DNA from: Hymenobacter setariae
Lineage (GTDB): Bacteria; Bacteroidota; Bacteroidia; Cytophagales; Hymenobacteraceae
Reading direction: 5' to 3'
DNA: 64,000 nucleotides
Assembly: GCF_007713685.1 (NCBI RefSeq)
Contig: NZ_VMRJ01000002.1
Span: forward strand, 868,001 to 932,000
Below, one piece after another: positions 1 through 64,000 of the stretch (position 1 is its first letter; each line of letters starts with the position of its first letter). The notes under the pieces are model-generated. The model made no database searches, was not told where the DNA came from, and was given only the letters and a program-made list of their open reading frames with translations. The position numbers were made by a program, and so were the translations under genes.

Positions 1-333
1 GCACTGCGCAAAGCCGAAGGAGACACGCCGCGCACGCTCATTGGTACCGGCGGCTTTATGGGGCCGCCCGATGCAGCGGGCACGGCCGAAATAGGCTACT
101 CCATCGCCGCCGATTGGCGGGGGCAGGGCCTAGCTACCGAACTGGTGGGCGGGCTGGTGCAGCAGGCAGCCGCCACCGGCCAGGTGCGCCGGCTAGTGGC
201 CCATGCCCGCACCGACAACCCTGCTTCGCAGCAAGTGCTAGTGCGCAATGGCTTTGCCCTGGTGGGCCCTGCCCAAGAGGGCCACGTGCGCTTCGAGCGA
301 GTAGTTGAGCCTGCCCCCACACTGCAGGGCTAA
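1..333 (+). CDS. GNAT-family N-acetyltransferase, C-terminal part (5' end outside window)
   Basis: The reading frame is open from base 1, so this is the last ~110 residues of a longer protein. The visible part has the GNAT acetyl-CoA binding core: EIGYSIAADWRGQGLATE (strand 4 followed by the Q/R-x-x-G-x-G/A pyrophosphate loop, here RGQGLA), then a helix and the late motif NPASQQVLVRNGF that closes most RimJ/RimL-type GNAT folds. Such enzymes move acetyl groups from acetyl-CoA to amines. The substrate cannot be told from this fragment. A strong hairpin terminator follows 13 bases after the stop. Confidence 0.85.
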   Translation, partial: ALRKAEGDTPRTLIGTGGFMGPPDAAGTAEIGYSIAADWRGQGLATELVGGLVQQAAATGQVRRLVAHARTDNPASQQVLVRNGFALVGPAQEGHVRFERVVEPAPTLQG

Positions 334-346
334 AAGAGGCCCTATG

Positions 347-384
347 CAAAAGAGCCCGGCTACGTGCGTAGCCGGGCTCTTTTG
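347..384. terminator. Rho-independent terminator, probably bidirectional
   Basis: Perfect 17-bp inverted repeat (arms 347-363 and 368-384, 4-base loop) around GAGCCCGGCTAC. The arms end in A/T runs, so it can stop the upstream GNAT gene and the minus-strand peptide gene at 401-511. Confidence 0.85.
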
Positions 385-400
385 CTAGATAGCAGACAGG

Positions 401-511
401 TTATTTCTTCTGAGTGGTCGTCTTCTTGCCGTCGGGCTTGCTGCGCTCGTCCACCTCGTTTTTCTTTTCTTTTTTCTTGGTTTCCGGGTCGGTATGGTTG
501 GGCGTCTTCAT
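401..511 (-). CDS. Small lysine-rich hydrophilic protein, 36 residues
   Basis: A short open frame runs from an ATG at 511 to TAA at 401. The product is MKTPNHTDPETKKKEKKNE followed by VDERSKPDGKKTTTQKK: about one third Lys, no hydrophobic core, no signal peptide. It stands alone between the terminator at 347-384 and the catalase-like gene at 565-1680. The composition suggests a disordered, possibly nucleic-acid-binding peptide, but no family is recognised. It is called because it fills the spacer, has a normal start and stop, and has a terminator at its 3' side. It could still be fortuitous. Confidence 0.5.
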   Translation of the reverse strand: MKTPNHTDPETKKKEKKNEVDERSKPDGKKTTTQKK

Positions 512-564
512 GGTCTATTGGCTAAAGGATATACTGTGAATACGAGACTGAGGCTCAAGGGTTT

Positions 565-1680
565 TTAGTCGGGCAACTGGCTAATGTCGGTAGGCTCTAC
601 TTTGGCCGTGGCGTTCATCATGTGGCGATACTTGGTTGAGGAAGCGTAGGCTTTGATGCGCACCCGGTTGATGCTACCTAGGGGCAAGTGCTCGGGCAGG
701 CAATGGAAGGGGTTAAAAGACAATACATCATCGGCATACACGCGGCGAGCAGGGCTGAAGGCGTCCTGCGCTGGCAGCACGATTTTGCCCAGCGTCTGGT
801 AGGGGCTCTGGTCCTGGGGCCAGTCGATGGAGGCATCTTCGACGGGCATGGTTTTCAGGTCGGTGCAGAGCTGAGCACGCAACTCGTATTCGGCGCCTTG
901 GGTGCGGAAAAAATCAACTACTAGGTCGCGGTACGCGCCTGGCTCACTCACGTCCACCTCTTTGCCCGCCAGCGCCTTAAGGTTTTCTGACAAGGGGGCT
1001 ACACTTACTTTGGCCACATAGTCGCCGTAGCGGATGGCGCCAAGTGTGGTGTAGGTTTCGCCCAGCATATGGTTGTTGGGATGCGCCTGCACTACCATAT
1101 TCACTTCCTTCTTAGGCCCGCCTACATCTTCCAATACCTCCAAGGCCTTATCGGCTAGCACGCCCACCTTGTTGATAGCGGTTTGCAGCAATTCGGGACC
1201 GTGGGCTAGCTTTTCAATGCGCAGCTGCATATCGTGGTAGCTTTTCACATCACCAGTTGGAATGATGGTATCATTTACCATCAAAAAGTCCTGGGTGATG
1301 GCATCTGCTTCCTCAGGTAAAAACTTCTTGCCTTCTACTCCAATGATTTTCAGCGCAAAGCCTTTCACCGCTGGTTGGCTATCAGGCTGAATGGCTCCCG
1401 GCGATGTCGATAAGCGGATGATAACCGGGTAGGTTTTGGCCTCTTTAAACATGCCTTGTGCCAAGTGCTCGGGCAGATTGGGCGCCACGTGTAGCTCGCC
1501 GCGCAAGATGCCGTGGCTTTTGGCGTGGGCATCGCGGATGGCGTGGCGGTTTTTCTCAAACATAAGGCGGGCCACTCGCGCCATCGAGGCCACGGTTTCG
1601 TCGCCTAGCTGGTCTTCATTAGGTTGAATTTCTTCGACGCCGTCGGCGAAGCGAACGTAGGTAGTGGGCGTGGTGGGCAT
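565..1680 (-). CDS. Catalase-family (small heme catalase-like) protein
   Basis: A 371-residue protein, shorter than classical catalases (about 480 or more). Near residue 52 it has AHAKSHGILRGELHV, matching the catalytic-His region of catalases (V-H-A-K-G-x-G-x-x-G). Near residue 322 it has FNPFHCLPEHLPLGSINRVR, typical of the catalase-related branch that resembles mycobacterial MAP-2744c and allene oxide synthase-like proteins. It probably binds heme and handles peroxide or organic hydroperoxides; activity is inferred. I chose the ATG at 1680 over an upstream in-frame ATG at 1710, because the N-terminus MPTTPTTYVRFADGVE fits the family and the extra 10 residues do not. It is a single gene, divergent from the TPM gene. 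Confidence 0.85.
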   Translation of the reverse strand: MPTTPTTYVRFADGVEEIQPNEDQLGDETVASMARVARLMFEKNRHAIRDAHAKSHGILRGELHVAPNLPEHLAQGMFKEAKTYPVIIRLSTSPGAIQPDSQPAVKGFALKIIGVEGKKFLPEEADAITQDFLMVNDTIIPTGDVKSYHDMQLRIEKLAHGPELLQTAINKVGVLADKALEVLEDVGGPKKEVNMVVQAHPNNHMLGETYTTLGAIRYGDYVAKVSVAPLSENLKALAGKEVDVSEPGAYRDLVVDFFRTQGAEYELRAQLCTDLKTMPVEDASIDWPQDQSPYQTLGKIVLPAQDAFSPARRVYADDVLSFNPFHCLPEHLPLGSINRVRIKAYASSTKYRHMMNATAKVEPTDISQLPD

Positions 1681-1971
1681 AAGGAATGGGAAAAGCAGCG
1701 ACCGCCCCATTGGTGAGTGCGGCGATAGTAATACGGATGAGGTTGCACGTTGGTTAATAGGCTTTAATCAGTTAGCATTTAAGGAGTAATAAGTAATACA
1801 CCCGAGAAACGCCGCAAACTGTGACCTTAGGTGATGGCGGGCTGCCCGAAGACCCTAGGAGTGACAAGGTTGCTTAGGCTGACAGCTGAGTGTACCTAAA
1901 AGCCAGCCCTCGGCAGGTAACTGCCGTACAAGGAAAGTGAAACTTTTCCATTCTTTCAGCACACTTTCGCC

Positions 1972-3222
1972 ATGTCTCGATTTTTCAGTTTTCTACTGCT
2001 CGTGCTAGCGGTTGGGCTTGGGCGCCCGGCCGCGGCCGCCGACGGCATTCCGGCCCGGCCCGAGCCCTTTACTTTCGTTACAGACCAAGCTAACTTGCTA
2101 TCGGCAGCCGATGCTAAAAAGCTTGAGAGCGGCCTGCGCAAGTACGCTGACAACACCGGCACGCAGGTGGTGGTGGTGACGGTGCCCTCGCTAGGTGGCA
2201 CCAACGTGGCCGACTATGCCCGCCAACTAGGCACCGCCTGGGGCGTAGGCCAGCGCGATAAGAACAACGGCATTGTGGTGCTGCTATCGGGCAAGGAGCA
2301 TAAAATGAGCATTGAAGCCGGCTCCGGCTTGCGCAACGCCATTACGCCCGAGCTGACTCAGCGCGTGATGAACCAGGATATGGCCCCGGCCTTTAAGCAA
2401 GGCAACTACTTTGCCGGGCTGCGCAAGGGCCTAAGTGCCTTGATGCTAGCGGCCAACCCTAGCTCGAATCCGCGTAAAGGTGATGCAGCGGCTACTTCTG
2501 CTGGCGCTGCGGCAGCTGCAGATGCCACTACTACCCCCAACGCCATGAATACCGCTAGCACCGAGCCAGCGGCTACCACCCCTTCGTACCCCGAGGCTAC
2601 TCCAGAGCCGACCTCTTCGGGCGGCGGGCTGGGCATTGGCTCGCTACTGATTGGGGCGCTCGTGATTGGTGGGGGTATCTGGCTGGTGAAGCGCTTGTTT
2701 AGCCGAAACAGCAACAATACGGCGGCACAGTCGTCGACGCCTAACTTCCGGGGCAACGGCCCGGCAGCTGGCAACCAAACGCCCAATTTTATGGGCAACC
2801 AGGGCTATCCGCAGGGCGGTAATTATGGAGGCGGCTACGGTGGCCAGGCGCCCAGCTCGGGCCCGGGCATTGGTGGCATGCTGGCCACTGGGGCCGCCGC
2901 GGCCGCTGGCGCCTACCTAGGCAACCGCATGTCCGAAGGTCATGATAACTCCGGCAACGCCGCGCACAACTTCGACACGGGTTCTGCTGGCGCGGGCCTT
3001 GGTGGAGCTGGTGCCGTGCCACCTGCCAATGCGGCTAGCGACTACTTCGGCACCAGCAACAGCGGCACCGATGCTGGCCCCGACTACTTCTCAGATACCG
3101 ATAGCTCGGACAATTCGGGCGACTATTTCTCCGGCGATAGCGGGTCGTATGATGATATGTCATCAGGCGATACTGGCGGCGGGGGCTTTGATAGCACCGA
3201 CGACAACCAGGGCTCGTGGTAA
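1972..3222 (+). CDS. TPM-domain (YgcG/Psb32-like) membrane protein with glycine-rich tail
   Basis: The 416-residue product has a signal peptide (1-22, ending PAAAA) and a TPM domain at about 35-160: FVTDQANLLSAADAKKLE, then GTQVVVVTVPSLGG, DKNNGIVVLLS and the KMSIEAGSGL segment. An Ala/Thr-rich linker follows, then one membrane helix (about 220-240) and KRLFSR on the inner side. The remaining ~175 residues are a low-complexity Gly/Asn/Ser/Asp tail. TPM proteins are linked to membrane-protein quality control and photosystem repair in phototrophs; the bacterial role is not settled. The topology implies an exported TPM domain. A terminator shared with the convergent esterase follows. Confidence 0.87.
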   Translation: MSRFFSFLLLVLAVGLGRPAAAADGIPARPEPFTFVTDQANLLSAADAKKLESGLRKYADNTGTQVVVVTVPSLGGTNVADYARQLGTAWGVGQRDKNNGIVVLLSGKEHKMSIEAGSGLRNAITPELTQRVMNQDMAPAFKQGNYFAGLRKGLSALMLAANPSSNPRKGDAAATSAGAAAAADATTTPNAMNTASTEPAATTPSYPEATPEPTSSGGGLGIGSLLIGALVIGGGIWLVKRLFSRNSNNTAAQSSTPNFRGNGPAAGNQTPNFMGNQGYPQGGNYGGGYGGQAPSSGPGIGGMLATGAAAAAGAYLGNRMSEGHDNSGNAAHNFDTGSAGAGLGGAGAVPPANAASDYFGTSNSGTDAGPDYFSDTDSSDNSGDYFSGDSGSYDDMSSGDTGGGGFDSTDDNQGSW

Positions 3223-3243
3223 GTAACCACCCTAGGTAGCATT

Positions 3244-3280
3244 AAAAAGGCTCGTTTGCACCAAGCAAACGAGCCTTTTT
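3244..3280. terminator. Bidirectional terminator
   Basis: Inverted repeat with arms 3244-3259 and 3265-3280 (AAAAAGGCTCGTTTGC and its complement, 5-base loop). T runs on both sides serve the convergent TPM and esterase genes. Confidence 0.9.
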
Positions 3281-3297
3281 TTATATTAGGGGGAAAG

Positions 3298-4419
3298 CTA
3301 TACCCACTGGCGCAAGTAGTAATACACTTCGGGGTGGCGCAAAAGTCCCCCGTGGTGCTGCTGCCCAAAGCGCGCCGTGCGCACACTAGTGCCGGGCGGC
3401 AGGGCAGTTTCATCGCCAAAGAGCTGACCCTGGCCGCTGGCTGCGCCCACTAGGCCATCGCCAAAGTAATCGCGCACGGCGCGGGGCAAATTGGCGCGCA
3501 GCCAGGCGCCCACCAGCACGTGGTAGCGCACGCCAGGTAGCAAGGGCACTACTGTGCGCGGGCGGGGTAGGGCGGGGTCATCGGGCTGCTGCCAGTCTTC
3601 ATCCACCAGTAAAGCCTGCCCTAGGTCCTTAATGCCATTGGAGCGGCGGGCTATGGCATTGCTCACAAAGCGCGTCGGCAAAAGATTGATGCGCTTAAGC
3701 AGACGCTCTACTAGCTGGCCGTTTTGCTCTAAGTACGAGCCATCGTGCGGCACCCCCAGCAAGAAAATAGAGCGCACGTGCGCTAGCCAAGAAGGAGTAG
3801 TTGGCAGCGGCACCTCAGTTGATTTAGCCTTTCTGGCGCCGGCTTTGGTTCGTATTTCCTGCGACTTGCTCGCGTAGTACCCCGCCGAGCGAATGACGAG
3901 CCCACCCATGCTGTGGCCCACTAGCACTAGCTCGCCTAGGGCCTCGGGGTAGGTGTGGTGTAGGTCAGCGAGCAACTGGTGCAAGCCGCGGCCATTTTCG
4001 GAGATGTGCAGGCCCGTGTTGTAGCGCACGTAGAGCACCCGCACGCCAGCCTCGGCCGCTAGGCGCGGGCCGTAGCGCAGTGGGCCGCCCGGCTCCTCGG
4101 CCAAGCCAGATTGCCAAATAAGCTCGTCGCCCATGAGCCCGTGCACGAACACCACCGTTTTTTGGTGCGGCTCGCTCAGGCCCAGGTCAGCTACCGCCAC
4201 GTCGCGACCGCCCCGCCGAAAGCTCAGGGCAATGGCGCGTGGGTCGTGGCGCGCGGCTAGCTGGTCGCCAAGTGCCCCATTGAGCACGGGCAGAAAAAAA
4301 TGCTGGTGCGCCCGCCCCGACTGGAACACTAGCGCCGCGCCGCGCACCGGTAGCAGGGCCGCCTGCGTGAGGGTACCTAGGGCCCGACGCAGCGGAGAAG
4401 GCGAGAAAAAGGCGGCCAT
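3298..4419 (-). CDS. Alpha/beta-hydrolase, lipase/esterase (PGAP1-like fold)
   Basis: 373 residues from the ATG at 4419 (MAAFFSPSPLRRALG). The longer frame to 4539 would begin in a Cys-rich segment with no family character. Motifs: the oxyanion strand-turn VVFVHGLMGDE (about residue 93), the nucleophile elbow LVLVGHSMGGL (Ser170), and a His-rich C-terminus (GQQHHGGLLRHPEVYYY) that holds the probable catalytic His. The spacing resembles PGAP1-like and triacylglycerol lipase-like hydrolases acting on ester bonds. There is no clear signal peptide from this start, so it is probably cytosolic or peripheral. It is divergent from the small lipoprotein gene at 4557. Confidence 0.8.
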   Translation of the reverse strand: MAAFFSPSPLRRALGTLTQAALLPVRGAALVFQSGRAHQHFFLPVLNGALGDQLAARHDPRAIALSFRRGGRDVAVADLGLSEPHQKTVVFVHGLMGDELIWQSGLAEEPGGPLRYGPRLAAEAGVRVLYVRYNTGLHISENGRGLHQLLADLHHTYPEALGELVLVGHSMGGLVIRSAGYYASKSQEIRTKAGARKAKSTEVPLPTTPSWLAHVRSIFLLGVPHDGSYLEQNGQLVERLLKRINLLPTRFVSNAIARRSNGIKDLGQALLVDEDWQQPDDPALPRPRTVVPLLPGVRYHVLVGAWLRANLPRAVRDYFGDGLVGAASGQGQLFGDETALPPGTSVRTARFGQQHHGGLLRHPEVYYYLRQWV

Positions 4420-4556
4420 AGTTAAGCAGCAGGAAGAATGGACAAACGAAAGCGCAGGCAAAGCCAACCCAGCAGCAACAAAAATCCGGCGGCCTCGTCC
4501 AAGTCTATACGCAGTCGGGCTGCATCTTTGCACCAACAACTCCTTTTATTTTTTGT

Positions 4557-4919
4557 ATGAACTTCTCTTTTCGCCCCGCCCTGGCGCTGTTGCTAGGTGC
4601 TTCGGCCGCGCTGCTCACGGCCTGCGACTACAAATACAGCCCCGGCGTGAACACGCAGTTTGAGCACGGCTTCAACGGCACGCCTACTTTCACCAATGCC
4701 GACGTAAACCGCGATAGCGTCAACTATGTGCAGAATGTGCGTACCCCCATCGGCAAAGGCTCGGCATCTGATTTGAAAACGGCCAGCCCCGAAGAGCAGC
4801 AGCAGTCGGCCCCGGCCGGCAAGAGCAGCGCCTCGCCTCAGTCGGCCAATGGCCAGCTCGGTACCACTGACCAAGCGAAGCCCACCAGCAACGCCACTGC
4901 CCCCGACGGCAACCAATAA
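4557..4919 (+). CDS. Small lipoprotein of unknown function, 120 residues
   Basis: It begins MNFSFRPALALLLGASAALLTAC, a lipoprotein signal peptide with lipobox LTAC (Cys23). The mature part has a short region with aromatic residues (YKYSPGVNTQFEHGFNGTPTF) and then a polar Gln/Ser/Ala-rich tail that is probably disordered. The product should be anchored in the outer or inner membrane. No family is recognised. A strong terminator follows, so it appears monocistronic. Confidence 0.75.
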   Translation: MNFSFRPALALLLGASAALLTACDYKYSPGVNTQFEHGFNGTPTFTNADVNRDSVNYVQNVRTPIGKGSASDLKTASPEEQQQSAPAGKSSASPQSANGQLGTTDQAKPTSNATAPDGNQ

Positions 4920-4937
4920 TATTTTTAGCGACGCCTT

Positions 4938-4968
4938 AACGCCCCCTGCCAGCCTGGCGGGGGGCGTT
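4938..4968 (+). terminator. Rho-independent terminator
   Basis: GC-rich stem AACGCCCCCTGCC (4938-4950), 5-base loop and near-perfect complement (4956-4968) followed by TTTT, 18 bases after the lipoprotein stop. Confidence 0.9.
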
Positions 4969-5114
4969 TTACGTATGTCGGCAATATAGCCAAACGGCGG
5001 TAGCAGCCTCGTCACTAGGTGGCAAAACAAAGCCCTAGGGGGCCGCTGGCCGTAGGCTACGTATCTGCTGCGGCTACTGGCCCAGGCAATTTATGTTTCA
5101 CACCCTTGCTGTCT

Positions 5115-6137
5115 ATGCTTTCCAATGATGCTTCGCGGGCCACTACACCCGCCTTCATGCCAGTGGTGCCCGGCCTGCACGCGCTGCGCGACGTATTTGT
5201 CAACCTCTACTACGCGGCCGCCGTACCTGAGCAGCCGCACGGCCCCTGGGTGCTCATCGATGCGGGCCTGCCCGGCTCGGCCGATAAAATTAAGGCGCAC
5301 GCCGAAGAGGCATTTGGCCCTGCTAACGCGCCCAGTGCTATCGTAATGACGCACGCGCACTTCGACCATGCTGGCAGCCTCGACGAGCTGCTGAAGCTCT
5401 GGCCCGATGTGCCCGTGTATGCTCACCCCCTAGAGCTGCCCTACCTCACGGGCCGCTCGGGCTACCCGCCACCCGACCCTACCGTGGGTGGGGGCCTCAT
5501 GGCCTATATGTCATTTGTGTACCCGAAGCACCCCTACGACCTAGGCGACCGCGTGCACCCACTGCCCGAAGACGGCAGCGTGCCCGGCCTACCTGGCTGG
5601 CGCTGGCTACACACGCCCGGCCACACGCCGGGCCATGTGTCGTTTTTCCGTGAGGAAGGGCGGGTGCTGGTAGCGGGCGACGCCTTCACTACGGTGAAGG
5701 GTGAGTCGGCCATTGCCACCATCACGCAGCACCAGGAAGTGCACGGCCCACCCGCCTACTTCACCCCCGATTGGAATTCGGCTCGCGTGTCAGTAGCGCA
5801 GCTCGTAAGCCTCGTGCCCGAGGTAGGGGCTACCGGCCACGGCATCCCGATGTATGGCGAGCTGCTGCGCGAACAACTCGCGCACTTAGCAGTGTATTTC
5901 AATAGCATAGCGCGGCCCAAAATAGGACGTTATGTGCACCAGCCCGCCGTGGCCGATGCCGACGGCGTGCGCGCTGTGCCGCCGCCCCTGGTAAGCCCCC
6001 TCATCAAGACCCTAGCCATAGCGGGCACCGTGCTAGCGGCCGTAGGTTTGCTGCTGGCCAGCAAAAAGCGTCGTAAAGAGCCTTACCGCGCTTGGTACCG
6101 CGACCGGCCAGCCCGCCCACGTGCGTATCGCCCCTAG
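5115..6137 (+). CDS. Metallo-beta-lactamase-fold hydrolase with C-terminal membrane helix
   Basis: 340 residues from the ATG at 5115 (MLSNDASRATTPAFM). The open frame reaches 5019, but those extra residues do not look conserved. The metal-binding signature THAHFDHAGS is at residues 79-88 (H80, H82, D84, H85). Further ligands sit in HTPGHTPGHVSFF and VLVAGDAF, and GHG near residue 255 completes the di-metal site. Unusually, a hydrophobic segment TLAIAGTVLAAVGLLLAS followed by KKRRK lies near the C-terminus, suggesting a tail-anchored enzyme with its active site on the cytosolic side. The substrate is unknown; glyoxalase II-like or quorum-lactonase-like activities are possible. Confidence 0.85.
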   Translation: MLSNDASRATTPAFMPVVPGLHALRDVFVNLYYAAAVPEQPHGPWVLIDAGLPGSADKIKAHAEEAFGPANAPSAIVMTHAHFDHAGSLDELLKLWPDVPVYAHPLELPYLTGRSGYPPPDPTVGGGLMAYMSFVYPKHPYDLGDRVHPLPEDGSVPGLPGWRWLHTPGHTPGHVSFFREEGRVLVAGDAFTTVKGESAIATITQHQEVHGPPAYFTPDWNSARVSVAQLVSLVPEVGATGHGIPMYGELLREQLAHLAVYFNSIARPKIGRYVHQPAVADADGVRAVPPPLVSPLIKTLAIAGTVLAAVGLLLASKKRRKEPYRAWYRDRPARPRAYRP

Positions 6138-6180
6138 CCCGGTGGGCTTTGGGTTGAATTAATATTTAGCCTCAAACACA

Positions 6181-6215
6181 AAGGGAGCTAAACCCGTAGA
6201 GGTTTAGCTCCTTTT
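6181..6215. terminator. Bidirectional terminator
   Basis: Stem AAGGGAGCTAAACC (6181-6194), 6-base loop, complement GGTTTAGCTCCTTTT to 6215. It separates the convergent MBL-fold and flavin reductase-like genes. Confidence 0.88.
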
Positions 6216-6219
6216 GTAG

Positions 6220-6852
6220 CTATTCAGCCTTCGGGAACTGGCCCGGCCGGGCGTAGCCGAAGCGCTGCGGCGGCAATACTTCGTGGTAGCCATCGAGCCC
6301 CGAAATGGCGGTTTCACCTAGCGTCACTAAGTCAAGCGTGCCATCGGGGCGCAGGCCCTCTTCGCGCAAATACACATGCTCGACAGTGCCCACCAGCAGC
6401 ACGGTGCCGTTGAAAATAGGATGCTCCTCGCGCAGCCGCAGCCCAATGCTGAGGGGGCTTTCGGCCACGTAGGGCGCCGGAAAGCCGTCGCGGTGCACGG
6501 CAGTAAAGCCACATTCCTCAAACTCCGATACCTTATCGTCGAAATTGGCTGAGGTGTAATGCGCCTGGGCCACTAAGCTAAGTGGCACGTGGTTGAGTGT
6601 AAAGCAGCCGTCGTTATCCTTAATATTTTGGTAAGTGTGGCGGGGCACGGTGTTGGGCCGCGTTACCATGCCCAGCACGGCCGGGTCGGACCCTAGGTGC
6701 AGCACCGAGCTGAAAATAGCAAGGTTAGTTTGGCCATCGGGCGAGGCCGTGCCCACCAGGTTGGCAGGCTTGAAGCCGGGCAACCCATTGACGAGGTTGA
6801 GGCGATAGATTTTCTCGAAGGCCGAAATGTCGGCGGCGGTGATGTGGCGCAT
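6220..6852 (-). CDS. Flavin reductase-like (FMN-binding split barrel) protein
   Basis: 210 residues from the ATG at 6852 (MRHITAADISAFEKIYR). The upstream in-frame extension is Cys-rich read-through of the DoxX gene and is rejected. The segment FKPANLVGTASPDGQTNLAIFSSVLHLGSDP is the typical FMN-binding opening of the flavin reductase-like/DIM6 group, and TYQNIKDNDGCFTLNHV and AHYTSANF are further family features. It probably binds FMN and reduces a flavin or another small molecule with NAD(P)H; the substrate is unknown. It starts 19 bases after the DoxX stop and is probably co-transcribed with it. Confidence 0.85.
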   Translation of the reverse strand: MRHITAADISAFEKIYRLNLVNGLPGFKPANLVGTASPDGQTNLAIFSSVLHLGSDPAVLGMVTRPNTVPRHTYQNIKDNDGCFTLNHVPLSLVAQAHYTSANFDDKVSEFEECGFTAVHRDGFPAPYVAESPLSIGLRLREEHPIFNGTVLLVGTVEHVYLREEGLRPDGTLDLVTLGETAISGLDGYHEVLPPQRFGYARPGQFPKAE

Positions 6853-6871
6853 GAGTAGGAGAGAGGTCGCC

Positions 6872-7285
6872 CTAGGTAGTAGGCGTAGGAGTAACTGCGT
6901 CGAGGCACAAGCGGTTGCGTTGCAAGTGCAGCACCAGCGTAATGATATAGAGCCCGTACACGAGTTGGTCGCCCACGAGCGTCCACTTTTCGAGTAGGCT
7001 GCTGCCAAATACGAGGCTCATTATTACGAGCATGGCAACTATCAGCGCCGGCCGCGTGAACAGGCCCACCAGTAGCAGCGCCCCAATGGCGCCTTCCACA
7101 AATGGCAGCGCAGTGGCGAACAAACTCACTAGGACCGGTGGCAGTGGAGCCGCGGCAAATTCCTTTTCGATGCCCGCCCGAAACACGGCCAGCTTAGGGA
7201 TGCGCACGAGGCCATGCATCAGAAAATTGAGACCTAGAAGTAGGCGTCCCAGCACAAAGGCAAGCTCGAAGTTGTTGAGTTTCAT
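6872..7285 (-). CDS. DoxX-family membrane protein
   Basis: 137 residues with four predicted membrane helices: ELAFVLGRLLLGLNFLMHG, LVSLFATALPFVEGAIGALLLVG, PALIVAMLVIMSLVFGSSLL and LVYGLYIITLVLHL. The N-terminal R-x-x-x-G-x-x-F-x-x-x-G pattern is that of DoxX proteins, which are often tied to redox or thiol stress functions. Pairing with an FMN-binding reductase 19 bases downstream fits a redox role, but this is inference. The upstream terminator for the DUF885 gene ends within a few bases of this start, so a promoter inside or next to that hairpin must be used. Confidence 0.85.
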   Translation of the reverse strand: MKLNNFELAFVLGRLLLGLNFLMHGLVRIPKLAVFRAGIEKEFAAAPLPPVLVSLFATALPFVEGAIGALLLVGLFTRPALIVAMLVIMSLVFGSSLLEKWTLVGDQLVYGLYIITLVLHLQRNRLCLDAVTPTPTT

Positions 7286-7292
7286 ACAAAAA

Positions 7293-7324
7293 GAAAGCGG
7301 CGAACCTACTGATTCGCCGCTTTC
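7293..7324 (-). terminator. Terminator of the cphA-DUF885 unit
   Basis: Perfect 12-bp stem (GAAAGCGGCGAA, 7293-7304 and 7313-7324, 8-base loop). Read on the minus strand it is followed by TTTTT directly before the DoxX start codon. Confidence 0.88.
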
Positions 7325-7344
7325 GAGTAAATGGTTACAACTCG

Positions 7345-9159
7345 TTACTTCACACTTGCCGCCCAGGCGTCCATTTTCTTTTCGAGCACGGCTAATGGCA
7401 TCGAGCCATCTTTCAGTAGCTCATCATGAAAGTCACTGAGCTTGAACTTACTGCCGAGCTGCTTCTCGTACTTGGTGCGCAGCTCCCGAATCTTGAGCTG
7501 CCCAATTTTATACCCTAGGGCTTGGCCCGGAATGGCCATGTAGCGCTCAATGGCCGAGGTGGCTTCGTCGGGGCTGGTGCTCAGGTTGTCAAGCATGTAG
7601 GCAATTGCTTGCTCGCGCGTCATCTGGCGCGAGTGCAGGCCAGTGTCCACGACGAGGCGCACGGCACGCAGCATTTCATCGCCCATGGCGCCCATGCGCT
7701 GGTAGGGGTCTTTGTAGAGGCCTAGCTCGGTGCCTAGGCTTTCGCAATACAGCGCCCAGCCCTCCACGTAGGCGGTCTGGAAGCCAAAGCGCCGAAACTT
7801 GGGTAAGCTGGTGTTTTCCTGCGTTAGCGAAATCTGGTAATGGTGGCCCGGAATGGCTTCGTGCAAAAACAGAGATTCCATGCCCGAGGTCGTGGTAAAT
7901 TTGGTAGCATCGGGAATGGGCACGTAGAAAATACCCGGCCGCGAGCCATCTGGCGAGCCCTGGTTGTACTCGGCCGACGCCGACGCCTCGCGGAATTTCT
8001 CGGTTTCGCGAATCTCAAACGGCGTTTTGGGCGTGCGCCCAAACATTGTTTTCAAATTGGGCAGCATCCGCTGGTGAATGTCCTCGAAGGCGGCTAGCAC
8101 CTGCTGCTGCGTCTTGAAAGGCCGAAACTTAGGGTCGGTGTTCAGGTACTTGAAGAAAGCTTTTAGGTCGCCTTTGAAGCCAACTTCCGCCTTAATCTGC
8201 TCCATCGAAGCCCGAATGCGCGCCACCTCAGCTAGCCCAATCTGGTAGATTTCGGCCGGCGTCTTGTCGGTTGTCGTCGCGTATTTTACTTCATAGGCGT
8301 AAATCTCCTTGCCACCGTTTACCGCATCAATGCCGCTTGTGGCACGCGCCTTCGGCAGGTATTCGGTCTGCATAAACGTGCCGAGCTTTTTATACGCGGG
8401 TACCAGCTCGGTGAGGATGGCTTTTTTATAAGCCGCCGTCAGGCGGGTTTTGTCGGCATCCGAAAAGTCCTTGGGCAAGCTGGCTATCGGGCCGTAGTAC
8501 AGGCTCTTGGTAGGGTCCGTCACGATGATGTCCTGGGCCGTGAGCTGCGGAATTATACGTACTACCAAGGCCCTAGGTAGCACTACGCCCGCCTTCATCC
8601 CAGTGCGGAAGTTGGCAATGGCCGAATCGGTCCAGGCTGTGAAGCCGTGTACGCGCCCCAGCCAGTTGTCGTAGTCCTGCACCGTCTTGAAGGGCTGCAC
8701 GCCCTGGCCCGAGCCGTACTGCCCTAGGGTGATAGGCAGCCCGTAAAACTGGTTAGCCGGTATCATCCAGCTATTCAGCTTGAGGCCCGCCAGCCCGTGG
8801 TTCATCTCATACTGAAAGATGTCGTAGCTGATTTTATCGTTGGCATCAAGCTTCTCACGGTCAAATTTCTCCAGCCGCGTGAGGTAGCCTCGGTAAAAAT
8901 TGCGCAGCGTGTCGCGGAAGGCACGCGTCTGGTTGTTGGGCAGCTGGTCGTTGTAGCGATTATCGCCGTAGGCCGTGGCATCGAGCGGAAACAGCTGCGA
9001 ATTCTTTTCCCAGTAGCTGTCAAATAATGCGGAGAGGTCTTTGTCGCCGCTGGCGCTGGCCGTGGCTTCCTGGCCGCTTTTATCAGACGAGGTAGATGAC
9101 TGGCAGCCCGCTAGCCACAAGGCCGCGGCGGCCACCGCCATCTGCGCGAAGTATTTCAT
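7345..9159 (-). CDS. DUF885-family lipoprotein, putative zinc metallopeptidase
   Basis: 604 residues. The start MKYFAQMAVAAAALWLAGC is a lipoprotein signal peptide (lipobox LAGC, Cys19) and is followed by a Ser/Lys-rich linker. The body matches DUF885: near residue 437 it has LFLHEAIPGHHYQ, whose HE-x-x-x-x-H pattern is the presumed zinc site, followed by the downstream EGWALYCESLG glutamate motif. The family resembles M32/gluzincin peptidases; its substrate is not established. It starts 14 bases after the cyanophycin synthetase stop, so the two are almost certainly co-transcribed. Since the protein is exported, a direct role in cytosolic cyanophycin breakdown is doubtful. Confidence 0.9.
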   Translation of the reverse strand: MKYFAQMAVAAAALWLAGCQSSTSSDKSGQEATASASGDKDLSALFDSYWEKNSQLFPLDATAYGDNRYNDQLPNNQTRAFRDTLRNFYRGYLTRLEKFDREKLDANDKISYDIFQYEMNHGLAGLKLNSWMIPANQFYGLPITLGQYGSGQGVQPFKTVQDYDNWLGRVHGFTAWTDSAIANFRTGMKAGVVLPRALVVRIIPQLTAQDIIVTDPTKSLYYGPIASLPKDFSDADKTRLTAAYKKAILTELVPAYKKLGTFMQTEYLPKARATSGIDAVNGGKEIYAYEVKYATTTDKTPAEIYQIGLAEVARIRASMEQIKAEVGFKGDLKAFFKYLNTDPKFRPFKTQQQVLAAFEDIHQRMLPNLKTMFGRTPKTPFEIRETEKFREASASAEYNQGSPDGSRPGIFYVPIPDATKFTTTSGMESLFLHEAIPGHHYQISLTQENTSLPKFRRFGFQTAYVEGWALYCESLGTELGLYKDPYQRMGAMGDEMLRAVRLVVDTGLHSRQMTREQAIAYMLDNLSTSPDEATSAIERYMAIPGQALGYKIGQLKIRELRTKYEKQLGSKFKLSDFHDELLKDGSMPLAVLEKKMDAWAASVK

Positions 9160-9173
9160 AGAAGGAAAGAAAA

Positions 9174-11840
9174 TTAAATCTGATAAGACAAGGCGGTGCC
9201 CGCGTCTTTCCCTAGGTTGGCCTCAAACTCATCGAGCTTCTTGAGCGTGCCGGCGATGTTCTCGGTTAGCAGCACCACCACCGAGCCTTCGGGCGCGGTT
9301 GCCAGCACGTGGTCGATGGCGTCCATCTCGTTTTCGATGTAGGTGATGGGCACTTCGGGCTTATCGAGGCGCAGGCCGCGCGTCATTATCTCTTGTAGAA
9401 ACTCAGCCGACTTGCCACGTAAATCCCGGTCTTGGCGCAAGACAATCTCGTCGAAGATGCGCCCTGCCACGCGGGCAAAGCCTAGGGTGTCTTCGTCGCG
9501 CCGGTCGCCGAGGCCGCTCACCACGCCGATTTTGCGGGTGGCTGGCGTGGCTTCCATGAACTCGGCAAAGCGGGTGATGCCCGCCGTGTTGTGGGCGTAG
9601 TCCACAATGACCTCAAAGCGCGGAAACTTGTAGCTATTCATACGGCCCGGCGTCTTAGTCGCCGAGGGCACGAATGTGCGGAATGCTGTCTTAATCGCGT
9701 CCTTGTCGAAGCCTGCCAGGTAGCCCGCCAGCGCAGCGGCCAGCGCGTTTTCGATGTTGAAAGTAGCGCGGCCCCCTAGGGTCACCGGAAACTCCATGGC
9801 CCGGTCGATACGCAGCTTGTAGGAGTTCTTGTAAATCGTAACGTAGCCTTCTTCGTACACCGCCGCCACGCCGCCAGCTTCCACGTGCTCCTGAATACGC
9901 GGGTTGTTCTCGTTCATCGAGAAGTACGCCACCTTGCAATCGAGCGTGCGGCCCATGTCATAGACCAAGTCGTCGTCGGCATTGAGCACCGCCCAGCCGT
10001 GCTTGGGCACGGTGCGGGGCACCACGCTCTTCACAGCCGCCATTTCCTCTACGGTGTAGATGTCGCGCAGCCCTAGGTGGTCGGCGGCCACGTTGGTCAC
10101 CACCGCGATGTCGCAGCTGTGGAAACCCAGGCCCGAGCGCAGCATGCCGCCACGCGCCGTTTCGAGCACCGCGTAGTTCACAGTGGGGTCGCGCAGCACA
10201 AACTCGGCACTCTGCCCGCCCGTGCAGTCACCCTTTTGCAGCTGCACGCCTTGGATATAAATACCGTCGGTAGTCGTGAAGCCAACCTTGTAGCCCGTGC
10301 TAGCCACTAGGTGCGCAATGAGGCGCGTGGTGGTCGTCTTGCCGTTGGTGCCCGTGATGGCAATAATCGGAATGCGCGCCGTGGAGCCAGCCGGAAAGAG
10401 CATGTCAATAACCGGCGCGGCCACGTTGCGCGGCAGCCCATCAGTAGGCGCAATGTGCATGCGGAAGCCAGGGGCCGCATTTACTTCTATCACCGCGCCG
10501 CGCGTCTCATTTAGCGGGATGGCAATATCACTGGTCAGCAAGTCGATGCCACAGATATCTAGCCCTATAATGCCCGCCACGCGCTCGGCCAGCAGCAGGT
10601 TATAGGGATGAATGAGGTCGGTCACGTCGGTAGCCGTGCCACCGGTGCTGATGTTAGCGGTGCTCTTGAGGTATAGCGTTTCGCCGGCCGGCAGCACCGA
10701 CTCTAGGGTCAGTTCCTTGCCCTTCAAGATATCTAGCGTGTGCTGGTCGGCCTTGATAGACGTAAGCACTTTTTCGTGTCCCACACCACGGCGTGGGTCC
10801 TCATTTACCTTATCAATGAGTTGCTGAATGGTGCGCTCCCCATCGCCGGTCACGGCGGCGGGCGTGCGCTTGGCCGCCGCGATGAGCTTGCCATTCACCA
10901 CCAGCAGGCGGTAGTCGTCGCCCTGCACATACTGCTCCACTATCACGGCACGTGAGTAGGCCTTAGCCGCTTTCAGGCCTTCTACTGCATCTTCCCAGTT
11001 GGTGATGCGAATGGTAGCGCCCTTGCCGTGGTTACCGTCGAGCGGCTTGGTCACGATGGGGAAACCTAATTCTTCAATAGCGTCGCGTAGGCCATCTTCC
11101 GAGTACACCGTGGTGCCGCGGGGCACGGGCACGCCACCATCGGCTAGCATGGCCTTAGTGCGGTTCTTATTGCCGGCTACCTCCACGCTCGCGTGCGAGG
11201 TCAGGTTGGTGGTCGTAGCCCAGATGCGCCGCTGGTTTACGCCGTAGCCGAGCTGAATGATGTTGCTGTTCTTGAGCTGGATGTACGGAATGTTGCGCGA
11301 GGCCGCCTCAGCCACGATGCTCCAAGTGCTGGGCCCGAAAAACTCCTCTTCCCGAATGTCGTGCAGTTCGTCAATAACCGGTTTTAGGTCAAAGGCTTCG
11401 CCCTTGGCCACAGCCTCTACTAGCTCCACGGCGGCCTGGGCGGCGTAGCGGCCGGCCCGTTCTTCCTGATAGGCAAATACCACGTATTCCACGCCATCTT
11501 CGCGGGCCGGGTAGCTTTTGCCCCAAAACACGGGCATGCCAGCCTGGCGCTGCAGCTCCAGCGCTACATGCTGAATAACGTGCCCTAGGGGCTCGCCATC
11601 GGCTAGCTGCTCCTGGGTAAGAGGTGGGTGCTTGGCTAGCTGCTTACTGGAGTGGCGGCCCGGCGCATGTGGCTGGCCGAGTTGGGGCAGCAGGGCAGTG
11701 AGGCGCTCGGCAAAACCATCGAGGGTGTTGCTCCACTCACCGGCAAGCTCTCCCAAATCAACTTTACACACAATCAATCGGAAGTGCTTCACCGACCAGT
11801 AGCTCGGGCCGCGCATCGTGCGCAGGTCAATAATCTTCAT
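9174..11840 (-). CDS. cphA: Cyanophycin synthetase
   Basis: 888 residues, the usual CphA length and three-part layout. An N-terminal domain (1-160) starts MKIIDLRTMRGPSYWS. An ATP-grasp domain (about 215-480, with FPIVTKPLDGNHGKGATI and the metal site GAVIEVNAAPGFRMH) adds Asp. A Mur ligase-like domain follows (P-loop IIAITGTNGKTTTTR near residue 495, then DCTGGQSAEF, NVAADHLG and VIVDYAHN) and adds Arg. The enzyme builds multi-L-arginyl-poly-L-aspartate from Asp and Arg at the cost of ATP, storing nitrogen and carbon. No cyanophycinase (cphB) is visible nearby; an exported DUF885 protein follows instead. A specialised peptide-making CphA-like enzyme cannot be excluded. Confidence 0.95.
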   Translation of the reverse strand: MKIIDLRTMRGPSYWSVKHFRLIVCKVDLGELAGEWSNTLDGFAERLTALLPQLGQPHAPGRHSSKQLAKHPPLTQEQLADGEPLGHVIQHVALELQRQAGMPVFWGKSYPAREDGVEYVVFAYQEERAGRYAAQAAVELVEAVAKGEAFDLKPVIDELHDIREEEFFGPSTWSIVAEAASRNIPYIQLKNSNIIQLGYGVNQRRIWATTTNLTSHASVEVAGNKNRTKAMLADGGVPVPRGTTVYSEDGLRDAIEELGFPIVTKPLDGNHGKGATIRITNWEDAVEGLKAAKAYSRAVIVEQYVQGDDYRLLVVNGKLIAAAKRTPAAVTGDGERTIQQLIDKVNEDPRRGVGHEKVLTSIKADQHTLDILKGKELTLESVLPAGETLYLKSTANISTGGTATDVTDLIHPYNLLLAERVAGIIGLDICGIDLLTSDIAIPLNETRGAVIEVNAAPGFRMHIAPTDGLPRNVAAPVIDMLFPAGSTARIPIIAITGTNGKTTTTRLIAHLVASTGYKVGFTTTDGIYIQGVQLQKGDCTGGQSAEFVLRDPTVNYAVLETARGGMLRSGLGFHSCDIAVVTNVAADHLGLRDIYTVEEMAAVKSVVPRTVPKHGWAVLNADDDLVYDMGRTLDCKVAYFSMNENNPRIQEHVEAGGVAAVYEEGYVTIYKNSYKLRIDRAMEFPVTLGGRATFNIENALAAALAGYLAGFDKDAIKTAFRTFVPSATKTPGRMNSYKFPRFEVIVDYAHNTAGITRFAEFMEATPATRKIGVVSGLGDRRDEDTLGFARVAGRIFDEIVLRQDRDLRGKSAEFLQEIMTRGLRLDKPEVPITYIENEMDAIDHVLATAPEGSVVVLLTENIAGTLKKLDEFEANLGKDAGTALSYQI

Positions 11841-12048
11841 ATAAGCAAGTCAGAGGTAAGCTGCCGGCCGGGCCAGCGGATTGGCAATGTAGGCACCATG
11901 CGGTGATGGCGCGCCGTATACGCAAAAAGTGCGATGAATAGGCACCAGTAGCTATCGTAGCGACGATACCACCCTGGGAAGCATAAAAGTAAGCTGCTCA
12001 AGAGTGCTGAGCCAGGCGGCTGTATTTTGGGGCACCTAATTAGTTTTG

Positions 12049-13215
12049 ATGTTGCCTACAACTACTTGCTTGCCTGCAGCTACTGCAGCGAAGCCTTATT
12101 TTCCAGCATTAACTGGCCTACGTGCCATAGCTGCTTGGCTGATATTCTTTTATCATACCAACCCATTTGCTCCAGATGGGCTAGCTGACCGCATCGTCAG
12201 TGAGTTTCACGTGGGTGTTACCCTCTTTTTTGTGCTTAGCGGCTTTCTAATTTGTGTGCGCTACGGCGGCCAAATTGAACTGTCCTGGCGGTGGTTTCGT
12301 GAGTACGTGCTTCGACGTTTTGCTCGCATCTATCCACTCTATTTTCTACTTACCTGTCTGTTTTTCACGGTTCAGCAACTAGTGCCGCGGTACGATACCG
12401 AAGGGTTGTACACGATATCTAGTGCCTCCGGCAGAGTTTTGATAATCGGTATGAACCTAACACTGCTACGAAGCTGGTTTGCAGATTTTCGGTTTACTGG
12501 TATTAGTACCGGGTGGACCCTGACGGTGGAAGAGTTCTTTTATCTAGTGGCTCCGTTTCTGGTACTAGGCCTAGCGCATAGGCTCGCTCGCCTGCCACTG
12601 TATACCGTGGGATTGGTAGCTATCGGCTGCGGTCTAGTTGCGTTGCCTACCTCTTGGCATCCGTTTGGGTTTTTTATCGGTTACAAATACATGATGTCCG
12701 CTACCTTCTTCGGGCGTTGCTTTGAATTTCTAGGCGGTATAACCTTGGGTCTGTTAGTGCTGCGAAATGCGGCCGTTTTAAGTTGGCTTGCCAAGCGTAT
12801 CTCTTGCACAACCTGGGGCATTATATGGGTGGCGACCTGCATTGGGCTGCTGCTGACAATGCGCGCACTACCCGCGCTAGTGCACACACTGCCTTGGGGC
12901 CCTGATTTTACCGACTGGGTCCGTATTTTCTTAAATAACGTGTTGCTTGTGCCAGGTATATGCCTAGTGCTTTATGGCCTGATACATGAGCCAAGTAGGC
13001 TGCGCGGCCTACTCGGCAGCCGCATGTTTGACTTATTTGGTAAGGCTAGCTATGCTCTTTATCTGATTCACATCGGTGTTATCGATGAGTTTCTCAAATT
13101 TCATATCACCACCAACTTATTAGCAAGATTTATTATCGCCAATATCCTTGCTATTGCGCTTTACAAGGGCATCGAGCGCCCGTTGTACAGGAGGCTAGTG
13201 CCTCGTAGGTCCTAG
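12049..13215 (+). CDS. Acyltransferase 3 (OafA/YrhL-type) membrane protein
   Basis: 388 residues from the ATG at 12049 (a TTG lies directly before it). The family signature is clear: YFPALTGLRAIAAWLIFFYH with the catalytic His, FHVGVTLFFVLSGFLI, FREYVLRRFARIYPLYFLL and GISTGWTLTVEEFFYL. About ten hydrophobic helices follow. Such enzymes move acetyl or other acyl groups onto exported sugars such as O-antigen or capsule units. Base and codon use is noticeably AT-richer than in the neighbours (many TTT, ATT and TTA codons), which hints at recent acquisition. There is no glycan gene cluster around it. A strong terminator follows. Confidence 0.92.
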   Translation: MLPTTTCLPAATAAKPYFPALTGLRAIAAWLIFFYHTNPFAPDGLADRIVSEFHVGVTLFFVLSGFLICVRYGGQIELSWRWFREYVLRRFARIYPLYFLLTCLFFTVQQLVPRYDTEGLYTISSASGRVLIIGMNLTLLRSWFADFRFTGISTGWTLTVEEFFYLVAPFLVLGLAHRLARLPLYTVGLVAIGCGLVALPTSWHPFGFFIGYKYMMSATFFGRCFEFLGGITLGLLVLRNAAVLSWLAKRISCTTWGIIWVATCIGLLLTMRALPALVHTLPWGPDFTDWVRIFLNNVLLVPGICLVLYGLIHEPSRLRGLLGSRMFDLFGKASYALYLIHIGVIDEFLKFHITTNLLARFIIANILAIALYKGIERPLYRRLVPRRS

Positions 13216-13243
13216 GTGCTATCGTAGGGCACGAGATAAAAAA

Positions 13244-13280
13244 CAAACCCCCAAGAAGCAGCTAGCTTCTTGGGGGTTTG
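13244..13280. terminator. Strong terminator hairpin
   Basis: Perfect 15-bp stem CAAACCCCCAAGAAG (13244-13258 and 13266-13280), 7-base loop. It lies between the acyltransferase and the minus-strand tRNA-Cys and can serve both. Confidence 0.9.
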
Positions 13281-13292
13281 GGTGTTTGGTTG

Positions 13293-13363
13293 AGGTAACG
13301 GGCGGATTCGAACCGCCGTAGGAGGTTTTGCAGACCTCTACCTAGCCACTCGGTCACGTTACC
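13293..13363 (-). tRNA. tRNA-Cys (GCA anticodon)
   Basis: On the minus strand a 71-base cloverleaf can be drawn. The acceptor stem is GGTAACG/CGTTACC, the anticodon stem GAGGT/ACCTC has loop CTGCAAA (anticodon GCA), and the T arm is GGCGG-TTCGAAT-CCGCC. The discriminator base is U, as expected for tRNA-Cys. CCA is not encoded. A near-perfect Bacteroidota promoter lies directly upstream. Confidence 0.95.
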
Positions 13364-13375
13364 GGCTTGGGCGGG

Positions 13376-13405
13376 CAAAGGTACGAAAAAAGACCACACT
13401 GCCAA
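13376..13405 (-). promoter_or_regulatory. Promoter of tRNA-Cys
   Basis: On the minus strand TTTTG, with its TTG at 13405-13403, is followed after exactly 19 bases by TACCTTTG (13383-13376). This matches the Bacteroidota primary sigma consensus TTG-N19-TAnnTTTG. Transcription would start a few bases before the mature tRNA 5' end at 13363. Confidence 0.8.
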
Positions 13406-13443
13406 AATTACCCGCCTAAATGCTGTAAATACTTACATAAAAA

Positions 13444-13469
13444 AAGCCCCGGCCTTTCGCCCGGGGCTT
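13444..13469 (-). terminator. Terminator of rpsA
   Basis: Stem AAGCCCCGG (13444-13452) and CCGGGGCTT (13461-13469). On the minus strand it is followed by TTTTTT, 24 bases past the rpsA stop. Confidence 0.88.
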
Positions 13470-13492
13470 CTTATTTACCTTAATTCAAAAAC

Positions 13493-15388
13493 TTACGAAC
13501 CTTGAATTTCAGCGTTGTCGGGCGAGTTGCCAGCCAGCGGGGTGCCAGCTTCGGCGCGAGCCTTCAGGCGGTCTTCGCCAGCCTGGCGCTCGGCACCAGC
13601 AAGCTGGTCGCGCAGGGCGCTCAGGGCGTCGAGGTCACCTAGGGTGTTCTTCTCAGCCGGCTTCTTGAGGTCGCTCAGTTTGCCTTCGCCTTGGGCAGCG
13701 CCGCCAGCGGGGGCTTTCTTCGCAAACTTCGAGTTCGAAGCGCGGTTGCTCTCGTCCTCTTTGTTGTACACCGCAGTGTGCGACAGCACGATGCGACGGT
13801 CATCTTTCGAGAACTCGGTAACGCGGAAGTCGAGCGACTCGCCGTTTTCGGCGTTCGAGCCATCCTCTTTCACCAAGCCTTTGGGGTAAGCGAAGCCCTC
13901 GATGCCGTAAGGCAACTCGAGTACTGCGCCACGGTCCGACTTCTCGGTGATGGTAGCCTTGTGTACCGAGCCGGGGGTGAATACCGTCTGGAAGGTATCC
14001 CAAGGGTTTTCCTCCAGCTGCTTCACACCTAGGGCCAGGCGGCGAGCGGGCATGTCAAGCTCCAGTACTACTACGTCGAGCTTGTCGCCAACTTTAACCA
14101 CCTCCGAAGGGTGCTTAATTTTCTTGGTCCACGACAGGTCCGATACGTGCACGAGGCCGTCTACACCCTCTTCCAGTTCTACGAACAGGCCGAAGTTGGT
14201 CAGGTTACGTACAGCGCCGCTGTGCTTGGTGCCTACGGCAAACTTCTCAGCGAAGTCGCCGCGGGTCCACGGGTCTTCGGTCAGTTGCTTGATGCCGAGG
14301 CTCATCTTGCGGTCTTCGCGGTCGAGGGTCAGTACTACTGCCTCTACCGTGTCGCCCTGCTTGATGAAGTCCTGCGGGTTGCGCAGGTGCTGGCTCCAGC
14401 TCATTTCCGATACGTGGATGAGGCCTTCAACGCCCGGTACCACTTCCATGAATGCGCCGTAGTCGGCTACGTTCACGATGCGGCCCTGAACACGCGAGCC
14501 AGGACCTAGGTCGGCTGGCAGCGAATCCCATGGGTGAGGCGTCAGCTGCTTCAAGCCCAGCGAAATACGCTTCTTGGCTTCGTCGAAGTCCAACACAACC
14601 ACGTTGAGTTTCTGGTCGAGCTGCAGTGCTTCGCTCGGGTGAGCGATGCGGCCCCACGAAATGTCCGTGATGTGCAGCAGACCATCGACACCGCCGAGGT
14701 CGATGAACACGCCGAAATTGGTCATGTTCTTGATGTTGCCTTCCAGAATCTGACCTTTTTCGAGGTTGTTCAGGATGGCTTCGCGCTGCTGCTCGAGGTC
14801 CTTCTCGATGAGGACTTTGTGCGATACAACCACGTTGTCGAAAGCGGCGTTGATTTTCACCACTTTCACTTCCATGCGGCGACCAACATAAATGTCGAAG
14901 TCGCGGATGGGTTTCACGTCAATCTGCGAGCCGGGGAGGAAGGCTTCAACGCCATCCATCTCCATGATGAGGCCGCCTTTGGTGCGGCGCTTCACCACGC
15001 CTTCCAGCACGGTATCATTCTCCAGAGCCGCGTAAATAGCGTTCCAGGCCTGCTTGATTTTAGCTTTCTTACGGCTCAGGATGAGCTGGCCGTTTGCATC
15101 CTCCTGGTCTTCGATGAATACGTCAACCTCGTCGCCCACTTTGAGCTCAGGCAGGTCACGGAATTCGCTCAGTGGCACGAGGCCATCCGATTTGAAGCCG
15201 ATGTTCAGGATAACATCGCGGTCGGTGATACCTACCACGGTGCCTTTAATTACCTCTTCCTCCTGTACGGTGGTGAGGGTGTCGCCGTAAAGCTTTTCCA
15301 GCTCGGCGCGCTGCTCGGGGTTGTAGTTACCACCAAAGCCGCTGGCTCCGACATTGTCCCAGTCGAAATCGTCAACCAATTCTGCCAT
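13493..15388 (-). CDS. rpsA: 30S ribosomal protein S1
   Basis: 631 residues with six S1 (OB-fold) repeats at about 43-107, 125-190, 210-279, 297-367, 384-454 and 470-540. Examples of the repeat signature are GVFIDLGGVDGLLHITDISW, GAFMEVVPGVEGLIHVSEMSW and GLFVELEEGVDGLVHVSDLSW. The long acidic/basic C-terminal tail after 545 is low-complexity. S1 helps 30S subunits bind mRNA; in Bacteroidota, where Shine-Dalgarno sites are rare, it is thought to matter especially for initiation. The gene has a strong own promoter at 15499-15529 and an own terminator, so it is monocistronic. Confidence 0.97.
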   Translation of the reverse strand: MAELVDDFDWDNVGASGFGGNYNPEQRAELEKLYGDTLTTVQEEEVIKGTVVGITDRDVILNIGFKSDGLVPLSEFRDLPELKVGDEVDVFIEDQEDANGQLILSRKKAKIKQAWNAIYAALENDTVLEGVVKRRTKGGLIMEMDGVEAFLPGSQIDVKPIRDFDIYVGRRMEVKVVKINAAFDNVVVSHKVLIEKDLEQQREAILNNLEKGQILEGNIKNMTNFGVFIDLGGVDGLLHITDISWGRIAHPSEALQLDQKLNVVVLDFDEAKKRISLGLKQLTPHPWDSLPADLGPGSRVQGRIVNVADYGAFMEVVPGVEGLIHVSEMSWSQHLRNPQDFIKQGDTVEAVVLTLDREDRKMSLGIKQLTEDPWTRGDFAEKFAVGTKHSGAVRNLTNFGLFVELEEGVDGLVHVSDLSWTKKIKHPSEVVKVGDKLDVVVLELDMPARRLALGVKQLEENPWDTFQTVFTPGSVHKATITEKSDRGAVLELPYGIEGFAYPKGLVKEDGSNAENGESLDFRVTEFSKDDRRIVLSHTAVYNKEDESNRASNSKFAKKAPAGGAAQGEGKLSDLKKPAEKNTLGDLDALSALRDQLAGAERQAGEDRLKARAEAGTPLAGNSPDNAEIQGS

Positions 15389-15407
15389 GTACTAGCAGGT
15401 TCCTAAG

Positions 15408-15950
15408 CTACTGAACGCCACACCGGAACCTAGAGTGGAGCGCATTTTGAGTGGGTTCCGGAAGAAAAACCTTCCGACCTGCCGCCTTGACAGGGCCGCA
15501 AAGGTACGGATTTTCAGTGAGTTTAGCAAGTGGGCAAGCAGATTCTAAACGGGGCAAGATTCGCTCAGTCTCAAGGCTAAGCTGCCAATCGGAGTGGTCT
15601 TGTGGTGGAGTATCGATATCAATGACGTGCTCAGCCAAAAAGGGCACTTCTGCTCCTAGGCGGAGATAGAAAGCATCTTCAAAGTCTAAGCAGGCTGGTT
15701 GATTATCCAGGATGCCGATATAGGTATCACCTATCTTCTCTTTAACGATAACCCACATGCGCTCTCCTACTACATCTATTTCTCCCTCATTATCAACTTC
15801 AATGTCAAATAGTAACCTTGCCGCTTGCCCCCGCGCTATAGTCTGCCTTGCTTCCAAGGCAGGAATCCAGAACGTGTCGCCATACTTGGCATGAGACGCT
15901 TCAGCAGAGCGCAATTCCCAATAGTCAGTTTGTATTGTTGGTTTTCGCAT
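15408..15950 (-). CDS. DUF2314-like hypothetical protein, 180 residues
   Basis: Translation probably begins at the ATG at 15950 (MRKPTIQTDYWELRS); the frame stays open to 16037. The first half has FWIPALEARQTIARGQAARLLFDIEV. The second has GERMWVIVKEKIGDTYIGILDNQPAC followed by LRLGAEVPFLAEHVIDI. This order (control of motion, then ER-M/I-W-V, then G-x-L-x-N-x-P, then a hydrophilic-to-hydrophobic return with an H-V-x-D/E end) resembles the DUF2314/Imm33-type fold. Function is unknown; such proteins are often immunity or regulatory partners. The rpsA promoter lies inside the 3' part of this gene. It is less GC-rich than its neighbours. Confidence 0.6.
   Translation of the reverse strand: MRKPTIQTDYWELRSAEASHAKYGDTFWIPALEARQTIARGQAARLLFDIEVDNEGEIDVVGERMWVIVKEKIGDTYIGILDNQPACLDFEDAFYLRLGAEVPFLAEHVIDIDTPPQDHSDWQLSLETERILPRLESACPLAKLTENPYLCGPVKAAGRKVFLPEPTQNALHSRFRCGVQ
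15499..15529 (-). promoter_or_regulatory. Promoter of rpsA
   Basis: On the minus strand CTTG (TTG at 15529-15527), 20 bases, then TACCTTTG (15506-15499), about 110 bases before the rpsA start codon. This leaves an untranslated leader of roughly 100 bases with an inverted repeat (GGTTCCGG...), where autoregulation by S1 could act. Confidence 0.75.
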
Positions 15951-16093
15951 AAGATAGCCATACTGGCCACAGTGGATAATAGGAGTGTCGTCTGCAAAAG
16001 AAGGGATTATCAGGCTGTGAAGTAGCAGCCTCACCACCTGTTCACTGGGGTAGCCGTATTTGCTACTGCTTTACTCGTTTTAAGCATAGCAAT

Positions 16094-16783
16094 ATGGAAA
16101 AACTCGTGCTTATCCGCCACGGCGAAAGCCAGTGGAATCTCGAAAACCGCTTCACTGGCTGGGCCGATGTGGACCTAACCGATACTGGCCGCCAGCAGGC
16201 GCGGCAAGCGGGGCAGATTCTGAAAAAGAACGGCTACACCTTCGACCAAGGCTTTACGTCGGTGCTGCGGCGGGCCATCAAAACGCTTGACTACGTGCTT
16301 GATGAGATGGACTGCATGTGGATTCCGATTCAGAAGTCGTGGCGGCTCAATGAGCGCTTCTACGGCGCGCTGCAAGGACTAAACAAAGCCGAAACCGCCG
16401 AAAAGTACGGAGCCGACCAGGTGCAGCTATGGCGGCGCGACCCGCACGCCCTGCCGCCAGCCGTCACGCGCGAAGACCCACGTTTTCCGGGTCACGATAT
16501 TCGGTATAAGCACTTGACCGACCGCGAATTGCCACTAACCGAAAACTTGAGCTCGACCATGGAGCGGGTAATGCCGTTCTGGACCGAGCGCATTGTGCGG
16601 GCCATGCGCCACCAGCAGAAGGTAGTGGTGGCAGCTCACGGCAACAGCCTGCGGGCGCTGGTGCAGTACATCGATAACCTTACGGATGAGGAAGTGACCA
16701 AGCTGGAAATTCCGACCGGCGTACCGTTGGTGTACGAACTCGATGACAACTTGAACCGCATCAGGCACTATTACTTAACCTAG
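16094..16783 (+). CDS. gpmA: 2,3-bisphosphoglycerate-dependent phosphoglycerate mutase
   Basis: 229 residues, normal for dPGM. The phospho-accepting His9 lies in [12 protein letters not shown], followed by [43 protein letters not shown], and the second catalytic His in [16 protein letters not shown]. It interconverts 3- and 2-phosphoglycerate in glycolysis and gluconeogenesis. The next gene is convergent and its stop lies 20 bases away, with no obvious hairpin between. Confidence 0.96.
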
Positions 16784-16803
16784 GGCAGGTGGCGGCACTT
16801 AGG

Positions 16804-17490
16804 TTACTCGGGGCGGCGGGTGAGTCGGCTGACGAGCAGCGCCCCAGCGGCCAGCAGCGAGCCGGTAGCCACGCGCCGCCAGCGCTTGGTAGCCGGCGAC
16901 TCATACGCTTTGCCGCCCGCCAGCTCGGCCGTTACGGCATTGAGCGACTTTACTTTATTGGCAAAGTCGCCGGCTAGGCGGCCCCGGATAACGGTCATCT
17001 GCGCCAATACTTCATCGAGCTCTTCAGGCAGCGTTTCTTCGAGCACGGCGCGCAGGCGCTTGCCCACAGTGGGCGACTTGCCATTGGTAGACACGGCCAC
17101 TTTGAGCTGGCCCTTCACGACGACCGACGATAAATAAAAATCGCACAGGTCTGGCGTGTCGGCCACGTTCACGAGCAGGCGGCGCGGGCGGGCGGCGGCC
17201 ACAATGGTGCGGTGCAGCCCGGGGTCGTCGGTGGCGGCAAACACGATATCGTGCGCGTCTAGGTCGGCTTCGGTGTAGGCGCGCTCCACTAGCTGCACAC
17301 GGGGGTGCCGGGCAGCAAGCTCCCGCAACTCATCTAGCATGGTGATGCTAACCACAGTTACGGCCGTTTCGGGGCTGTTGCGCAGGATGGCGGTGAGCTT
17401 TTCTAGGCCCACGTTGCCGCCCCCCACGAGCAGTACGCATAGGTTTTCGAGCTTCAAAAAGGCCGGAAAAAGAGGATTTTGGTCGGACAT
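16804..17490 (-). CDS. Precorrin-2 dehydrogenase / sirohydrochlorin ferrochelatase (Met8/CysG-N type)
   Basis: 228 residues from the ATG at 17490 (MSDQNPLFPAFLKLEN). The NAD-binding Rossmann core reads VLLVGGGNVGLEKL, then HDIVFAATDDPGLHRTI and LVNVADTPDLCDFYLSSVV, followed by the conserved VAVSTNGKSPTVGKRLRA. It oxidises precorrin-2 to sirohydrochlorin and inserts iron to give siroheme. A hydrophobic stretch near the C-terminus (SLLAAGALLVSRL) is unusual for the family and may be a membrane tether. It is divergent from the SUMT gene, the preceding pathway enzyme, with 71 bases between the starts, so they can share a control region. Confidence 0.9.
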   Translation of the reverse strand: MSDQNPLFPAFLKLENLCVLLVGGGNVGLEKLTAILRNSPETAVTVVSITMLDELRELAARHPRVQLVERAYTEADLDAHDIVFAATDDPGLHRTIVAAARPRRLLVNVADTPDLCDFYLSSVVVKGQLKVAVSTNGKSPTVGKRLRAVLEETLPEELDEVLAQMTVIRGRLAGDFANKVKSLNAVTAELAGGKAYESPATKRWRRVATGSLLAAGALLVSRLTRRPE

Positions 17491-17561
17491 ACTATAGAAA
17501 GCGGCCAACCAAAAAGCGGATAGTCGCTGTTGACGTAGTTCTTTGCGCCACTTTTTGTTTC

Positions 17562-18296
17562 ATGGCTCGCTCCCAAATTATTCCTGAGTTGTACGTAGTA
17601 GGCGCCGGTCCCGGCGACCCCGAGCTGCTGACGCTCAAAGCCTACCGCATTCTGCAAACGGCCAATGTGGTGCTCTACGACAATCTTGCCAACCAAGAAT
17701 TGTTAACGCTGGTGCCTACTGCCTGTGAGTGCATCTACGTGGGTAAAAAGCCTTATGGTGAGTACACCCCCCAGGAGGTTATTCACGCCTTAATCAAAGA
17801 GAAGGCGCTGACTAAAGGCCGCGTTATCCGCTTAAAGGGAGGCGACCCATTCATTTTCGGCCGGGGCTTTGAGGAGATGCTGTTTGCTCGTAGCCACGGT
17901 ATTGCAGCGCACTACGTGCCGGGTATTTCAAGCATGCAAGCTGTGGGCTTCGAAGATATTCCGCTGACGCACCGCATCGTGAGCGAGGGCTTCTGGGTAT
18001 TGACTGGCACTAAAAAAGACGGTTCACTGTCGGCTGACCTGCGCCTGGCCATGCAAAGCAATGCAACGGTAGTTATCTACATGGGCATGAAAAAACTGCC
18101 TCAGATAGCGGCGACTTATGCACAAGAAGGCCGCGGCGCTACGCCCGCCGCTGTGGTCATGCACGCTTCGCTGCCGCAGCGCAAAATGGTGGCCGGGCCC
18201 GTACAAGACCTGCCAGACTTGGTAGCAGCGGCGGGCATTACGTATCCGGCTATCATTTTTATCGGCGATGTCGTAGCTATTGAGCGAAACGGCTAG
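17562..18296 (+). CDS. cobA: Uroporphyrinogen-III C-methyltransferase (SUMT)
   Basis: 244 residues, the single-domain SUMT length. SAM-dependent tetrapyrrole methylase motifs are present: LYVVGAGPGDPELLTLKA, VVLYDNL, GRVIRLKGGDPFIFGRG, YVPGISSMQAVGF and PLTHR. It adds two methyl groups to uroporphyrinogen III to make precorrin-2, the substrate of the divergent dehydrogenase at 16804-17490. Here it probably feeds siroheme for sulfite or nitrite reductase, since no other cobalamin genes are seen. Its last 4 bases overlap the 3' end of the convergent DUF4202 gene. Confidence 0.94.
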   Translation: MARSQIIPELYVVGAGPGDPELLTLKAYRILQTANVVLYDNLANQELLTLVPTACECIYVGKKPYGEYTPQEVIHALIKEKALTKGRVIRLKGGDPFIFGRGFEEMLFARSHGIAAHYVPGISSMQAVGFEDIPLTHRIVSEGFWVLTGTKKDGSLSADLRLAMQSNATVVIYMGMKKLPQIAATYAQEGRGATPAAVVMHASLPQRKMVAGPVQDLPDLVAAAGITYPAIIFIGDVVAIERNG

Positions 18297-18892
18297 GCCA
18301 TTCCTAGGGCCTTGGTTATTAACGCATGCGCTTCGGGTGAGAAGGGCAGCTGTAAGGCTAGCGCATGGCCGCGCTCGGTCATCTTAGGCCATGTTTTCTG
18401 CACTATCTCCATCACCTTGTCTTCGGGATGCTGTGCGGCGAAGGGTAAAAAATAGTACTCTAGAAATACTAGGCAGATAACATCTTCGAGCAACTGTACT
18501 TCTGGGTCATCTTTGAGGCGCACCTTCTGCACCAGCTGCTGCACGCGCTCAATAGGCTCGGGGCCGTAGCCGGCTTGGGCCATGAGCTGGCCGGCCAGCT
18601 CGGCATGATACTTTTTAAGCGTATTGCGCCATTGGTGGTAGCCGGGGCGCGTCATTGGAAAGTCGGCCCTAGGAATGCTCCAGCGCCGAATATGCTGGCA
18701 GCGGGCAGCCAATTGCACGGCCTCGGGTGCATTGGGGGCCACCCGAGCTAGGCACGCTGTCATACGCTGAGCATATAGCAGCTCTTTGGCAATGGGCCGG
18801 CCATCGTCGCTGTTTTCGAGGTTCGGGTCTTCGCTATTAGCAGCGTCAAATAGACGGATGGCTTCGGCGAACTGGTCGGGATTGGCAAGCAT
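18293..18892 (-). CDS. DUF4202 domain protein
   Basis: 199 residues, the full length of DUF4202 proteins. It opens FAEAIRLFDAANSEDPN and contains LAARCQHIRRWSIPRADFPMTRPGYHQWRNTLKKYHAE followed by LEDVICLVFLEYYF. The conserved His, Arg and Asp/Glu residues in these segments suggest a metal-binding helical fold of HD-like type. No activity is established. It sits tail-to-tail with the siroheme methyltransferase, overlapping by 4 bases. DUF4202 genes are, to my knowledge, often near sulfur/nitrogen assimilation genes, which would fit siroheme, but that link is an inference. Confidence 0.85.
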   Translation of the reverse strand: MLANPDQFAEAIRLFDAANSEDPNLENSDDGRPIAKELLYAQRMTACLARVAPNAPEAVQLAARCQHIRRWSIPRADFPMTRPGYHQWRNTLKKYHAELAGQLMAQAGYGPEPIERVQQLVQKVRLKDDPEVQLLEDVICLVFLEYYFLPFAAQHPEDKVMEIVQKTWPKMTERGHALALQLPFSPEAHALITKALGMA

Positions 18893-18978
18893 AGCAAGGA
18901 TAGAGCCGGGCCGTATAGGCCTGCTTCGGAGGCCGCAAAATAGCGTCTGGTTTCGCTGGTACCGCCCTAGGGTAGTGG

Positions 18979-20229
18979 TTAACGGGCAGCTACGTTAGCG
19001 GCCGCTGGTAGCGGCAAGTCCTCACGGAGCAGCGGGCGCAACGATGCCAACGGCACAAAAACGTGGATTTCACCCTGGGCATAAGACGCGATTTCGTAGG
19101 GCTGGTACACGAAAACAGCGCCGCCGGCGGTCAGAAATACTTGGTGCGTGACGGGCATCTTACTCACAAAAAGCTGCTTGTCGAGCGGCTCGCCGGGCCG
19201 CAGGCCGAGTAAAGGCCGCACGGCCTGCCCAAGTAGAGAAGGCAATTGCTGGGCCGCAGTAGGCCGAAAAATATCATTGTAGCGCAGGCGGCGGCCGGTG
19301 CGCAGGTCGTAGCTGGCGGGCATCAGGCTATAGTTGCCGTGGGCGCCGCCGCTAAAGTTGTAATGGAAGAATCCTAGGCTCAGTAGATTACCTTGCTGAT
19401 ATAGCACATAAGTTGCGGTTTGGTCTTCATAGTTCATGCCGATGCCGAAGGGCCCAATACCGGCCGTGTCGGCCGGGGCGGGGCGGCTGTCGGTGGCATC
19501 TTGGCGGTAGTCTTGAAAGAACTGCCGCCGCTGCTGCTTGTAAAGCATAACCAGCGGCATAGTGGGTAAGCCGTCGAGCGTATCGCCGCGCAGGTCGCGC
19601 AGCATGTTGTTCTCTAAGGCGATTCGGGGCTTTTCTTCGCCACCTAGGGGCACCAGTGCCTGCACGCTAATGCGGCCCACCGGCGACTTCGCTTCCTTGG
19701 GAAAAGCAGCGGCTGAATCGGCAAAGTAGCGCACCACAAACGTGAGTGCGCCCGCGGCGGGCGCCACGGCGCGTAGGCGCACGGGCTGCCCACCCACGGT
19801 ACCCGCCAAGTCGGCGCGGCCCGGCTGGCGGTGCAGGCGCCAAAAGAGATTGTCGCCGCTTGGGCCCACTGCCTTTTCGGGGCTGGAGTCGAAAAGAATA
19901 ACACTATCGGGGGCAGCGCTGGGCTGGCTCATCAAAGAGTAGGGGTGGCCGTCGGAAGTGTAGTAGCTGCCATAGCTGCTGGTGCCTTGGGCTTCGCTGA
20001 AGCTGCGGGGTGCCGACACTAGGTGCAGCGTAATGCTATCGGCCTGGCCCGGCAGCAATGCTCGATACACCTGGTAAGCCGTACCTGGCGAGTTGGTTGG
20101 GGCGGCTTGGCTAGCGGCTGGTGCCTCGGCTGCCGTGTCGGCTTCGGTAGCGGTGCCGGGCTGGCTGGTTTGGGTATGGCAGGCCGCTAGGGCAAGCAGC
20201 GCCGCCAAGGCGCACAGGGAGCGTTTCAT
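18979..20229 (-). CDS. Lipoprotein with DUF3298 (RsiV-like) C-terminal domain
   Basis: 416 residues from the ATG at 20229. The start MKRSLCALAALLALAAC gives lipobox LAAC (Cys17), then an Ala/Thr-rich linker. The middle (about 60-200) has an unknown beta-rich region with PYSLMSQPSAAPDSVILFD. The C-terminal 190 residues fit DUF4163/DUF3298, with SLGFFHYNFSGGAHGNYSL, YDLRTGRRLRYNDIFRP and FVYQPYEIASYAQGEIHVFVPL. In Firmicutes the same fold in RsiV binds lysozyme; in Bacteroidota most members are uncharacterised cell-surface lipoproteins. It appears monocistronic. Confidence 0.83.
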   Translation of the reverse strand: MKRSLCALAALLALAACHTQTSQPGTATEADTAAEAPAASQAAPTNSPGTAYQVYRALLPGQADSITLHLVSAPRSFSEAQGTSSYGSYYTSDGHPYSLMSQPSAAPDSVILFDSSPEKAVGPSGDNLFWRLHRQPGRADLAGTVGGQPVRLRAVAPAAGALTFVVRYFADSAAAFPKEAKSPVGRISVQALVPLGGEEKPRIALENNMLRDLRGDTLDGLPTMPLVMLYKQQRRQFFQDYRQDATDSRPAPADTAGIGPFGIGMNYEDQTATYVLYQQGNLLSLGFFHYNFSGGAHGNYSLMPASYDLRTGRRLRYNDIFRPTAAQQLPSLLGQAVRPLLGLRPGEPLDKQLFVSKMPVTHQVFLTAGGAVFVYQPYEIASYAQGEIHVFVPLASLRPLLREDLPLPAAANVAAR

Positions 20230-20408
20230 AGCACAAAGGAAGGCGGTAGGAGCCGGGCCAGCGCCCACCACCTAGGTGGCATCGTGCCAGATGCCACTAG
20301 GCTAGCTAAGCCCTACACTATAAGGTTATAAAATTATGACTTTAACAATCTATTGCGCAGGCCCTGCGTATAGCTGACCAGGTTTTTCTCATTCTACGCT
20401 TCTCCTCT

Positions 20409-21320
20409 ATGAATCTCATCAAAGTTGGCCAAGATGCTCACGGCAAGGCCATTGAATTGCACTATTGCGACTACGGTCAAGGCGACCCCATTGTACTCAT
20501 TCACGGCTGGCCGCTCAGCGCCGCTTCTTGGGAATATCAGCTGGCCGAATTGCCGCTGCACAACAAGCGCGTGGTGGCCTACGACCGCCGTGGCTTTGGC
20601 TATTCGGATAAGCCCTGGGATGGCTACGACTACGACACCTTGGCCGACGACCTGAAAGCGGTACTCGATACCCTCGACCTGCAAAATGTGACCCTAGTAG
20701 GCTTCTCGATGGGTGGCGGCGAAGTGGCCCGCTACATGAGTCGCCACAACGGTGCTCGCGTGAGCCGCGTCATGTTTGTGAGCGCCGTGACGCCCTACCT
20801 GCTCAAAACCGACGACAACCCCAACGGCGTTGATAAGTCGACCTTCGACGACATGATTGAGAACCTAGGCAAAGACCGCCCCGGTTTCCTCAGCGATTTT
20901 GGCAAAAAATTCTACGGCGCTGGCCTCATCAGCAAGCCCGTAAGCCAGGCTACTCTCGACTGGAGCCTAAGCCTGGCCCTGCCGGCCTCGCCCCGCGCCA
21001 CTACGGCCTGTGTGAAGGCTTGGAGCGAAACCGACTTCCGCGGCGACCTAGCTACTATTAAAGTGCCCGCCGTTTTCATCCACGGCAGCTCCGACAAAAC
21101 GGTGCCGCTCGAAAACAGTGCCGAGCAAGCTGTGAAGCTGGTGCCCAATGCCCAACTGGTAGTGTACGATGGCGAGCCCCACGGCTTGAACGTAACCGCC
21201 CAGGACCGCCTCAACCGCGATATTCTGACGTTTGTAAGTGGTCAGCCTGTGTCGGAAGACTTCAGCGAAGGTGAGACGGTAGCCGACCGTGACGATAGCG
21301 ACAACCGCAGCGCTTACTAA
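20409..21320 (+). CDS. Alpha/beta hydrolase, non-heme chloroperoxidase/esterase type
   Basis: 303 residues. Motifs: IVLIHGWPLSAASWE (oxyanion hole), VVAYDRRGFGYSDKPWDGYDYDT, nucleophile LVGFSMGGGEVARY (Ser101 region), catalytic Asp in VFIHGSSDKTVPLE and His in GEPHGLNVT. These match bacterial cofactor-free haloperoxidase/arylesterase enzymes, here about 25 residues longer through an acidic tail (SEDFSEGETVADRDDSDNRSAY). The natural substrate is probably an ester or peracid. It is a single gene with a terminator 20 bases after the stop. Confidence 0.9.
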   Translation: MNLIKVGQDAHGKAIELHYCDYGQGDPIVLIHGWPLSAASWEYQLAELPLHNKRVVAYDRRGFGYSDKPWDGYDYDTLADDLKAVLDTLDLQNVTLVGFSMGGGEVARYMSRHNGARVSRVMFVSAVTPYLLKTDDNPNGVDKSTFDDMIENLGKDRPGFLSDFGKKFYGAGLISKPVSQATLDWSLSLALPASPRATTACVKAWSETDFRGDLATIKVPAVFIHGSSDKTVPLENSAEQAVKLVPNAQLVVYDGEPHGLNVTAQDRLNRDILTFVSGQPVSEDFSEGETVADRDDSDNRSAY

Positions 21321-21340
21321 ACGCCTTGCGCCTTAATAAA

Positions 21341-21372
21341 AAAGCCCCTGACCTAGATAGGTCAGGGGCTTT
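21341..21372 (+). terminator. Terminator of the hydrolase gene
   Basis: Stem AAAGCCCCTGACC (21341-21353), 6-base loop, complement (21360-21372) continuing into a T run. The A/T tracts make it usable from both sides. Confidence 0.9.
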
Positions 21373-21416
21373 TTTTATTGAGAGTGATGTAGTACCGTCG
21401 CACTTACCCGGGAGGG

Positions 21417-21911
21417 CTATCCTAGGTAAGCGTGCCAATTCTGGTCGAGGGTGCCGGCCGACAGCTTCAAGAAACCAGTAAGCGTGGGTTTCTTAGGCTG
21501 CGTGCGTAGGGGCATATTGGCCTCCGACGGTGTGCGCTGGCCCTTGGCGTGGTTACAGCGCGAGCAGGCGGCTACGAGATTGGTCCAGCCCGAGTCGCCA
21601 CCGCGCGAGCGGGGCAGCACGTGGTCAAGGGTGAGATTTTTAGTCGAGCCGCAGTACTGACACTCGTACTGGTCGCGCTTAAAGATGTTGTGGCGGCTGA
21701 GCGCAATGCCCTTGTAAGGCACCCGCACATAGCGCGCCAGCCGAATGATGCTGGGCTTGGGGAAGGCCTGCGAAATCGTGCGCATCACGCCGTTTTCCGA
21801 CTTGGCCACCATTTCGGCTTTATCCAGAAATAAAAGCACAAAGGCTTTCTGTACACTGCATAAGGTAATGGCGGTGTAGTCGCCATTTAGTACAAGCACT
21901 TTTTGGTCCAT
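21417..21911 (-). CDS. HNH endonuclease-family protein
   Basis: 164 residues. The HNH core is intact: RDQYECQYCGSTKNLTLDHVLPRSRGGDSGWTNLVAACSRCNHAKGQRTP, with a CxxC...CxxC zinc frame, the catalytic His in LDHV, and the Asn/His pair. The N-terminal half (MDQKVLVLNGDYTAITLCS) is the conserved opening of a widespread chromosomal HNH group in Bacteroidota and Cyanobacteria. Its cellular role is unknown; it is not in a restriction or phage context here. It lies downstream of lepB on the same strand with a hairpin between. Confidence 0.9.
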   Translation of the reverse strand: MDQKVLVLNGDYTAITLCSVQKAFVLLFLDKAEMVAKSENGVMRTISQAFPKPSIIRLARYVRVPYKGIALSRHNIFKRDQYECQYCGSTKNLTLDHVLPRSRGGDSGWTNLVAACSRCNHAKGQRTPSEANMPLRTQPKKPTLTGFLKLSAGTLDQNWHAYLG

Positions 21912-21969
21912 ATACGGTAGGCGAAATTCTAGTTCGCTGCAAGCTACTAGATTTCACCCATATGAACAA

Positions 21970-22002
21970 GGGCCCCCCGGCGAAGATTCCACCGAGGGGC
22001 CC
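21970..22002 (-). terminator. Terminator of the lepB end of the par operon
   Basis: GC-rich stem GGGCCCCCCGG and CCGAGGGGCCC around AATCTTC, 28 bases beyond the lepB stop. The T run is weak. Confidence 0.65.
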
Positions 22003-22029
22003 AGGGCCGAGTTAAATTATAGCCTACTG

Positions 22030-23199
22030 CTAATCAATAGTATGGAAGAGGCGATTCCAGCGCACTTTGTGCCAGAAGTCGCCGAAGGGGTCAACAGAGA
22101 GCCAAATGAGCACGGCCTTGCCTACCACGTGGTCTTCGGGCACAAAACCCCAGAAGCGCGAGTCCTCCGAATTATGGCGGTTGTCGCCCATCATCCAGTA
22201 GTAGTTCTGCTTGATGGTGTAGCTAGTTAGCGGCTTGCCATCCTGCAAAATCATACCCGTTTTAGTGTCCCACGCCACGTTTGCGTTGTGCTCGTACTGA
22301 GCTACTATCTTGTAATAGATAGCCGCGTTGCCGGGGCTAAGCGCGATGGTCTGGCCTTTCTTAGGTACTGGCAAAGGGCCGTAGGTATCGAGGTTCCAGT
22401 TACGGGGCGTGGCGCTGCGCGCCTCCGAGCCATACTTATCAGCCACGTCCGGAAACAGGCTGTTGGGCGGCAAGTCACCGTCGTACACCTCCATCGACTT
22501 CACGTAGGACTGCTTCTTGAAGTACTCGGCTACCGGCGCTGTGCAGCTGATGTAGTAGCCTAGCTTATTGGCATCGTGCATGTTGCCACTCAAAGCCGGA
22601 ATGCCGTCAGGCTGGGTGTAGTCTACCACGCCTTGGTCGTGCAGGGCTTGGCGCACCTCGTCATTGGCCGAGGCTACTTCCATGAAATAGGTGGTTTGCA
22701 GCTGGCCCGCAATGGCGCCGGGCTGGCCATTGAGGTACACCTGCCCACTACGTATGGAAATGGTGTCGCCAGCTACCGCCACGCAGCGCTTGATGTAGTT
22801 GGTGCGCAAATCGGCCGGATACTGGCTTTCATGCGGCACGTGAAACACTACCACGTCGTTGCGCTTGATGCTGCTGAAGCCCGGAAAGCGGTAAGTAGGC
22901 AGCTGAATGGCATCGGAGTAGCTCTTAACATTCAGAATCGGCACCGTCTGGTGCGTCAGGGGCACTTGCAGCGGCGTCTGGGGCGTGATGGGCCCGTAGT
23001 GCAGCTTGCTCACAAACAGGTAGTCGCCTACTAGCAGCGAGTTTTCCATGCTCGGCGACGGAATGGTGTAGGCCTCAAACGTGGCCCAGCGAATGAGCGT
23101 GGCCGCGATGATGGCAAACAGCAAGGAATCAACCCATTCGCGGGATTTGCTCTTGGGCGGGGGCGGCGGGGCGGTTGGGTCTTTTTTGCGAACGAGCAT
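22030..23199 (-). CDS. lepB: Signal peptidase I
   Basis: 389 residues, larger than the E. coli enzyme's catalytic core owing to an insert between the catalytic motifs. It has a proline-rich cytosolic start (PPPPPKSKSREW), one membrane helix (about 23-45), the serine box EAYTIPSPSMENSLLVGD (catalytic Ser50), the lysine box NYIKRCVAVAGD (Lys137) and the late box YYWMMGDNRHNSEDSRFWG. It removes signal peptides from exported proteins on the outer face of the inner membrane. The ~150-residue insert between boxes D and E is common in Bacteroidota. It is the last gene of the parA-parB-DUF5683-dapB-lepB order. Confidence 0.96.
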   Translation of the reverse strand: MLVRKKDPTAPPPPPKSKSREWVDSLLFAIIAATLIRWATFEAYTIPSPSMENSLLVGDYLFVSKLHYGPITPQTPLQVPLTHQTVPILNVKSYSDAIQLPTYRFPGFSSIKRNDVVVFHVPHESQYPADLRTNYIKRCVAVAGDTISIRSGQVYLNGQPGAIAGQLQTTYFMEVASANDEVRQALHDQGVVDYTQPDGIPALSGNMHDANKLGYYISCTAPVAEYFKKQSYVKSMEVYDGDLPPNSLFPDVADKYGSEARSATPRNWNLDTYGPLPVPKKGQTIALSPGNAAIYYKIVAQYEHNANVAWDTKTGMILQDGKPLTSYTIKQNYYWMMGDNRHNSEDSRFWGFVPEDHVVGKAVLIWLSVDPFGDFWHKVRWNRLFHTID

Positions 23200-23260
23200 G
23201 AAACAGAAAGCAAGCCGGAGCTAGCCAATAAATTATCTGGCAAATAAACAACTGCGCCTG

Positions 23261-23288
23261 CCATTGCGAGGAAGAACGACGAAGCAAT
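23261..23288 (+). repeat. Solo arm of a dispersed palindromic repeat (family A)
   Basis: CATTGCGAGGAAGAACGACG... at 23261-23288 is nearly identical to each arm of the inverted repeat at 33681-33781, but here only one arm is present. It lies in the spacer between lepB and dapB. Confidence 0.7.
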
Positions 23289-23349
23289 GACACCTAGGCA
23301 ACTCGTCTTCGGCTTATGGCTTTATCGTGCCTCCTCACAAGGGCGGCGT

Positions 23350-24072
23350 TTAGAGTCCTAGGAGGTCATTCATTCCGAAGACGCCCGGCCGGCCCGGCAG
23401 CCAGCCCGCTGCTAGTAGCGCCCCGGCTGCAAAGCCCTCGCGCGAGTGCGCTTCGTGGCGCAGCTCGATAGTGTCGGCGGTCGATACATAGCGCACCTCG
23501 TGGGTGCCCACCACTTCGCCGCGCCGCTCGCTGAGCACCGCTAGCTCATTGGGCGCTTGTGCAGGGGCATTGCGCCAAGTGTTCTTGGCCGGGAAATTGG
23601 CCAAGATGCCCTGCGCCGCCGTGAGAGCCGTGCCACTGGGCTGGTCTACCTTGTGCACGTGGTGAATTTCAGTCATCTGCACATCGTAGCCTGCCGCAAA
23701 CTGGTTCATCTTGGCCGCAATGTACTCGTTGAAATGGAAGAACAGATTGACGCCCACGCTGAAATTAGAGGCGTAGAACAGCGACCCACCTAGGTCCTGG
23801 CACAGCGCCTTGGCCTCGTCGAAGTGGTGCAGCCAGCCCGTGGAGCCGCACACCACCGGCAGGCCCTGGCGCAGGCAGGCCACCACGTTAGCAAAAGCCG
23901 ACTCAGGGTGGGTAAACTCGATGGCCACATCGGCCGTGGCAGGCGTAAAGTCTTCGATGCGCTGCGTCGAGGCGTGTTGGTCTACAATGCCCACTACTTC
24001 GTGGCCGTGGGCGGGGGCTAGGTCGGCTAGCGTGCGGCCCATTTTGCCGTAGCCAATCAGAACAATTCTCAT
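23350..24072 (-). CDS. dapB: 4-hydroxy-tetrahydrodipicolinate reductase
   Basis: 240 residues. NAD(P)-binding start MRIVLIGYGKMGRTLADLA, then ADVAIEFTHPESAF, GLPVVCGSTGW, ASNFSVGVNLFF and the substrate/catalytic stretch VQMTEIHHVHKVDQPSGTAL with the His-His pair and Lys. It reduces HTPA to tetrahydrodipicolinate in lysine and meso-diaminopimelate synthesis. It is slightly shorter than the E. coli protein (273), as is normal for this phylum. It stands in the par-dapB-lepB block; about 95 bases separate it from the upstream DUF5683 gene. Confidence 0.96.
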   Translation of the reverse strand: MRIVLIGYGKMGRTLADLAPAHGHEVVGIVDQHASTQRIEDFTPATADVAIEFTHPESAFANVVACLRQGLPVVCGSTGWLHHFDEAKALCQDLGGSLFYASNFSVGVNLFFHFNEYIAAKMNQFAAGYDVQMTEIHHVHKVDQPSGTALTAAQGILANFPAKNTWRNAPAQAPNELAVLSERRGEVVGTHEVRYVSTADTIELRHEAHSREGFAAGALLAAGWLPGRPGVFGMNDLLGL

Positions 24073-24166
24073 AATTAGTACTTAGTGCTCAAGGCTTAGA
24101 GTGCTTAGTAAGTGGTACTTGCTATTCGATGGGGCTACCACTAAACATTAAGTACTAGGCATCAAG

Positions 24167-24868
24167 CTATTTCACGCGCAAAGCTACGGTAGCGCCCGCA
24201 GCGGGCAACGGCCGCCCGGGCATTGGTAGCAGCGCGGGTGTCCAATGGAGACTTAGGGTGCGACCTACATCAAAATCATGCAGATTAGCATCAACTACTG
24301 CATCTAAAATTTGCAAGCTGTAGCCCGCCGCAAATACAAGCAGCGATAAGTCGAGGTAATGGCGTGCGCCCGTTAGGCCGCTATAAATACCAGTCAGTGA
24401 GTTTTCTCGGCTAGCGCGGCTACCTAGGGCCGGGTCACGCAGGACCAGCGCATTCGAGCTGACATTGTCGTAGGCATGGAGGTATTCGAGGTAAAGCAGC
24501 CGCTGAAAATTGACCCAGTACCCTAGCCCGCCTACCATGCCGTAGACCAATGGAAGCTTCCAATATTTTTTATTATACAGTTGGCCCGCCCCCGGAATGA
24601 TAGCTAAGTAGCCGGCTTTTTGGGGCCGCGTCACGCGCATGCCCAGTAAGTGCTCCGTTTTTAGCAAGGAGTCAGCCGCCGCTTTTTCGCGTTTCTGCCG
24701 CTTGGTGAGTGGGCGAGCAACCCGAGCAGTGTCCGCGGAAGTAGGCACTTGGTCGGGGCTAACTATGGCCGTAGAAGGCAGCTGTGCCTGGGCTGGTTGT
24801 GCCGCACCTACACCTAGCATTCCTAGGAGCAGAACCCATCCTCCGTATGCGTGAGAGAATAATTTCAT
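24167..24868 (-). CDS. DUF5683 domain protein, copy 2
   Basis: 233 residues from the ATG at 24868 (MKLFSHAYGGWVLLLG), a signal peptide ending AQPAQAQ. The DUF5683 core is PLTKRQKREKAAADSLLKTE, then RPQKAGYLAIIPGAGQLYNKKYWKLPLVYGMVGGLGYW and LQILDAVVDANLHDFDVG, with two or three hydrophobic helices. Function is unknown. It is the downstream member of a tandem pair with 24989-25726; the two share the N-terminal LPSTA, the KKYWKLPLVYG block and the DAVVDANLHDFDVG block. DUF5683 genes next to parB and dapB are common in Bacteroidota. Confidence 0.88.
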   Translation of the reverse strand: MKLFSHAYGGWVLLLGMLGVGAAQPAQAQLPSTAIVSPDQVPTSADTARVARPLTKRQKREKAAADSLLKTEHLLGMRVTRPQKAGYLAIIPGAGQLYNKKYWKLPLVYGMVGGLGYWVNFQRLLYLEYLHAYDNVSSNALVLRDPALGSRASRENSLTGIYSGLTGARHYLDLSLLVFAAGYSLQILDAVVDANLHDFDVGRTLSLHWTPALLPMPGRPLPAAGATVALRVK

Positions 24869-24988
24869 GCAAAAGATAGGTGAAGCTACCAGAGCTAGCC
24901 GCAATGCAGCGGCCTAGCCCTGGCAACCAGACGAGAGTAGTAAAAACAACCTGCGCCGCTTGCGCACTGAGTATTATTATGCTGGAGG

Positions 24989-25726
24989 CTACTTCGCGCG
25001 CAAAGCTATGGTAGCACCTACCCCAGGAATCAGCTGCCCCGGTACGGGCAGCAATGCTGGCTGCCAGTGGAGCGTGAGGTCCTTGCCCACATCAAAATCG
25101 TGCAGGTTGGCGTCCACTATCGCATCAAGCATTTGCAGGCCATGACCCGCTAAAAACAGCAAGATGTATAAGTCGCGGTTGCGGCGGTAAAAAACAATGC
25201 CACTCTCGATGCGAGCGGTAGAATTCTCGTTTTCAGCACCTTTGCGAAAATCTGGTACAGGTGTTGATGCCGCGTTCGCAACCAAGGGAAGGTACTTGGT
25301 TGGTTCCCGCTCTATTAATCTTTTAGCATCCCGGTAGGCACTGTAGTGCGTCTGGAAGAAATACTCGACCGTACCTAGCGTACCTAATAGCCCATACACG
25401 AGCGGCAGCTTCCAGTATTTCTTATTGTAAATCTGTCCTGCGCCTGGCGCGATGCCCGCCAGTATCAGTGCCTTCTGGGGGCGCGTGAGGCGTAGGCCAA
25501 ATAGCCGCTCGGTTTTGAGGGCCGAGTCGGCAGCCGCTTGCTCGCGCTTTTGCTTTTTGGTGAGCTTCGGCGCCACGCGAGCCGTGTCGGTCATGGGGCG
25601 CGTGAGGTCGGGGTCGACGACGGCTGTGGAGGGCAGCTGTGCCCAGGCCGGTCGAGCCAGACCTAGGCACAGCAGTAATCCTAAAAACCAGGCCCACCGC
25701 GGAGCAGCATGAAGAGGATGTTGCAT
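24989..25726 (-). CDS. DUF5683 domain protein, copy 1
   Basis: 245 residues from the ATG at 25726 (MQHPLHAAPRWAWFLG); the longer frame overlaps parB and is rejected. Signal peptide ends ARPAWAQ. Core blocks: KLTKKQKREQAAADSALKTE, GIAPGAGQIYNKKYWKLPLVYG and MLDAIVDANLHDFDVGKDL. Between them it has a ~25-residue segment (FQTHYSAYRDAKRLIEREP) that differs from copy 2, so the pair has diverged mainly in the middle. It lies 46 bases downstream of parB and is probably co-transcribed with it. Biochemical role unknown; probably envelope-associated. Confidence 0.88.
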   Translation of the reverse strand: MQHPLHAAPRWAWFLGLLLCLGLARPAWAQLPSTAVVDPDLTRPMTDTARVAPKLTKKQKREQAAADSALKTERLFGLRLTRPQKALILAGIAPGAGQIYNKKYWKLPLVYGLLGTLGTVEYFFQTHYSAYRDAKRLIEREPTKYLPLVANAASTPVPDFRKGAENENSTARIESGIVFYRRNRDLYILLFLAGHGLQMLDAIVDANLHDFDVGKDLTLHWQPALLPVPGQLIPGVGATIALRAK

Positions 25727-25772
25727 ACAAAGGTGGCCAACGCTAAGCCGTCGGCCCGTAGTATTCAACGCG

Positions 25773-26750
25773 TTAGGCGGGCTGCAAAATGTGCAGGATA
25801 CGCTGCATATCCTCCACCGAATCGAAGGAAATCTTGATTTCGCCCCGGCCTTGCGCACCCGGTCGCAATTGCACCTTCGAGCCAAAGTGGTCGGTGAGCT
25901 GGCGCTCGGTGCGGCGCAGCTCGGCCACCGGCACCACAGACGCGGGTTGCTCGCGCGGCCCCGGCTTGGTGCCAGCCGCTGGCTGGTTGGCGCCCTGGCG
26001 CACCAGTTCCTCTACGCGGCGCACCGACAAGTCTTCTACCACAATGCGGCGGTAGAGCGCCACCTGTTGCTGCGGGTCTTCCATGCTGATGAGTGCGCGG
26101 GCGTGGCCCATGCCAATGACAGCATCGCGCAGGCCAATCTGGATATCGGGTGGCAGCTTCAGCAGGCGCAGGTAGTTCGTCACCGTCGAGCGGTTTTTGC
26201 CCACGCGCTCGCCTAGGTCCTCCTGGCGCAGATTACACTCGCTTAGCAGGCGCTGGTACGAAAGGGCAATTTCGATGGCGTTGAGGTTTTCGCGCTGAAT
26301 GTTCTCAATCAGCGCCATTTCCAGCATTTGCTGGTCGTCGGCCTTACGGATGTAGGCCGGAATGCTGTCGAGGTCGGCTAGCTTGCTGGCTTGCAGGCGC
26401 CGCTCGCCCGAGATGAGCTGGTACTGGTTGGGGCCCAATTGGCGCACCGTCACGGGCTGAATGATGCCCTGGGTGCGGATGCTTTCGGCCAGCTCTTGCA
26501 GCGCCTCTTGGTCGAAGTGCGTGCGCGGCTGGTAGGGATTTGTTTCTATTTGACCCACTGGAATGAGCCCCACCACGTTCACGGGGTTAGGGCTGGCTAG
26601 CACGCGCTCGCTGGGCTTGTCAAAGTTGCCCTCAATCAAAGCGTTGAGCCCCCGGCCCAAGCCCCCAATTTTGCGCTTGGCCGCAGCCGCGGCAGCGGGG
26701 TTGGCAGCCAGGGCGGCCTGAATTTTATCTTCGTTCTTCTCTGCAGACAT
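25773..26750 (-). CDS. parB: Chromosome-partitioning protein ParB
   Basis: 325 residues. KIGGLGRGLNALIEGN is the conserved N-terminus. The ParB/Spo0J nuclease-like CTP-binding domain (about 65-160) has IETNPYQPRTHFDQEAL, GIIQPVTVR and LISGERRLQASKLA. The helix-turn-helix follows (RQEDLGERVGKNRSTVTNYLRLLKLP), then a C-terminal dimer domain. It loads as a CTP-dependent clamp at parS sites and segregates the origin with ParA. I found no canonical parS (TGTTTCACGTGAAACA-like) in this window. It is separated from parA by 392 bases containing a parA terminator, so it must have its own promoter. Confidence 0.96.
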   Translation of the reverse strand: MSAEKNEDKIQAALAANPAAAAAAKRKIGGLGRGLNALIEGNFDKPSERVLASPNPVNVVGLIPVGQIETNPYQPRTHFDQEALQELAESIRTQGIIQPVTVRQLGPNQYQLISGERRLQASKLADLDSIPAYIRKADDQQMLEMALIENIQRENLNAIEIALSYQRLLSECNLRQEDLGERVGKNRSTVTNYLRLLKLPPDIQIGLRDAVIGMGHARALISMEDPQQQVALYRRIVVEDLSVRRVEELVRQGANQPAAGTKPGPREQPASVVPVAELRRTERQLTDHFGSKVQLRPGAQGRGEIKISFDSVEDMQRILHILQPA

Positions 26751-27142
26751 AGTACCAAGCAGCGTGGCCCAAAAGTAAAGGAGCCGCTGAATCTCAAAAT
26801 TACGGCCTAGCGAGCGAAGGGCAAGGTGGAAAGTTTTGGCATCTACTAATCACTTGAATCTAGGCGGAATGCACTATTTCTCAAGAAAGGCTTCGCTATG
26901 CGCCCCTGCCGATTGCGCTCATTAAAGCCACAAATTTCTTCTGTCCATACTACCACTCAGCGGTAAATAGCCAATCGGAAATAGTCGTTCCTCGTCTGGG
27001 CTTACTGAACTCTGGCACGTTTAGCAAAGCCAAAAAGCCCAATTCAGTATCGTGGAAGATACCGAATTGGGCTTAGCAATATACTTAACTAGTAAGTAGG
27101 TACCTCGCGGTAGTTACTGGTTATGGAGGCAGGACCGTAAGG
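26751..27142. other. 392-base spacer between parA and parB
   Basis: No open frame or RNA is recognised. It contains the parA terminator (27035-27074) and otherwise an AT-richer stretch that should hold the parB promoter; I cannot place that promoter with confidence and see no parS palindrome. A spacer this long is unusual for parA-parB, which are normally nearly adjacent. Confidence 0.5.
27035..27074 (-). terminator. Terminator of parA
   Basis: 17-bp stem AAGCCCAATTCAGTATC (27035-27051) with its complement (27058-27074), one mismatch and a 6-base loop. On the minus strand it leads into TTTTTGG. Confidence 0.85.
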
Positions 27143-27952
27143 CTACGCTACCTCGTCAGCGGCTTCTTCCTCGGGGTTAGCCTCCACACTGTTCTTCTCC
27201 ACTATTTCGCGGGCCAGGTTGAGGTAGCTCACCGCGCCCTTGCTTTCGGCATCGTGCAGAATGACGGGGATGCCAAAGCTCGGTGACTCCGAGAGCTTCA
27301 CGTTGCGCGGGATGATGGTGTCGAACACGAGCTGCTGGAAGTGCATCTGCACTTCCTCCACTACTTGATTAGAGAGGCGCAGGCGCACGTCGTACATCGT
27401 GAGCAGAATGCCTTCGATTTCGAGGTCTGTGTTGAGGCGGCTCTGAATAATCTTGATAGTATTCAAAAGCTTACCTAGGCCTTCGAGAGCGAAGTATTCG
27501 CACTGCACCGGAATGATAACCGAGTTGGCGGCCGTGAGGGCATTCACCGTGATGAGGCCCAGCGAGGGCGAGCAGTCGATGATGATAAAGTCGTACTCGG
27601 CGGCCAGCGGGCGCAGAGCCGCTTTCATCTTTTCCTCGCGGTTGGGCAGGTTTATCATCTCTACCTCGGCGCCTACTAGGTCGATGTGCGAAGGCATCAG
27701 GTCGAGGTGCGGCAAGATATTGGTTTGTAGGATAATATCTTTTGGCGGAATGCCATCGACCATGCACTCGTACACGCTGTTTTCGATGTCCTTAGGGTCG
27801 AAACCTACGCCCGACGTGGCGTTGGCCTGCGGGTCGGCATCGACTAGCAGGGTGCGGTAGTCGAGGGCCGCCAGCGAGGCGGCCAGGTTGATGGCCGAAG
27901 TAGTCTTGCCAACGCCGCCTTTTTGATTGGCTACCGCGATGATTTTACCCAT
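27143..27952 (-). CDS. parA: Chromosome-partitioning ATPase ParA/Soj
   Basis: 269 residues. Deviant Walker A motif MGKIIAVANQKGGVGKTTSAINLAA (KGGVGKTT), Walker A' LLVDADPQANAT, Walker B FIIIDCSPSLGLITVNAL and the late QCEYFALEGLG. It is the short chromosomal type without an N-terminal DNA-binding domain. ATP-bound dimers coat DNA and are cleared by ParB, moving the origin. The C-terminus is acidic (ANPEEEAADEVA). It is the head of the par block but is followed by its own terminator. Confidence 0.97.
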   Translation of the reverse strand: MGKIIAVANQKGGVGKTTSAINLAASLAALDYRTLLVDADPQANATSGVGFDPKDIENSVYECMVDGIPPKDIILQTNILPHLDLMPSHIDLVGAEVEMINLPNREEKMKAALRPLAAEYDFIIIDCSPSLGLITVNALTAANSVIIPVQCEYFALEGLGKLLNTIKIIQSRLNTDLEIEGILLTMYDVRLRLSNQVVEEVQMHFQQLVFDTIIPRNVKLSESPSFGIPVILHDAESKGAVSYLNLAREIVEKNSVEANPEEEAADEVA

Positions 27953-28047
27953 AACAAACGAAAATATACAGAAGAGGGGCGCTGCCCGGTAGCTTAACGG
28001 CCGGTGCGGCCGGCGTAGTTCAACCTACAAAATAAGGCTAAAAAAAA

Positions 28048-28083
28048 TGGATTCGCCAAGCCTTAGGGGCGCTGGCGAATCCA
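28048..28083 (-). terminator. Terminator of the metal-dependent hydrolase gene
   Basis: Stem TGGATTCGCCA (28048-28058) and its complement (28073-28083). On the minus strand it is followed by a run of T (A tract at 28041-28047). Confidence 0.85.
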
Positions 28084-28105
28084 AAAGGCACCTAGGAAAG
28101 GTGGA

Positions 28106-28786
28106 TTAGAGGCTGATAGTTTCGCCAATAGCGAGTAGCCGCAAGTTTTTGCCAGCGGCTTTAGCCTCGGCCTGAGCGGCAGCATGGTCGATGACCAGCG
28201 GCGGGAAGGTGTCGTAGTGCATGCCGATGAGCTCGGTGGCGCCCACCCAGTCGGCGGCTACCAGCGCGTCGGTCACGCCCATGGTGTAGTGGTCACCGAT
28301 GGGCAGCAGGGCGAAGTCGAGCTGATACCAGTCTTTGATGAGTTTGAGGTCGTACGTCAGGCCGGTATCGCCGGCGTAGTAAAAGGTCTGGCCTTCATTG
28401 GTTTTGATGACAAAGCCTACCGGTACGCCAGCGTAAGAGCCATCGGGGAACGAGCTGCTGTGGGCGGCGGCCACGAAGTGCACCGTGCCAAAGGGCAGCT
28501 TCACTTTGCCACCTAGGTTGGCCCCAATGCCGTCGATGCCCTTGGCTCCGAAGTAGCCGGCTATCTCGGCGATGGCCACGATTTTAGCGCCCGTGCGCTT
28601 GGCGATTTCCTCGGCGTCGGCAATGTGGTCGCCGTGGCCGTGCGAAAGCAGGATGAAATCGGCTTCGATGGCGTCAACATCGACATCTTTAGCCAGCGGG
28701 TTGGGGCGAATGAAAGGGTCGAATAGCACGCGCGTGCCGCCGATGGTGGCCAGAAAGCAGGAGTGGCCGAAATAAGTAAGCTGCAT
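28106..28786 (-). CDS. UPF0173-type metal-dependent hydrolase (MBL fold)
   Basis: 226 residues from the ATG at 28786 (MQLTYFGHSCFLATIGG). This start fits the family exactly; the longer frame would overlap the divergent gene's promoter. Motifs: VLFDPFIRPNPLA, FILLSHGHGDHIADA (metal ligands HxHxDH), AAHSSSFPDG, FYYAGDTGLTYDL, LLPIGDHYTMG and GMHYDTFPPL. These are the hallmarks of the UPF0173/YtkL proteins. Substrate unknown. It is divergent from the peptide-binding lipoprotein gene, with 60 bases between starts. Confidence 0.9.
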   Translation of the reverse strand: MQLTYFGHSCFLATIGGTRVLFDPFIRPNPLAKDVDVDAIEADFILLSHGHGDHIADAEEIAKRTGAKIVAIAEIAGYFGAKGIDGIGANLGGKVKLPFGTVHFVAAAHSSSFPDGSYAGVPVGFVIKTNEGQTFYYAGDTGLTYDLKLIKDWYQLDFALLPIGDHYTMGVTDALVAADWVGATELIGMHYDTFPPLVIDHAAAQAEAKAAGKNLRLLAIGETISL

Positions 28787-28819
28787 GGGAAGAAGAAATG
28801 AATGGGCCAACGCGGCACC

Positions 28820-28827
28820 TACCTTTG
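28820..28827 (+). promoter_or_regulatory. Probable -7 element (TACCTTTG) for the peptide-binding lipoprotein gene
   Basis: TACCTTTG matches the Bacteroidota TAnnTTTG box, 19 bases before the ATG at 28847. At the -33 spacing there is ATG rather than TTG, so the match is partial. Confidence 0.5.
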
Positions 28828-28846
28828 CAACCGACACCCTAAATAG

Positions 28847-30607
28847 ATGTTTCTACACGATTTGCGCCTACGCAGCGGTTTGATTTGGCTAAAGCTGGCC
28901 CTAGGGGCGGTGCTGCTGGCCGCCTGCGGCCAGCCTCCGCTGTCGGCCGCCGACGAGCGGCGCGTGTTTCGCTACAACCAACCCGAGGCGCTGACTTCGC
29001 TCGACCCAGCCTTTACGCGTAACCAAGCCAACATCTGGGCCGTGTCGCAGCTCTACAACGGGCTGCTGGAGTTGGATTCGACCTTACAGCCCGCGCCGGC
29101 GCTGGCGCGGCGGTACAGCATTTCGCCTGATGGCAAGACGTACACGTTCTGGCTGCGGCCGGATGTGTGTTTTCATGAAAGTCAGGAGGTCTTCCCAGTT
29201 TCTGAAGCTGATTTGCATCCCGAACTTGATGCAAAAATGACGGCGGCTAATAACCTCTCAGTTCCGGTTGCTACCCGTCCTGTTACAGCTGCCGATTTTG
29301 TATACAGCTTCAAGCGACTACTCGACCCCGCCACCGCCTCACCGGGTGGCTGGATATTTCGGGGCAAAGTGCTGGAAGACAGTAAAGGCAACATCAGCGA
29401 TACTTGCTTCGTGGCGGCTAATGACTCTACGCTGCGGATTCATCTGAAGGAGCCGTTTATACCGTTCCTGAGCATCCTGACGATGCCTTATGCCTTCGTG
29501 GTGCCCCACGAGGCGGTAGAGAAGTACGGCAAGGATTTCCGCGAGCATCCGGTAGGCACGGGGCCGTTTCAATTTAAGCTTTGGGACACCGGCAATGTGT
29601 TGCTATTGCACCGCAACCCCAGCTATTGGCGGCGCGATGCGCAGGGCCGCCCTTTGCCCTACCTAGATGCCGTACAAATCAGCTTCATCGCCGACCGCAA
29701 AACGGAATTTCTAACCTTTCTGCAAGGCAAGCTAGATTTCCTAAGCGGCATCCGCGAAGGCTCGCGCGACTTGGTGATGAACACCGATGGCACCGTACGG
29801 GCTGACTTCAAAGGACGCTTTACGGTGCAGAAGGCGCCTTACCTCAATACGGAGTACCTAGGGTTTCAGCTCGACTCGACCAATCTCACCGGCGAGCAGG
29901 CGGCCCAGGGCCGCGCTTTGCGCGACCGCCGCGTGCGCCAAGCGCTCAACTACGCTCTCAACAAGCCCGAGCTGACGGCCTACGTACTCAACCACGTGGG
30001 CTTGCCGGGCACGTCGGGTTTTGTGCCGGCGGCGCTACCATCGTTTTCGCTTACTAAGGTGCCCGGCTACACCTACCAGCCGCAGCGGGCGCGGCAACTG
30101 CTGGCGTCAGCGGGCTATGGGCAGAGCAGGCCGCTACGCCTGCGCCTGAGCACCGTGGCCGAGCGCAAGGCTGTGGCCGAATACCTTCAAAAAAACTGGG
30201 CCGACGTAGGCGTGCAGGTTCAAATTGATATCAACCAGGCCGCTACGCAGCAAGAACTGGTAGACAATGGCCGGGCGGCCTTTTTCAGCAAAAGCTGGCT
30301 GGGCGACTACCCAGATGCCGAGAATTACCTCTCGCTGTTCTACAGTCCCAACTTCAGCCCCGGCGGCCCCGATAAGACGCACTTTAAGTCGGCCGCTTAC
30401 GACGCGCTGTACAACCAAGCGCGCCGCGAGCAGGACGCCGCCCGCCGCACTGCTCTATATCAGGAAATGGACCGCCTCATTGTAACCGAAAGTCCGGTTG
30501 TCAGCCTCTACTACGACGAAGTCATTCGCCTGACGCAGAACAACGTGCGCGGCCTCACGCCCAACCCCATGAACCAGCTGCTGCTAGAGCAGGTGCGTAA
30601 GCTGTAA
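28847..30607 (+). CDS. ABC transporter substrate-binding lipoprotein (family 5, peptide/nickel type)
   Basis: 586 residues. Lipobox LLAAC (Cys27). SBP_bac_5 features: RYNQPEALTSLDPAFTRNQA, LYNGLLELDSTLQPAPALA, YTFWLRPDVCFH, TAADFVYSFKRLLDP, EHPVGTGPFQFKLW, LRDRRVRQALNYALNKPEL and GRAAFFSKSWLGDYPDAENYLSLFYS. It should bind oligopeptides or similar ligands outside the inner membrane. No permease or ATPase genes are adjacent, so it is an orphan. Residues of about 113-146, between FH and TAADF, form an insert not usual in the family, encoded by a visibly AT-richer stretch (about 29180-29290). Confidence 0.9.
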   Translation: MFLHDLRLRSGLIWLKLALGAVLLAACGQPPLSAADERRVFRYNQPEALTSLDPAFTRNQANIWAVSQLYNGLLELDSTLQPAPALARRYSISPDGKTYTFWLRPDVCFHESQEVFPVSEADLHPELDAKMTAANNLSVPVATRPVTAADFVYSFKRLLDPATASPGGWIFRGKVLEDSKGNISDTCFVAANDSTLRIHLKEPFIPFLSILTMPYAFVVPHEAVEKYGKDFREHPVGTGPFQFKLWDTGNVLLLHRNPSYWRRDAQGRPLPYLDAVQISFIADRKTEFLTFLQGKLDFLSGIREGSRDLVMNTDGTVRADFKGRFTVQKAPYLNTEYLGFQLDSTNLTGEQAAQGRALRDRRVRQALNYALNKPELTAYVLNHVGLPGTSGFVPAALPSFSLTKVPGYTYQPQRARQLLASAGYGQSRPLRLRLSTVAERKAVAEYLQKNWADVGVQVQIDINQAATQQELVDNGRAAFFSKSWLGDYPDAENYLSLFYSPNFSPGGPDKTHFKSAAYDALYNQARREQDAARRTALYQEMDRLIVTESPVVSLYYDEVIRLTQNNVRGLTPNPMNQLLLEQVRKL

Positions 30608-30624
30608 GCAGGCTGCCTAGGTGA

Positions 30625-31119
30625 CTATTCCGTTGGTTTGGTGTCGGCGAGCGGGTCGAGCTTGGCCTTGAGGTAGTTGATGTAGCCTTGCAGCTTTTCG
30701 GGATAGTCCTCTTCAGCCGACACAACTTTGGCGGACTGGCCCACTGGGTGCACCGTGATAATGGTGGAGGGGAGGTCGGAGGTATTATGCGAGTAGCGCG
30801 CTTGCAGACTGTTGAAGTCAATGCGTTTGGCTTCGGCTAGCATACCCTGCACGGTGGCCACGGGCAGGCGTAGCGTGTGCTTGCCTAGGAGCGTGACGAA
30901 GCGCTGGCCATCGTACTCCACGCGCCCATCGGCAAAGATGGTAGCCTTATAAGCTGGGCAGGTGCCATAGCAAGGCGTACGCTGAAACACCAGTACTGGC
31001 TCGGTGGCTTGCGCTGGCTTGGCTAGGCTGGTAGAGGCCTTGCTGCGGCGCGGAAGCTTGCGCTGAGCACAAGCCGGCAAGCTGAGCGATAGCATGAGCA
31101 GCCAGATGAAGTGTTTCAT
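30625..31119 (-). CDS. DUF6438 lipoprotein, copy 1
   Basis: 164 residues. Signal peptide MKHFIWLLMLSLSLPAC, with Cys17 as probable lipid anchor. The core VLVFQRTPCYGTCPAYKATIF, then GRVEYDGQRFVTLLGKHTLRLP and DLPSTIITVHP, is the DUF6438 signature with the conserved Cys-x-x-x-Cys pair. Such small proteins are frequent in Bacteroidota; function unknown. Tandem with the paralogue at 31193-31705. Convergent with the peptide-binding gene, 17 bases apart and with no clear terminator. Confidence 0.85.
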   Translation of the reverse strand: MKHFIWLLMLSLSLPACAQRKLPRRSKASTSLAKPAQATEPVLVFQRTPCYGTCPAYKATIFADGRVEYDGQRFVTLLGKHTLRLPVATVQGMLAEAKRIDFNSLQARYSHNTSDLPSTIITVHPVGQSAKVVSAEEDYPEKLQGYINYLKAKLDPLADTKPTE

Positions 31120-31192
31120 AGGAGCTGATTTGGCGAGATAGTGATAAAGAAGGCTTAGATAGCAGTCCGACTTAAAACAGCACCTAGAGCTG

Positions 31193-31705
31193 CTAGCGCT
31201 GGGTGCTGAGCCCCGCCAGCGGGTCGAGCTTCGCGCCTAGGTAGTCGATGTACCCTTGCAGTGGCTGAGGGGCCGCCCCGCGCTCGGCCATTACCTGGTA
31301 GTGCTTTTGCCCCGGCAGATAGGTGGTGATGATGGTAGCCGGGAGGTCTGTTACGCGCGCGTGGTAGCTGTGTTCTAAGCTATTGAAATTGCGGCGGCGT
31401 GCCTCGTCGAGCATGGCTGCTACGGTAGCTTGGTCGAGGCTAAACGTGTGCTGCCCCATCACGGGTACCGAGCGCTCCCCATTGTAGCTCACTTTGCCGT
31501 TGCGAAAGACGGTGGCCGTGTAAGCTGGGCAAGTGCCGTAGCAGGGCGTGCGCTGAAATACCAGTGCTGTATCGCTGGGGAAGGTGTGAATAGGAATAGT
31601 CGAAACCGTGCGCGGCTTCTGAAAAGTAGGCTGCTGCGGCGTTGCGTGCTGCGAGCAGGCGGATAAACCAGCCACGAAAGCCAGCGGATAAGCAAAATGG
31701 CGCAT
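31193..31705 (-). CDS. DUF6438 lipoprotein, copy 2
   Basis: 170 residues from the ATG at 31705 (MRHFAYPLAFVAGLSAC; lipobox LSAC). The upstream extension of the frame overlaps the yidC 3' end and is rejected. ALVFQRTPCYGTCPAYTATVF, then GKVSYNGERSVPVMGQHTF, DLPATIITTYLPG and LQGYIDYLGAKLDPLAGL align residue by residue with copy 1, including the C-terminal Y-I-x-Y-L-x-A-K-L-D-P-L-A block. A clear tandem duplication; the N-terminal linkers differ. It lies 121 bases downstream of yidC and may be on the same transcript. Confidence 0.83.
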   Translation of the reverse strand: MRHFAYPLAFVAGLSACSQHATPQQPTFQKPRTVSTIPIHTFPSDTALVFQRTPCYGTCPAYTATVFRNGKVSYNGERSVPVMGQHTFSLDQATVAAMLDEARRRNFNSLEHSYHARVTDLPATIITTYLPGQKHYQVMAERGAAPQPLQGYIDYLGAKLDPLAGLSTQR

Positions 31706-31826
31706 GGTGCAAGAGAAAAAGATAGGTGCTTGTACTCGAAAACCGGGCCAAAACGACAGTCGGCCTGCGCGAGAGAAGCTCCCACACAGGCCGACTGCTT
31801 GTTGTAAACGAAGGCTAAAAAGCGAC

Positions 31827-33608
31827 CTAGGCCTTGCCTTTGCGGGACTGAGCATCGCGCTCCTGGGCAGTTTTCATTGCCTCAGCCAGGCGAGCCTGGA
31901 AGCCGCTAGGCTTCTTGTCCTTGTTCTTCACTTTGTTGGCTTCGAGCTGCGCACGAATCTTATCATCGTTCACAAACGAGCGAGTTAGCGCCTGCTGGCC
32001 AATTGTCACTACGTTCGACACGAGGTAGTACCAGGTTAGGCCAGCGGCGAAGCTGTTGAGCACGAAGAAGAAAATCAGTGGCATGAGGTAGCTGTAGAAC
32101 TTCATCGGGCCCTGCATGGCGGCCGCATTCGTCTGGTTGCTCTGGTAGGTCATGAAGAGCGTCGAAATCGTCATCAGCACCGTGAAAATGCTGATGTGCG
32201 ACCCTAGGAAGGGCAGCGTAAACGGCAGCTTAATCAGGTTGTCGTAGGTGCTCAGGTCGGTGGCCCACCAGAAAGGCTGCTGGCGCAGCTCAATCGCGTT
32301 GGGGAAGAATTGGAACATGGCAAACAGAATCGGCAGTGTCAGCAACTGCGGTATGCACCCGCTTAGCGGCGATACCCCAAACTCCTGGTTGAGCTTCATG
32401 GTCTCCTGCTGAACTTTCATTTGGTCGTCGCCATACTTTTCCTTGATGGCGTCGATTTCCGGCTTCAGCACCTTCATGCGGGCCTGGCTCTCGTAGCTCT
32501 TGTAAGTCAAGGGCCAGGTAACCAGCTTGATGAGCACTACCAGCAGGGCGATAATAAGGCCGTAGGAGCTGATATACTGCTGCAGGAAGTTGAATACCGG
32601 AATCACCACAAAGCGGTTTACCCAGCGAAACAAGCCCCAGCCCAGGTACACGTTGCGGTCGAACTCAGGCGCCACGCTCTTAAGCAGGTTGAACTGGTTG
32701 GGGCCGTAGAAGAGGCGGTAGTTACTACCGTTGGCGCTCGTTGCGTCGGCCACCGGAATACCCAACTGCGTGCTCAGGCCTTTGATGAAGGTGCTGTCGG
32801 CCAGGTTCACGTTGGCGTTGAACTGGCCACCGGTGAAGGGCTGCGAGTCGGCCACGATGCCGGCCACGAAGAAGTCGTGCTTGTCGGCCACCCAGGTCAG
32901 AGGCTCGGTTACCTTGCTTTCTTCGGGCTTCTCGCTGGTTTCGGCCAGGTTGTTTTGGGTACCGCCCGCCGAGTAGTGGTTGATGGTGGTGTGGTTGCGG
33001 TTTTGCTTGATATCCTGTTCGGTCTGGCGCACATTGTCCGTAAACGACCATTGCAGCGGCTCCTGGGCTACTTGTACGCCAGCCAGTTTCAGGTTGTACT
33101 TCACCTCGTAGCCCGTTTTGGGCAGGGTGTAGGTCTGGGTGACGGTGCCGCCGCCCACGGGAGCCGTGAAGGCGAGCTGCTGGCCGCCATCGGCTGTAGC
33201 CACAGGGTCGCCGGCCGAGAAGTTCAGCCCCGCAAAGTCGATAGTTTGCCCACCTAGGGTACGAAACTTGGTATTGTAGCGGGCACTCTGGGCATCAAAC
33301 AAGTCAAGCGGCTTGCCGAAGAACGTCTTGTAGTTGTTCAGGCGCACGGCAGCTACGCGGCCCCCTTGCGTGGAGAAAGTCAGCGTGAGCTCGGGGTTCT
33401 TCAGCTCGATGCTGCGCACTGGGCCGGCTGCCGAGTCGAGTTGCGGCACGGGCGCTACGCCGGGCGTTGGCGCCACGGTTTTGGCAGCGGTAGAAGTGGT
33501 AGCCTGGCTTTTGTTTTGCTCCACCTTGTCTTTAGGGGAGAAGAAAAACAGGTACACCAGGAGCAGGGCCGAAATTAGAAAAAGGCCAGTTGCTTGGTTG
33601 CGGTCCAT
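31827..33608 (-). CDS. yidC: Membrane protein insertase YidC
   Basis: 593 residues, the long Gram-negative type. N-terminal helix MDRNQATGLFLISALLLVYLFFF, then the periplasmic beta-sandwich domain (about 60-330, with IELKNPELTLTFSTQGGRV) and the insertase core (about 345-560): YGLIIALLVVLIKLVTWPLTYKSYESQARMKVLKPEI with the conserved hydrophilic-groove Arg, GVSPLSGCIPQLLTLPILFAMF, FTVLMTISTLFMTYQ and the last helix. It inserts and folds inner-membrane proteins alone or with Sec. The C-terminal tail is Lys-rich, as expected. TACCTTTG lies 25 bases upstream. Confidence 0.97.
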   Translation of the reverse strand: MDRNQATGLFLISALLLVYLFFFSPKDKVEQNKSQATTSTAAKTVAPTPGVAPVPQLDSAAGPVRSIELKNPELTLTFSTQGGRVAAVRLNNYKTFFGKPLDLFDAQSARYNTKFRTLGGQTIDFAGLNFSAGDPVATADGGQQLAFTAPVGGGTVTQTYTLPKTGYEVKYNLKLAGVQVAQEPLQWSFTDNVRQTEQDIKQNRNHTTINHYSAGGTQNNLAETSEKPEESKVTEPLTWVADKHDFFVAGIVADSQPFTGGQFNANVNLADSTFIKGLSTQLGIPVADATSANGSNYRLFYGPNQFNLLKSVAPEFDRNVYLGWGLFRWVNRFVVIPVFNFLQQYISSYGLIIALLVVLIKLVTWPLTYKSYESQARMKVLKPEIDAIKEKYGDDQMKVQQETMKLNQEFGVSPLSGCIPQLLTLPILFAMFQFFPNAIELRQQPFWWATDLSTYDNLIKLPFTLPFLGSHISIFTVLMTISTLFMTYQSNQTNAAAMQGPMKFYSYLMPLIFFFVLNSFAAGLTWYYLVSNVVTIGQQALTRSFVNDDKIRAQLEANKVKNKDKKPSGFQARLAEAMKTAQERDAQSRKGKA

Positions 33609-33632
33609 TTACAATAAAAAGAATACGAGGGG

Positions 33633-33640
33633 CAAAGGTA
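33633..33640 (-). promoter_or_regulatory. Probable -7 element (TACCTTTG) for yidC
   Basis: CAAAGGTA on the plus strand reads TACCTTTG toward yidC, whose ATG is at 33608. No TTG is seen at the -33 position. Confidence 0.55.
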
Positions 33641-33680
33641 CAGCCGGGCGCGGCAGGCTGGGGAAGGTTTAAATAAAGTT

Positions 33681-33781
33681 GTCATTGCGAGGAGGAACGA
33701 CAAAGCAATCCTTCCTTCGCGTTGGCTACTGCCAGCTATGCAAAAAGGAAAGATTGCTTTGTCGTTCCTCCTCACAATGAC
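33681..33781. repeat. Dispersed inverted-repeat element, family A
   Basis: Arms of 30 bases (33681-33710 and 33752-33781, GTCATTGCGAGGAGGAACGA...) match at 29 of 30 positions around a 41-base centre. They lie between pyrG and yidC. A solo copy of the same arm lies at 23261-23288. Such elements resemble REP/MITE-like palindromes; a protein source is not in the window. Confidence 0.85.
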
Positions 33782-33821
33782 AGACGTGGGAGGTAGCTTA
33801 ATACCGTAAGCTAGCGCTTCA

Positions 33822-35471
33822 TTACAGGCCTTTCTTATACTGGATAGCAGCCTTCACAAAGCGCACAAACAGCGGGTGCGGATTCTCGACGGTGCTCTTG
33901 AGCTCGGGGTGAAACTGGCCACCCACAAACCAGGGGTGCACCTCGCGGGGCAGCTCCACTATCTCTACTAGACCGGTGTCGGGGTTGATGCCCGAGGCCG
34001 ACAAGCCGGCCGCCTCAAAGCGCTCTAGGTACTCGTTGTTGAACTCGAAGCGGTGGCGGTGGCGCTCACTGATGGTGTTGCGCCCGTAGGCCTTAGCTGC
34101 ACGCGAGCCACGCTTGAGCTCGCAGGTGTAGGCACCTAGGCGCATGGTGCCGCCCTTTTGGGTCACGTCTTTCTGGTCGGCCATGAGGGCGATAACCGGG
34201 TCGGGCGTAAGCGGGTCCATCTCGGTAGAGCTGGCCTGCGGCAGACCTAGCACGTGGCGAGCGTACTCTACCACAGCTACTTGCATGCCCAGGCAAATGC
34301 CAAAGAACGGAATGCCATTTTCGCGCACGTGGCGCACAGCCTCTATCTTGCCCTCGAAGCCGCGCTCGCCAAAGCCTGGCGCCACGAGCACGCCATCTAC
34401 GCCTTCAAGCTGCTGCGCCGCATTCTCGGGAGTTAAAAATTCGCTCTGAATGGTGCGAACTTTTACCTTGCACTCGTTGAAAGCACCGGCATGAATAAAT
34501 GCCTCTATGATAGATTTATACGCATCGGGTAGCTCTACGTATTTGCCTACCAGGGCGATGGTTACGTCCTCGGTTGGGTTCTTGAGGCGACCTAGGAACT
34601 CCTTCCACTCCTCTAGGTCGGGGGTGTGGCCACCTTGCAGACGCAGCTTGCTGATAACGCGGGCGTCGAGCTCCTCCTTGAGCATGAGCAGTGGCACCGA
34701 GTAAATGCTGTCGGCGTCGAGGCTCTCGATAACGGAGTTCATTTTGACGTTGCAGAACAGCGCAATCTTGCGGCGCATATCGGCCGGGATGGGGTGCTCG
34801 GAGCGGCACACCAAGATGTCGGGCTGCAAGCCAGCCTCGCGCAGGTCGCGCACCGAGTGCTGGGTGGGTTTGGTCTTGAGCTCGCCGGCGGCTGCCAGGT
34901 AGGGCAGCAGCGTGAGGTGAATCACGAGCGAGTCGTTGGGTGGCAGCTCCCAGCGCAGCTGGCGCACGGCCTCCACAAAGGGTAGGCTCTCGATATCGCC
35001 GGTGGTACCGCCTATTTCGGTAATTACTATATCAAACTCACCGTTTTGGCCCAGCAGCAGCATGCGCCGCTTAATCTCGTCGGTGATGTGGGGCACCACT
35101 TGCACCGTTTTGCCGAGGAAAGCGCCCTCGCGCTCGCGGCGAATGACGGTGTCGTAGATGCGGCCGGTGGTTACGTTGTTGGCTTGCGAGGTAGGCGCGT
35201 TCAGGAAGCGCTCGTAGTGGCCTAGGTCTAGGTCAGTTTCGGCCCCGTCGTCGGTCACGTAGCATTCGCCGTGCTCATAGGGATTGAGCGTGCCAGGGTC
35301 GATGTTAATATAAGGGTCAAATTTCTGAATTGTGACTCGGAAGCCTCTGGCCTGCAAGAGTTTGGCTAGGGAGGCGGAAATAATTCCTTTACCGAGTGAG
35401 GAGGTGACACCGCCGGTGACGAAGATATACTTCGCGGCCGACGCGCTGGGGGAGGAGGGGCGTTCGGGCAT
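33822..35471 (-). CDS. pyrG: CTP synthase
   Basis: 549 residues from the ATG at 35471 ([19 protein letters not shown]). The longer frame to 35648 overlaps the divergent gene and is rejected. Synthetase domain: [22 protein letters not shown] (P-loop), [21 protein letters not shown] and [13 protein letters not shown]. The C-terminal class I glutamine amidotransferase has [31 protein letters not shown] (catalytic Cys) and the His/Glu in [10 protein letters not shown]. It aminates UTP to CTP with glutamine and ATP. The N-terminal Ser/Pro-rich extension of ~12 residues is typical for the group. Confidence 0.97.
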
Positions 35472-35480
35472 GACGGGGGA

Positions 35481-35488
35481 CAAAGTTA
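35481..35488 (-). promoter_or_regulatory. Probable -7 element (TAACTTTG) for pyrG
   Basis: CAAAGTTA on the plus strand reads TAACTTTG toward pyrG and lies only 9 bases from its start codon. The transcript would thus have almost no leader. The -33 TTG is not evident. Confidence 0.45.
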
Positions 35489-35608
35489 CGCTGAAATTCG
35501 GGGTGCGACGCTTGTGGGGTAGGCCGGGGGGAGTGTTCCTAGGTGCCGCATGCCCGTCTTTTTCACTAGTTGTTCCGCCATCCGAGGCCGTTGCCGTACA
35601 CTTGAGGT

Positions 35609-37483
35609 ATGATACTAGAACGATTAAAAGCCAGTTGGCTGGTTGCACTGCTGCTATTGGTGGGCTATGCCGCGGCTGCCCAAGCCGTGCTGCACAAGGA
35701 CCTGAAAAAAGATTTTGGCGCGCTAGGCAATGGCCGCGCCAACGACCACGCCGCCTTTGTGCGTGCGGCCGACTTTTTCAATCAGCGCGCCAAAACGCCG
35801 GCCGGGGCGGGGCGTGCCGTATTGCACATTCCGGCCGGGGTGTATCGCATAGGGCAGCCCAATACTAGCAGCCTAGGCGATGCACTGTCTTTCGTCGGCT
35901 GCCGCAATCTGAGTATCGTGGGCGCCGACAGCGCCACCACTGAAATTCGCTACGCCGACAGCTTGCGCTACGGTGCCTTCGACCCCACCACCCACGCAGT
36001 GTACGAGTCGCCCAAGGCCTTCTTTACCGAGTGGAGCTGGGGCGTGGGCGGCGGCATAGCAATGTCGCTGCAAGATTGTGAGAATGTGCAGGTTACTAAC
36101 TTGACCATCAATGGCAACAGCGAACACCTGCTCGTGGGTGGCCACTGGGGCGACACGGGCATTCAGCAATCGTTCGACGGGATTTTTGTTAGAAACTCGC
36201 GGCACGTGCGCCTGAGTAAGCTAGCAGTACATCACTTTGGCCGCGATGGTATTCAGGTTCTTAGTCACTTGGCTAAAAAACTAGACGACCCCGCGCAGGA
36301 AGACATTCTGCTCGAAAACTCGCGCTTCGACTACAACGGCCGGCAGGGCTTGTCTATCACGGGCGTAAATGGGCTGCGGGCCGTCAATTGCAGCTTCAGC
36401 CACACGGGGCGAGTCGTCATTCCGGCCCTAGGTAAGCCGCTGTACTCCAACCCCGGCGCTGGCGTGGACATCGAGCCTGAGGGCGGTTACGTGGCTAACG
36501 TGCGCCTCGAAAACTGTCGTTTTGTGGACAACGCCGGCCAGGGCATCGTGTCGGACCGCTACGGCGATGGCCCACCCACTACCAAGAACATCGTCATTCG
36601 CAATTGCTTGCTCTGGGGAATCACCAATTGGTCGGCCTGGGTGCGGCAAACTGACTTCCTATTTGAAAACTGCCGCATCTACGGCGCCTTCGTCACAGGC
36701 TGTGCCCTACGTACCGAGGCCACGCGCTTCGTGGGCTGCACCTTCGAGGACCGACCGTACCACGGCCAGCCTGCCTATGGGCAGCACTTGGTGTATTCAA
36801 ATAAGGAAGCCCGCGCGATGAGTTTCACCAATTGCCGCTTTGTGGGCACACGCAATGGCCTGCTGTACGCCGCGACTGCTGCGGCCGATTCGGCTAGTGC
36901 CTTCCGGCTGCAAAACTGCACCTTTGTGCTAAACCAGGCTGAGCCGCCACTAGGTGTTGATAACTTGTTGACAAACGTAGTTTTCAGCGGCGTTACTACT
37001 GTGGAGGGTGGGCCGCAGCGGGCCACGCCCGCGCCCGCTAGCTTCGGGCTCGGCACGGCCGAGGCGGAAAAGTCAATCGTGGTGCGGTCCGGTGGGCAAC
37101 TTCGGCTGCTGGCGCCCGGCTGCCGCTACCTGGTACAAAATGGGTTAACTATTGGGCAGCCTGGCGCGCGCGGGGCCGCGCGTGTGCTGGTGGGACCAGA
37201 TAATATACTGGCTCTGAAACAAGTGCCTGGTAAAGAGCCGGAACTGTATATCGGCCCCCAGGCGCAGCTGGTTATCAAGAAGGGAGGGGCGCTCGAACTA
37301 CCACCCCATACTCAGGTCACCATTGCAGGCCAACTGCTAATTGAGGACGGTGCGTATTTTTTTCAGGACCCGCAGGCCAAGGTTATAACCACCGGCCGGG
37401 GCAAACTGCACCTCGTCCAGGGCGCCCTGCGCAGCAAACATCCTGAGCTGTCGGCAGCTTATTCTCAAGCCTCCACCGATTAA
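35609..37483 (+). CDS. Secreted right-handed beta-helix protein (pectate-lyase-like fold)
   Basis: 624 residues with signal peptide (1-26, ending AAAAQA). The start of the mature protein, [27 protein letters not shown], is the typical opening of pectate-lyase-superfamily beta-helix enzymes. Many ~22-residue coils follow, with repeated N/D-C-x-F turns: [67 protein letters not shown] and LQNCTFVL. This is a polysaccharide lyase/hydrolase-like scaffold. The enzymatic residues cannot be assigned, and no T9SS tail is seen. The lipase gene begins 3 bases after its stop, so the two are translationally linked. Confidence 0.85.
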
Positions 37484-37486
37484 CTT

Positions 37487-38632
37487 ATGCAGAATAGCAT
37501 GTTGCACCGCCACCGGGCGTTATGCTCGGGCCGCTCAATCGGGCATTTCCTTTTAGGTGCCATGCTGCTCTTGAGTGCCGGTAGCCTACGCGCCCAAGCG
37601 CTGAAGCCCGGCTTCGACAAGGCCGAGTACCTAGAGCTGCTGCGCCTGCATGCACGCATGGGTGGCCTCGATTCGTCGTTTTGGGTAGGTATTCCGCGGC
37701 CGCGGCAGTTCACCATGGCGTATCGCTCGCCAGTGGTGGGGCTCGATAATCGCTGGGACTTGTGGACCAAAGCTGGCGCCCAGCCGCAGGCCGTTATCAG
37801 CATCAGGGGCACTACCAAGGCGCAGGAAAGCTGGCTCGAAAATCTATATGCCGCCATGCTGCCTGCCACTGGCGAGCTACGGCTTTCGCCAACCCGCACG
37901 TTTGCCTACCACCTAGCTACCAATCCGCAGGCGGCCGTGCATGCAGGTTGGCTCCTTGGGATGGCGTTTCAGGCAGAGGGCATTCGGCACAAAATCGACT
38001 CGTGCTACCGCCGCGGTACCCGCGATATTATTATCATGGGCCATAGCCAAGGCGGGGCCATCGCTTTCTTGCTGACCTCGCATCTGCGCAGCCTGCAAGC
38101 CCAGGGGCAACTGCCAGCCGATATTCGCATCAAGACTTATTGCAGCGCCGCCCCCAAACCCGGCAACCTCTACTACGCCTACGACTACGAGCGCGCCACC
38201 CAAGGTGGCTGGGCCGTAAACGTAGTAAACCCCGCCGACTGGGTGCCCGAGGTGCCGCTTACGGTGCAGACTACTACCGACTTCAACCCGGCCAACCCAT
38301 TTGTGGGCGTAGGGGCCATTATTAAAAAGCAGCCCTTTCCTAAGAATTTGGTGGCACGCCATGCCTACCACCAACTGGCGGCCCCTTCACGCCGAGCACA
38401 GCGCCGCTACCAGCGCTACCTAGGTGGCTACGTAGGCAAGGCCGTCAAGAAAAGCCTGCCCACGTACCAGGCGCCCGCTTACTTTCCCAGTGCTAACTAC
38501 GTGCGCGTTGGCCCCACCATCGTGCTGCCCGCCGACGCTACTTACTATGCTAAGTACCCTAATGACCCCGCCTATTTATTTCGGCACCACCTGTTTCAGC
38601 CATACTATTACTTGGCCGAAAAGCTGCCCTAG
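37487..38632 (+). CDS. Secreted class-3 lipase-family protein
   Basis: 381 residues. An N-terminal signal peptide with helix FLLGAMLLLSAGSLRAQA is preceded by a basic stretch. The lipase (class 3) domain has VISIRGTTKAQESWLENL (lid/oxyanion region), the nucleophile elbow IIIMGHSQGGAIAFLLTS, the Asp in VVNPADWVPEVP and a C-terminal His in FRHHLFQPYYY. It probably hydrolyses lipids or esters outside the inner membrane. It is coupled to the upstream beta-helix protein (3-base gap), pointing to joint action on an extracellular polymer such as an esterified polysaccharide (inference). It ends 18 bases from the convergent ilvA stop. Confidence 0.85.
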   Translation: MQNSMLHRHRALCSGRSIGHFLLGAMLLLSAGSLRAQALKPGFDKAEYLELLRLHARMGGLDSSFWVGIPRPRQFTMAYRSPVVGLDNRWDLWTKAGAQPQAVISIRGTTKAQESWLENLYAAMLPATGELRLSPTRTFAYHLATNPQAAVHAGWLLGMAFQAEGIRHKIDSCYRRGTRDIIIMGHSQGGAIAFLLTSHLRSLQAQGQLPADIRIKTYCSAAPKPGNLYYAYDYERATQGGWAVNVVNPADWVPEVPLTVQTTTDFNPANPFVGVGAIIKKQPFPKNLVARHAYHQLAAPSRRAQRRYQRYLGGYVGKAVKKSLPTYQAPAYFPSANYVRVGPTIVLPADATYYAKYPNDPAYLFRHHLFQPYYYLAEKLP

Positions 38633-38650
38633 GGCCTTCAGATAGGTGTT

Positions 38651-39925
38651 TCAGACCAGCAAGCTCAGAAAGTCCTGCTGCCCATTCAGGTATTCAAAGC
38701 CAAAGCCTTCGGCTTCCATGCGGGATTTGATACCTTCCACATCGTGCGGATTCTTCACCTCGACGCCGATGAAAACGGGGCCTTTCTCCTTGTTGTTCTT
38801 CTTGATGTACTGAAACTGAATGATGTCCTCGCCCTCGGCCAGCACGTTGTTCACGAAGCGACGTAGCGCGCCGGGCGCCTGGTTGAAGCGCACCATGAAG
38901 TAGTGCTTGAGGCCTTGGTGGCGCTGGGCGCGCTCCTTGATATCCTCCATCCGGGTGATGTCGTTGTTGGAGCCGCTCACGATGCACACCACCGTTTTGC
39001 CTTTTATCTGGTCGGCGTAGGCGTGCAGGGCCGAGATGGCGAGCGTGCCCGCCGGCTCTAGCACCATACCTTCCTCGTTGTACATCTTGAGCAGGTCTTC
39101 GCACACTTGGCCCTCGGGCACGAGGTGCACTTCATCGAGCAGCGCCTGGCAAATCTCAAACGTGAGCTCGCCGGGGCACTTCACGGCCGCGCCATCCACG
39201 AAGGTGTCGAGGCTGGGTAGGGCCTGCCGCTGTCCGGCCCGGATAGCGTCGTGCATGCTGGGTGCACCTAGGGGCTGCACGCCGATGAGCTTGGTGTGCG
39301 GGCTTAGTTGGCGAAACACGCTCGCTAGCCCCGAAGCCAGCCCGCCGCCGCCGATGGGCATAAAGCAGAAGTCAATTGGCGTATCGTGGGTTGCTTTCAG
39401 AATTTCTAGCCCTACCGTGGCTTGGCCCTCCACAATGGCTAGGTCATCAAAAGGATGCACGAAGGTGCTGCCGCGCTCGTCGCAGAAGGCCTGCGCCGCG
39501 TGGTAGCAGTCGTCAAACGTGCGGCCCGTGAGGTGTACCGTCACCATGTCCTTGCCAAAAAGCCGCACTTTGTCCACCTTCTGCGCGGGCGTTTGAGCCG
39601 GCATGAAGATGTCGCACGGCAGCCCTAGGAGCTGGCACGCATAGGCTACGCCTTGGGCATGGTTGCCGGCGCTGGCGCACACTATCTGGCGGGCCGGTAC
39701 AGTAGTCGGCAGCGTGGCAATCTTATTATAAGCCCCACGAATTTTGTAAGAGCGCACTACCTGCAAGTCCTCGCGCTTGAGCAGTACCGTGGCGTCGTAG
39801 CTGCGCGACAGCCCTAGGTTGTGAATAAGCGGTGTTTTAGTAATGACGCCCTTGAGGCGGCGTGCCGCCTGCTCGACGTTTTCTAGGGTGACGGCCGTAG
39901 CCGCGGGAGCTTCTAGGTCAGGCAT
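38651..39925 (-). CDS. ilvA: Threonine dehydratase (biosynthetic type)
   Basis: 424 residues from the ATG at 39925 (MPDLEAPAATAVT). PLP lysine in VVRSYKIRGAYNKIA, then CASAGNHAQGVAYAC, IGGGGLASGLASV (phosphate loop) and VCIVSGSNNDITR. The last ~85 residues form a single ACT-like regulatory domain (YFMVRFNQAPGALRRFVNNVL), so feedback by isoleucine is probable. It deaminates threonine to 2-oxobutanoate, entering isoleucine synthesis. It is the distal gene of the ilv run and is separated from ilvC by a 33-bp perfect inverted repeat that may limit its expression. Confidence 0.96.
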   Translation of the reverse strand: MPDLEAPAATAVTLENVEQAARRLKGVITKTPLIHNLGLSRSYDATVLLKREDLQVVRSYKIRGAYNKIATLPTTVPARQIVCASAGNHAQGVAYACQLLGLPCDIFMPAQTPAQKVDKVRLFGKDMVTVHLTGRTFDDCYHAAQAFCDERGSTFVHPFDDLAIVEGQATVGLEILKATHDTPIDFCFMPIGGGGLASGLASVFRQLSPHTKLIGVQPLGAPSMHDAIRAGQRQALPSLDTFVDGAAVKCPGELTFEICQALLDEVHLVPEGQVCEDLLKMYNEEGMVLEPAGTLAISALHAYADQIKGKTVVCIVSGSNNDITRMEDIKERAQRHQGLKHYFMVRFNQAPGALRRFVNNVLAEGEDIIQFQYIKKNNKEKGPVFIGVEVKNPHDVEGIKSRMEAEGFGFEYLNGQQDFLSLLV

Positions 39926-39957
39926 GGGGTAGGGGCGCTGTTGCCAGCGCAATACAT

Positions 39958-40054
39958 AAAAACTGTCATGCTGAGCTTGCGAAGCATCTTATTACGGGTG
40001 GAGCATTTGCCCTAGCGTGAGAAGATGCTTCGCAAGCTCAGCATGACAGTTTTT
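39958..40054. repeat. Perfect long inverted-repeat element, family B (also terminator-like)
   Basis: Arms 39958-39990 and 40022-40054 are perfect complements over 33 bases (core GTCATGCTGAGCTTGCGAAG) with a 31-base centre, between ilvC and ilvA. Both ends finish in A/T runs, so the RNA could act as a terminator or attenuator in either direction. Related arms occur at 41863-41954 and 49535-49558. Confidence 0.9.
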
Positions 40055-40068
40055 GGGTTTTATTAGTA

Positions 40069-41130
40069 TTAAGCTTCTACATTCTCGCTGCTGCGCGAGC
40101 GCAGTTCGCGCACGGTGGCACCCGTGGCCCATAGTTCCGATTCGCGCACTTCCTGCAGTTCAGCTTCCAGCTCTTTGCGATAGTTCGGCGTGCTGCCGCG
40201 CTCGATGGTACGGCGGGCTTCCTCACCGCTGGCTACGCTATCATACAGGTCGTTGAGTACGGGCAGAGTCGCGTCGCGGAATTTGCCTTTCCAGTCGAGG
40301 GCGCCGCGCTGGGCCGTCACCGAGCAGTTAGCAAACATCCAGTCCATGCCGTTTTCGCCTACTAGTGGCACGAGGCTCTGGGTGAGTTCTTCTACGGTTT
40401 CGTTGAAGGCTTCCGAAGGCGAGTGGCCGCGCTGACGCAGCACTTGGTACTGCGCCTCAATGATGCCAGCCAAGGCACCCATCAACACGCCGCGCTCGCC
40501 GGTGAGGTCTGAGTAAACTTCCTTCTTAAAATCGGTCTCAAACAGGTAGCCCGAGCCCACACCAATTCCCATGGCAATGGCCTTTTCCCAAGCCTTGCCG
40601 CTGGTATCTTGATACACAGCAAACGACGAGTTGAGGCCGCCGCCAGCCACGAACAAGCGGCGCAAGCTGGTGCCGCTGCCTTTAGGCGCTACCAAGATTA
40701 CGTCGATGTCCTTGCTGGGTACGATGCCGGTCTGGTCGTTAAACGTAATGCCGAAACCGTGCGAGAAATACAACGTTTTGCCCGGCGTGAGGTATTGCTG
40801 GAGCGTCGGCCACAAGGCGATTTGCCCGGCGTCCGATAGTAGGTTGCAGATGATAGTGCCCTTGTCGGCAGCCTCTTCGATGCTGAACAGCGACTCGCCC
40901 GGCACCCAGCCATCCTTGATTGCGCGCTCCCACGAAGGCGTGCCTTCGCGCTGGCCCACGATTACGTGGAAGCCATTGTCGCGCATGTTTAGCGCTTGGC
41001 CAGGGCCCTGCACGCCGTAGCCGATTACGGCAATGGTTTCATCCTTCAGGAATTCAAGCGCCTTTTGCAGCGGAAATTCATCGCGGGTGATAACGGTTTC
41101 GGGTACGCCGCCGAAGTTGATGGTAGCCAT
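40069..41130 (-). CDS. ilvC: Ketol-acid reductoisomerase (NADP+)
   Basis: 353 residues, class I. Rossmann segment TIAVIGYGVQGPGQALNMRDNG, then LLSDAGQIALWPTLQQYLTPG, LYFSHGFGITFND and VILVAPKGSGTSLRRLF. The Mg-binding all-helical domain has DLTGERGVLMGALAGIIEAQYQVL and FNETVEELTQSLVPLVGENGMDWM. It rearranges and reduces acetolactate or acetohydroxybutyrate. Lies between ilvN and ilvA, with palindromic repeats in both flanking spacers. Confidence 0.96.
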   Translation of the reverse strand: MATINFGGVPETVITRDEFPLQKALEFLKDETIAVIGYGVQGPGQALNMRDNGFHVIVGQREGTPSWERAIKDGWVPGESLFSIEEAADKGTIICNLLSDAGQIALWPTLQQYLTPGKTLYFSHGFGITFNDQTGIVPSKDIDVILVAPKGSGTSLRRLFVAGGGLNSSFAVYQDTSGKAWEKAIAMGIGVGSGYLFETDFKKEVYSDLTGERGVLMGALAGIIEAQYQVLRQRGHSPSEAFNETVEELTQSLVPLVGENGMDWMFANCSVTAQRGALDWKGKFRDATLPVLNDLYDSVASGEEARRTIERGSTPNYRKELEAELQEVRESELWATGATVRELRSRSSENVEA

Positions 41131-41142
41131 GTTGGTTGGGGT

Positions 41143-41220
41143 GTTGCGCGGACTTTGTAGTCCGCGAATGGTTGGAAAAAAGGTGTCTCTTCAAAATGCG
41201 GATTACAAAGCCCGCACAAC
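41143..41220. repeat. Inverted-repeat element, family C
   Basis: Arms 41143-41165 and 41198-41220 (core GCGGACTTTGTAGTCCGC and a diverged complement containing GGATTACAAAGCCC) match at about 19 of 23 positions. They occupy the whole ilvN-ilvC spacer. A similar GGACTACAAAGCCC motif adjoins the repeat at 61035-61112. Confidence 0.75.
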
Positions 41221-41224
41221 TGTT

Positions 41225-41830
41225 TTACATCGTGAACACCGCCTCGCGGTCGTTCAAAAACTCGTTTTCGGCCACGTCTTCGCTCGGCTCGCGCCGCTCA
41301 AATTCGCTGAGCTTGCGGTGGAAACCGTCGCTGGCTTTGATAATGGCAATGCGCGCCGAGCGCACAAACTCAATTAGGCCGTAGGGCTGCAAAGCATTGA
41401 GCAAGTTGTCGGTTTCCTCGCGGTGGCCAGTGGTTTCGAAGACCGTGTAGTCTTTGCGAATTACCACGGCCCGGGCGCCGTGCTCGCGCAGCAGGCGCTC
41501 TACGAGCACCTTCTCGGCAATCACATCGGTCGGCACTTTATACAACGCCATTTCCTGCCAAATCACATCGGCATTGGTGTTGTAGTACACTTTCAGTACC
41601 TCCACCTGCTTCTCGATTTGCTTGGCGAGCTTCTCTACCACCTCCTCCGTTTCCACAATCACGATGTTGAAGCGATGGATGCCCTCTATTTCAGAAGGCG
41701 ACACGTTGAGGCTCTCGATGTTGATTTTGCGGCGCGAAAAGATGATGGCAATGCGGTTGAGCAAACCCACCTGGTTTTCGGTGTACGCGGTGATGTTGTA
41801 TTCCTGGCGAGCGGCGGGTTCCTGACTCAT
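41225..41830 (-). CDS. ilvN: Acetolactate synthase small (regulatory) subunit
   Basis: 201 residues from the ATG at 41830 (MSQEPAARQEYNITAYT). Two ACT-type domains are present: the N-terminal YTENQVGLLNRIAIIFSRRKINIESLNVSPSEIEGIHRFNIVI is the classic IlvN/IlvH motif, and the second half includes LLREHGARAVVIRKDYTVFETTGHREETDNLL. It binds valine and activates the large subunit encoded next to it. Gap to ilvB is 141 bases, filled by an imperfect palindromic repeat. Confidence 0.95.
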   Translation of the reverse strand: MSQEPAARQEYNITAYTENQVGLLNRIAIIFSRRKINIESLNVSPSEIEGIHRFNIVIVETEEVVEKLAKQIEKQVEVLKVYYNTNADVIWQEMALYKVPTDVIAEKVLVERLLREHGARAVVIRKDYTVFETTGHREETDNLLNALQPYGLIEFVRSARIAIIKASDGFHRKLSEFERREPSEDVAENEFLNDREAVFTM

Positions 41831-41862
41831 AGTGTGTACGTTATCAAGCAAGTAAAATCGTT

Positions 41863-41954
41863 TGTCATCCTGAGCTTGCGAAGGACCTTATCTCTTAGAA
41901 CTAACTAGGAGGGCTAAGCTGGCATGATAAGATGCTTCCTTCGTCAGCATGACA
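41863..41954. repeat. Imperfect inverted-repeat element, family B
   Basis: Left arm 41863-41892 (TGTCATCCTGAGCTTGCGAA...) and right arm 41926-41954 (ending CAGCATGACA) are related to the perfect element at 39958-40054 but have drifted. Located between ilvB and ilvN. Confidence 0.75.
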
Positions 41955-41971
41955 GGTGGTGCGGGAGGCTG

Positions 41972-43717
41972 CTAACGCAGCCGGATTTCTGCCACGCTGC
42001 ACCCCTGCGGCACCATCGGAAAGATGTTATTCTCCTTGGTCACCATTACTTCGAGTAAGAAAGAGCCTGGGTGCGCCAGCATCTTCTCTAAGGCCGGGCG
42101 CAGCTCGGCGCGGTCGTCCACGCGCTGGCCCGCAATGCGGTAGCCCGCGGCTACGGTCACAAAGTCAGGGCTTTGGATATCTACAAACGAGTAGCGCCGC
42201 TGGTGAAACAGTTCTTGCCACTGCCGTACCATGCCCAGAAACTCGTTATTGAGGATGATGATTTTAACATCCACGCCCGTCTGCATGATGGTGCCGAGCT
42301 CCTGAATTGTCATCTGCACGCCGCCGTCGCCAATGATGGCTACTACCGGCCGGTGGGGTGCGCCAAACTTGGCCCCGATAGCCGCCGGCAGCGCAAAGCC
42401 CATGGTACCTAGGCCGCCGCTCGTGACGTGGCTGCGCGACTGATTTTGCAGCGCGTAGCGGCAAGCCACCATCTGGTGCTGCCCTACATCGGACACGATA
42501 ACGGCCTCGCCGCCCGTGATTTCATTGAGCTGTTGCAGGACTTCGCCCATTGTCAGCTCTTCCGAAGTTGGGAACAGTTCTTCCCGAATCACGGCATCTA
42601 CTTCCTGCGCGGTGTACTCATTGAAACGGGCCAGCCACTCGGGGTGCTCTTTGCGCTCAACCAGGGCCGTGAGCAGGGGTAGGGTCTCTTTACAGTCGCC
42701 CCACACCGGCACGGTGGTTTTTACGTTCTTGTCAATCTCGGTAGGGTCGATGTCGAGGTGTACCACTTGCGCCTGCTTAGCGTACTTATCGAGGCGGCCG
42801 GTTACGCGGTCGTCGAAGCGCATCCCAATGGCAATCAGTACGTCGCACTCGTTGGTGAGCACATTGGGGCCGTAGTTGCCGTGCATGCCCAGCATGCCCA
42901 CGTTCAGCGGGTGGCCAGTGGCCAACGCGCCGACACCTAGGATGGTCCAGGCGGCTGGAATGCCACTTTTCTCCACAAACTCCTTGAACTCCTGCTCGGC
43001 TTTGCCTAACACCACGCCCTGCCCCCAGAGAATGAACGGCCGCTTGGCGCTGTTAATCAAGGCCGCTGCCTGCTCGATGTATTCCTTGCGCACCACCGGC
43101 GCAGGCCGGTAGCTGCGGATGTGCGTGCAGCGCTCGTAGGCCGGCGCGTCGAAGGTCTGCATCTGAGCATTCTTGGTGATGTCCACCAGCACCGGGCCGG
43201 GGCGGCCGCTGCGCGCGATGTAAAAGGCCTTGGCCAGCGCCTCGGGTATCTCCTCGGCGTTGGTTACCTGGTAGTTCCACTTCGTAACGGGCGTCGTAAT
43301 ATTGATAATATCCGTCTCCTGAAACGCATCGGTACCTAGCAAATGCGCGAACACCTGCCCCGTGATGCACACCAGCGGCGTGCTGTCAATCATGGCATCG
43401 GCAAGGCCCGTCACGAGGTTCGTAGCGCCCGGCCCACTGGTGGCTAGCACCACGCCCACCCGGCCCGAGCTACGGGCGTAGCCCTGCGCCGCGTGGATGC
43501 CGCCTTGCTCGTGGCGCACCAGCACGTGGTTTAGCTCCGGCTGAAAGTCGTAGAGCGCGTCGTAAATCGGGATAATGGCCCCGCCGGGGTAGCCAAAAAT
43601 CGTGTCTACGCCCTCAGCCACCAGCGCTTGCAGCGTGGCGACCGCGCCCGTCAGGGACGTGGTTTCGGGGGCGGCGGCCGGGCTAGCGGCGGGCTGGGCT
43701 AAGGTCTGCGGTGACAT
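41972..43717 (-). CDS. ilvB: Acetolactate synthase large (catalytic) subunit
   Basis: 581 residues. ThDP-dependent enzyme: [20 protein letters not shown] and [20 protein letters not shown] (catalytic Glu), FAD-binding middle domain (about 200-350), and the ThDP/Mg motif [20 protein letters not shown] ending in [16 protein letters not shown]. It condenses pyruvate with pyruvate or 2-oxobutanoate, the first common step to Val/Leu/Ile. The N-terminus is Ala/Pro-rich. Its start lies 35 bases inside the ilvD 3' end, so translation is coupled. Confidence 0.97.
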
Positions 43718-45401
43718 AATTTTCTTCTACTAAATCGGTGATACAGCCGTGGCTAGCGTCGCTCACGGTGCGGATATACTTGAGGAGCACGCCCTGCTTG
43801 GCGGGCAGCGGCGGGCGTTGCCAGGCCGCGCGGCGGGCAGCCAGTTCTTCGTCAGATAGCTGCACGTTGATGGTATTGGCCGTGGCATCGAGGACTATCC
43901 AATCGCCGTTTTCTACCAGCGCCAAGCCGCCGCCGTCGAAGGCCTCGGGGCAGACGTGCCCAATCACGAAGCCGTGGGTGCCGCCCGAAAAGCGGCCGTC
44001 AGTTATCAGGGCCACTTTATCACCTAGGCCCGCGCCCATGATAGCCGAGGTCGGCTTCAGCATTTCGGGCATACCCGGCCCGCCTTTCGGCCCCACGTAG
44101 CGAATTACTACCACTTGGCCGGGCTGAATTTTGTGCTCCGTAATGCCTTGGTTTAGTTCTTCTTCCGAGTTGAACACGATGGCCGGGCCTTCAAACCGCA
44201 GGCCTTCTTTGCCGCTGATTTTGGCCACGCTACCCTTGGTAGCGAGGTTGCCATACAGCATCTGGATGTGCCCGTCGGCTTTGATGGGCTGGTCGAGCGG
44301 GCGTAGCAGGTCTTGCTCGGCACCTAGGGGCTTTACGTCGGCGAGGTTCTCAGCCAGCGTGCGGCCGGTGACGGTCATCAGGTCGCCGTTGAGCAGGCCG
44401 TAGTCGAGCAGCGTGCGCTGCACGGCGGGTACGCCCCCTATTTTCGACAAATCCTCCATGAGGTACTTGCCGCTGGGCTTGAGGTCGGCCAGCACCGGCA
44501 CGCGGTTGCTCACGGCTTGGAAGTCCTCCATGGTGAGGTGCACGCCGGCCGCGTGGGCAATGGCGATGAGGTGCAGCACGGCATTGGTCGAGCCGCCGAG
44601 CACCGTGATAATAACCATCGCATTCTCAAAGGCTTCGCGGGTGAGGATGTCGCGCGGCTTCAAATCCAGCTCCAGCAGGCGGCGCAGGTAGGCGCCCGTG
44701 TCAAGGCATTCCTGCACCTTGGCGCTGCTCTCGGCGGGCAGCGACGAAGAGGCGGGCACCGTCATCCCTAGGGTCTCGATAGCAGCGGCCATGGTGTTGG
44801 CCGTGTACATGCCGCCGCAGGCGCCTGGCCCCGGGCAGGCATTGTGGATGATGCCCTGGTAGTCCTCCTCCGAAATCTGCCCGTTTACCTTCTTGCCGTA
44901 GGCCTCAAAGCACGATACAATGTTGAGCTGCTGGCCCTTAAACTCGCCGCCCTTAATCGTGCCGCCATACACCATGAGCGAAGGCCGATTCAGCCGCGCC
45001 ATGGCAATGAGGGCGCCGGGCATGTTCTTGTCGCAGCCCACCACCGTGGCAATGGCGTCGTAGTAGTGCGCGCCCGCCATGGCCTCTATCGAATCGGCGA
45101 TTATCTCCCGCGACACCAGCGAAAAGCGCATGCCCGCATTGCCATTCGTAATGCCGTCGCTCACGCCGATGGTGTTGAAGCGCAGCCCCACCAGCCCCTG
45201 GGCGGCCACGCCGCGCTTTACCTCGTCGGCCAGGCCGTCGAGGTGCATGTTGCAGGTGTTGCCCTCGAAGCCCGTGGAGCAGATACCCACGAATGGCTTG
45301 CGCAAATCCGCATCCGATAGGCCCGCGCCGATGAGCATGGCCTGCGAGGCGGGCAAGCTGTCGTCTTGGGTATAGATGCGGCTGAATTTGTTGAGTGCCA
45401 T
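43683..45401 (-). CDS. ilvD: Dihydroxy-acid dehydratase
   Basis: 572 residues. Fe-S ligands are visible in [40 protein letters not shown] and [19 protein letters not shown]. Further motifs are [19 protein letters not shown] and [20 protein letters not shown]. It dehydrates 2,3-dihydroxy-acids to 2-oxo acids in valine and isoleucine synthesis. It is preceded by a methyltransferase gene (48 bases) and overlaps ilvB by 35 bases. Confidence 0.97.
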
Positions 45402-45449
45402 GTGTTTTAGTGCTTGGTGCCGGGGCGTAAGGCCGGGGCCTAGGTTACA

Positions 45450-46142
45450 TTAATTCCAGTTAGTGATGGTGTCCTTCACGGCGGCAAACACCACAAAATT
45501 CAAGTTCTTGTACACGCAATCGACCTCCTGAAAGCCGGCCGTTTCCAGCATGCGTAGCTGCGCTTCGAGCATGCCAAAATCATCCAGCTTGATGCGCTCG
45601 AAGGCTCGCTCAATCGCCTCCTCAGGCAGGCCCGACGCTTGCACCGTGCGCGCCCAGTGCTGTCGATTAAAGGCATCGAAACCCGCCGTGCGCCCCAGCA
45701 CCTGGTCGGCATTAATGAACAGCCCGCCAGGGTTTAGCGCCTCATAAATGCGCTGGTAAAGCGTCGCCTTCTCCGTATCGGGCAGGTGGTGAATGGCCAG
45801 GCTCGAAATAACCACGTCGTAGCGCCCGGGCAGGGGCTGGGTAGCGAAGTTCAGCTCCTGAAAAGTGAAGCCCGGTAAGCCCGCGAACCGTTGCCGCGCC
45901 ACCGCCAGCATTTCCGGGGCCAAGTCCACGAGTGTAAATTCCAGGTCGGGCCGCTGCTGGTAGACGAAGTAGGAAAACAATCCCGTGCCCGCGCCTACAT
46001 CCAGCACCGTGCGCGCCCGCGGCCGGTTAGCCAGTAGCGCATTAGCTGCACCATAGAAGTCATCGAAACACGGAATCAGGCACGGCCGCTGCTGGTCGTA
46101 CTTCGCCGCTATTTCGTTGAATTGGACTTCTATAGTGTTCAT
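45450..46142 (-). CDS. Class I SAM-dependent methyltransferase
   Basis: 230 residues. Motif I TVLDVGAGTGLFSYFV, then FTLVDLAPEMLAVARQRF (acidic loop binding the SAM ribose), YDVVISSLAIHHLPD (motif II) and LNPGGLFINADQVLG (motif III). Substrate unknown. It sits at the head of the ilvDBNCA run, between that run and the leu terminator, and so is probably the first gene of the ilv transcript. A role in branched-chain synthesis is not known, and placement may be accidental. Confidence 0.88.
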   Translation of the reverse strand: MNTIEVQFNEIAAKYDQQRPCLIPCFDDFYGAANALLANRPRARTVLDVGAGTGLFSYFVYQQRPDLEFTLVDLAPEMLAVARQRFAGLPGFTFQELNFATQPLPGRYDVVISSLAIHHLPDTEKATLYQRIYEALNPGGLFINADQVLGRTAGFDAFNRQHWARTVQASGLPEEAIERAFERIKLDDFGMLEAQLRMLETAGFQEVDCVYKNLNFVVFAAVKDTITNWN

Positions 46143-46186
46143 TACTAAGTAGATGGGTTAAGGCCGGTTTTTGGCAAGGCTTTAAA

Positions 46187-46219
46187 AAAACCTTCCTGCC
46201 AGCGGGCTAGGAAGGTTTT
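46187..46219 (-). terminator. Terminator between the leu and ilv units
   Basis: Stem AAAACCTTCCT (46187-46197) and its complement (46209-46219), 11-base loop. On the minus strand it is followed by a T run. It ends the leuA-C-D-B transcript. Confidence 0.85.
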
Positions 46220-46305
46220 CTTTGGCGTAAGAAGTACCTGCTAGCCCGCGAGGGTAGGAATAATAATGACGACGGAAATGACGGGTAGCAGACGCATGGC
46301 GGGCA

Positions 46306-46388
46306 GTACCGTGGACCCCGCGGGTCCGCGAGTGAATAGGCTATTATAGTATCGCGGGCGACGCGCGGACCCGCAGGGTCCACGGTAC
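46306..46388. repeat. Long GC-rich inverted repeat downstream of leuB, family D
   Basis: Arms 46306-46330 and 46364-46388 (core GTACCGTGGACCC...GGGTCCGCG) pair at 24 of 25 positions around a 33-base AT-rich centre. It begins 4 bases after the leuB stop. Confidence 0.88.
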
Positions 46389-46391
46389 AAC

Positions 46392-47513
46392 TTAAATAAT
46401 TGTGCTCACGCCCACCGCGATGTTGTGGGCGTTCCACTGCTGCTCGTTCGAGTCGGCAATCCAGAAGGCCACATAGCTGCCCACCTGCTCGGTAGTGTAG
46501 GGCGCCGTGGGGTTCAGCTCGGGCGTCAGAATCTGGTTGGTCAGCGCCTCGTCCACGGCTTCGCGCACCAGTTCAGCCTCTTCGGCCAGCCCTAGGTGGT
46601 CGAGCAACATGGCAGCCGACAAGATGGCGGCCAGCGGGTTGGCAATGCCTTTGCCTTTGGCCTGGGGGTAAGAGCCGTGAATAGGCTCAAACACCGCCAC
46701 TTCGGCACCCACCGAAGCGGAGGGCAGCAGGCCCATCGAGCCAGCAATTACCGAGGCTTCGTCCGAAATGATGTCGCCGAACATGTTCTCAGTCAGCATC
46801 ACATCAAACTGCTTGGGGTTGATAATAATCTGCATCGCGGCGTTGTCCACGAATAGATAATCAACGGCCACTTCGGGGTAGCTAGGGGCAATTTCCTGCA
46901 CCACTTCGCGCCACAAGCGTGAGGTCTCTAGTACGTTAGCCTTATCTACCAGCGTTAGGTGCTTGCGGCGGCTGTCGGCCGACTGAAACGCTAGGTGCGC
47001 AATGCGTTCAATCTCAGCGCGCGAATACGTGCAGTGATCGTAAGCCGAACCATCGGCCATGCGCCCCTTGCCACCGAAGTAGATGCCGCCTGTCAGCTCC
47101 CGGAAAATCACTAGGTCGGTGCCTTCGATGCGGTCCGACTTCAGCGGCGAGTGCTTCAGCAGCGCCTTGTAGGCCGTCACGGGGCGGATGTTGGCAAACA
47201 AACCCAACTCCTTGCGCATCTTCAGCAGGCCCTGCTCGGGGCGCACTTTGGCGGTGGGGTCGTTGTCGTACTTCGGGTCGCCGATGGCGCCAAATAGTAC
47301 CGCATCGGAGGCGCGGCAGGCGGCTAGCGTCTCGTCGGGCAGGGGGTTGCCAGTGGCGTCGATGGCGCAGGCGCCCACGAGGTGCGAGGTGAATTCAAAG
47401 CGGTGGCCGAAGCGCTCGGCTACGGCGTCGAGCACTTTCACGGCCTGTCGACAGACTTCCGGCCCGATGCCGTCACCAGGCAGTAAAGCTATTTTCTTGG
47501 TTACCATGTCCAT
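46392..47513 (-). CDS. leuB: 3-isopropylmalate dehydrogenase
   Basis: 373 residues from the ATG at 47513; a second ATG two codons on (47507, [18 protein letters not shown]) is equally likely. Motifs: [52 protein letters not shown], and the NAD/Mg site [29 protein letters not shown]. It oxidises and decarboxylates 3-isopropylmalate to 2-oxoisocaproate. Overlaps the leuD 3' end by 7-13 bases, so translation is coupled. Last gene of the leu unit. Confidence 0.97.
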
Positions 47514-48097
47514 GCGCGTTTTTGTTCGTAGGCCTCAATGGCCGATTTTTGATTTACTAAAAAGTCGATGTCGTCGTAGCCGTTAATCAGGCACTCCTTT
47601 TTGTAGGGGTCGATGGCGAAGCTCACCGTTTCGCCCCAGGCCGGCACGGCCAGCGTTTGCGAAGGCAAATCGACGACTACTTCCAACTGCGGATTCTCCT
47701 CGATGGCAGCTAGCAAGCGGGCTAGTATCTCATCGCTTACTTGCAAGGGTAGGAGGCCAGTATTCAAGGCGTTACCCCGAAAAATGTCGGCGAAGTAGCT
47801 CGAAATAACGGCCCGAAAACCAGCGTCGTACAGCGCCCAGGCGGCGTGCTCGCGGCTAGAGCCGCAACCGAAGTTTTTGCCGGCTACTAAAATCTGCCCG
47901 CTGTAGCGCGGCTCATTCAGCACAAAGTCGGCCTTGGGCGAGCCATCGGCGTTGTAGCGCCAGTCGCGAAACAGGTTCTCACCAAAGCCTTCGCGGGTAG
48001 TAGCTTTCAGAAAACGGGCCGGAATAATCTGGTCAGTATCAACGTTTTCGAAGGGGAGTGGCACGCCCGTAGTGTGCAGGGTCTGAAATTTTTCCAT
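47501..48097 (-). CDS. leuD: 3-isopropylmalate dehydratase small subunit
   Basis: 198 residues, normal length. [20 protein letters not shown] is the conserved opening; [46 protein letters not shown] is the swivel-domain signature. With LeuC it isomerises 2- to 3-isopropylmalate. Its start codon overlaps the leuC stop by one base (TAATG), a classic coupling arrangement for a 1:1 complex. Confidence 0.97.
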
Positions 48098-49491
48098 TAG
48101 TTCAGGTACTGCGTAATGTCAACGATGCGGCCCTGTACGGCCGTGATGGCGGCTACCAGCGGCGAGGCCAGCAGCGTGCGCGAGCCAGGGCCTTGGCGGC
48201 CTTCAAAGTTGCGGTTGGAGGTAGCCACGCAGTAGGCGCCGGCCGGTATTTTATCCTCGTTCATGGCTAGGCAAGCGCTGCAACCCGGTTCGCGCAGCTC
48301 AAAGCCGGCTTCGGCCAGAATCTTGTCGATACCTTCGGCAATAGCCTGCTGCTCAACTTGCTTGGAACCCGGCACGATGATGGCCTCGACGTGCCCAGCC
48401 TTGTGCTTGCCCTGCACGTAAGCGGCCACGGTGCGCAAGTCCTCGATGCGCGAGTTGGTGCAACTGCCGATGAATACGTAGTCGATTTGCTTACCTAGGA
48501 GCGATTCACCGCGCTCGAAGCCCATGTACTTCAGCGACTTGTCGAAGCTCTCAGCCTCGGCATCGGGTACTTGGCTCGGCACGTTGCCGGTGAGCGGAAT
48601 GCCCATGCCGGGGTTCGTGCCATAGGTAATCATCGGTGTGATGTCGGCAGCGTCATACACAAATTCGGCGTCGAATACTGCGTCGTCGTCTGAATACAGC
48701 GTTTCCCAATAGGCCAAGGCTTGTTCCCACGCCTCACCTTTCGGCGCAAACGGCCGGCCCTCCACGTAAGCAAACGTGGTAGCATCGGGCGCGATGAGGC
48801 CGCCGCGGGCACCCATCTCGATGCTCATGTTGCAAACTGTCATGCGGCCTTCCATGCTCAGGCTGCGCACCGCGCTACCCGCATATTCTACGAAGTAGCC
48901 GGTGGCGCCGCCCGTGCCAAGCTTCGAGATTATATAGAGAATTAAGTCTTTAGCCGTGACGCCGGGCCGCAAGTCGCCCTCTACCGCTACGCGCATCCGC
49001 TTGGGGCGCGTGAGTAGCAGGCACTGCGAGGCCATTACTTGCGCCACCTGGCTAGTGCCAATGCCGAAGGCGATGGCACCAAATGCGCCGTGCGTGCTGG
49101 TGTGGCTGTCGCCACATACCATTGTCAGGCCCGGCTGTGTGAGGCCCAATTCTGGCCCGATAACGTGCACAATGCCTTGGCGCTGGTGACCTAGGCCGTA
49201 AAGCTCGATGCCGTACTTCTGGCAGTTCTCGGTCAGCTTATCTACTTGCGAGCGCGAAAGCGGCTCCGTGATGGGCAGGTGCTGGTTGAGGGTCGGCACA
49301 TTGTGGTCGGCCGTGGCGATAATCTGGTTGGGGCGAAATAGAGAGAGCCCACGCGCGGCGATTTCATCAAACGCCTGGGGGCTAGTTACTTCATGAATCA
49401 GGTGGCGGTCGATGTACACCACGTCTTGCCCGCTCGCGATAGAGCGAACGACGTGGGCATCCCAAATTTTGTCAACTAATGTGCGCGGCAT
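48097..49491 (-). CDS. leuC: 3-isopropylmalate dehydratase large subunit
   Basis: 464 residues. Aconitase family: [14 protein letters not shown] start, [21 protein letters not shown], and the three [4Fe-4S] cysteines in [15 protein letters not shown] and [15 protein letters not shown]. It carries the iron-sulfur cluster and most of the active site of isopropylmalate isomerase. First of the tightly packed leuC-leuD-leuB trio; a 227-base structured spacer separates it from leuA upstream. Confidence 0.97.
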
Positions 49492-49534
49492 GGGTAGGGT
49501 AGCGATAGACTAATTTCTAATTGTTAGTTTCATC

Positions 49535-49558
49535 TGTCATGCTGAGCTTACGACGCAT
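49535..49558 (+). repeat. Solo arm of family B repeat
   Basis: TGTCATGCTGAGCTTACGAC... matches the arm of the perfect inverted repeat at 39958-40054 but lacks a partner arm here. Confidence 0.65.
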
Positions 49559-49575
49559 AACAGGTTATAAAAAAA

Positions 49576-49714
49576 GCTAAGGAAACGAAGCAACAGGGGG
49601 AAGTTTTGGTCGTGTCAACGAGTGTGAAAGAATGGCGTTATTGGGTTGTTAACCCGACCCCCTGACTTCCCTGCTCCCACCCACTGGCAGCGCCTGCCAC
49701 CCCGTTTCCTTAGC
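49576..49714. repeat. Structured spacer between leuA and leuC
   Basis: Perfect 12-base outer arms (GCTAAGGAAACG at 49576-49587, complement at 49703-49714) enclose 115 bases. That region holds an imperfect second pair (AGCAACAGGGGGAAGT with ACTTCCCTGCT), a hairpin GGGTT-GTT-AACCC (49643-49655) and a hairpin TGGCAG-CGC-CTGCCA (about 49685-49699). It could be a mobile palindromic element or a folded RNA that tunes read-through from leuA to leuC. Confidence 0.7.
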
Positions 49715-49718
49715 CCGG

Positions 49719-50885
49719 TTAGCCGACGGCTACTAGTTTTTCTTGCTCAATGAGGATGTGTAAGTCGTTGTCAATTACCTCGCGCTGGCGGTCGGCGAGC
49801 TGCAAGAAGCTAGCGTAGGCCGTATTTAGGGCCGGGCGCTCTAGGTTGTAGCCAAGCTTTTGGAGGCGATAAGCCAAGGCAGCGCGGCCCGAACGGGCGG
49901 TGAGCACGATGGTCGAATCGACGGCGCCAACCTCTTTAGGGTCAATAATCTCGTACGTTTCGCGGCACTTAATCACGCCATCCTGGTGAATGCCGCTGCT
50001 GTGCGCGAAAGCATTGGCGCCCACAATGGCCTTGTTGGCTTGCACCGGCATGCTCATGAGGTGCGACACGAGGGCCGAGGTCTCGGTGAGCAAGCGGGTA
50101 TTTACGTCGGTGTGCAGGTTCAGCGTGGGATGCTGACGCAGAATCAGCACTACCTCTTCGAGGGCGGTATTGCCAGCGCGTTCGCCCACCCCGTTGATGG
50201 TGCATTCAATCTGACGCGCGCCATTGCTGACGCCCGCAATGGAGTTGGCCGTGGCCAGCCCTAGGTCGTTGTGGCAGTGCGTTGAGAGGATGGCCCGGTC
50301 AATGCTTTTTACGTTTTCGTATAGGTACTTAATCTTGGCGCCGTACTCGTGGGGCAGGCAGTAGCCAGTGGTGTCGGGGATGTTGAGCACCGTGGCTCCA
50401 GCCGCAATCACCGCCTCGCACACGCGGGCCAGGAATTCGTTGTCGGTGCGGCCGGCGTCTTCGGCGTAAAACTCCACGTCTTCTACAAAGCTCTTAGCGA
50501 GCTTGGTGGCAGCTACGGCACGCTGCAACACGTCTTCTTGGGTGGTGCGCAGCTTCTGGAAAATGTGCAGGTCAGAAGTGCCAATACCGGTGTGGATGCG
50601 CGGGCGGCGGGCCGAGCGCAACGCATCAGCCGCTACCCGAATGTCATTTTCGACGGCGCGGGTGAGGCCGCACACGGTGGCATCTTTGGTTTGGGCAGCG
50701 ATGGCGGCCACGGCAGCAAAGTCGCCGGGGCTCGACACTGGGAAGCCGGCCTCAATGACATCAACGCCCAACGCTTCGAGCTGCCGGGCAATAACTAGCT
50801 TCTCCTGCTGGTTTAGCTTGCAGCCCGGCACCTGTTCGCCGTCGCGGAGAGTGGTATCGAAAATCTGAATTTTTTGCGTCGCCAT
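49719..50885 (-). CDS. leuA: 2-isopropylmalate synthase, short form without regulatory domain
   Basis: 388 residues. HMGL-like TIM-barrel: [18 protein letters not shown] (metal and substrate loop), [34 protein letters not shown] (metal HxH) and [17 protein letters not shown]. The linker subdomain has [12 protein letters not shown]. It condenses acetyl-CoA with 2-oxoisovalerate, starting leucine synthesis. The E. coli enzyme is ~520 residues; here the C-terminal allosteric LeuA dimer domain is absent, so classic leucine feedback on the enzyme is not expected. It could also be a homocitrate/citramalate-type relative, but the leuCDB context favours LeuA. An attenuator-like hairpin ends 8 bases before the start codon. 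Confidence 0.92.
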
Positions 50886-50892
50886 AGGAGTG

Positions 50893-50949
50893 AAAAACCC
50901 GCTGATGCAGGGCCAGCTTTGTTATTGCACTGCAAGTAGCAGGATTTTT
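50893..50949 (-). promoter_or_regulatory. Attenuator-like hairpin in the leuA leader
   Basis: In the minus-strand RNA, AAAAAUCC-GCU...UGCAG pairs with CUGCA...AGC-GGGUUUUU, forming a long interrupted stem (8+3+5 bp). Its 3' side ends in five U, 8 bases before the leuA AUG. It is preceded by a mini-frame ATG TTT TTG CCC CAT TGA. This is the shape of a transcription attenuator, but no leucine-rich leader peptide is evident. Confidence 0.45.
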
Positions 50950-51001
50950 CAATGGGGCAAAAACATTTTTTATTGGTTTCTATTATTTCCAAGTGAACAA
51001 C

Positions 51002-51021
51002 TTATTTCGATAATGAAATAA
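51002..51021. promoter_or_regulatory. AT-rich inverted repeat, possible operator
   Basis: TTATTTC-GATAAT-GAAATAA is a perfect 7-bp dyad in the AT-rich region between divergent leuA and the gene at 51053. It has the size and symmetry of a dimeric regulator site; a terminator role is unlikely. Confidence 0.4.
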
Positions 51022-51052
51022 TAATCAGTAGCTTATATGATTGTAATTTACA

Positions 51053-52597
51053 ATGCCTAACAGAAGCAGCGACCCGGTTTTTCAGCTCATAAAATCGCTA
51101 ACGCAGTCCGAAAAGCGCCATTTTCGGCTGTTTGCCAACCGCCAGGGCTCTACCGAAGGCCTAAAATTCTTACAGCTCTTCGATGCTTTTGATGCCCAAG
51201 AGCAGCATGATGAGGAGCGCGTGCTCACACAGGTGCCGACCCTGAAACGCGCTCAGTTAGCCAACCTCAAAGCCAACCTCTACAAGCAGCTACTAGCGAG
51301 CTTGCGTCTCTACCACGCCAGCCAAAACCTAGATATTCAGTTGCACGAGCAGCTCGACTACGCCCGCGTGCTCTACAACAAAGGCTTCTACCAGCAAAGC
51401 CTGCGGATGCTGGCCAAGGTGAAACTGGCCGCCCAGCAAGCCGAACTGCCGCACGTGGCACTGCTGGCCATTGACTTTGAGAAGCTTATCGAGTCGCAGT
51501 ATATCACGCGTAGCTTGCAGGGGCGGGCCGAGTCGCTGGCAGCTGAGGCTACGGCCACGGCGGCACACCTAGGGCAGCAGCACGCCTTATCCAATGCTTC
51601 GCTGCGGCTATATGGGCTATACCTGCAAACTGGGCACGCCAAAAATCAAGCTGACCACGAGCAGTTTACGGCCTACTTCCGAGCGCACGTGCCGGCTGCT
51701 ATTGGGCGGGGGAGTGGGTTTTGGGAGAAGCTGTACTTCTACCAGGCCCACGTGTGGTATCATACTATCAACCAAGAGTTCCGGGCCTGCTACCGCTACG
51801 CGCAGAAGTGGGTAGACCTATTTGAGCAGCAGCCTGATTTGAAGGAAAGCCAAACGATGCTCTACATCAAAGGGCTGCATAACTTGCTAGCAGCACTTTT
51901 TAATTTGATGTATTACAGCAAGTTTCGGGAGGTGCTGCAAGCGCTAGAAGACTTTGGGGCCAACCAGACGCGCCGCGCCACGCCCAACACTGAGGCGCTG
52001 CTTTTTCAATATATCTGGACCAATCGCATTAACGCCGTTTTTTTGGAGGCGCGCTTTACCGAAGGGGTCGAAATGGTGCCTGAGCTGCTGGAGCAACTTG
52101 GGCAATACAAGTCGCAGCTCGACCTACATCGCACGCTGGTGTTCTACTATAAAGTTGCTTGCCTGTATTTTGGAAGTGGGCAGTATAAGCAGGCTATCAA
52201 GTACTTGAATCGCATTATTGACCAAAAGGATTTGAGTTTGCGCGAGGACTTGCAGTGCTTTGCTCGTATTCTAAACCTAGTGGCGCACTTCGAAGATGGG
52301 CAAGATGCCGAGCTCGAATACCAGGTGCGCTCGGTGTACCACTTCCTAGGTAAAATGAACGACCAACAACCCATGCAAGTGGAGGTGTTCCGATTTTTGC
52401 GCCGGGCGGGGCACATCGCCCCGAGCCAGCTACGCGAAGAATTTAGCAAGCTGAAAGCCAAGCTCGAAGAAATAGCTGCCCGGCCCTTCGACCGGCGGCC
52501 GTTTCTCTACTTCGACATCATTTCATGGCTCGAAAGCAAGATTTCGGGCCGCTCGGTGCAAGACGTGATGCAGCAGAAATTCTTGACGATGAAGTAG
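51053..52597 (+). CDS. All-helical (TPR-like) protein of unknown function, 514 residues
   Basis: No signal peptide or membrane helix. Opening: FQLIKSLTQSEKRHFRLFANRQG, a pattern I know from uncharacterised Bacteroidota proteins. The rest is a chain of paired helices with TPR-like spacing, e.g. LLASLRLYHASQNLDIQLHE, YARVLYNKGFYQQSLRMLAKVKLAAQQ, FYYKVACLYFGSGQYKQAIKYLNRII and the C-terminal KLKAKLEEIAARPFDRRPFLYFDIISWLESKI. It probably acts as a cytosolic scaffold. Transcribed away from leuA across an AT-rich region with a dyad. No enzyme motif seen. Confidence 0.75.
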   Translation: MPNRSSDPVFQLIKSLTQSEKRHFRLFANRQGSTEGLKFLQLFDAFDAQEQHDEERVLTQVPTLKRAQLANLKANLYKQLLASLRLYHASQNLDIQLHEQLDYARVLYNKGFYQQSLRMLAKVKLAAQQAELPHVALLAIDFEKLIESQYITRSLQGRAESLAAEATATAAHLGQQHALSNASLRLYGLYLQTGHAKNQADHEQFTAYFRAHVPAAIGRGSGFWEKLYFYQAHVWYHTINQEFRACYRYAQKWVDLFEQQPDLKESQTMLYIKGLHNLLAALFNLMYYSKFREVLQALEDFGANQTRRATPNTEALLFQYIWTNRINAVFLEARFTEGVEMVPELLEQLGQYKSQLDLHRTLVFYYKVACLYFGSGQYKQAIKYLNRIIDQKDLSLREDLQCFARILNLVAHFEDGQDAELEYQVRSVYHFLGKMNDQQPMQVEVFRFLRRAGHIAPSQLREEFSKLKAKLEEIAARPFDRRPFLYFDIISWLESKISGRSVQDVMQQKFLTMK

Positions 52598-52729
52598 CCA
52601 GCACCAGCCGAGATGTTGGGAGCAAATGCTTGCGTAGCGTAAGCTTATCGGCTTGCTCTGCTGGTTTATATGCGCTGCGCACTAATAGTCTAGGCCTAGG
52701 ATGCGACCGGCTGGCAGCCTAAAGCAGTT

Positions 52730-52775
52730 CGCCCGGGCCCCGCGTTGCTCAACTAAGCAGCGTGGGGCCCGGGCG
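52730..52775. terminator. GC-rich hairpin, terminator-like
   Basis: 20-bp stem (52730-52749 with 52756-52775, two G-T wobbles, 6-base loop) around CGCCCGGGCCCC. There is no following T run, so it may be a stability element instead. Confidence 0.5.
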
Positions 52776-52956
52776 GGACTAGGTAGGCTAGATTGTTTTC
52801 GAGGGCCTAGGGTCAGCAGGAGAGAGGGCGTGTGGCTAACCTAGTGAAGGGAAAAGGCTAAGTCTGTCTTCATAGGACAGAAAGAGAGAGCAGTACGCAC
52901 CTGCCGTGACCAGGCATTTGCGCTGCAAAAGTGTAGTTCTCTACTGCCATGATTTT

Positions 52957-52977
52957 AGCGTAGAAGTACGCTTTTTT
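52957..52977 (+). terminator. Short Rho-independent terminator
   Basis: AGCGTA-GAAG-TACGCT followed by TTTTT, on the plus strand downstream of the TPR-like gene. Confidence 0.6.
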
Positions 52978-53006
52978 AGATCCCCGTATTTTTACGGGGG
53001 GGCCGC

Positions 53007-53675
53007 CTAGGTATCGAGTAAGCCGTGGCGCACTGCGTACACAACTAGGCCTGCCGCATTGGCAGCGCCGGTTTTTTCGAGCATGTGCTGGCGATGGCCT
53101 TCTACTGTGCGGCGGCCCATCACGAGCTGCTCGGCAATCTCGGCCGTGGTGCGGCCTTCGCAGATGAGGCGCAGCACATCAAGCTCGCGCGGGGTGAAGT
53201 GCACCTCCTCGGTGAGAGTCGCCAACACAGGGCGGGTGGGCTGCTGCACGCCCTTGAGCATCGCCTTCGACACGCGCTCGGTGAAGTGGTAGCCCGTGCT
53301 GAGCACGTCTTCGAGGGCCTGGGCAAGCTGTGGCTGGTCTACGTCTTTGGGCAGGTAGCTGCGGGCTCCCAGTTTCATCATTTGAGTGATGAACTTGTCG
53401 GCCGAGAACATAGAGAGCACAATGATTTTGAGGTCGGGAAACTCACCTAGGAGCGCCTGCGCCACGGCTGGCCCATCCATCCCGGGCATTTGCAAGTCGA
53501 GTAGCAGCACATCGGGTAGGCGCTGGCGGCATAGGGCCAGCAACTCGGCAAATTCGCCAGCCTCTACCACCGACTCTACGTAGGGTAGCCCCAGCAAAAT
53601 GTAGCGCATGCCCTGCCGAAACAGCGGGTGGTCGTCGAGCAGCGCTATCTGCACTGGAAAGTCGATGGTTGCCAT
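53007..53675 (-). CDS. NarL/LuxR-family response regulator
   Basis: 222 residues. Receiver domain 1-125 with acidic pair (ALLDDHPLF), phospho-acceptor Asp60 in DVLLLDLQMPGMDG, switch Ser/Thr in IIVLSMFSADK and Lys110 in SYLPKDV. The linker is followed by a LuxR-type HTH (about 160-220: FTPRELDVLRLICEGRTTAEIAEQLVMGRRTVEGHRQHMLEKTGA). Phosphorylation by the upstream kinase should allow DNA binding. Last gene of the five-gene signalling operon; 53 bases from the kinase. Confidence 0.95.
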   Translation of the reverse strand: MATIDFPVQIALLDDHPLFRQGMRYILLGLPYVESVVEAGEFAELLALCRQRLPDVLLLDLQMPGMDGPAVAQALLGEFPDLKIIVLSMFSADKFITQMMKLGARSYLPKDVDQPQLAQALEDVLSTGYHFTERVSKAMLKGVQQPTRPVLATLTEEVHFTPRELDVLRLICEGRTTAEIAEQLVMGRRTVEGHRQHMLEKTGAANAAGLVVYAVRHGLLDT

Positions 53676-53728
53676 GAAGGAAAGAAGCTTGGCGGCTGGC
53701 GCAAAAGCGGTTAACGTAGAAAGGTGCC

Positions 53729-54541
53729 CTAAGTGCTAGGCGAGGTTACTTCCACCACGGTGCGCAGCCCCTGGCCGGGGGCCGACTGTTGGCGCAGGCG
53801 GGCCTGCAGCAGCTGCACACGCACGTCGATGCTACGCAGGCCGGCGCCCTTGGTGGCGGGCTGGCCATCGGTGCCTAGGTGGGTGAGGTCGAAGCCAGGG
53901 CCGTCGTCTTCGACTACCAGCGTGAGCAGCGGGCCACGCTGGCGCAGTAGCACATCGAGGCGGGTGGCGCCGTGGGCGTGCTTCAAGGCGTTGTGAATCA
54001 GCTCCTGGCAAATGCGGTAGAGGGCCAGTTCCTGGGCCAGCGCCAGCGGCTGCGGGTAGTCTACCTCCAGCTCAATGTCTAGGGTGCCGGTTTCGTTGCT
54101 CACATCCACGAGGTGCTGCAGGGCATCGGCTAGGCCATAGCGGGCCAGCACGGCCGGAAAAAGCGAGTGCGAAATACTGCGCACGTCGTGCACGGCGGTG
54201 CTCATTATCTCCTTCACCATGCCAAATAGCTCGGGCCGATTGTCGGTGGGCTGGTCGGCTTCGAGGCGGTTGACCAGCATTTTGGCCGTGGCGATGGTCG
54301 AGCCGATGCCATCGTGCAGGTCGCGCCCGATGCGCTCGCGCTCGTGTTCCTGCGCCTCAATGACGGCGGCTAGCAGCTGCTGTTGGTACTCGGCCTCGGC
54401 GGCGCGCAGGCGCAGCTGCTGCTGCAACAGGCGCTTTTGGTACGTGACCACAAACAACACCAAAGCCCCTGCGGCTAGCAGCATCAGACCGATGCCCGTG
54501 AGCAGTAGCTGCCCAAACTCTACTTCTGCGGGCGCATCCAT
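53729..54541 (-). CDS. Histidine kinase, HisKA_3 type, without sensor domain
   Basis: 270 residues. One membrane helix near the N-terminus (LLLTGIGLMLLAAGALVLFVV), a coiled coil (35-68), then the dimerisation/phosphotransfer box HERERIGRDLHDGIGSTIATAKML with His76 as phospho-site. The ATPase follows: ELIHNALKHA (N box), VVEDDGPGFDL (G1) and KGAGLRSIDVRVQLL (G2). There are almost no residues outside the membrane, so it cannot sense a ligand by itself. The paralogous 7-TM-like proteins encoded just upstream (22-base overlap) are the probable input partners. The partner regulator follows. Confidence 0.93.
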   Translation of the reverse strand: MDAPAEVEFGQLLLTGIGLMLLAAGALVLFVVTYQKRLLQQQLRLRAAEAEYQQQLLAAVIEAQEHERERIGRDLHDGIGSTIATAKMLVNRLEADQPTDNRPELFGMVKEIMSTAVHDVRSISHSLFPAVLARYGLADALQHLVDVSNETGTLDIELEVDYPQPLALAQELALYRICQELIHNALKHAHGATRLDVLLRQRGPLLTLVVEDDGPGFDLTHLGTDGQPATKGAGLRSIDVRVQLLQARLRQQSAPGQGLRTVVEVTSPST

Positions 54542-55182
54542 AAAGCCAGGCCGCAGCCACTGTAAAAGATGAAAAGAAGCAAAACCCGCACTACGCTGAT
54601 AACAACCAGGTTCAGCTGCAACGAACCGTAGTGCAAGAGGTAGTTGCTAAAGAGTGCAATCTGCAAATCGCCCAGGGCGTAGATGGTCATTCCGGCCGAC
54701 ATCCAAAAGAAAGGCTCGTGCCGCAACTGCGTGACTTGTAGCTCGTGGAGCAGCTTGCGAAAGTATAAGCCGGCAAAGCCGAGCATTAACAGGTCGGTAC
54801 TAACCTGCACGGTGGGGGCGTAGCGCACGGCGCCCAGCCCGGCCAGCGTTTCGAGTAGAGCGTAGCTGCTAAACAGACCTAGGACCCACGGCAGGGCTCG
54901 GGCAAACGCCGCCGACCCCAGCACCTGGCGATAGGCCAGCGCCAGCAGCCCTACCTCGCCAATGGCGGCAATAGGTATCAGAAATAGGTTAGACTTTAAA
55001 TGAAATACGCGTATCAGGGCCCTAGAAAGCAACTCTATGAGCACTTCAAAGCCAGCAAAGTAGGTGAGGTAGCGCGAGCTGGCTGGCAGCTGGCGAAAGC
55101 GTGCCGCCCCAATGAGGGTAGCTAAGATGATGACAGCCACAGTTAGCCAACCTAGGGCTAGGTAGAACGTGGGCGTTACCAT
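54520..55182 (-). CDS. Multi-pass (about 7-TM) membrane protein, paralogue B
   Basis: 220 residues, about seven hydrophobic helices and almost no soluble part. Sequence marks: FRQLPASSRYLTYFAGFEVL, NLFLIPIAAIGEVGLLAL, LPWVLGLFSSYALLETL, YAPTVQVSTDLLML, YFRKLLHELQV, FFWMSAGMTIYALGDLQIAL and a tail ALWMRPQK. It is clearly homologous to the product of 55176-55862. No named family is recognised. Gene overlaps: 7 bases with the upstream paralogue and 22 bases with the downstream kinase, so the three are translationally coupled and probably form one complex. Confidence 0.8.
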   Translation of the reverse strand: MVTPTFYLALGWLTVAVIILATLIGAARFRQLPASSRYLTYFAGFEVLIELLSRALIRVFHLKSNLFLIPIAAIGEVGLLALAYRQVLGSAAFARALPWVLGLFSSYALLETLAGLGAVRYAPTVQVSTDLLMLGFAGLYFRKLLHELQVTQLRHEPFFWMSAGMTIYALGDLQIALFSNYLLHYGSLQLNLVVISVVRVLLLFIFYSGCGLALWMRPQK

Positions 55183-55862
55183 GTGCTACGCGAGGTCTCT
55201 AGCGTTTCCTCGGCAGTCAACGCTTTTGCTGGGCGCAGCCACAGCGCTATGCAATAGCAGGTGTAAAGCAGGCCAACAAAAACCGTGTGAATACGCCAAA
55301 TGTAGATGTTGAATTGCTGAGAGTAATTGAGCAGTAGGTAGTTACTGAATAGGGATATCAACAAATTACCTAAGGAAGTAAGGACTAAGCCTGCCGATAT
55401 CCAAAAAAGAGGGTCGCGTTCGAGGCGCGCTACTTGGAGTTCATTAAGCTGCTTGCGGAAATACATGCCGCCTAGGTATAAGGAAAGCAAGTCGCTCATA
55501 ACCTGTAGGCTAGGCCGGAAGCGCACGGTGCCCGGCACCAGTAGCGTGTCGAGCAGTGCGTAAGCTGTTAGGAAGCCGACTATCCAAGGAGCCACGCGCT
55601 GTAGCCAAGCAGACTGGAGCGCTCGGGTGTAAAGCAAAAGCATTAACCCAGCTTCGCCCACTATCACAATTGGAAAGAGAAATAAGTTAGGCCTTTTGAA
55701 GTATTGCAGCAGTGAGCCAGTGCTTTCCATGATGGCATCGAAGCAGAGGAGTAGCACGAGCGCGCGCAGACTAGGCGGCAGCTGGCGAAAGCACATAATA
55801 CCCCAGATGCTGGCGATAATAACCAGCGTCATAGGGGTATTATAAAGGATAGAACTGAGCAT
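55176..55862 (-). CDS. Multi-pass (about 7-TM) membrane protein, paralogue A
   Basis: 228 residues from the ATG at 55862 (the frame reaches a TTG at 55877). Helices include MTLVIIASIWGIMCF, LVLLLCFDAIMESTGSLL, LFLFPIVIVGEAGLMLLL, WIVGFLTAYALLDTLL and LVLTSLGNLLISLFSNYLLL. It shares with paralogue B the positions FRQLP-S-R, NLFL-PI-GE-GL, PW-G-YALL-TL, V-R-P-QV-DLL, YFRK-L-ELQV, FW-SAG and LFSNYLL. The conserved YFRK-x-LxELQV between helices could be the face that contacts the kinase. Function unknown; it lies 33 bases after the unknown first gene. Confidence 0.8.
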   Translation of the reverse strand: MLSSILYNTPMTLVIIASIWGIMCFRQLPPSLRALVLLLCFDAIMESTGSLLQYFKRPNLFLFPIVIVGEAGLMLLLYTRALQSAWLQRVAPWIVGFLTAYALLDTLLVPGTVRFRPSLQVMSDLLSLYLGGMYFRKQLNELQVARLERDPLFWISAGLVLTSLGNLLISLFSNYLLLNYSQQFNIYIWRIHTVFVGLLYTCYCIALWLRPAKALTAEETLETSRSTW

Positions 55863-55895
55863 ATGCAAAGTGTGCAAAGAAGCAGTGCAGTAGGA

Positions 55896-56642
55896 CTAGC
55901 CTGGGGGGTAAGGCTTTGACATGTCGTAAGATGGCCCGCTCAATTCGTCGCCATCTGCTTCGTCGCTGGGCGAGTACAGGCGCACCACCAGCCCAAACGT
56001 CTGAGCCGGGGCGGCCAAGCTTTCGGGGTAGGCGGGGTAGTAGGCTTTCAGGCCGAAGCGAAGAAACAGGCGCTGGTTGGTGAAGGTCTTGGCCGCAAAA
56101 AGCGGGTCCAGAAAGTCGCCTAGGTCGAAGTTGTACCCTTGCAGTGGCCCGTAGGAAGTGGCAAAGAGCGCCGGCCGTAGCTGCTGCGTGGTGGCTGCGG
56201 TGGTCCAGCCATTGAGCCACCCCTTTATCAGATTGTAAGGCACCAAACCGCCAACAGCCGCGAGCTGCTGAGGCTCGACGGTTTGCCAGTTCGCATCGCT
56301 TTGGTAGTAGGCTGATAGGCGCGCGCCCCGCTGGTCGGCGGCGTAGAGCACCAGCCGAAAGCGCGGTGCGGCCGGCTTATCGACACCTACCTCGGCCGGG
56401 GGCAGCAGCACAAAGCGCGCCGCTACCTGGGCAATGCCCGGTGTAGACAACATAGCTACTAGGTAGCTCGGGTCGGTGGGAGTGCTCGTCAGGCCAAAGC
56501 TTGCACTGACCTGGTACTGATTGATGGCGGGGGCGCTGGCCTGAAAGAGCGCCTGCACCTCGGCAGGCGAGGCGCCTTGGATAAAGTTCGTCCAGGCGGC
56601 GGCTACGGTATCAAACTCCGATTGAGTAAGTATTTTCTCCAT
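55896..56642 (-). CDS. Unknown protein heading the signalling operon, 248 residues
   Basis: No signal peptide and no membrane helix. It starts MEKILTQSEFDTVAAAWTNFIQG. The middle holds RFRLVLYAADQRGARLSAYYQSD and a Pro/Ala-rich loop, and later FATSYGPLQGYNFDLGDFLDPLF and a C-terminal FGLKAYYPAYPESLAAP followed by an acidic tail. No family is recognised. It has one of the clearest promoters in the window (56704-56733) and precedes the membrane pair by 33 bases, so it is probably co-produced with the sensor system. It might supply or modify the signal, or be a cytosolic partner. Confidence 0.7.
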   Translation of the reverse strand: MEKILTQSEFDTVAAAWTNFIQGASPAEVQALFQASAPAINQYQVSASFGLTSTPTDPSYLVAMLSTPGIAQVAARFVLLPPAEVGVDKPAAPRFRLVLYAADQRGARLSAYYQSDANWQTVEPQQLAAVGGLVPYNLIKGWLNGWTTAATTQQLRPALFATSYGPLQGYNFDLGDFLDPLFAAKTFTNQRLFLRFGLKAYYPAYPESLAAPAQTFGLVVRLYSPSDEADGDELSGPSYDMSKPYPPG

Positions 56643-56703
56643 ACAATGAGAAATAAGCTACTTAATTGACTGAAGTAATAGAAGCGCTAAAAATTGGGTA
56701 CTT

Positions 56704-56733
56704 CAAAGGTAGGTACAGCGTTGGCCCAGCCAA
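56704..56733 (-). promoter_or_regulatory. Promoter of the five-gene signalling operon
   Basis: On the minus strand TTTTG, with its TTG at 56733-56731, 19 bases, then TACCTTTG (56711-56704). A full match to TTG-N19-TAnnTTTG. The leader to the start codon at 56642 is about 55 bases. Confidence 0.85.
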
Positions 56734-56873
56734 AAGAAGCAGCTAGTTGCAAAACAATGCCTAGTTGAAATTGCACTTGTGCTAGGCCAAGTGTCATGGG
56801 CCTGCTTAGTTGACTTCAGCCTCGGTGGCCATACCTAGGAGCGCGCTAGGCGGTTTCTGCTTAAGTTGCGTCT

Positions 56874-58355
56874 GTGCCTACTTTGTTTGTTTCTACTGTC
56901 TGCGGCCAGGGCCGGCGTCCCCTTGTGCTGTTTGCGCTGTCGCTGCTCTCGCTCACTACTGCCTGCGGCCAAAACCCGCCCGCTACCGCGCCGACCCTGC
57001 CCGGCGTGGTGCGCGACTCGGCCACCGGCCGCTCCGACATGCCCTGGCTGCGCCAGCAGCTCGATAGCAGCCGCACGCTGCGCCGCCAGCAGATAGGCGT
57101 GGCCCTGGCCGACGCCACCACCGGCGAGGCCCTATTTGGCTACAACGAGGCCAAGTACTTTACGCCCGCCAGCACCATGAAGCTGCTGAGCCTCTACGCG
57201 GGCCTCACACTGCTGCCCGACTCGCTGCCCAGCCTGCGCTACTTCTCGCGGGGAGATACTCTGTTTTTCCAGGGCACCGGTGACCCTACGCTGCTGCATG
57301 GCGACGTGCCTTCGCGCCGGGCCTACACGTTTCTGCTCAATCGGCCCGAAAAGCTCTTGGCCTATTGCGACATTGCCACTGTGCCTGCCTACGGCCCCAG
57401 CTGGGCCTGGGACGACTTCAATTATTACTTCCAGCCCGAGCGCACGGCGTTTCCGCTGTACGGCAATACGGTGCGCTTTTATGCCAGCGCGCCGCTAGTG
57501 GTGCGCCCTAGGCCGGGGGCGCCGGCCCAGGCGCTGCCGCAGCGGGTGCGGGTGTTTCCGCGGGCATTTGCACCGCTCACGGCCGCAGCCGGCCCCGACT
57601 TCCGCCTCTCGCCCGACCAAGACGATGAGATGCACGTGTACCGGGCGCCGCTCGAAAACCGCTTTACCTATCGCCTAGGTCCCAAAAAGTGGATAGATGA
57701 AGTGCCTTACCGCACCAGCCGCCAACTGCTGCTGCGCCTGCTCGGCGACACGCTGCGCCGGGCTATTGTGGGTACGGTGTGGCGCCCGCGCCCCGGCCAG
57801 GACAGCATCCGCACGCTGCGGGGGCTGCGGGCCGACTCGCTCTACCGCCGCATGCTGCGCGTGAGCGACAATTTCTTGGCCGAGCAGCTCTTGCTGATGA
57901 CCAGCAGCCGCCTAGGCTACCGCGACTCGCTGAGTGGGGCGCGGGCCATTCGGTACTTGCTCAAAAACCAACTGCGGGACTTGCCCGACCGCCCCGACTG
58001 GGTTGATGGTTCGGGGCTGTCGCGGCTCAACCTGCTCACGCCGCGCACCCTCACGGCGCTGCTGGCCCGCCTGCACCAGCAGGTGCCCGAGCCGCGCCTG
58101 CTGAGCTTGCTGGCGGCCGGGGGTGGCCAGGGCACACTGCGCCGCCGCTACTTCGAGGCCGGCCCGCCCAAGCTGCCGTGGTTTTGGGGCAAAACCGGTA
58201 CGCTCACCCATACTTGTAACCTAGCGGGTTACGTGCGCTGCAAGAGCGGCCGGCTGGTGGCCGTCACGTTCTTCAACAACAGCATCCCCGGCGACGACCA
58301 AGCCACTCGCAACGCCATGGAGCGCCTCCTGCACGAGGTGCGCGAGCGGTTGTAA
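56874..58355 (+). CDS. dacB: D-alanyl-D-alanine carboxypeptidase/endopeptidase (PBP4, peptidase S13)
   Basis: 493 residues from a GTG start at 56874; no suitable ATG exists. Lipobox LTTAC (Cys31) after a basic-plus-hydrophobic signal (GRRPLVLFALSLLSL), so it is a lipoprotein. Active-site motifs: SxxK in FTPASTMKLLSLYAG (Ser100, Lys103), SDN in MLRVSDNFLAEQLLL, and KTG in FWGKTGTLTHTCNLAGY. It trims or opens peptidoglycan cross-links in the periplasm. Size and the insert between SxxK and SDN fit class C PBP4. Single gene, with a 12-bp hairpin about 30 bases downstream. Confidence 0.93.
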   Translation: MPTLFVSTVCGQGRRPLVLFALSLLSLTTACGQNPPATAPTLPGVVRDSATGRSDMPWLRQQLDSSRTLRRQQIGVALADATTGEALFGYNEAKYFTPASTMKLLSLYAGLTLLPDSLPSLRYFSRGDTLFFQGTGDPTLLHGDVPSRRAYTFLLNRPEKLLAYCDIATVPAYGPSWAWDDFNYYFQPERTAFPLYGNTVRFYASAPLVVRPRPGAPAQALPQRVRVFPRAFAPLTAAAGPDFRLSPDQDDEMHVYRAPLENRFTYRLGPKKWIDEVPYRTSRQLLLRLLGDTLRRAIVGTVWRPRPGQDSIRTLRGLRADSLYRRMLRVSDNFLAEQLLLMTSSRLGYRDSLSGARAIRYLLKNQLRDLPDRPDWVDGSGLSRLNLLTPRTLTALLARLHQQVPEPRLLSLLAAGGGQGTLRRRYFEAGPPKLPWFWGKTGTLTHTCNLAGYVRCKSGRLVAVTFFNNSIPGDDQATRNAMERLLHEVRERL

Positions 58356-58665
58356 AGTTAATGTATGGCATTAAGCGGATAATAAATAGCATACTTCTCA
58401 TTGTGAGAAGTATGCCATGGATTACTGTTGACCTATTCGGCGGTGTTATTGTGTTTGCTCGCATAGAAAACGGTGACATTGACAGACTAACTAAAAGGTT
58501 TAAGCGAGAAGGGCAAAGCGGGCCTGGAGGGGTAAAATAATTTTGTATCACTAAAACAGCAGCAGCAAATAGGCTCATCATTAAAAGAGCTAAGTATTGT
58601 CTAACAATCATTTGACGCTGCCTGCCTGCTCTGATATATTATTTACGCTTTCCTTCCGCTTACTT
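58356..58665. other. 310-base spacer upstream of the T9SS protein gene
   Basis: It contains the hairpin at 58389-58415 and an AT-rich region with TAATTTTG at 58538-58545, a possible -7 promoter element for the following gene. No -33 TTG match is seen. No gene is supported here. Confidence 0.45.
58389..58415. terminator. Perfect 12-bp hairpin after dacB
   Basis: GCATACTTCTCA-TTG-TGAGAAGTATGC. No T run follows on either strand, so termination is uncertain; it could be an mRNA end stabiliser. Confidence 0.45.
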
Positions 58666-60456
58666 ATGTTCCGCCTGCCTACTGCTGTTCTGTTGCCCAC
58701 GTTCCGCCGCCTTGCCCTAGCTAGCCTAGGTCTGCTACCGATAGCTGCCTCGGCCCAAACCATTACGGGCTTCTCGCCTGCCCAAGCCGCGGCTGGTGCT
58801 ACGGTTACTATCACAGGCACGGGGTTGGCCAACATTAAGTCGGCAATGATTAACGGCCAGCCTATGAAGGTAACGGGCACGCCACTAGGGGTTACGATGC
58901 AGGTCATTGTGCCAGTGGCCGCGGCTACCGGGCGCATCCGCGTCACGACCAACGCCGGCACAGTTCTTTCCGCCAACAAGCTCGGCATTACCCGCAAGTC
59001 GTCGTCAGTGAGCTACGGCCAGTCCTCGACCAGTGTCACGGGTGCGTCAGCTACTGGCAACTACTCGACGCCTACCATGGGCGACCTCGACAGCGATGGC
59101 CGCATAGAGCTTATTCAGGGCCAGGGCGACGGTACCATTATGGTGTATGAGCAGACGGCCGCTAACTCCACTGCGTTTGGCGCGGGCACCCTGCTCAAAA
59201 ACGCTGATGGCTCTACCCTCGACGTAGGCAATTTTGCAAAGCCTACCGTGGCTGACCTCGATAGCGATGGCCTGCTGGAGCTGCTGGTAGGCGAAGAAAC
59301 CGGCAACGTGCTGCGCTACGAGCAAACGGCCGCCGGCGCTCAGACCTTCACCCGCAGTAACCTGTTTACCAACCCCTTTGGTACGGCTACTTCGGGTGCG
59401 CCCAACGGCGGCTCGTACCCCCGCCCCACGGTGGCCGACCTTGACAACAACGGCCTGCTCGACGTGCTGGTAGGCAGCAACGACGGCACGCTGCGCCGCT
59501 ACGAACAAACCGCTGCTAACGCGGCCACCTTCACCGCCCTAGGCCAGATGCGCGATAACCTAGGCGCCATTATCGATGCTGGCGACGTAGACAAGCCCCT
59601 GCTGACCGACTACGACGGCGACGGTTACCTCGACATGCTGCTAGGCAACCGGGCCGGCAACATCATTCTCTATACTCAAACGGCAGCCAACTCGGCCGTC
59701 TTCAAGAAACTAGACTTTTTGAAGAGCAATGGCTCGACCATCAGCGTGGGTACCTACGCGGCTCCTTCCATCACCGATATCGATGGCAATGGCCTGCTCG
59801 ACCTCTTTGTAGGCAATGCTAATGGCACTATCTATCGCTTTGAGCAGGCGGCGTCGGCCACCCAGCCCACGCTAGCCCCGGGTGCCCTCACCAACCCTAG
59901 CCCGCTACCTGTCGTGCTCACCGCATTTACTGGCCAAGCTGGCAGCGCCGGCAACGTACTGCGCTGGGCCACGGCTTCGGAAACAAATAGCGCCCACTTC
60001 GAGGTCGAGCGCTCGGCCGATGGGCAAGCGTTTGTGAAAATTGGCCAGCTGGCTGCCGCGGGTACTAGCATGGCATCCCACAGCTACCAGTTTATCGACG
60101 ACGCTGCTACCGCTACCAGCTATTACCGCCTGCGCCAGGTAGACCTAGACGGCACCAGTTCTTACTCGCCCGTAGTGACACTTGCCGCCCGCCTCACTGC
60201 CCCTGCTGCTGCCAAGCTTGTAGCTTACCCCACCGTCTTCACCAGCGAGCTAAGCGTGGCCCTGCCCGGCGCTGAAAACCAGGCTGCTACCGTGGCCCTG
60301 CTCACTGCCGATGGCCGCCCCGTGTACACCCACACCATGCAGCTAGGCACTGCCCCGCAGGCCCTGGCCGAGCTACCCACGCTGGCCCCCGGCGTGTACC
60401 TGCTGCGCGTAGCCACGGCCACTGGTGCCAATACCCAGCGCGTAGTGCGCAACTAA
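58666..60456 (+). CDS. Secreted IPT/TIG and FG-GAP repeat protein with T9SS sorting domain
   Basis: 596 residues from the ATG at 58666 (MFRLPTAVLLPTFRR), signal peptide ending ASAQ. Domains in order: an IPT/TIG immunoglobulin-like fold (TITGFSPAQAAAGATVTITG, about 32-115), then five FG-GAP/VCBS-type calcium-binding repeats (GDLDSDGRIEL, ADLDSDGLLELLVG, ADLDNNGLLDVLVG, TDYDGDGYLDMLLG, TDIDGNGLLDLFVG), probably a beta-propeller. A linker with the fibronectin-like ATASETNSAHFEVERSADG follows. The C-terminal ~85 residues are the type A T9SS domain (AYPTVFTSELSVALPG...LAPGVYLLRVATATG). It is thus exported and fixed to the cell surface by T9SS; the ligand is unknown. Confidence 0.92.
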   Translation: MFRLPTAVLLPTFRRLALASLGLLPIAASAQTITGFSPAQAAAGATVTITGTGLANIKSAMINGQPMKVTGTPLGVTMQVIVPVAAATGRIRVTTNAGTVLSANKLGITRKSSSVSYGQSSTSVTGASATGNYSTPTMGDLDSDGRIELIQGQGDGTIMVYEQTAANSTAFGAGTLLKNADGSTLDVGNFAKPTVADLDSDGLLELLVGEETGNVLRYEQTAAGAQTFTRSNLFTNPFGTATSGAPNGGSYPRPTVADLDNNGLLDVLVGSNDGTLRRYEQTAANAATFTALGQMRDNLGAIIDAGDVDKPLLTDYDGDGYLDMLLGNRAGNIILYTQTAANSAVFKKLDFLKSNGSTISVGTYAAPSITDIDGNGLLDLFVGNANGTIYRFEQAASATQPTLAPGALTNPSPLPVVLTAFTGQAGSAGNVLRWATASETNSAHFEVERSADGQAFVKIGQLAAAGTSMASHSYQFIDDAATATSYYRLRQVDLDGTSSYSPVVTLAARLTAPAAAKLVAYPTVFTSELSVALPGAENQAATVALLTADGRPVYTHTMQLGTAPQALAELPTLAPGVYLLRVATATGANTQRVVRN

Positions 60457-60498
60457 TCACACCAAACTTAGCAAGCCAACTCAACTTCTTCTTTCACA

Positions 60499-60542
60499 CA
60501 AAAAGAGGCTGACCTGCTACCTAGCGGGTCAGCCTCTTTTTG
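60499..60542. terminator. Strong terminator
   Basis: 16-bp stem CAAAAAGAGGCTGACC (60499-60514 and 60527-60542) with flanking A/T runs, after the T9SS protein gene. Confidence 0.9.
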
Positions 60543-60629
60543 TAAGGTGCCTGGCGGTAGAAAAACTATGCTGCCACCCGCGCCCGTTCTACCTTTACGG
60601 CCTTTCCTATCTGTCCTACCCACGTTTCT

Positions 60630-61022
60630 ATGGCTGCTCCCCGCCTGCGCCAACTGCGCCGCGATAAAACTATTTTTTCCTTGTGCCTGAATATCATTCG
60701 GCTGCACCTGGAGGAGAACGCGCTTATTGGGCAGCAGCCGGAGCTGCGCGAGGCGCCCGATACGATGTTGCTGCTGGTGCAGCAGAGCATCGACCAGTGG
60801 GTAAGCCTCGCTACTGGCCACATCATGCAAAAGCACAACTGCGCGGCCGGAGACGCTTTGCAGCTACTGGGTGAACTGCAGAACGAAATGAAGGCGAACA
60901 TCCCAGCGGCTGAGGTATGGCAAATACCGCTTCCGTCCGTATTGGCCCTGCCCCCAGAGCTGCTAGCCAGCCAGCAACCACAAGCTGCTGAAGAACCAGC
61001 AGTTGCTAAAGAAGAAGAATAG
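60630..61022 (+). CDS. Hypothetical protein, 130 residues
   Basis: MAAPRLRQLRRDKTIFSLCLNIIRLHLEEN, then MLLLVQQSIDQWVSLATGHIMQKHNCAAGDALQLLGELQNEM, then a tail of Pro/Ala/Gln/Glu. It is basic at the start, helical in the middle and acidic at the end, with no signal peptide. No family recognised. It is isolated between a terminator and a palindromic repeat. Codon use matches the neighbours and the frame is free of interruptions, so it is probably real. Confidence 0.6.
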   Translation: MAAPRLRQLRRDKTIFSLCLNIIRLHLEENALIGQQPELREAPDTMLLLVQQSIDQWVSLATGHIMQKHNCAAGDALQLLGELQNEMKANIPAAEVWQIPLPSVLALPPELLASQQPQAAEEPAVAKEEE

Positions 61023-61034
61023 CTTAAAACTAGA

Positions 61035-61112
61035 AGTCCGAGCGCGAGCGTAGCGCGCAGTTCACGTTAGGGGTATCCTTTCGTAACTGCTTGCTGCGCT
61101 CGCGCTCGGACT
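61035..61112. repeat. Inverted-repeat element between convergent genes
   Basis: Outer arms AGTCCGAGCGCGAGCG (61035-61050) and its perfect complement (61097-61112), extended inward by imperfect pairing to 61062 and 61085. The right end continues into GGACTACAAAGCCC, resembling family C at 41143-41220. Confidence 0.8.
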
Positions 61113-61134
61113 ACAAAGCCCAAGCTACTGCTCG

Positions 61135-63036
61135 CTAGTATAGCACCCGGAACTTGATGGTGTGCTCGACTTCGCGCAGGGCCTGAATCACGTCTTGGTC
61201 GTAGGCCTTGTCGATATCCGTAATCACGTAGCCCACCAGCTCGTTGGTTTTCAGGTACTGACCTAGGATGTTAACGTGGTGCGCGGCCAGCACATTGTTG
61301 ATTTTGGCCAGCACGCCGGGCACGTTGGCGTGAATGTGGATGAGGCGGTGCGCCTGCTGCGACGGCAGCAGAATGTTGGGGAAGTTGACGCTCTGCTGGG
61401 TGTTGCCGGTGTTGATGTACTGCATGATGCGCTCGGGCACAAACTCGGCAATGTTGCGCTGCGCCTCGGCCGTGCTGCCGCCAATGTGTGGCGTCAGCAG
61501 CACGTTGGGCAGGCCGCGCAGCTCACTTTCAAACACCTCCTGGTTGGTTTTGGGCTCGTAGGGAAATACGTCGATGGCGGCGCCCCCTAGGTGGCCATTG
61601 TGGAGCACTTCGGCCAGCGCGGGCACGTCTACCACGTGGCCGCGGGCGTTGTTGATGAACAGCGCGCCGGGCTTCATGAGGGCAAAATGCTTAGCGCCGA
61701 AGAAATTCTTGTTTTCGGGGCGGCCGTCGATGTGCAGCGTCACGATGTCGGCCTGGGGCAACAGTTCTTCGAGCGTGTTTACTTTGGTGGCATTGCCGAG
61801 CTGCAGCTTTTCGGCCACGTCGTAGTACAGTACCTTGAGGCCTAGCGCCTCAGCTACCACCGAGAGCTGTGCCCCGATGTTGCCATAGCCAATGATGCCG
61901 AGCGTTTTGCCGCGCACCTCAAACGCACCTTTGGCCGATTTGTCCCACTCGCCTAGGTGCATCTTGGGGTTCTTTTCGGGAATGCGGCGGGCCAGCACAA
62001 TGAGTTCGGCCAAGGTCAGCTCAACCACCGAGCGGGTGTTCGAAAACGGGGCGTTGAACACGGCCACACCCTTGCGCATGGCGGCGGGCAGGTCTATCTG
62101 GTTGGTGCCGATGCAAAACGCGCCGATGGCAATGAGGCGGTTGGCAGCAGCCAGCACGCGCTCGGTCACGTTGGTTTTAGAGCGGATGCCGAGGATGCTC
62201 ACGCCCTCAATGCGGGCAATGAGTTCTTCTTCATCGAGGGCGCCGGGCACCAGCTCCACCTGGTAGCCTTCCTGGCGGAAGAGCTCGGCGGCGCGGGCAT
62301 CGGGGTTTTCGAGCAGCAATACCTTGATGCGATTCTTGGGGTAGCTCAGGGTCATGGGTAGCTTCAATTGGTACAAAAACTCATCAAAAGTCGGCAGCAC
62401 CTCATCGGCGCGGGCGATAACGGTGGGGCGGGCTACGTTTTCGGTGTAAGCGTAAAAACGCTTGGCCAGGCCAGCTTCCCGAATCTGGTAGTCGGTGTAG
62501 CCATCGCCGAGCACGTACACGGGGCCGTCGAGCTGCAAGTCTTTCAGCTGCTGAATCTTGCCACCGTCGCGGCTCAGTACGTTGCCCGCGTCGCAGCCCG
62601 TAATGGCCCCGCCCTCGTCGAAGGTGAAGGTATTGGCTAGCACATGGTCGGCCGCAATGCCAAACTCGGCTACCACGGGCTCGATAAACTCGCGAAAGCC
62701 GCTGCTCACCACATAAATACGGTCGGCGTACTGCCGGAAGAAGTCGCCGTTGCGGCGGATGCTTTCGCTCACTTTGCCTTGCAGCTGCTGCACCAGTGGC
62801 CCTAGGTGCTGCCGGTGCGCCCCCAGCAGCGCCAGCCGCTTGCTCAAGGATTCCTGAAAGCCAATTTCGCCAGCCATGCCCTGGTCGGTGAGGGCCTTGA
62901 TGGCGGCCACGCGGGTGGCTTGGTCGGGCTGGCCCGTGAGGGCAATAGCAGCAAGCTCATCGAGGCCTTCGACCTGTGTAAAGGTTGAGTCGAAGTCGAA
63001 AACGAGGTAGGGGAGGGGGGCAGCGGGGTCAGGCAT
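61135..63036 (-). CDS. serA: Fused phosphoserine phosphatase - D-3-phosphoglycerate dehydrogenase
   Basis: 633 residues in three parts. Residues 1-225 are a HAD phosphoserine phosphatase: VFDFDSTFTQVEGLDEL (Asp14/Asp16), VVSSGF (Ser111), GGKIQQL (Lys160) and GDGYTDYQ (Asp178). Residues of about 235-555 are the dehydrogenase: IRSKTNVTERVLAAANRL, NAPFSNTRSVVELTLAE, GIIGYGNIGAQ (NAD loop), INNARGHVVD (Arg) and LLTPHIGGSTAEAQ (His). The last ~75 residues are an ACT domain (HANVPGVLAKINNVLAAHHVNI) for serine feedback. The first and last steps of serine synthesis are thus on one chain; the transaminase SerC is not in the window. All key residues are intact in both halves. Confidence 0.93.
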   Translation of the reverse strand: MPDPAAPLPYLVFDFDSTFTQVEGLDELAAIALTGQPDQATRVAAIKALTDQGMAGEIGFQESLSKRLALLGAHRQHLGPLVQQLQGKVSESIRRNGDFFRQYADRIYVVSSGFREFIEPVVAEFGIAADHVLANTFTFDEGGAITGCDAGNVLSRDGGKIQQLKDLQLDGPVYVLGDGYTDYQIREAGLAKRFYAYTENVARPTVIARADEVLPTFDEFLYQLKLPMTLSYPKNRIKVLLLENPDARAAELFRQEGYQVELVPGALDEEELIARIEGVSILGIRSKTNVTERVLAAANRLIAIGAFCIGTNQIDLPAAMRKGVAVFNAPFSNTRSVVELTLAELIVLARRIPEKNPKMHLGEWDKSAKGAFEVRGKTLGIIGYGNIGAQLSVVAEALGLKVLYYDVAEKLQLGNATKVNTLEELLPQADIVTLHIDGRPENKNFFGAKHFALMKPGALFINNARGHVVDVPALAEVLHNGHLGGAAIDVFPYEPKTNQEVFESELRGLPNVLLTPHIGGSTAEAQRNIAEFVPERIMQYINTGNTQQSVNFPNILLPSQQAHRLIHIHANVPGVLAKINNVLAAHHVNILGQYLKTNELVGYVITDIDKAYDQDVIQALREVEHTIKFRVLY

Positions 63037-63130
63037 GAGCGCAAAGATGCGGCTACTAGTATCTTGTCTGGGTATACTAGTATTATTTACCTAGATATTT
63101 TACCCACGCTGAAAAGGCTAGCTTAGATAG

Positions 63131-63637
63131 ATGGACTACTCAAGCGCTTGGCTTCGCTTCTGCAAAGCGGAGGAAGAGTATTTTGCCAGCAGATATGATT
63201 TCGTGCAAAACGAAATGTTGATGGTGAGCGACTTAAACTTGGGATTGGCTAATGCCAGTCATAACGACACGGCGTTAAGGCTCTTACTAGAAGTACGACC
63301 AAGAGTGGAAGTGATACTACCCTTATTGCCAATTATTATAAACCTAGCTGTTGACAGCAGTAGTTACTATAGAATAGAATTAGCTCAAGAGGTATTGCAC
63401 AACTATAAAAGTGAGTCTCGGGCGAGAAGTACCATTCTGACACTAGTATCGACCTACCTAGATGAGAATGACGAGTGGCACTATCGGAGAATTGCTGAGC
63501 TTTATGAGTTAATGAGTTATGAGGAAGAGCTTACTGATTTTCTAGCGTTATGTCGAGCAAATGCTAACCTGGAAATTCAGGAAATACAGGAGGATTTTAT
63601 TGAACGCAAAAGAGTTACTCTTTCAGGCCGGCAATAG
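63131..63637 (+). CDS. Hypothetical all-helical protein, 168 residues, AT-rich
   Basis: MDYSSAWLRFCKAEEEYFASRYDFVQNEMLMVSDLNLGLANASHND, followed by helices such as RVEVILPLLPIIINLAVDSSSYYRIELAQEVLHNY, WHYRRIAELYELMSYEEELTDFLALCRANANLEIQEIQEDF. The HEAT-like character and acidic surface resemble small immunity-type or adaptor proteins, but no family is recognised. Codon use (TTA, ATA, AGA) and AT content differ strongly from flanking genes, suggesting transfer. Lies between serA (divergent, 94 bases away) and an inverted repeat. Confidence 0.7.
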   Translation: MDYSSAWLRFCKAEEEYFASRYDFVQNEMLMVSDLNLGLANASHNDTALRLLLEVRPRVEVILPLLPIIINLAVDSSSYYRIELAQEVLHNYKSESRARSTILTLVSTYLDENDEWHYRRIAELYELMSYEEELTDFLALCRANANLEIQEIQEDFIERKRVTLSGRQ

Positions 63638-63650
63638 AACTAAAAAGTAG

Positions 63651-63699
63651 CGCGCTTGTGTCGCCATTTCCAATAAGCTGGACCGGCGACACAAGCGCG
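63651..63699. repeat. Perfect 15-bp inverted repeat
   Basis: CGCGCTTGTGTCGCC (63651-63665) and its complement (63685-63699), 19-base centre, between convergent genes. No long T run, so it is a terminator or a repeat element. Confidence 0.7.
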
Positions 63700-63774
63700 T
63701 TAAACAGTGAAAATCTGACCTAATAGCCGCACAAATAGCTGAGAAAACTTAGGTGTTTGTGCAGCACGCAATAC

Positions 63775-64000
63775 TTACTTCCAATTCGCCTTATCGCGCC
63801 AGGTGTGCGTGGGCTCGTAGCCTAGCACGCGGCGGGCTTTTTCTATCGAAAGTAGCGTTTCGTGCTCGCCTAGGTCTTTGCGGACCTCCACGCCGGGCAG
63901 AGCTTCTTTCATCAGCTCGGCTGACGATTTTTCCATCACCGTGTCGGCGTTGGCGATAATGAAGGGATGCATGCCGGTGGCCTGCCACTCAATGGCTTTG
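63775..64000 (-). CDS. NAD-dependent epimerase/dehydratase, C-terminal part (5' end outside window)
   Basis: The frame is open to the right edge, so only the last ~74 residues are seen: KAIEWQATGMHPFIIANADTVM, then LPGVEVRKDLGEHETLLSIEKARRVLGYEPTHTW. The E/S-x-x-K-A-R-x-x-L-G-Y-x-P-x-x-x-W end is the hallmark of extended short-chain dehydrogenases such as sugar-nucleotide epimerases. The substrate cannot be inferred from this piece. Confidence 0.85.
   Translation of the reverse strand, partial: KAIEWQATGMHPFIIANADTVMEKSSAELMKEALPGVEVRKDLGEHETLLSIEKARRVLGYEPTHTWRDKANWK

Follow-up and report, generated by a model that had tools for sequence, protein, structure and literature searches.

A Bacteroidota-wide signalling cassette with separate genes for a tail protein, a seven-transmembrane protein and a sensor-less histidine kinase

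In the UhpC-UhpB-UhpA system, a HisKA_3 kinase and a NarL-type regulator work with a separate membrane sensor, the major-facilitator carrier UhpC. LiaS is also a HisKA_3-class kinase and has hardly any sensing domain. Its partner LiaF has been described as inhibiting LiaRS (PMC3543457, PMC7191749). BtsS is presented in the title of a study as a 7-transmembrane receptor that binds pyruvate (PMC10653868), and sensory rhodopsin II is described as a seven-helix receptor that works through a separate membrane transducer, HtrII, in a pathway homologous to two-component systems (PMC5292967, PMC12917780).

Here we analysed 64,000 nucleotides of the Hymenobacter setariae genome (contig NZ_VMRJ01000002.1, positions 868,001 to 932,000; hereafter the window). 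The window holds an operon that is a member of a Bacteroidota-wide signalling cassette, in which a tail protein, a seven-transmembrane (7-TM) protein and a sensor-less kinase are encoded by separate neighbouring genes. We found no published description of this cassette in the literature library searched, which includes few subscription papers.

The operon and its proteins

An open reading frame check of the window confirmed the five-gene operon proposed by a sequence-only reading, with all genes on the minus strand and placed as it had described (Table 1). The overlaps it had given, 7 bases between A and B and 22 bases between B and the kinase gene, are both present. Our script could place the kinase start in 73 distinct loci, mostly from Hymenobacter, and 48 of them share the 22-base overlap between the 7-TM and kinase genes, which is thus conserved there; it is likely to couple translation of the two genes. 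The open frame of A begins at TTG 55877, and ATG 55862 fits the alignment and is the likelier start. The promoter of the sequence-only reading could be located as a string upstream of P0 and is plausible as such, but the match is no evidence in itself because the window holds five TTG-N19-TACCTTTG-type strings against about two expected in first-order Markov sequence. An Rfam search of the window returned tRNA as its sole match.

Table 1. Features of the operon in the window.
Feature	Positions	Strand	Remarks or basis
Putative promoter string TTG-N19-TACCTTTG, Bacteroidota-type	56704..56733	-	61 bases 5' of the P0 start codon
P0, tail protein, 248 aa	55896..56642	-	Seemingly a ~105 aa domain duplicated in tandem
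P0 C-terminal tail YDMSKPYPPG	55899..55928	-	Degenerate form of the tail motif
A, 7-TM protein, diverged or replaced copy	55176..55862	-	Alignment, dS to L105
B, 7-TM protein, conserved copy adjoining the kinase	54520..55182	-	Model, identity to L105 B
Overlap of the B and kinase genes, 22 bases	54520..54541	-	Identical overlap in other loci
Sensor-less histidine kinase, 270 aa	53729..54541	-	Pfam domains, hydrophobic helix
NarL/LuxR-type response regulator, 222 aa	53007..53675	-	Response_reg + GerE (Pfam)

Close to its N-terminus the kinase carries a single hydrophobic helix (residues 14-32), and the only Pfam domains found are HisKA_3 (67-131) and HATPase_c (171-265), which bears out the claim of a kinase with one helix and no sensing domain. 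The phospho-accepting residue H76 lies in HisKA_3, and the strings of the N box and the G box are there as well. The regulator is of the NarL type, as had been stated. These two kinase domains and the Response_reg and GerE domains of the regulator all score above the Pfam cut-offs, identifying the pair as a two-component system. The window genome encodes six HisKA_3 kinases, of which this one alone has a short open frame.

A and B are indeed paralogues, with 43% identity across 206 residues (E 2e-54), and AlphaFold models B with seven helices (pLDDT 91.4). B is 86% identical to its counterpart in L105, another locus of the same layout, while the dS between the window and L105 is 2.12 for the A slot versus 0.42-0.89 for its neighbours. 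The A and B genes from the window and from L105 fall into a single clade (SH-aLRT 97). We infer that A may be an additional receptor of different specificity. Across the 7-TM family, conservation peaks at ICL1 (0.69), ECL1 (0.70) and the TM5 end/ICL3 (0.73) and is lowest in TM1 (0.38), and the conserved residues include N65, E76, P157, F159 and W160.

Searches with A, B and 18 further 7-TM members gave no Pfam family above cut-off, and neither 7TMR-DISM_7TM, 5TM-5TMR_LYT nor any other Pfam 7-TM sensor domain was listed up to E 1. NCBIfam models gave no match above cut-off to the 7-TM family either, and the 7-TM profile likewise found no relative among PDB sequences to E 1. At the level of the predicted fold, the best Foldseek match of the 7-TM model has E 0.042, probability 1.00 and TM 0.52, and VIA-align superposes the model on the class T GPCR 7xp6 with Z 14.3 (rmsd 3.6, 211 aligned), where a Z near 13 may reflect a mere helical-bundle arrangement. 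The predicted model is GPCR/rhodopsin-like in its arrangement, which need not mean homology. We rejected a microbial rhodopsin, as lysine occurs in no more than 2 of 39 aligned rows at any of residues 189-216; a lysine at residue 188, at the start of helix 7, is found in 9 of the 39. Kinship with HisKA_7TM (PF16927) was rejected as well: hhalign comparison of the 7-TM family with an alignment of 13 PF16927 members (A4) gave a probability of 0.4% over 20 columns.

P0 had been set down as an unknown soluble protein. It lacks an N-terminal hydrophobic segment. Its place as a conserved cassette member with a recurring C-terminal motif had been overlooked. In the cassettes a small tail family occurs, consisting of a domain of ~105 residues that closes in a short tail with the motif [YF]D-x-[ST]-x-P-C-P-P-x-C (or [SA] for [ST]) or decayed forms of it; P0 appears to be the doubled form. 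Comparison by hhalign of the tail profile (A7) gave P 2.6e-5 and probability 75 with the N-terminal half of P0, P 4.9e-4 and probability 32 with the C-terminal half, tail included, and two matches with the whole protein (probabilities 70 and 68); the two halves match each other with P 8e-4 and probability 24. A direct A7 search of the window genome found no match at E 0.001. These profile comparisons are supportive, not overwhelming, of grouping P0 with the small tail family.

P0 has no Pfam, NCBIfam, PHROGs or PADLOC match above cut-off, and its profile found none among PDB sequences to E 1. A role in phages or in defence found no support in PHROGs and PADLOC, where P0, A, B and the one small tail protein searched all stayed without a match. 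The P0 model (pLDDT 82) has no Foldseek match under E 0.1, and its best VIA-align match (Z 4.5) covers part of the model only and was not trusted. Two of the three cassette proteins, the 7-TM and tail proteins, are outside every family in the libraries searched. Endings of the CPxxC type were found in 21 of 39 upstream genes versus 3 of the 260 ORFs taken as controls (Fisher P 1e-18; the pattern was picked after the tails had been seen, and four of the 39 genes without an ORF in the script's range were counted as misses). Among P0 tails, P-x-P is present in 32 of 33, PCP in 23 and both cysteines in only 11, which weakens a zinc or disulfide role for the cysteines; the tail in the window has no cysteine.

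Linkage of the cassette genes across Bacteroidota

The conserved order is tail protein, 7-TM protein, single-TM sensor-less kinase and regulator. We followed it from three sides. From the 7-TM side, profile A1 matched at 52 places in 39 of 395 Bacteroidota genomes; these correspond to 47 loci, and a kinase comes next in the operon at 45. In the first 40 regions fetched, the downstream operon kinase was recognised by profile in 36 and by Pfam, as other types, in 3 more; the last three places (L355-L357) have a kinase in two and none in one; and seven places in genomes G000, G005 and G011 are four loci, all with a kinase. From the tail side, A7 matched at 34 places, spread over 26 of the 247 genomes, and a seven-helix gene lies downstream of all 34, 33 of them at E 2e-6 or better and one (L274) by helix count only. 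Four of these places are A7 seeds, and the 7-TM search had already turned up seven; the remaining 23 are new, and as 22 distinct loci (L252 = L275) they count as an independent test. Within the genus, a 7-TM gene is next to P0 at all 41 places (40 genes).

From the kinase side, we started from 26 genomes, which gave 12 kinases whose open frames do not exceed 320 aa. Eleven of them, the window included, have an upstream gene of 202-220 aa with 6-7 TM helices, located directly upstream in ten and with a tail gene between in one (L340). The control L350, whose kinase of 360 aa is above the limit, has no such gene. The tail profile reached only L339 and L340 among ten kinase-side loci with a 7-TM gene, and the upstream proteins of L344, L347 and L348 have no clear P-x-P-P tail.

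As a rule an operon has a single 7-TM gene (106 of the 121 distinct operons, with two in 6 and three in 9); the five-gene order that includes two of them occurs in three genomes (those of the window, L105 and L305). No fusion of the 7-TM family to a kinase, regulator or tail was seen among 1027 ORFs with a profile hit. A plasmid search with B gave one record, a Spirosoma oryzicola plasmid carrying tail, 7-TM, kinase and regulator genes, whose annotation gives the tail and 7-TM products as hypothetical proteins; the same search with the L164 tail protein gave no match.

The same 7-TM family pairs with three kinase types: in addition to HisKA_3, the operon kinase has PAS and HATPase_c in L151 and PAS, HisKA and HATPase_c in L165 (PAS-HisKA type), and in L163 it is a LytS-type His_kinase followed by a LytTR regulator. 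The sequence-only reading had named frequent 7-TM genes without any kinase as grounds against it. Among 163 distinct non-edge 7-TM genes, ten have no operon kinase, one of which (L082) keeps tail, 7-TM and regulator genes and has lost the kinase; nine further genes, forming one clade, adjoin a PhoB/PhoR-like pair, and L356 adds a kinase-less 7-TM pair. The idea survives this count.

A split receptor and its alternatives

We favour, with a probability of about 0.6, a split-receptor two-component system in which the 7-TM protein senses, the kinase transmits and the tail protein is a cognate partner. The 7-TM protein (B, and its duplicate A) would be a membrane receptor with no kinase domain of its own. 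The signal would travel laterally between helices, into the single TM helix of the dimeric kinase, which would then phosphorylate the NarL-type regulator. P0 would dock on the 7-TM protein through its C-terminal motif and set its state. Of this, the analysis shows the conserved gene order and overlap, the usual kinase and regulator residues, the seven modelled helices, the profile relation of P0 to the tail family and the pairing with three kinase types; the physical contact, the direction of the signal and the docking are what we infer. Operon linkage alone does not establish a complex, but linkage seen from the 7-TM, tail and kinase sides supports the split receptor proposed earlier. The heteromeric 7-TM pair that went with that proposal is not supported as a principle, since most operons have one 7-TM gene. 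More tentatively, the 7-TM protein could be a GPCR-like receptor acting in trans on interchangeable kinases (HisKA_3, PAS-HisKA or LytS type), with the tail protein as an operon-encoded polypeptide agonist that inserts its C-terminal motif into the seven-helix bundle or docks it there, and with A-like slots swapped for specificity.

Peptide signals are paired with receptors in AgrD/AgrC and ComX/ComP, and the cassette might by analogy serve cell-cell signalling, the tail protein giving rise to, or carrying, an exported signal, namely its C-terminal motif, and the 7-TM protein being the receptor. Most loci have a dedicated gene for a small protein ahead of the receptor gene, the part of this protein that recurs most is the tail, a single kinase follows tandem tail-7TM units in L066, L155 and L164, and the high dS of the A slot is expected under specificity switching. 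We nevertheless hold this to be unlikely: of 60 tail proteins scored by a simple heuristic, 8 carry a signal or lipobox and the other 52 lack an export signal; neither a protease nor an exporter linked to the cassette was noticed among the ORFs inspected by eye; and the would-be ligand P0 is conserved like B (85% identical between the window and L105), whereas A diverges.

Coupling of kinases to carriers is a known theme, and the 7-TM protein could be an enzyme or carrier whose state the kinase reads, as UhpB reads UhpC, with the tail protein as substrate or maturation factor. The conserved residues of this uncharacterised family and the microbial rhodopsin pumps among the fold matches would suit such a role, but the invariant A1 columns contain no Cys, His or Asp, the Pfam search of the 18 members gave no family above cut-off, and the fold matches listed are GPCRs and microbial rhodopsins, making it rather improbable. 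That the kinase is constitutive or has a cytoplasmic input, and that the 7-TM and tail genes are mere operon neighbours, seems very improbable; it would agree with the 7-TM genes that exist without a kinase, but phylum-wide linkage from three sides, the recurrence of one exact overlap and one 7-TM family with three kinase types are hard to explain in this way.

Many Bacteroidota kinases are seemingly sensor-less, and the cassette suggests a simple rule, that the likely sensor is the gene just upstream. Two unclassified protein families are now placed with such kinases. If the 7-TM protein is a receptor, receptor and kinase are separate chains recombined in evolution, so that signal transfer from a seven-helix bundle to a single kinase helix becomes directly testable.

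Comparison with known systems

Like the cassette, LiaF-LiaS-LiaR combines a NarL-class regulator and a HisKA_3-class kinase with an accessory membrane protein that controls the kinase. In the cassette, however, the kinase has one N-terminal TM helix, its partner is a 7-TM protein outside the known families, and there is a tail protein in addition. We rejected membership in LiaFSR, the kinase scoring 83.1 bits against a LiaS cut-off of 450 and the 7-TM proteins having no Pfam family above cut-off. UhpC-UhpB-UhpA shares the separate membrane sensor, the HisKA_3 kinase and the NarL-type regulator; membership was rejected here too, at 92.2 bits against a UhpB cut-off of 408 and with no MFS match for A, B and the 18 members. 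The one-chain 7-TM kinases (HisKA_7TM, the LytS/BtsS type and 7TMR-DISM) also join a seven-helix input to a histidine kinase output, whereas in the cassette these are two separate genes, with no profile relation to HisKA_7TM and no Pfam match. Sensory rhodopsin II-HtrII resembles the cassette in having a seven-helix receptor and a separate membrane partner; unlike it, the cassette lacks a retinal lysine midway along helix 7, and the partner is the kinase itself.

The operon and its 7-TM genes

The operon (table below) encodes a protein with a short C-terminal tail (P0), two paralogous 7-TM proteins (A and B, 43% identical), a HisKA_3 kinase and a NarL-type regulator. Both gene overlaps claimed in the sequence-only reading, 7 bases between A and B and 22 bases between B and the kinase, were confirmed, and the latter is exactly conserved in 48 of 73 loci. 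That reading also placed the 7-TM pair at the core of the system, which was not borne out: the usual order in relatives is P0, one 7-TM gene, kinase and regulator. When profile-detected 7-TM genes were grouped in loci 7 kb or longer, they fell into 121 distinct operons, a set leaning to Hymenobacter, with one 7-TM gene in 106, two in 6 and three in 9. The count excludes loci L309-L361, added afterwards, and the window (two genes), because its own loci are shorter than 7 kb.

Features of the window and of related loci
Feature	Location	Strand	Length	Remarks
Five-gene operon	56642 to 53007	-		order P0, A, B, kinase, regulator
P0		-	248 aa	nothing above Pfam cut-off; no NCBIfam listing
A	ORF 55176-55877	-	233 aa	start probably ATG 55862, giving 228 aa; nothing above Pfam cut-off; no NCBIfam listing
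B		-	220 aa	nothing above Pfam cut-off; no NCBIfam listing
Kinase		-	270 aa	HisKA_3 and HATPase_c (Pfam)
Regulator		-	222 aa	Response_reg and GerE (Pfam)
Inverted repeat	52982-53000			CCCCGTA/TACGGGG directly past the regulator gene; possible terminator, read in the sequence
Single ORF	61135-63036	-		HAD phosphatase, 2-hydroxyacid dehydrogenase and ACT domains; resembles a SerB-SerA fusion
A slot of L105	5983-6687			counterpart of A
L356 (G282)	1252-3397			two 7-TM genes behind a lipoprotein-like gene ending GGGAPPPYN; no kinase next
L067	4695-5438			tail protein resembling a lipoprotein
L163	3736-4272			tail protein resembling a lipoprotein, judged by eye
L179	3729-4157			tail protein resembling a lipoprotein
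L181	3494-4243			tail protein resembling a lipoprotein

In a tree of the 7-TM family, A and B of the window group with those of L105, a related-genome locus, in one clade (SH-aLRT 97); another locus (L305, genome G594) has a five-gene order identical to that of the window. Triple 7-TM arrays fall in a different part of the tree. The regulator of one such array (L034) is by Pfam a receiver domain alone, without a DNA-binding domain, and in Hymenobacter relatives the last gene of operons that carry two or three 7-TM genes (L033-L038, L047, L066-L069, L155) is often that of a short regulator (132-161 aa).

Between the window and L105, dS is 0.42-0.89 for P0, B, the kinase, the regulator and both flanking genes, and 2.12 for the A slot (48% protein identity). 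A is about equally distant from its L105 counterpart and from B, as if it had been replaced or each genome had retained a different copy from an older array, an observation from two genomes only.

Linkage between 7-TM genes and kinases

The 7-TM profile (A1) matched 39 of 395 Bacteroidota genomes at 52 places. The first 40 regions fetched cover 42 of these places, and by profile a kinase is next in the operon in 36, including three (L155, L164, L181) where it comes only after an additional 7-TM or tail gene. By Pfam, L151, L163 and L165 have a kinase of another type in the operon; L169 has none. Among three further regions, kinase and regulator are present in L355, where stops break the 7-TM frame, and in L357; L356 is a second kind of kinase-less locus. 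The remaining 7 places (genomes G000, the window's own, G005 and G011) amount to 4 loci, all with a kinase, giving a kinase in the operon at 45 of 47 loci overall.

A collection of 165 distinct 7-TM genes, which leans to Hymenobacter and includes a few of the window's genes as shortened copies, has a kinase directly next in 115 cases, another 7-TM gene and then a kinase in 22, a kinase within 2.6 kb in 1, a regulator next in 10, a score of no kinase in 15 and a locus-edge position in 2. On inspection, six of the 15 have a kinase after all (three in L165 and one each in L151, L163 and L067); nine are kinase-less (L039, L056, L057, L070, L072, L092, L093, L094, L169). Nine of the ten regulator-next genes belong to a single clade that sits next to a PhoB/PhoR-like pair, and the tenth (L082) is without a kinase.

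In the PhoB/PhoR-adjacent clade (L049, L051, L060-L064, L112, L113) a PhoB-like regulator and a HisKA kinase lie downstream of the 7-TM gene (Pfam on L060 only), and the loose tail pattern found no tail upstream. A kinase-less clade (L053, L056, L057, L094) adjoins a gene that by eye resembles a muramate ligase, and exemplifies use of the family without a kinase. Natural kinase losses comprise L082 (H. ginkgonis), which keeps tail, 7-TM and regulator genes, and L091/L306 (Hymenobacter sp. BRD67), where the kinase is broken into two ORFs. A plasmid of Spirosoma oryzicola (NZ_CP089539.1; L308) carries the entire tail-7TM-kinase-regulator cassette a few genes past RND efflux genes.

Seen from the kinase, a profile search of 26 genomes found 12 kinases whose open frame is no longer than 320 aa, that of the window among them. 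Upstream of 11 of these short kinases lies a protein of 202-220 aa with 6-7 predicted helices, directly upstream in 10 and beyond a tail gene in L340; in L346 it was called by helix count and falls below the 7-TM profile. L342 is the exception, with a signal-like N-terminus and no 7-TM gene. At the 11 loci an additional protein of 116-251 aa precedes the 7-TM gene. Only those of L339 and L340 reach the tail profile; L341, L345, L346 and L349 have tail-related end strings, and L343, L344, L347 and L348 are less clear.

The upstream tail protein

A loose tail pattern matches the gene upstream of 71 of 146 7-TM genes, with some wrong ORFs on both sides. A stricter CPxxC-type pattern, defined after the tails had been inspected, matches 21 of 39 upstream genes in the phylum sample versus 3 of 260 control ORFs (Fisher P 1e-18). 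Several other upstream genes end in decayed tails such as VYDGARPVPPYGD or NHGQIYP, and L173 and L186 are among those of the 39 without a recognisable tail. By a simple heuristic, 8 of 60 tail proteins have a signal or lipobox; most have no signal.

Ten short members, sharing A23, R62, Y64, C99, P100 and C103, make up the small tail-protein profile (A7), which matched 34 places (26 of 247 genomes): 4 seeds, 7 known from the 7-TM search and 23 new, the last at 22 distinct loci, L252 and L275 being one. A seven-helix gene lies downstream at all 34 (30 loci and 4 places read separately), 33 at a 7-TM profile E of 2e-6 or better and L274 by helix count only (E 0.8). Past it, the 30 loci have a kinase by profile in 25, a second 7-TM gene in L247, L254 and L268, and a one-helix protein without a profile match in L250 and L273, that of L273 being the PAS kinase of L151. 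The four other places all continue with kinase and regulator.

P0 had been described as an unknown soluble protein; no known family matched it (Pfam, NCBIfam), and its standing as a conserved member of the cassette was overlooked. From its sequence, P0 looks like a doubled form of the small tail-protein domain: A7 matches its N-terminal half (P 2.6e-5) and its C-terminal half including the tail (P 4.9e-4), the similarity between the two halves is weak (P 8e-4), and the predicted secondary structure is repeated in the same order. Its model gave no trusted fold match. Of 81 genomes of the genus, 35 carry P0, at 41 places in all (40 genes) and always with a 7-TM gene next. Among 30 of these places, 29 continue with a kinase or a further 7-TM gene; in L214 the kinase is lost. 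Among 33 P0 tails, P-x-P is kept in 32, PCP in 23 and both cysteines in 11; the window's tail, YDMSKPYPPG, is without cysteine. Because P-x-P is kept in 32 of 33 and both cysteines in 11, the motif appears to be more than a simple metal or disulfide site.

A proposed split receptor and the predicted fold of B

Because the linkage is seen from three sides, the overlap is exactly conserved (48/73) and kinases are swapped, the best reading, to which we give a probability of about 0.6, is a split receptor, in which a 7-TM protein would sense and a separate sensor-less kinase would transmit. From linkage, the tail protein is likely its partner. Searches of an open-access library brought up no description of the cassette in titles or abstract openings.

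Loop Arg/Lys content and conservation suggest a 7-TM topology with the N-terminus outside and the C-terminus inside; the best-conserved segments are ICL1, ECL1 and the TM5 end/ICL3. The confidently predicted model of B has seven helices, and Foldseek places GPCRs and microbial rhodopsins at the top of its matches, with TM near 0.5 and E no better than 0.04; VIA-align Z reaches 14.3. These matches indicate a receptor-like arrangement of the predicted helices, from which common descent does not follow.
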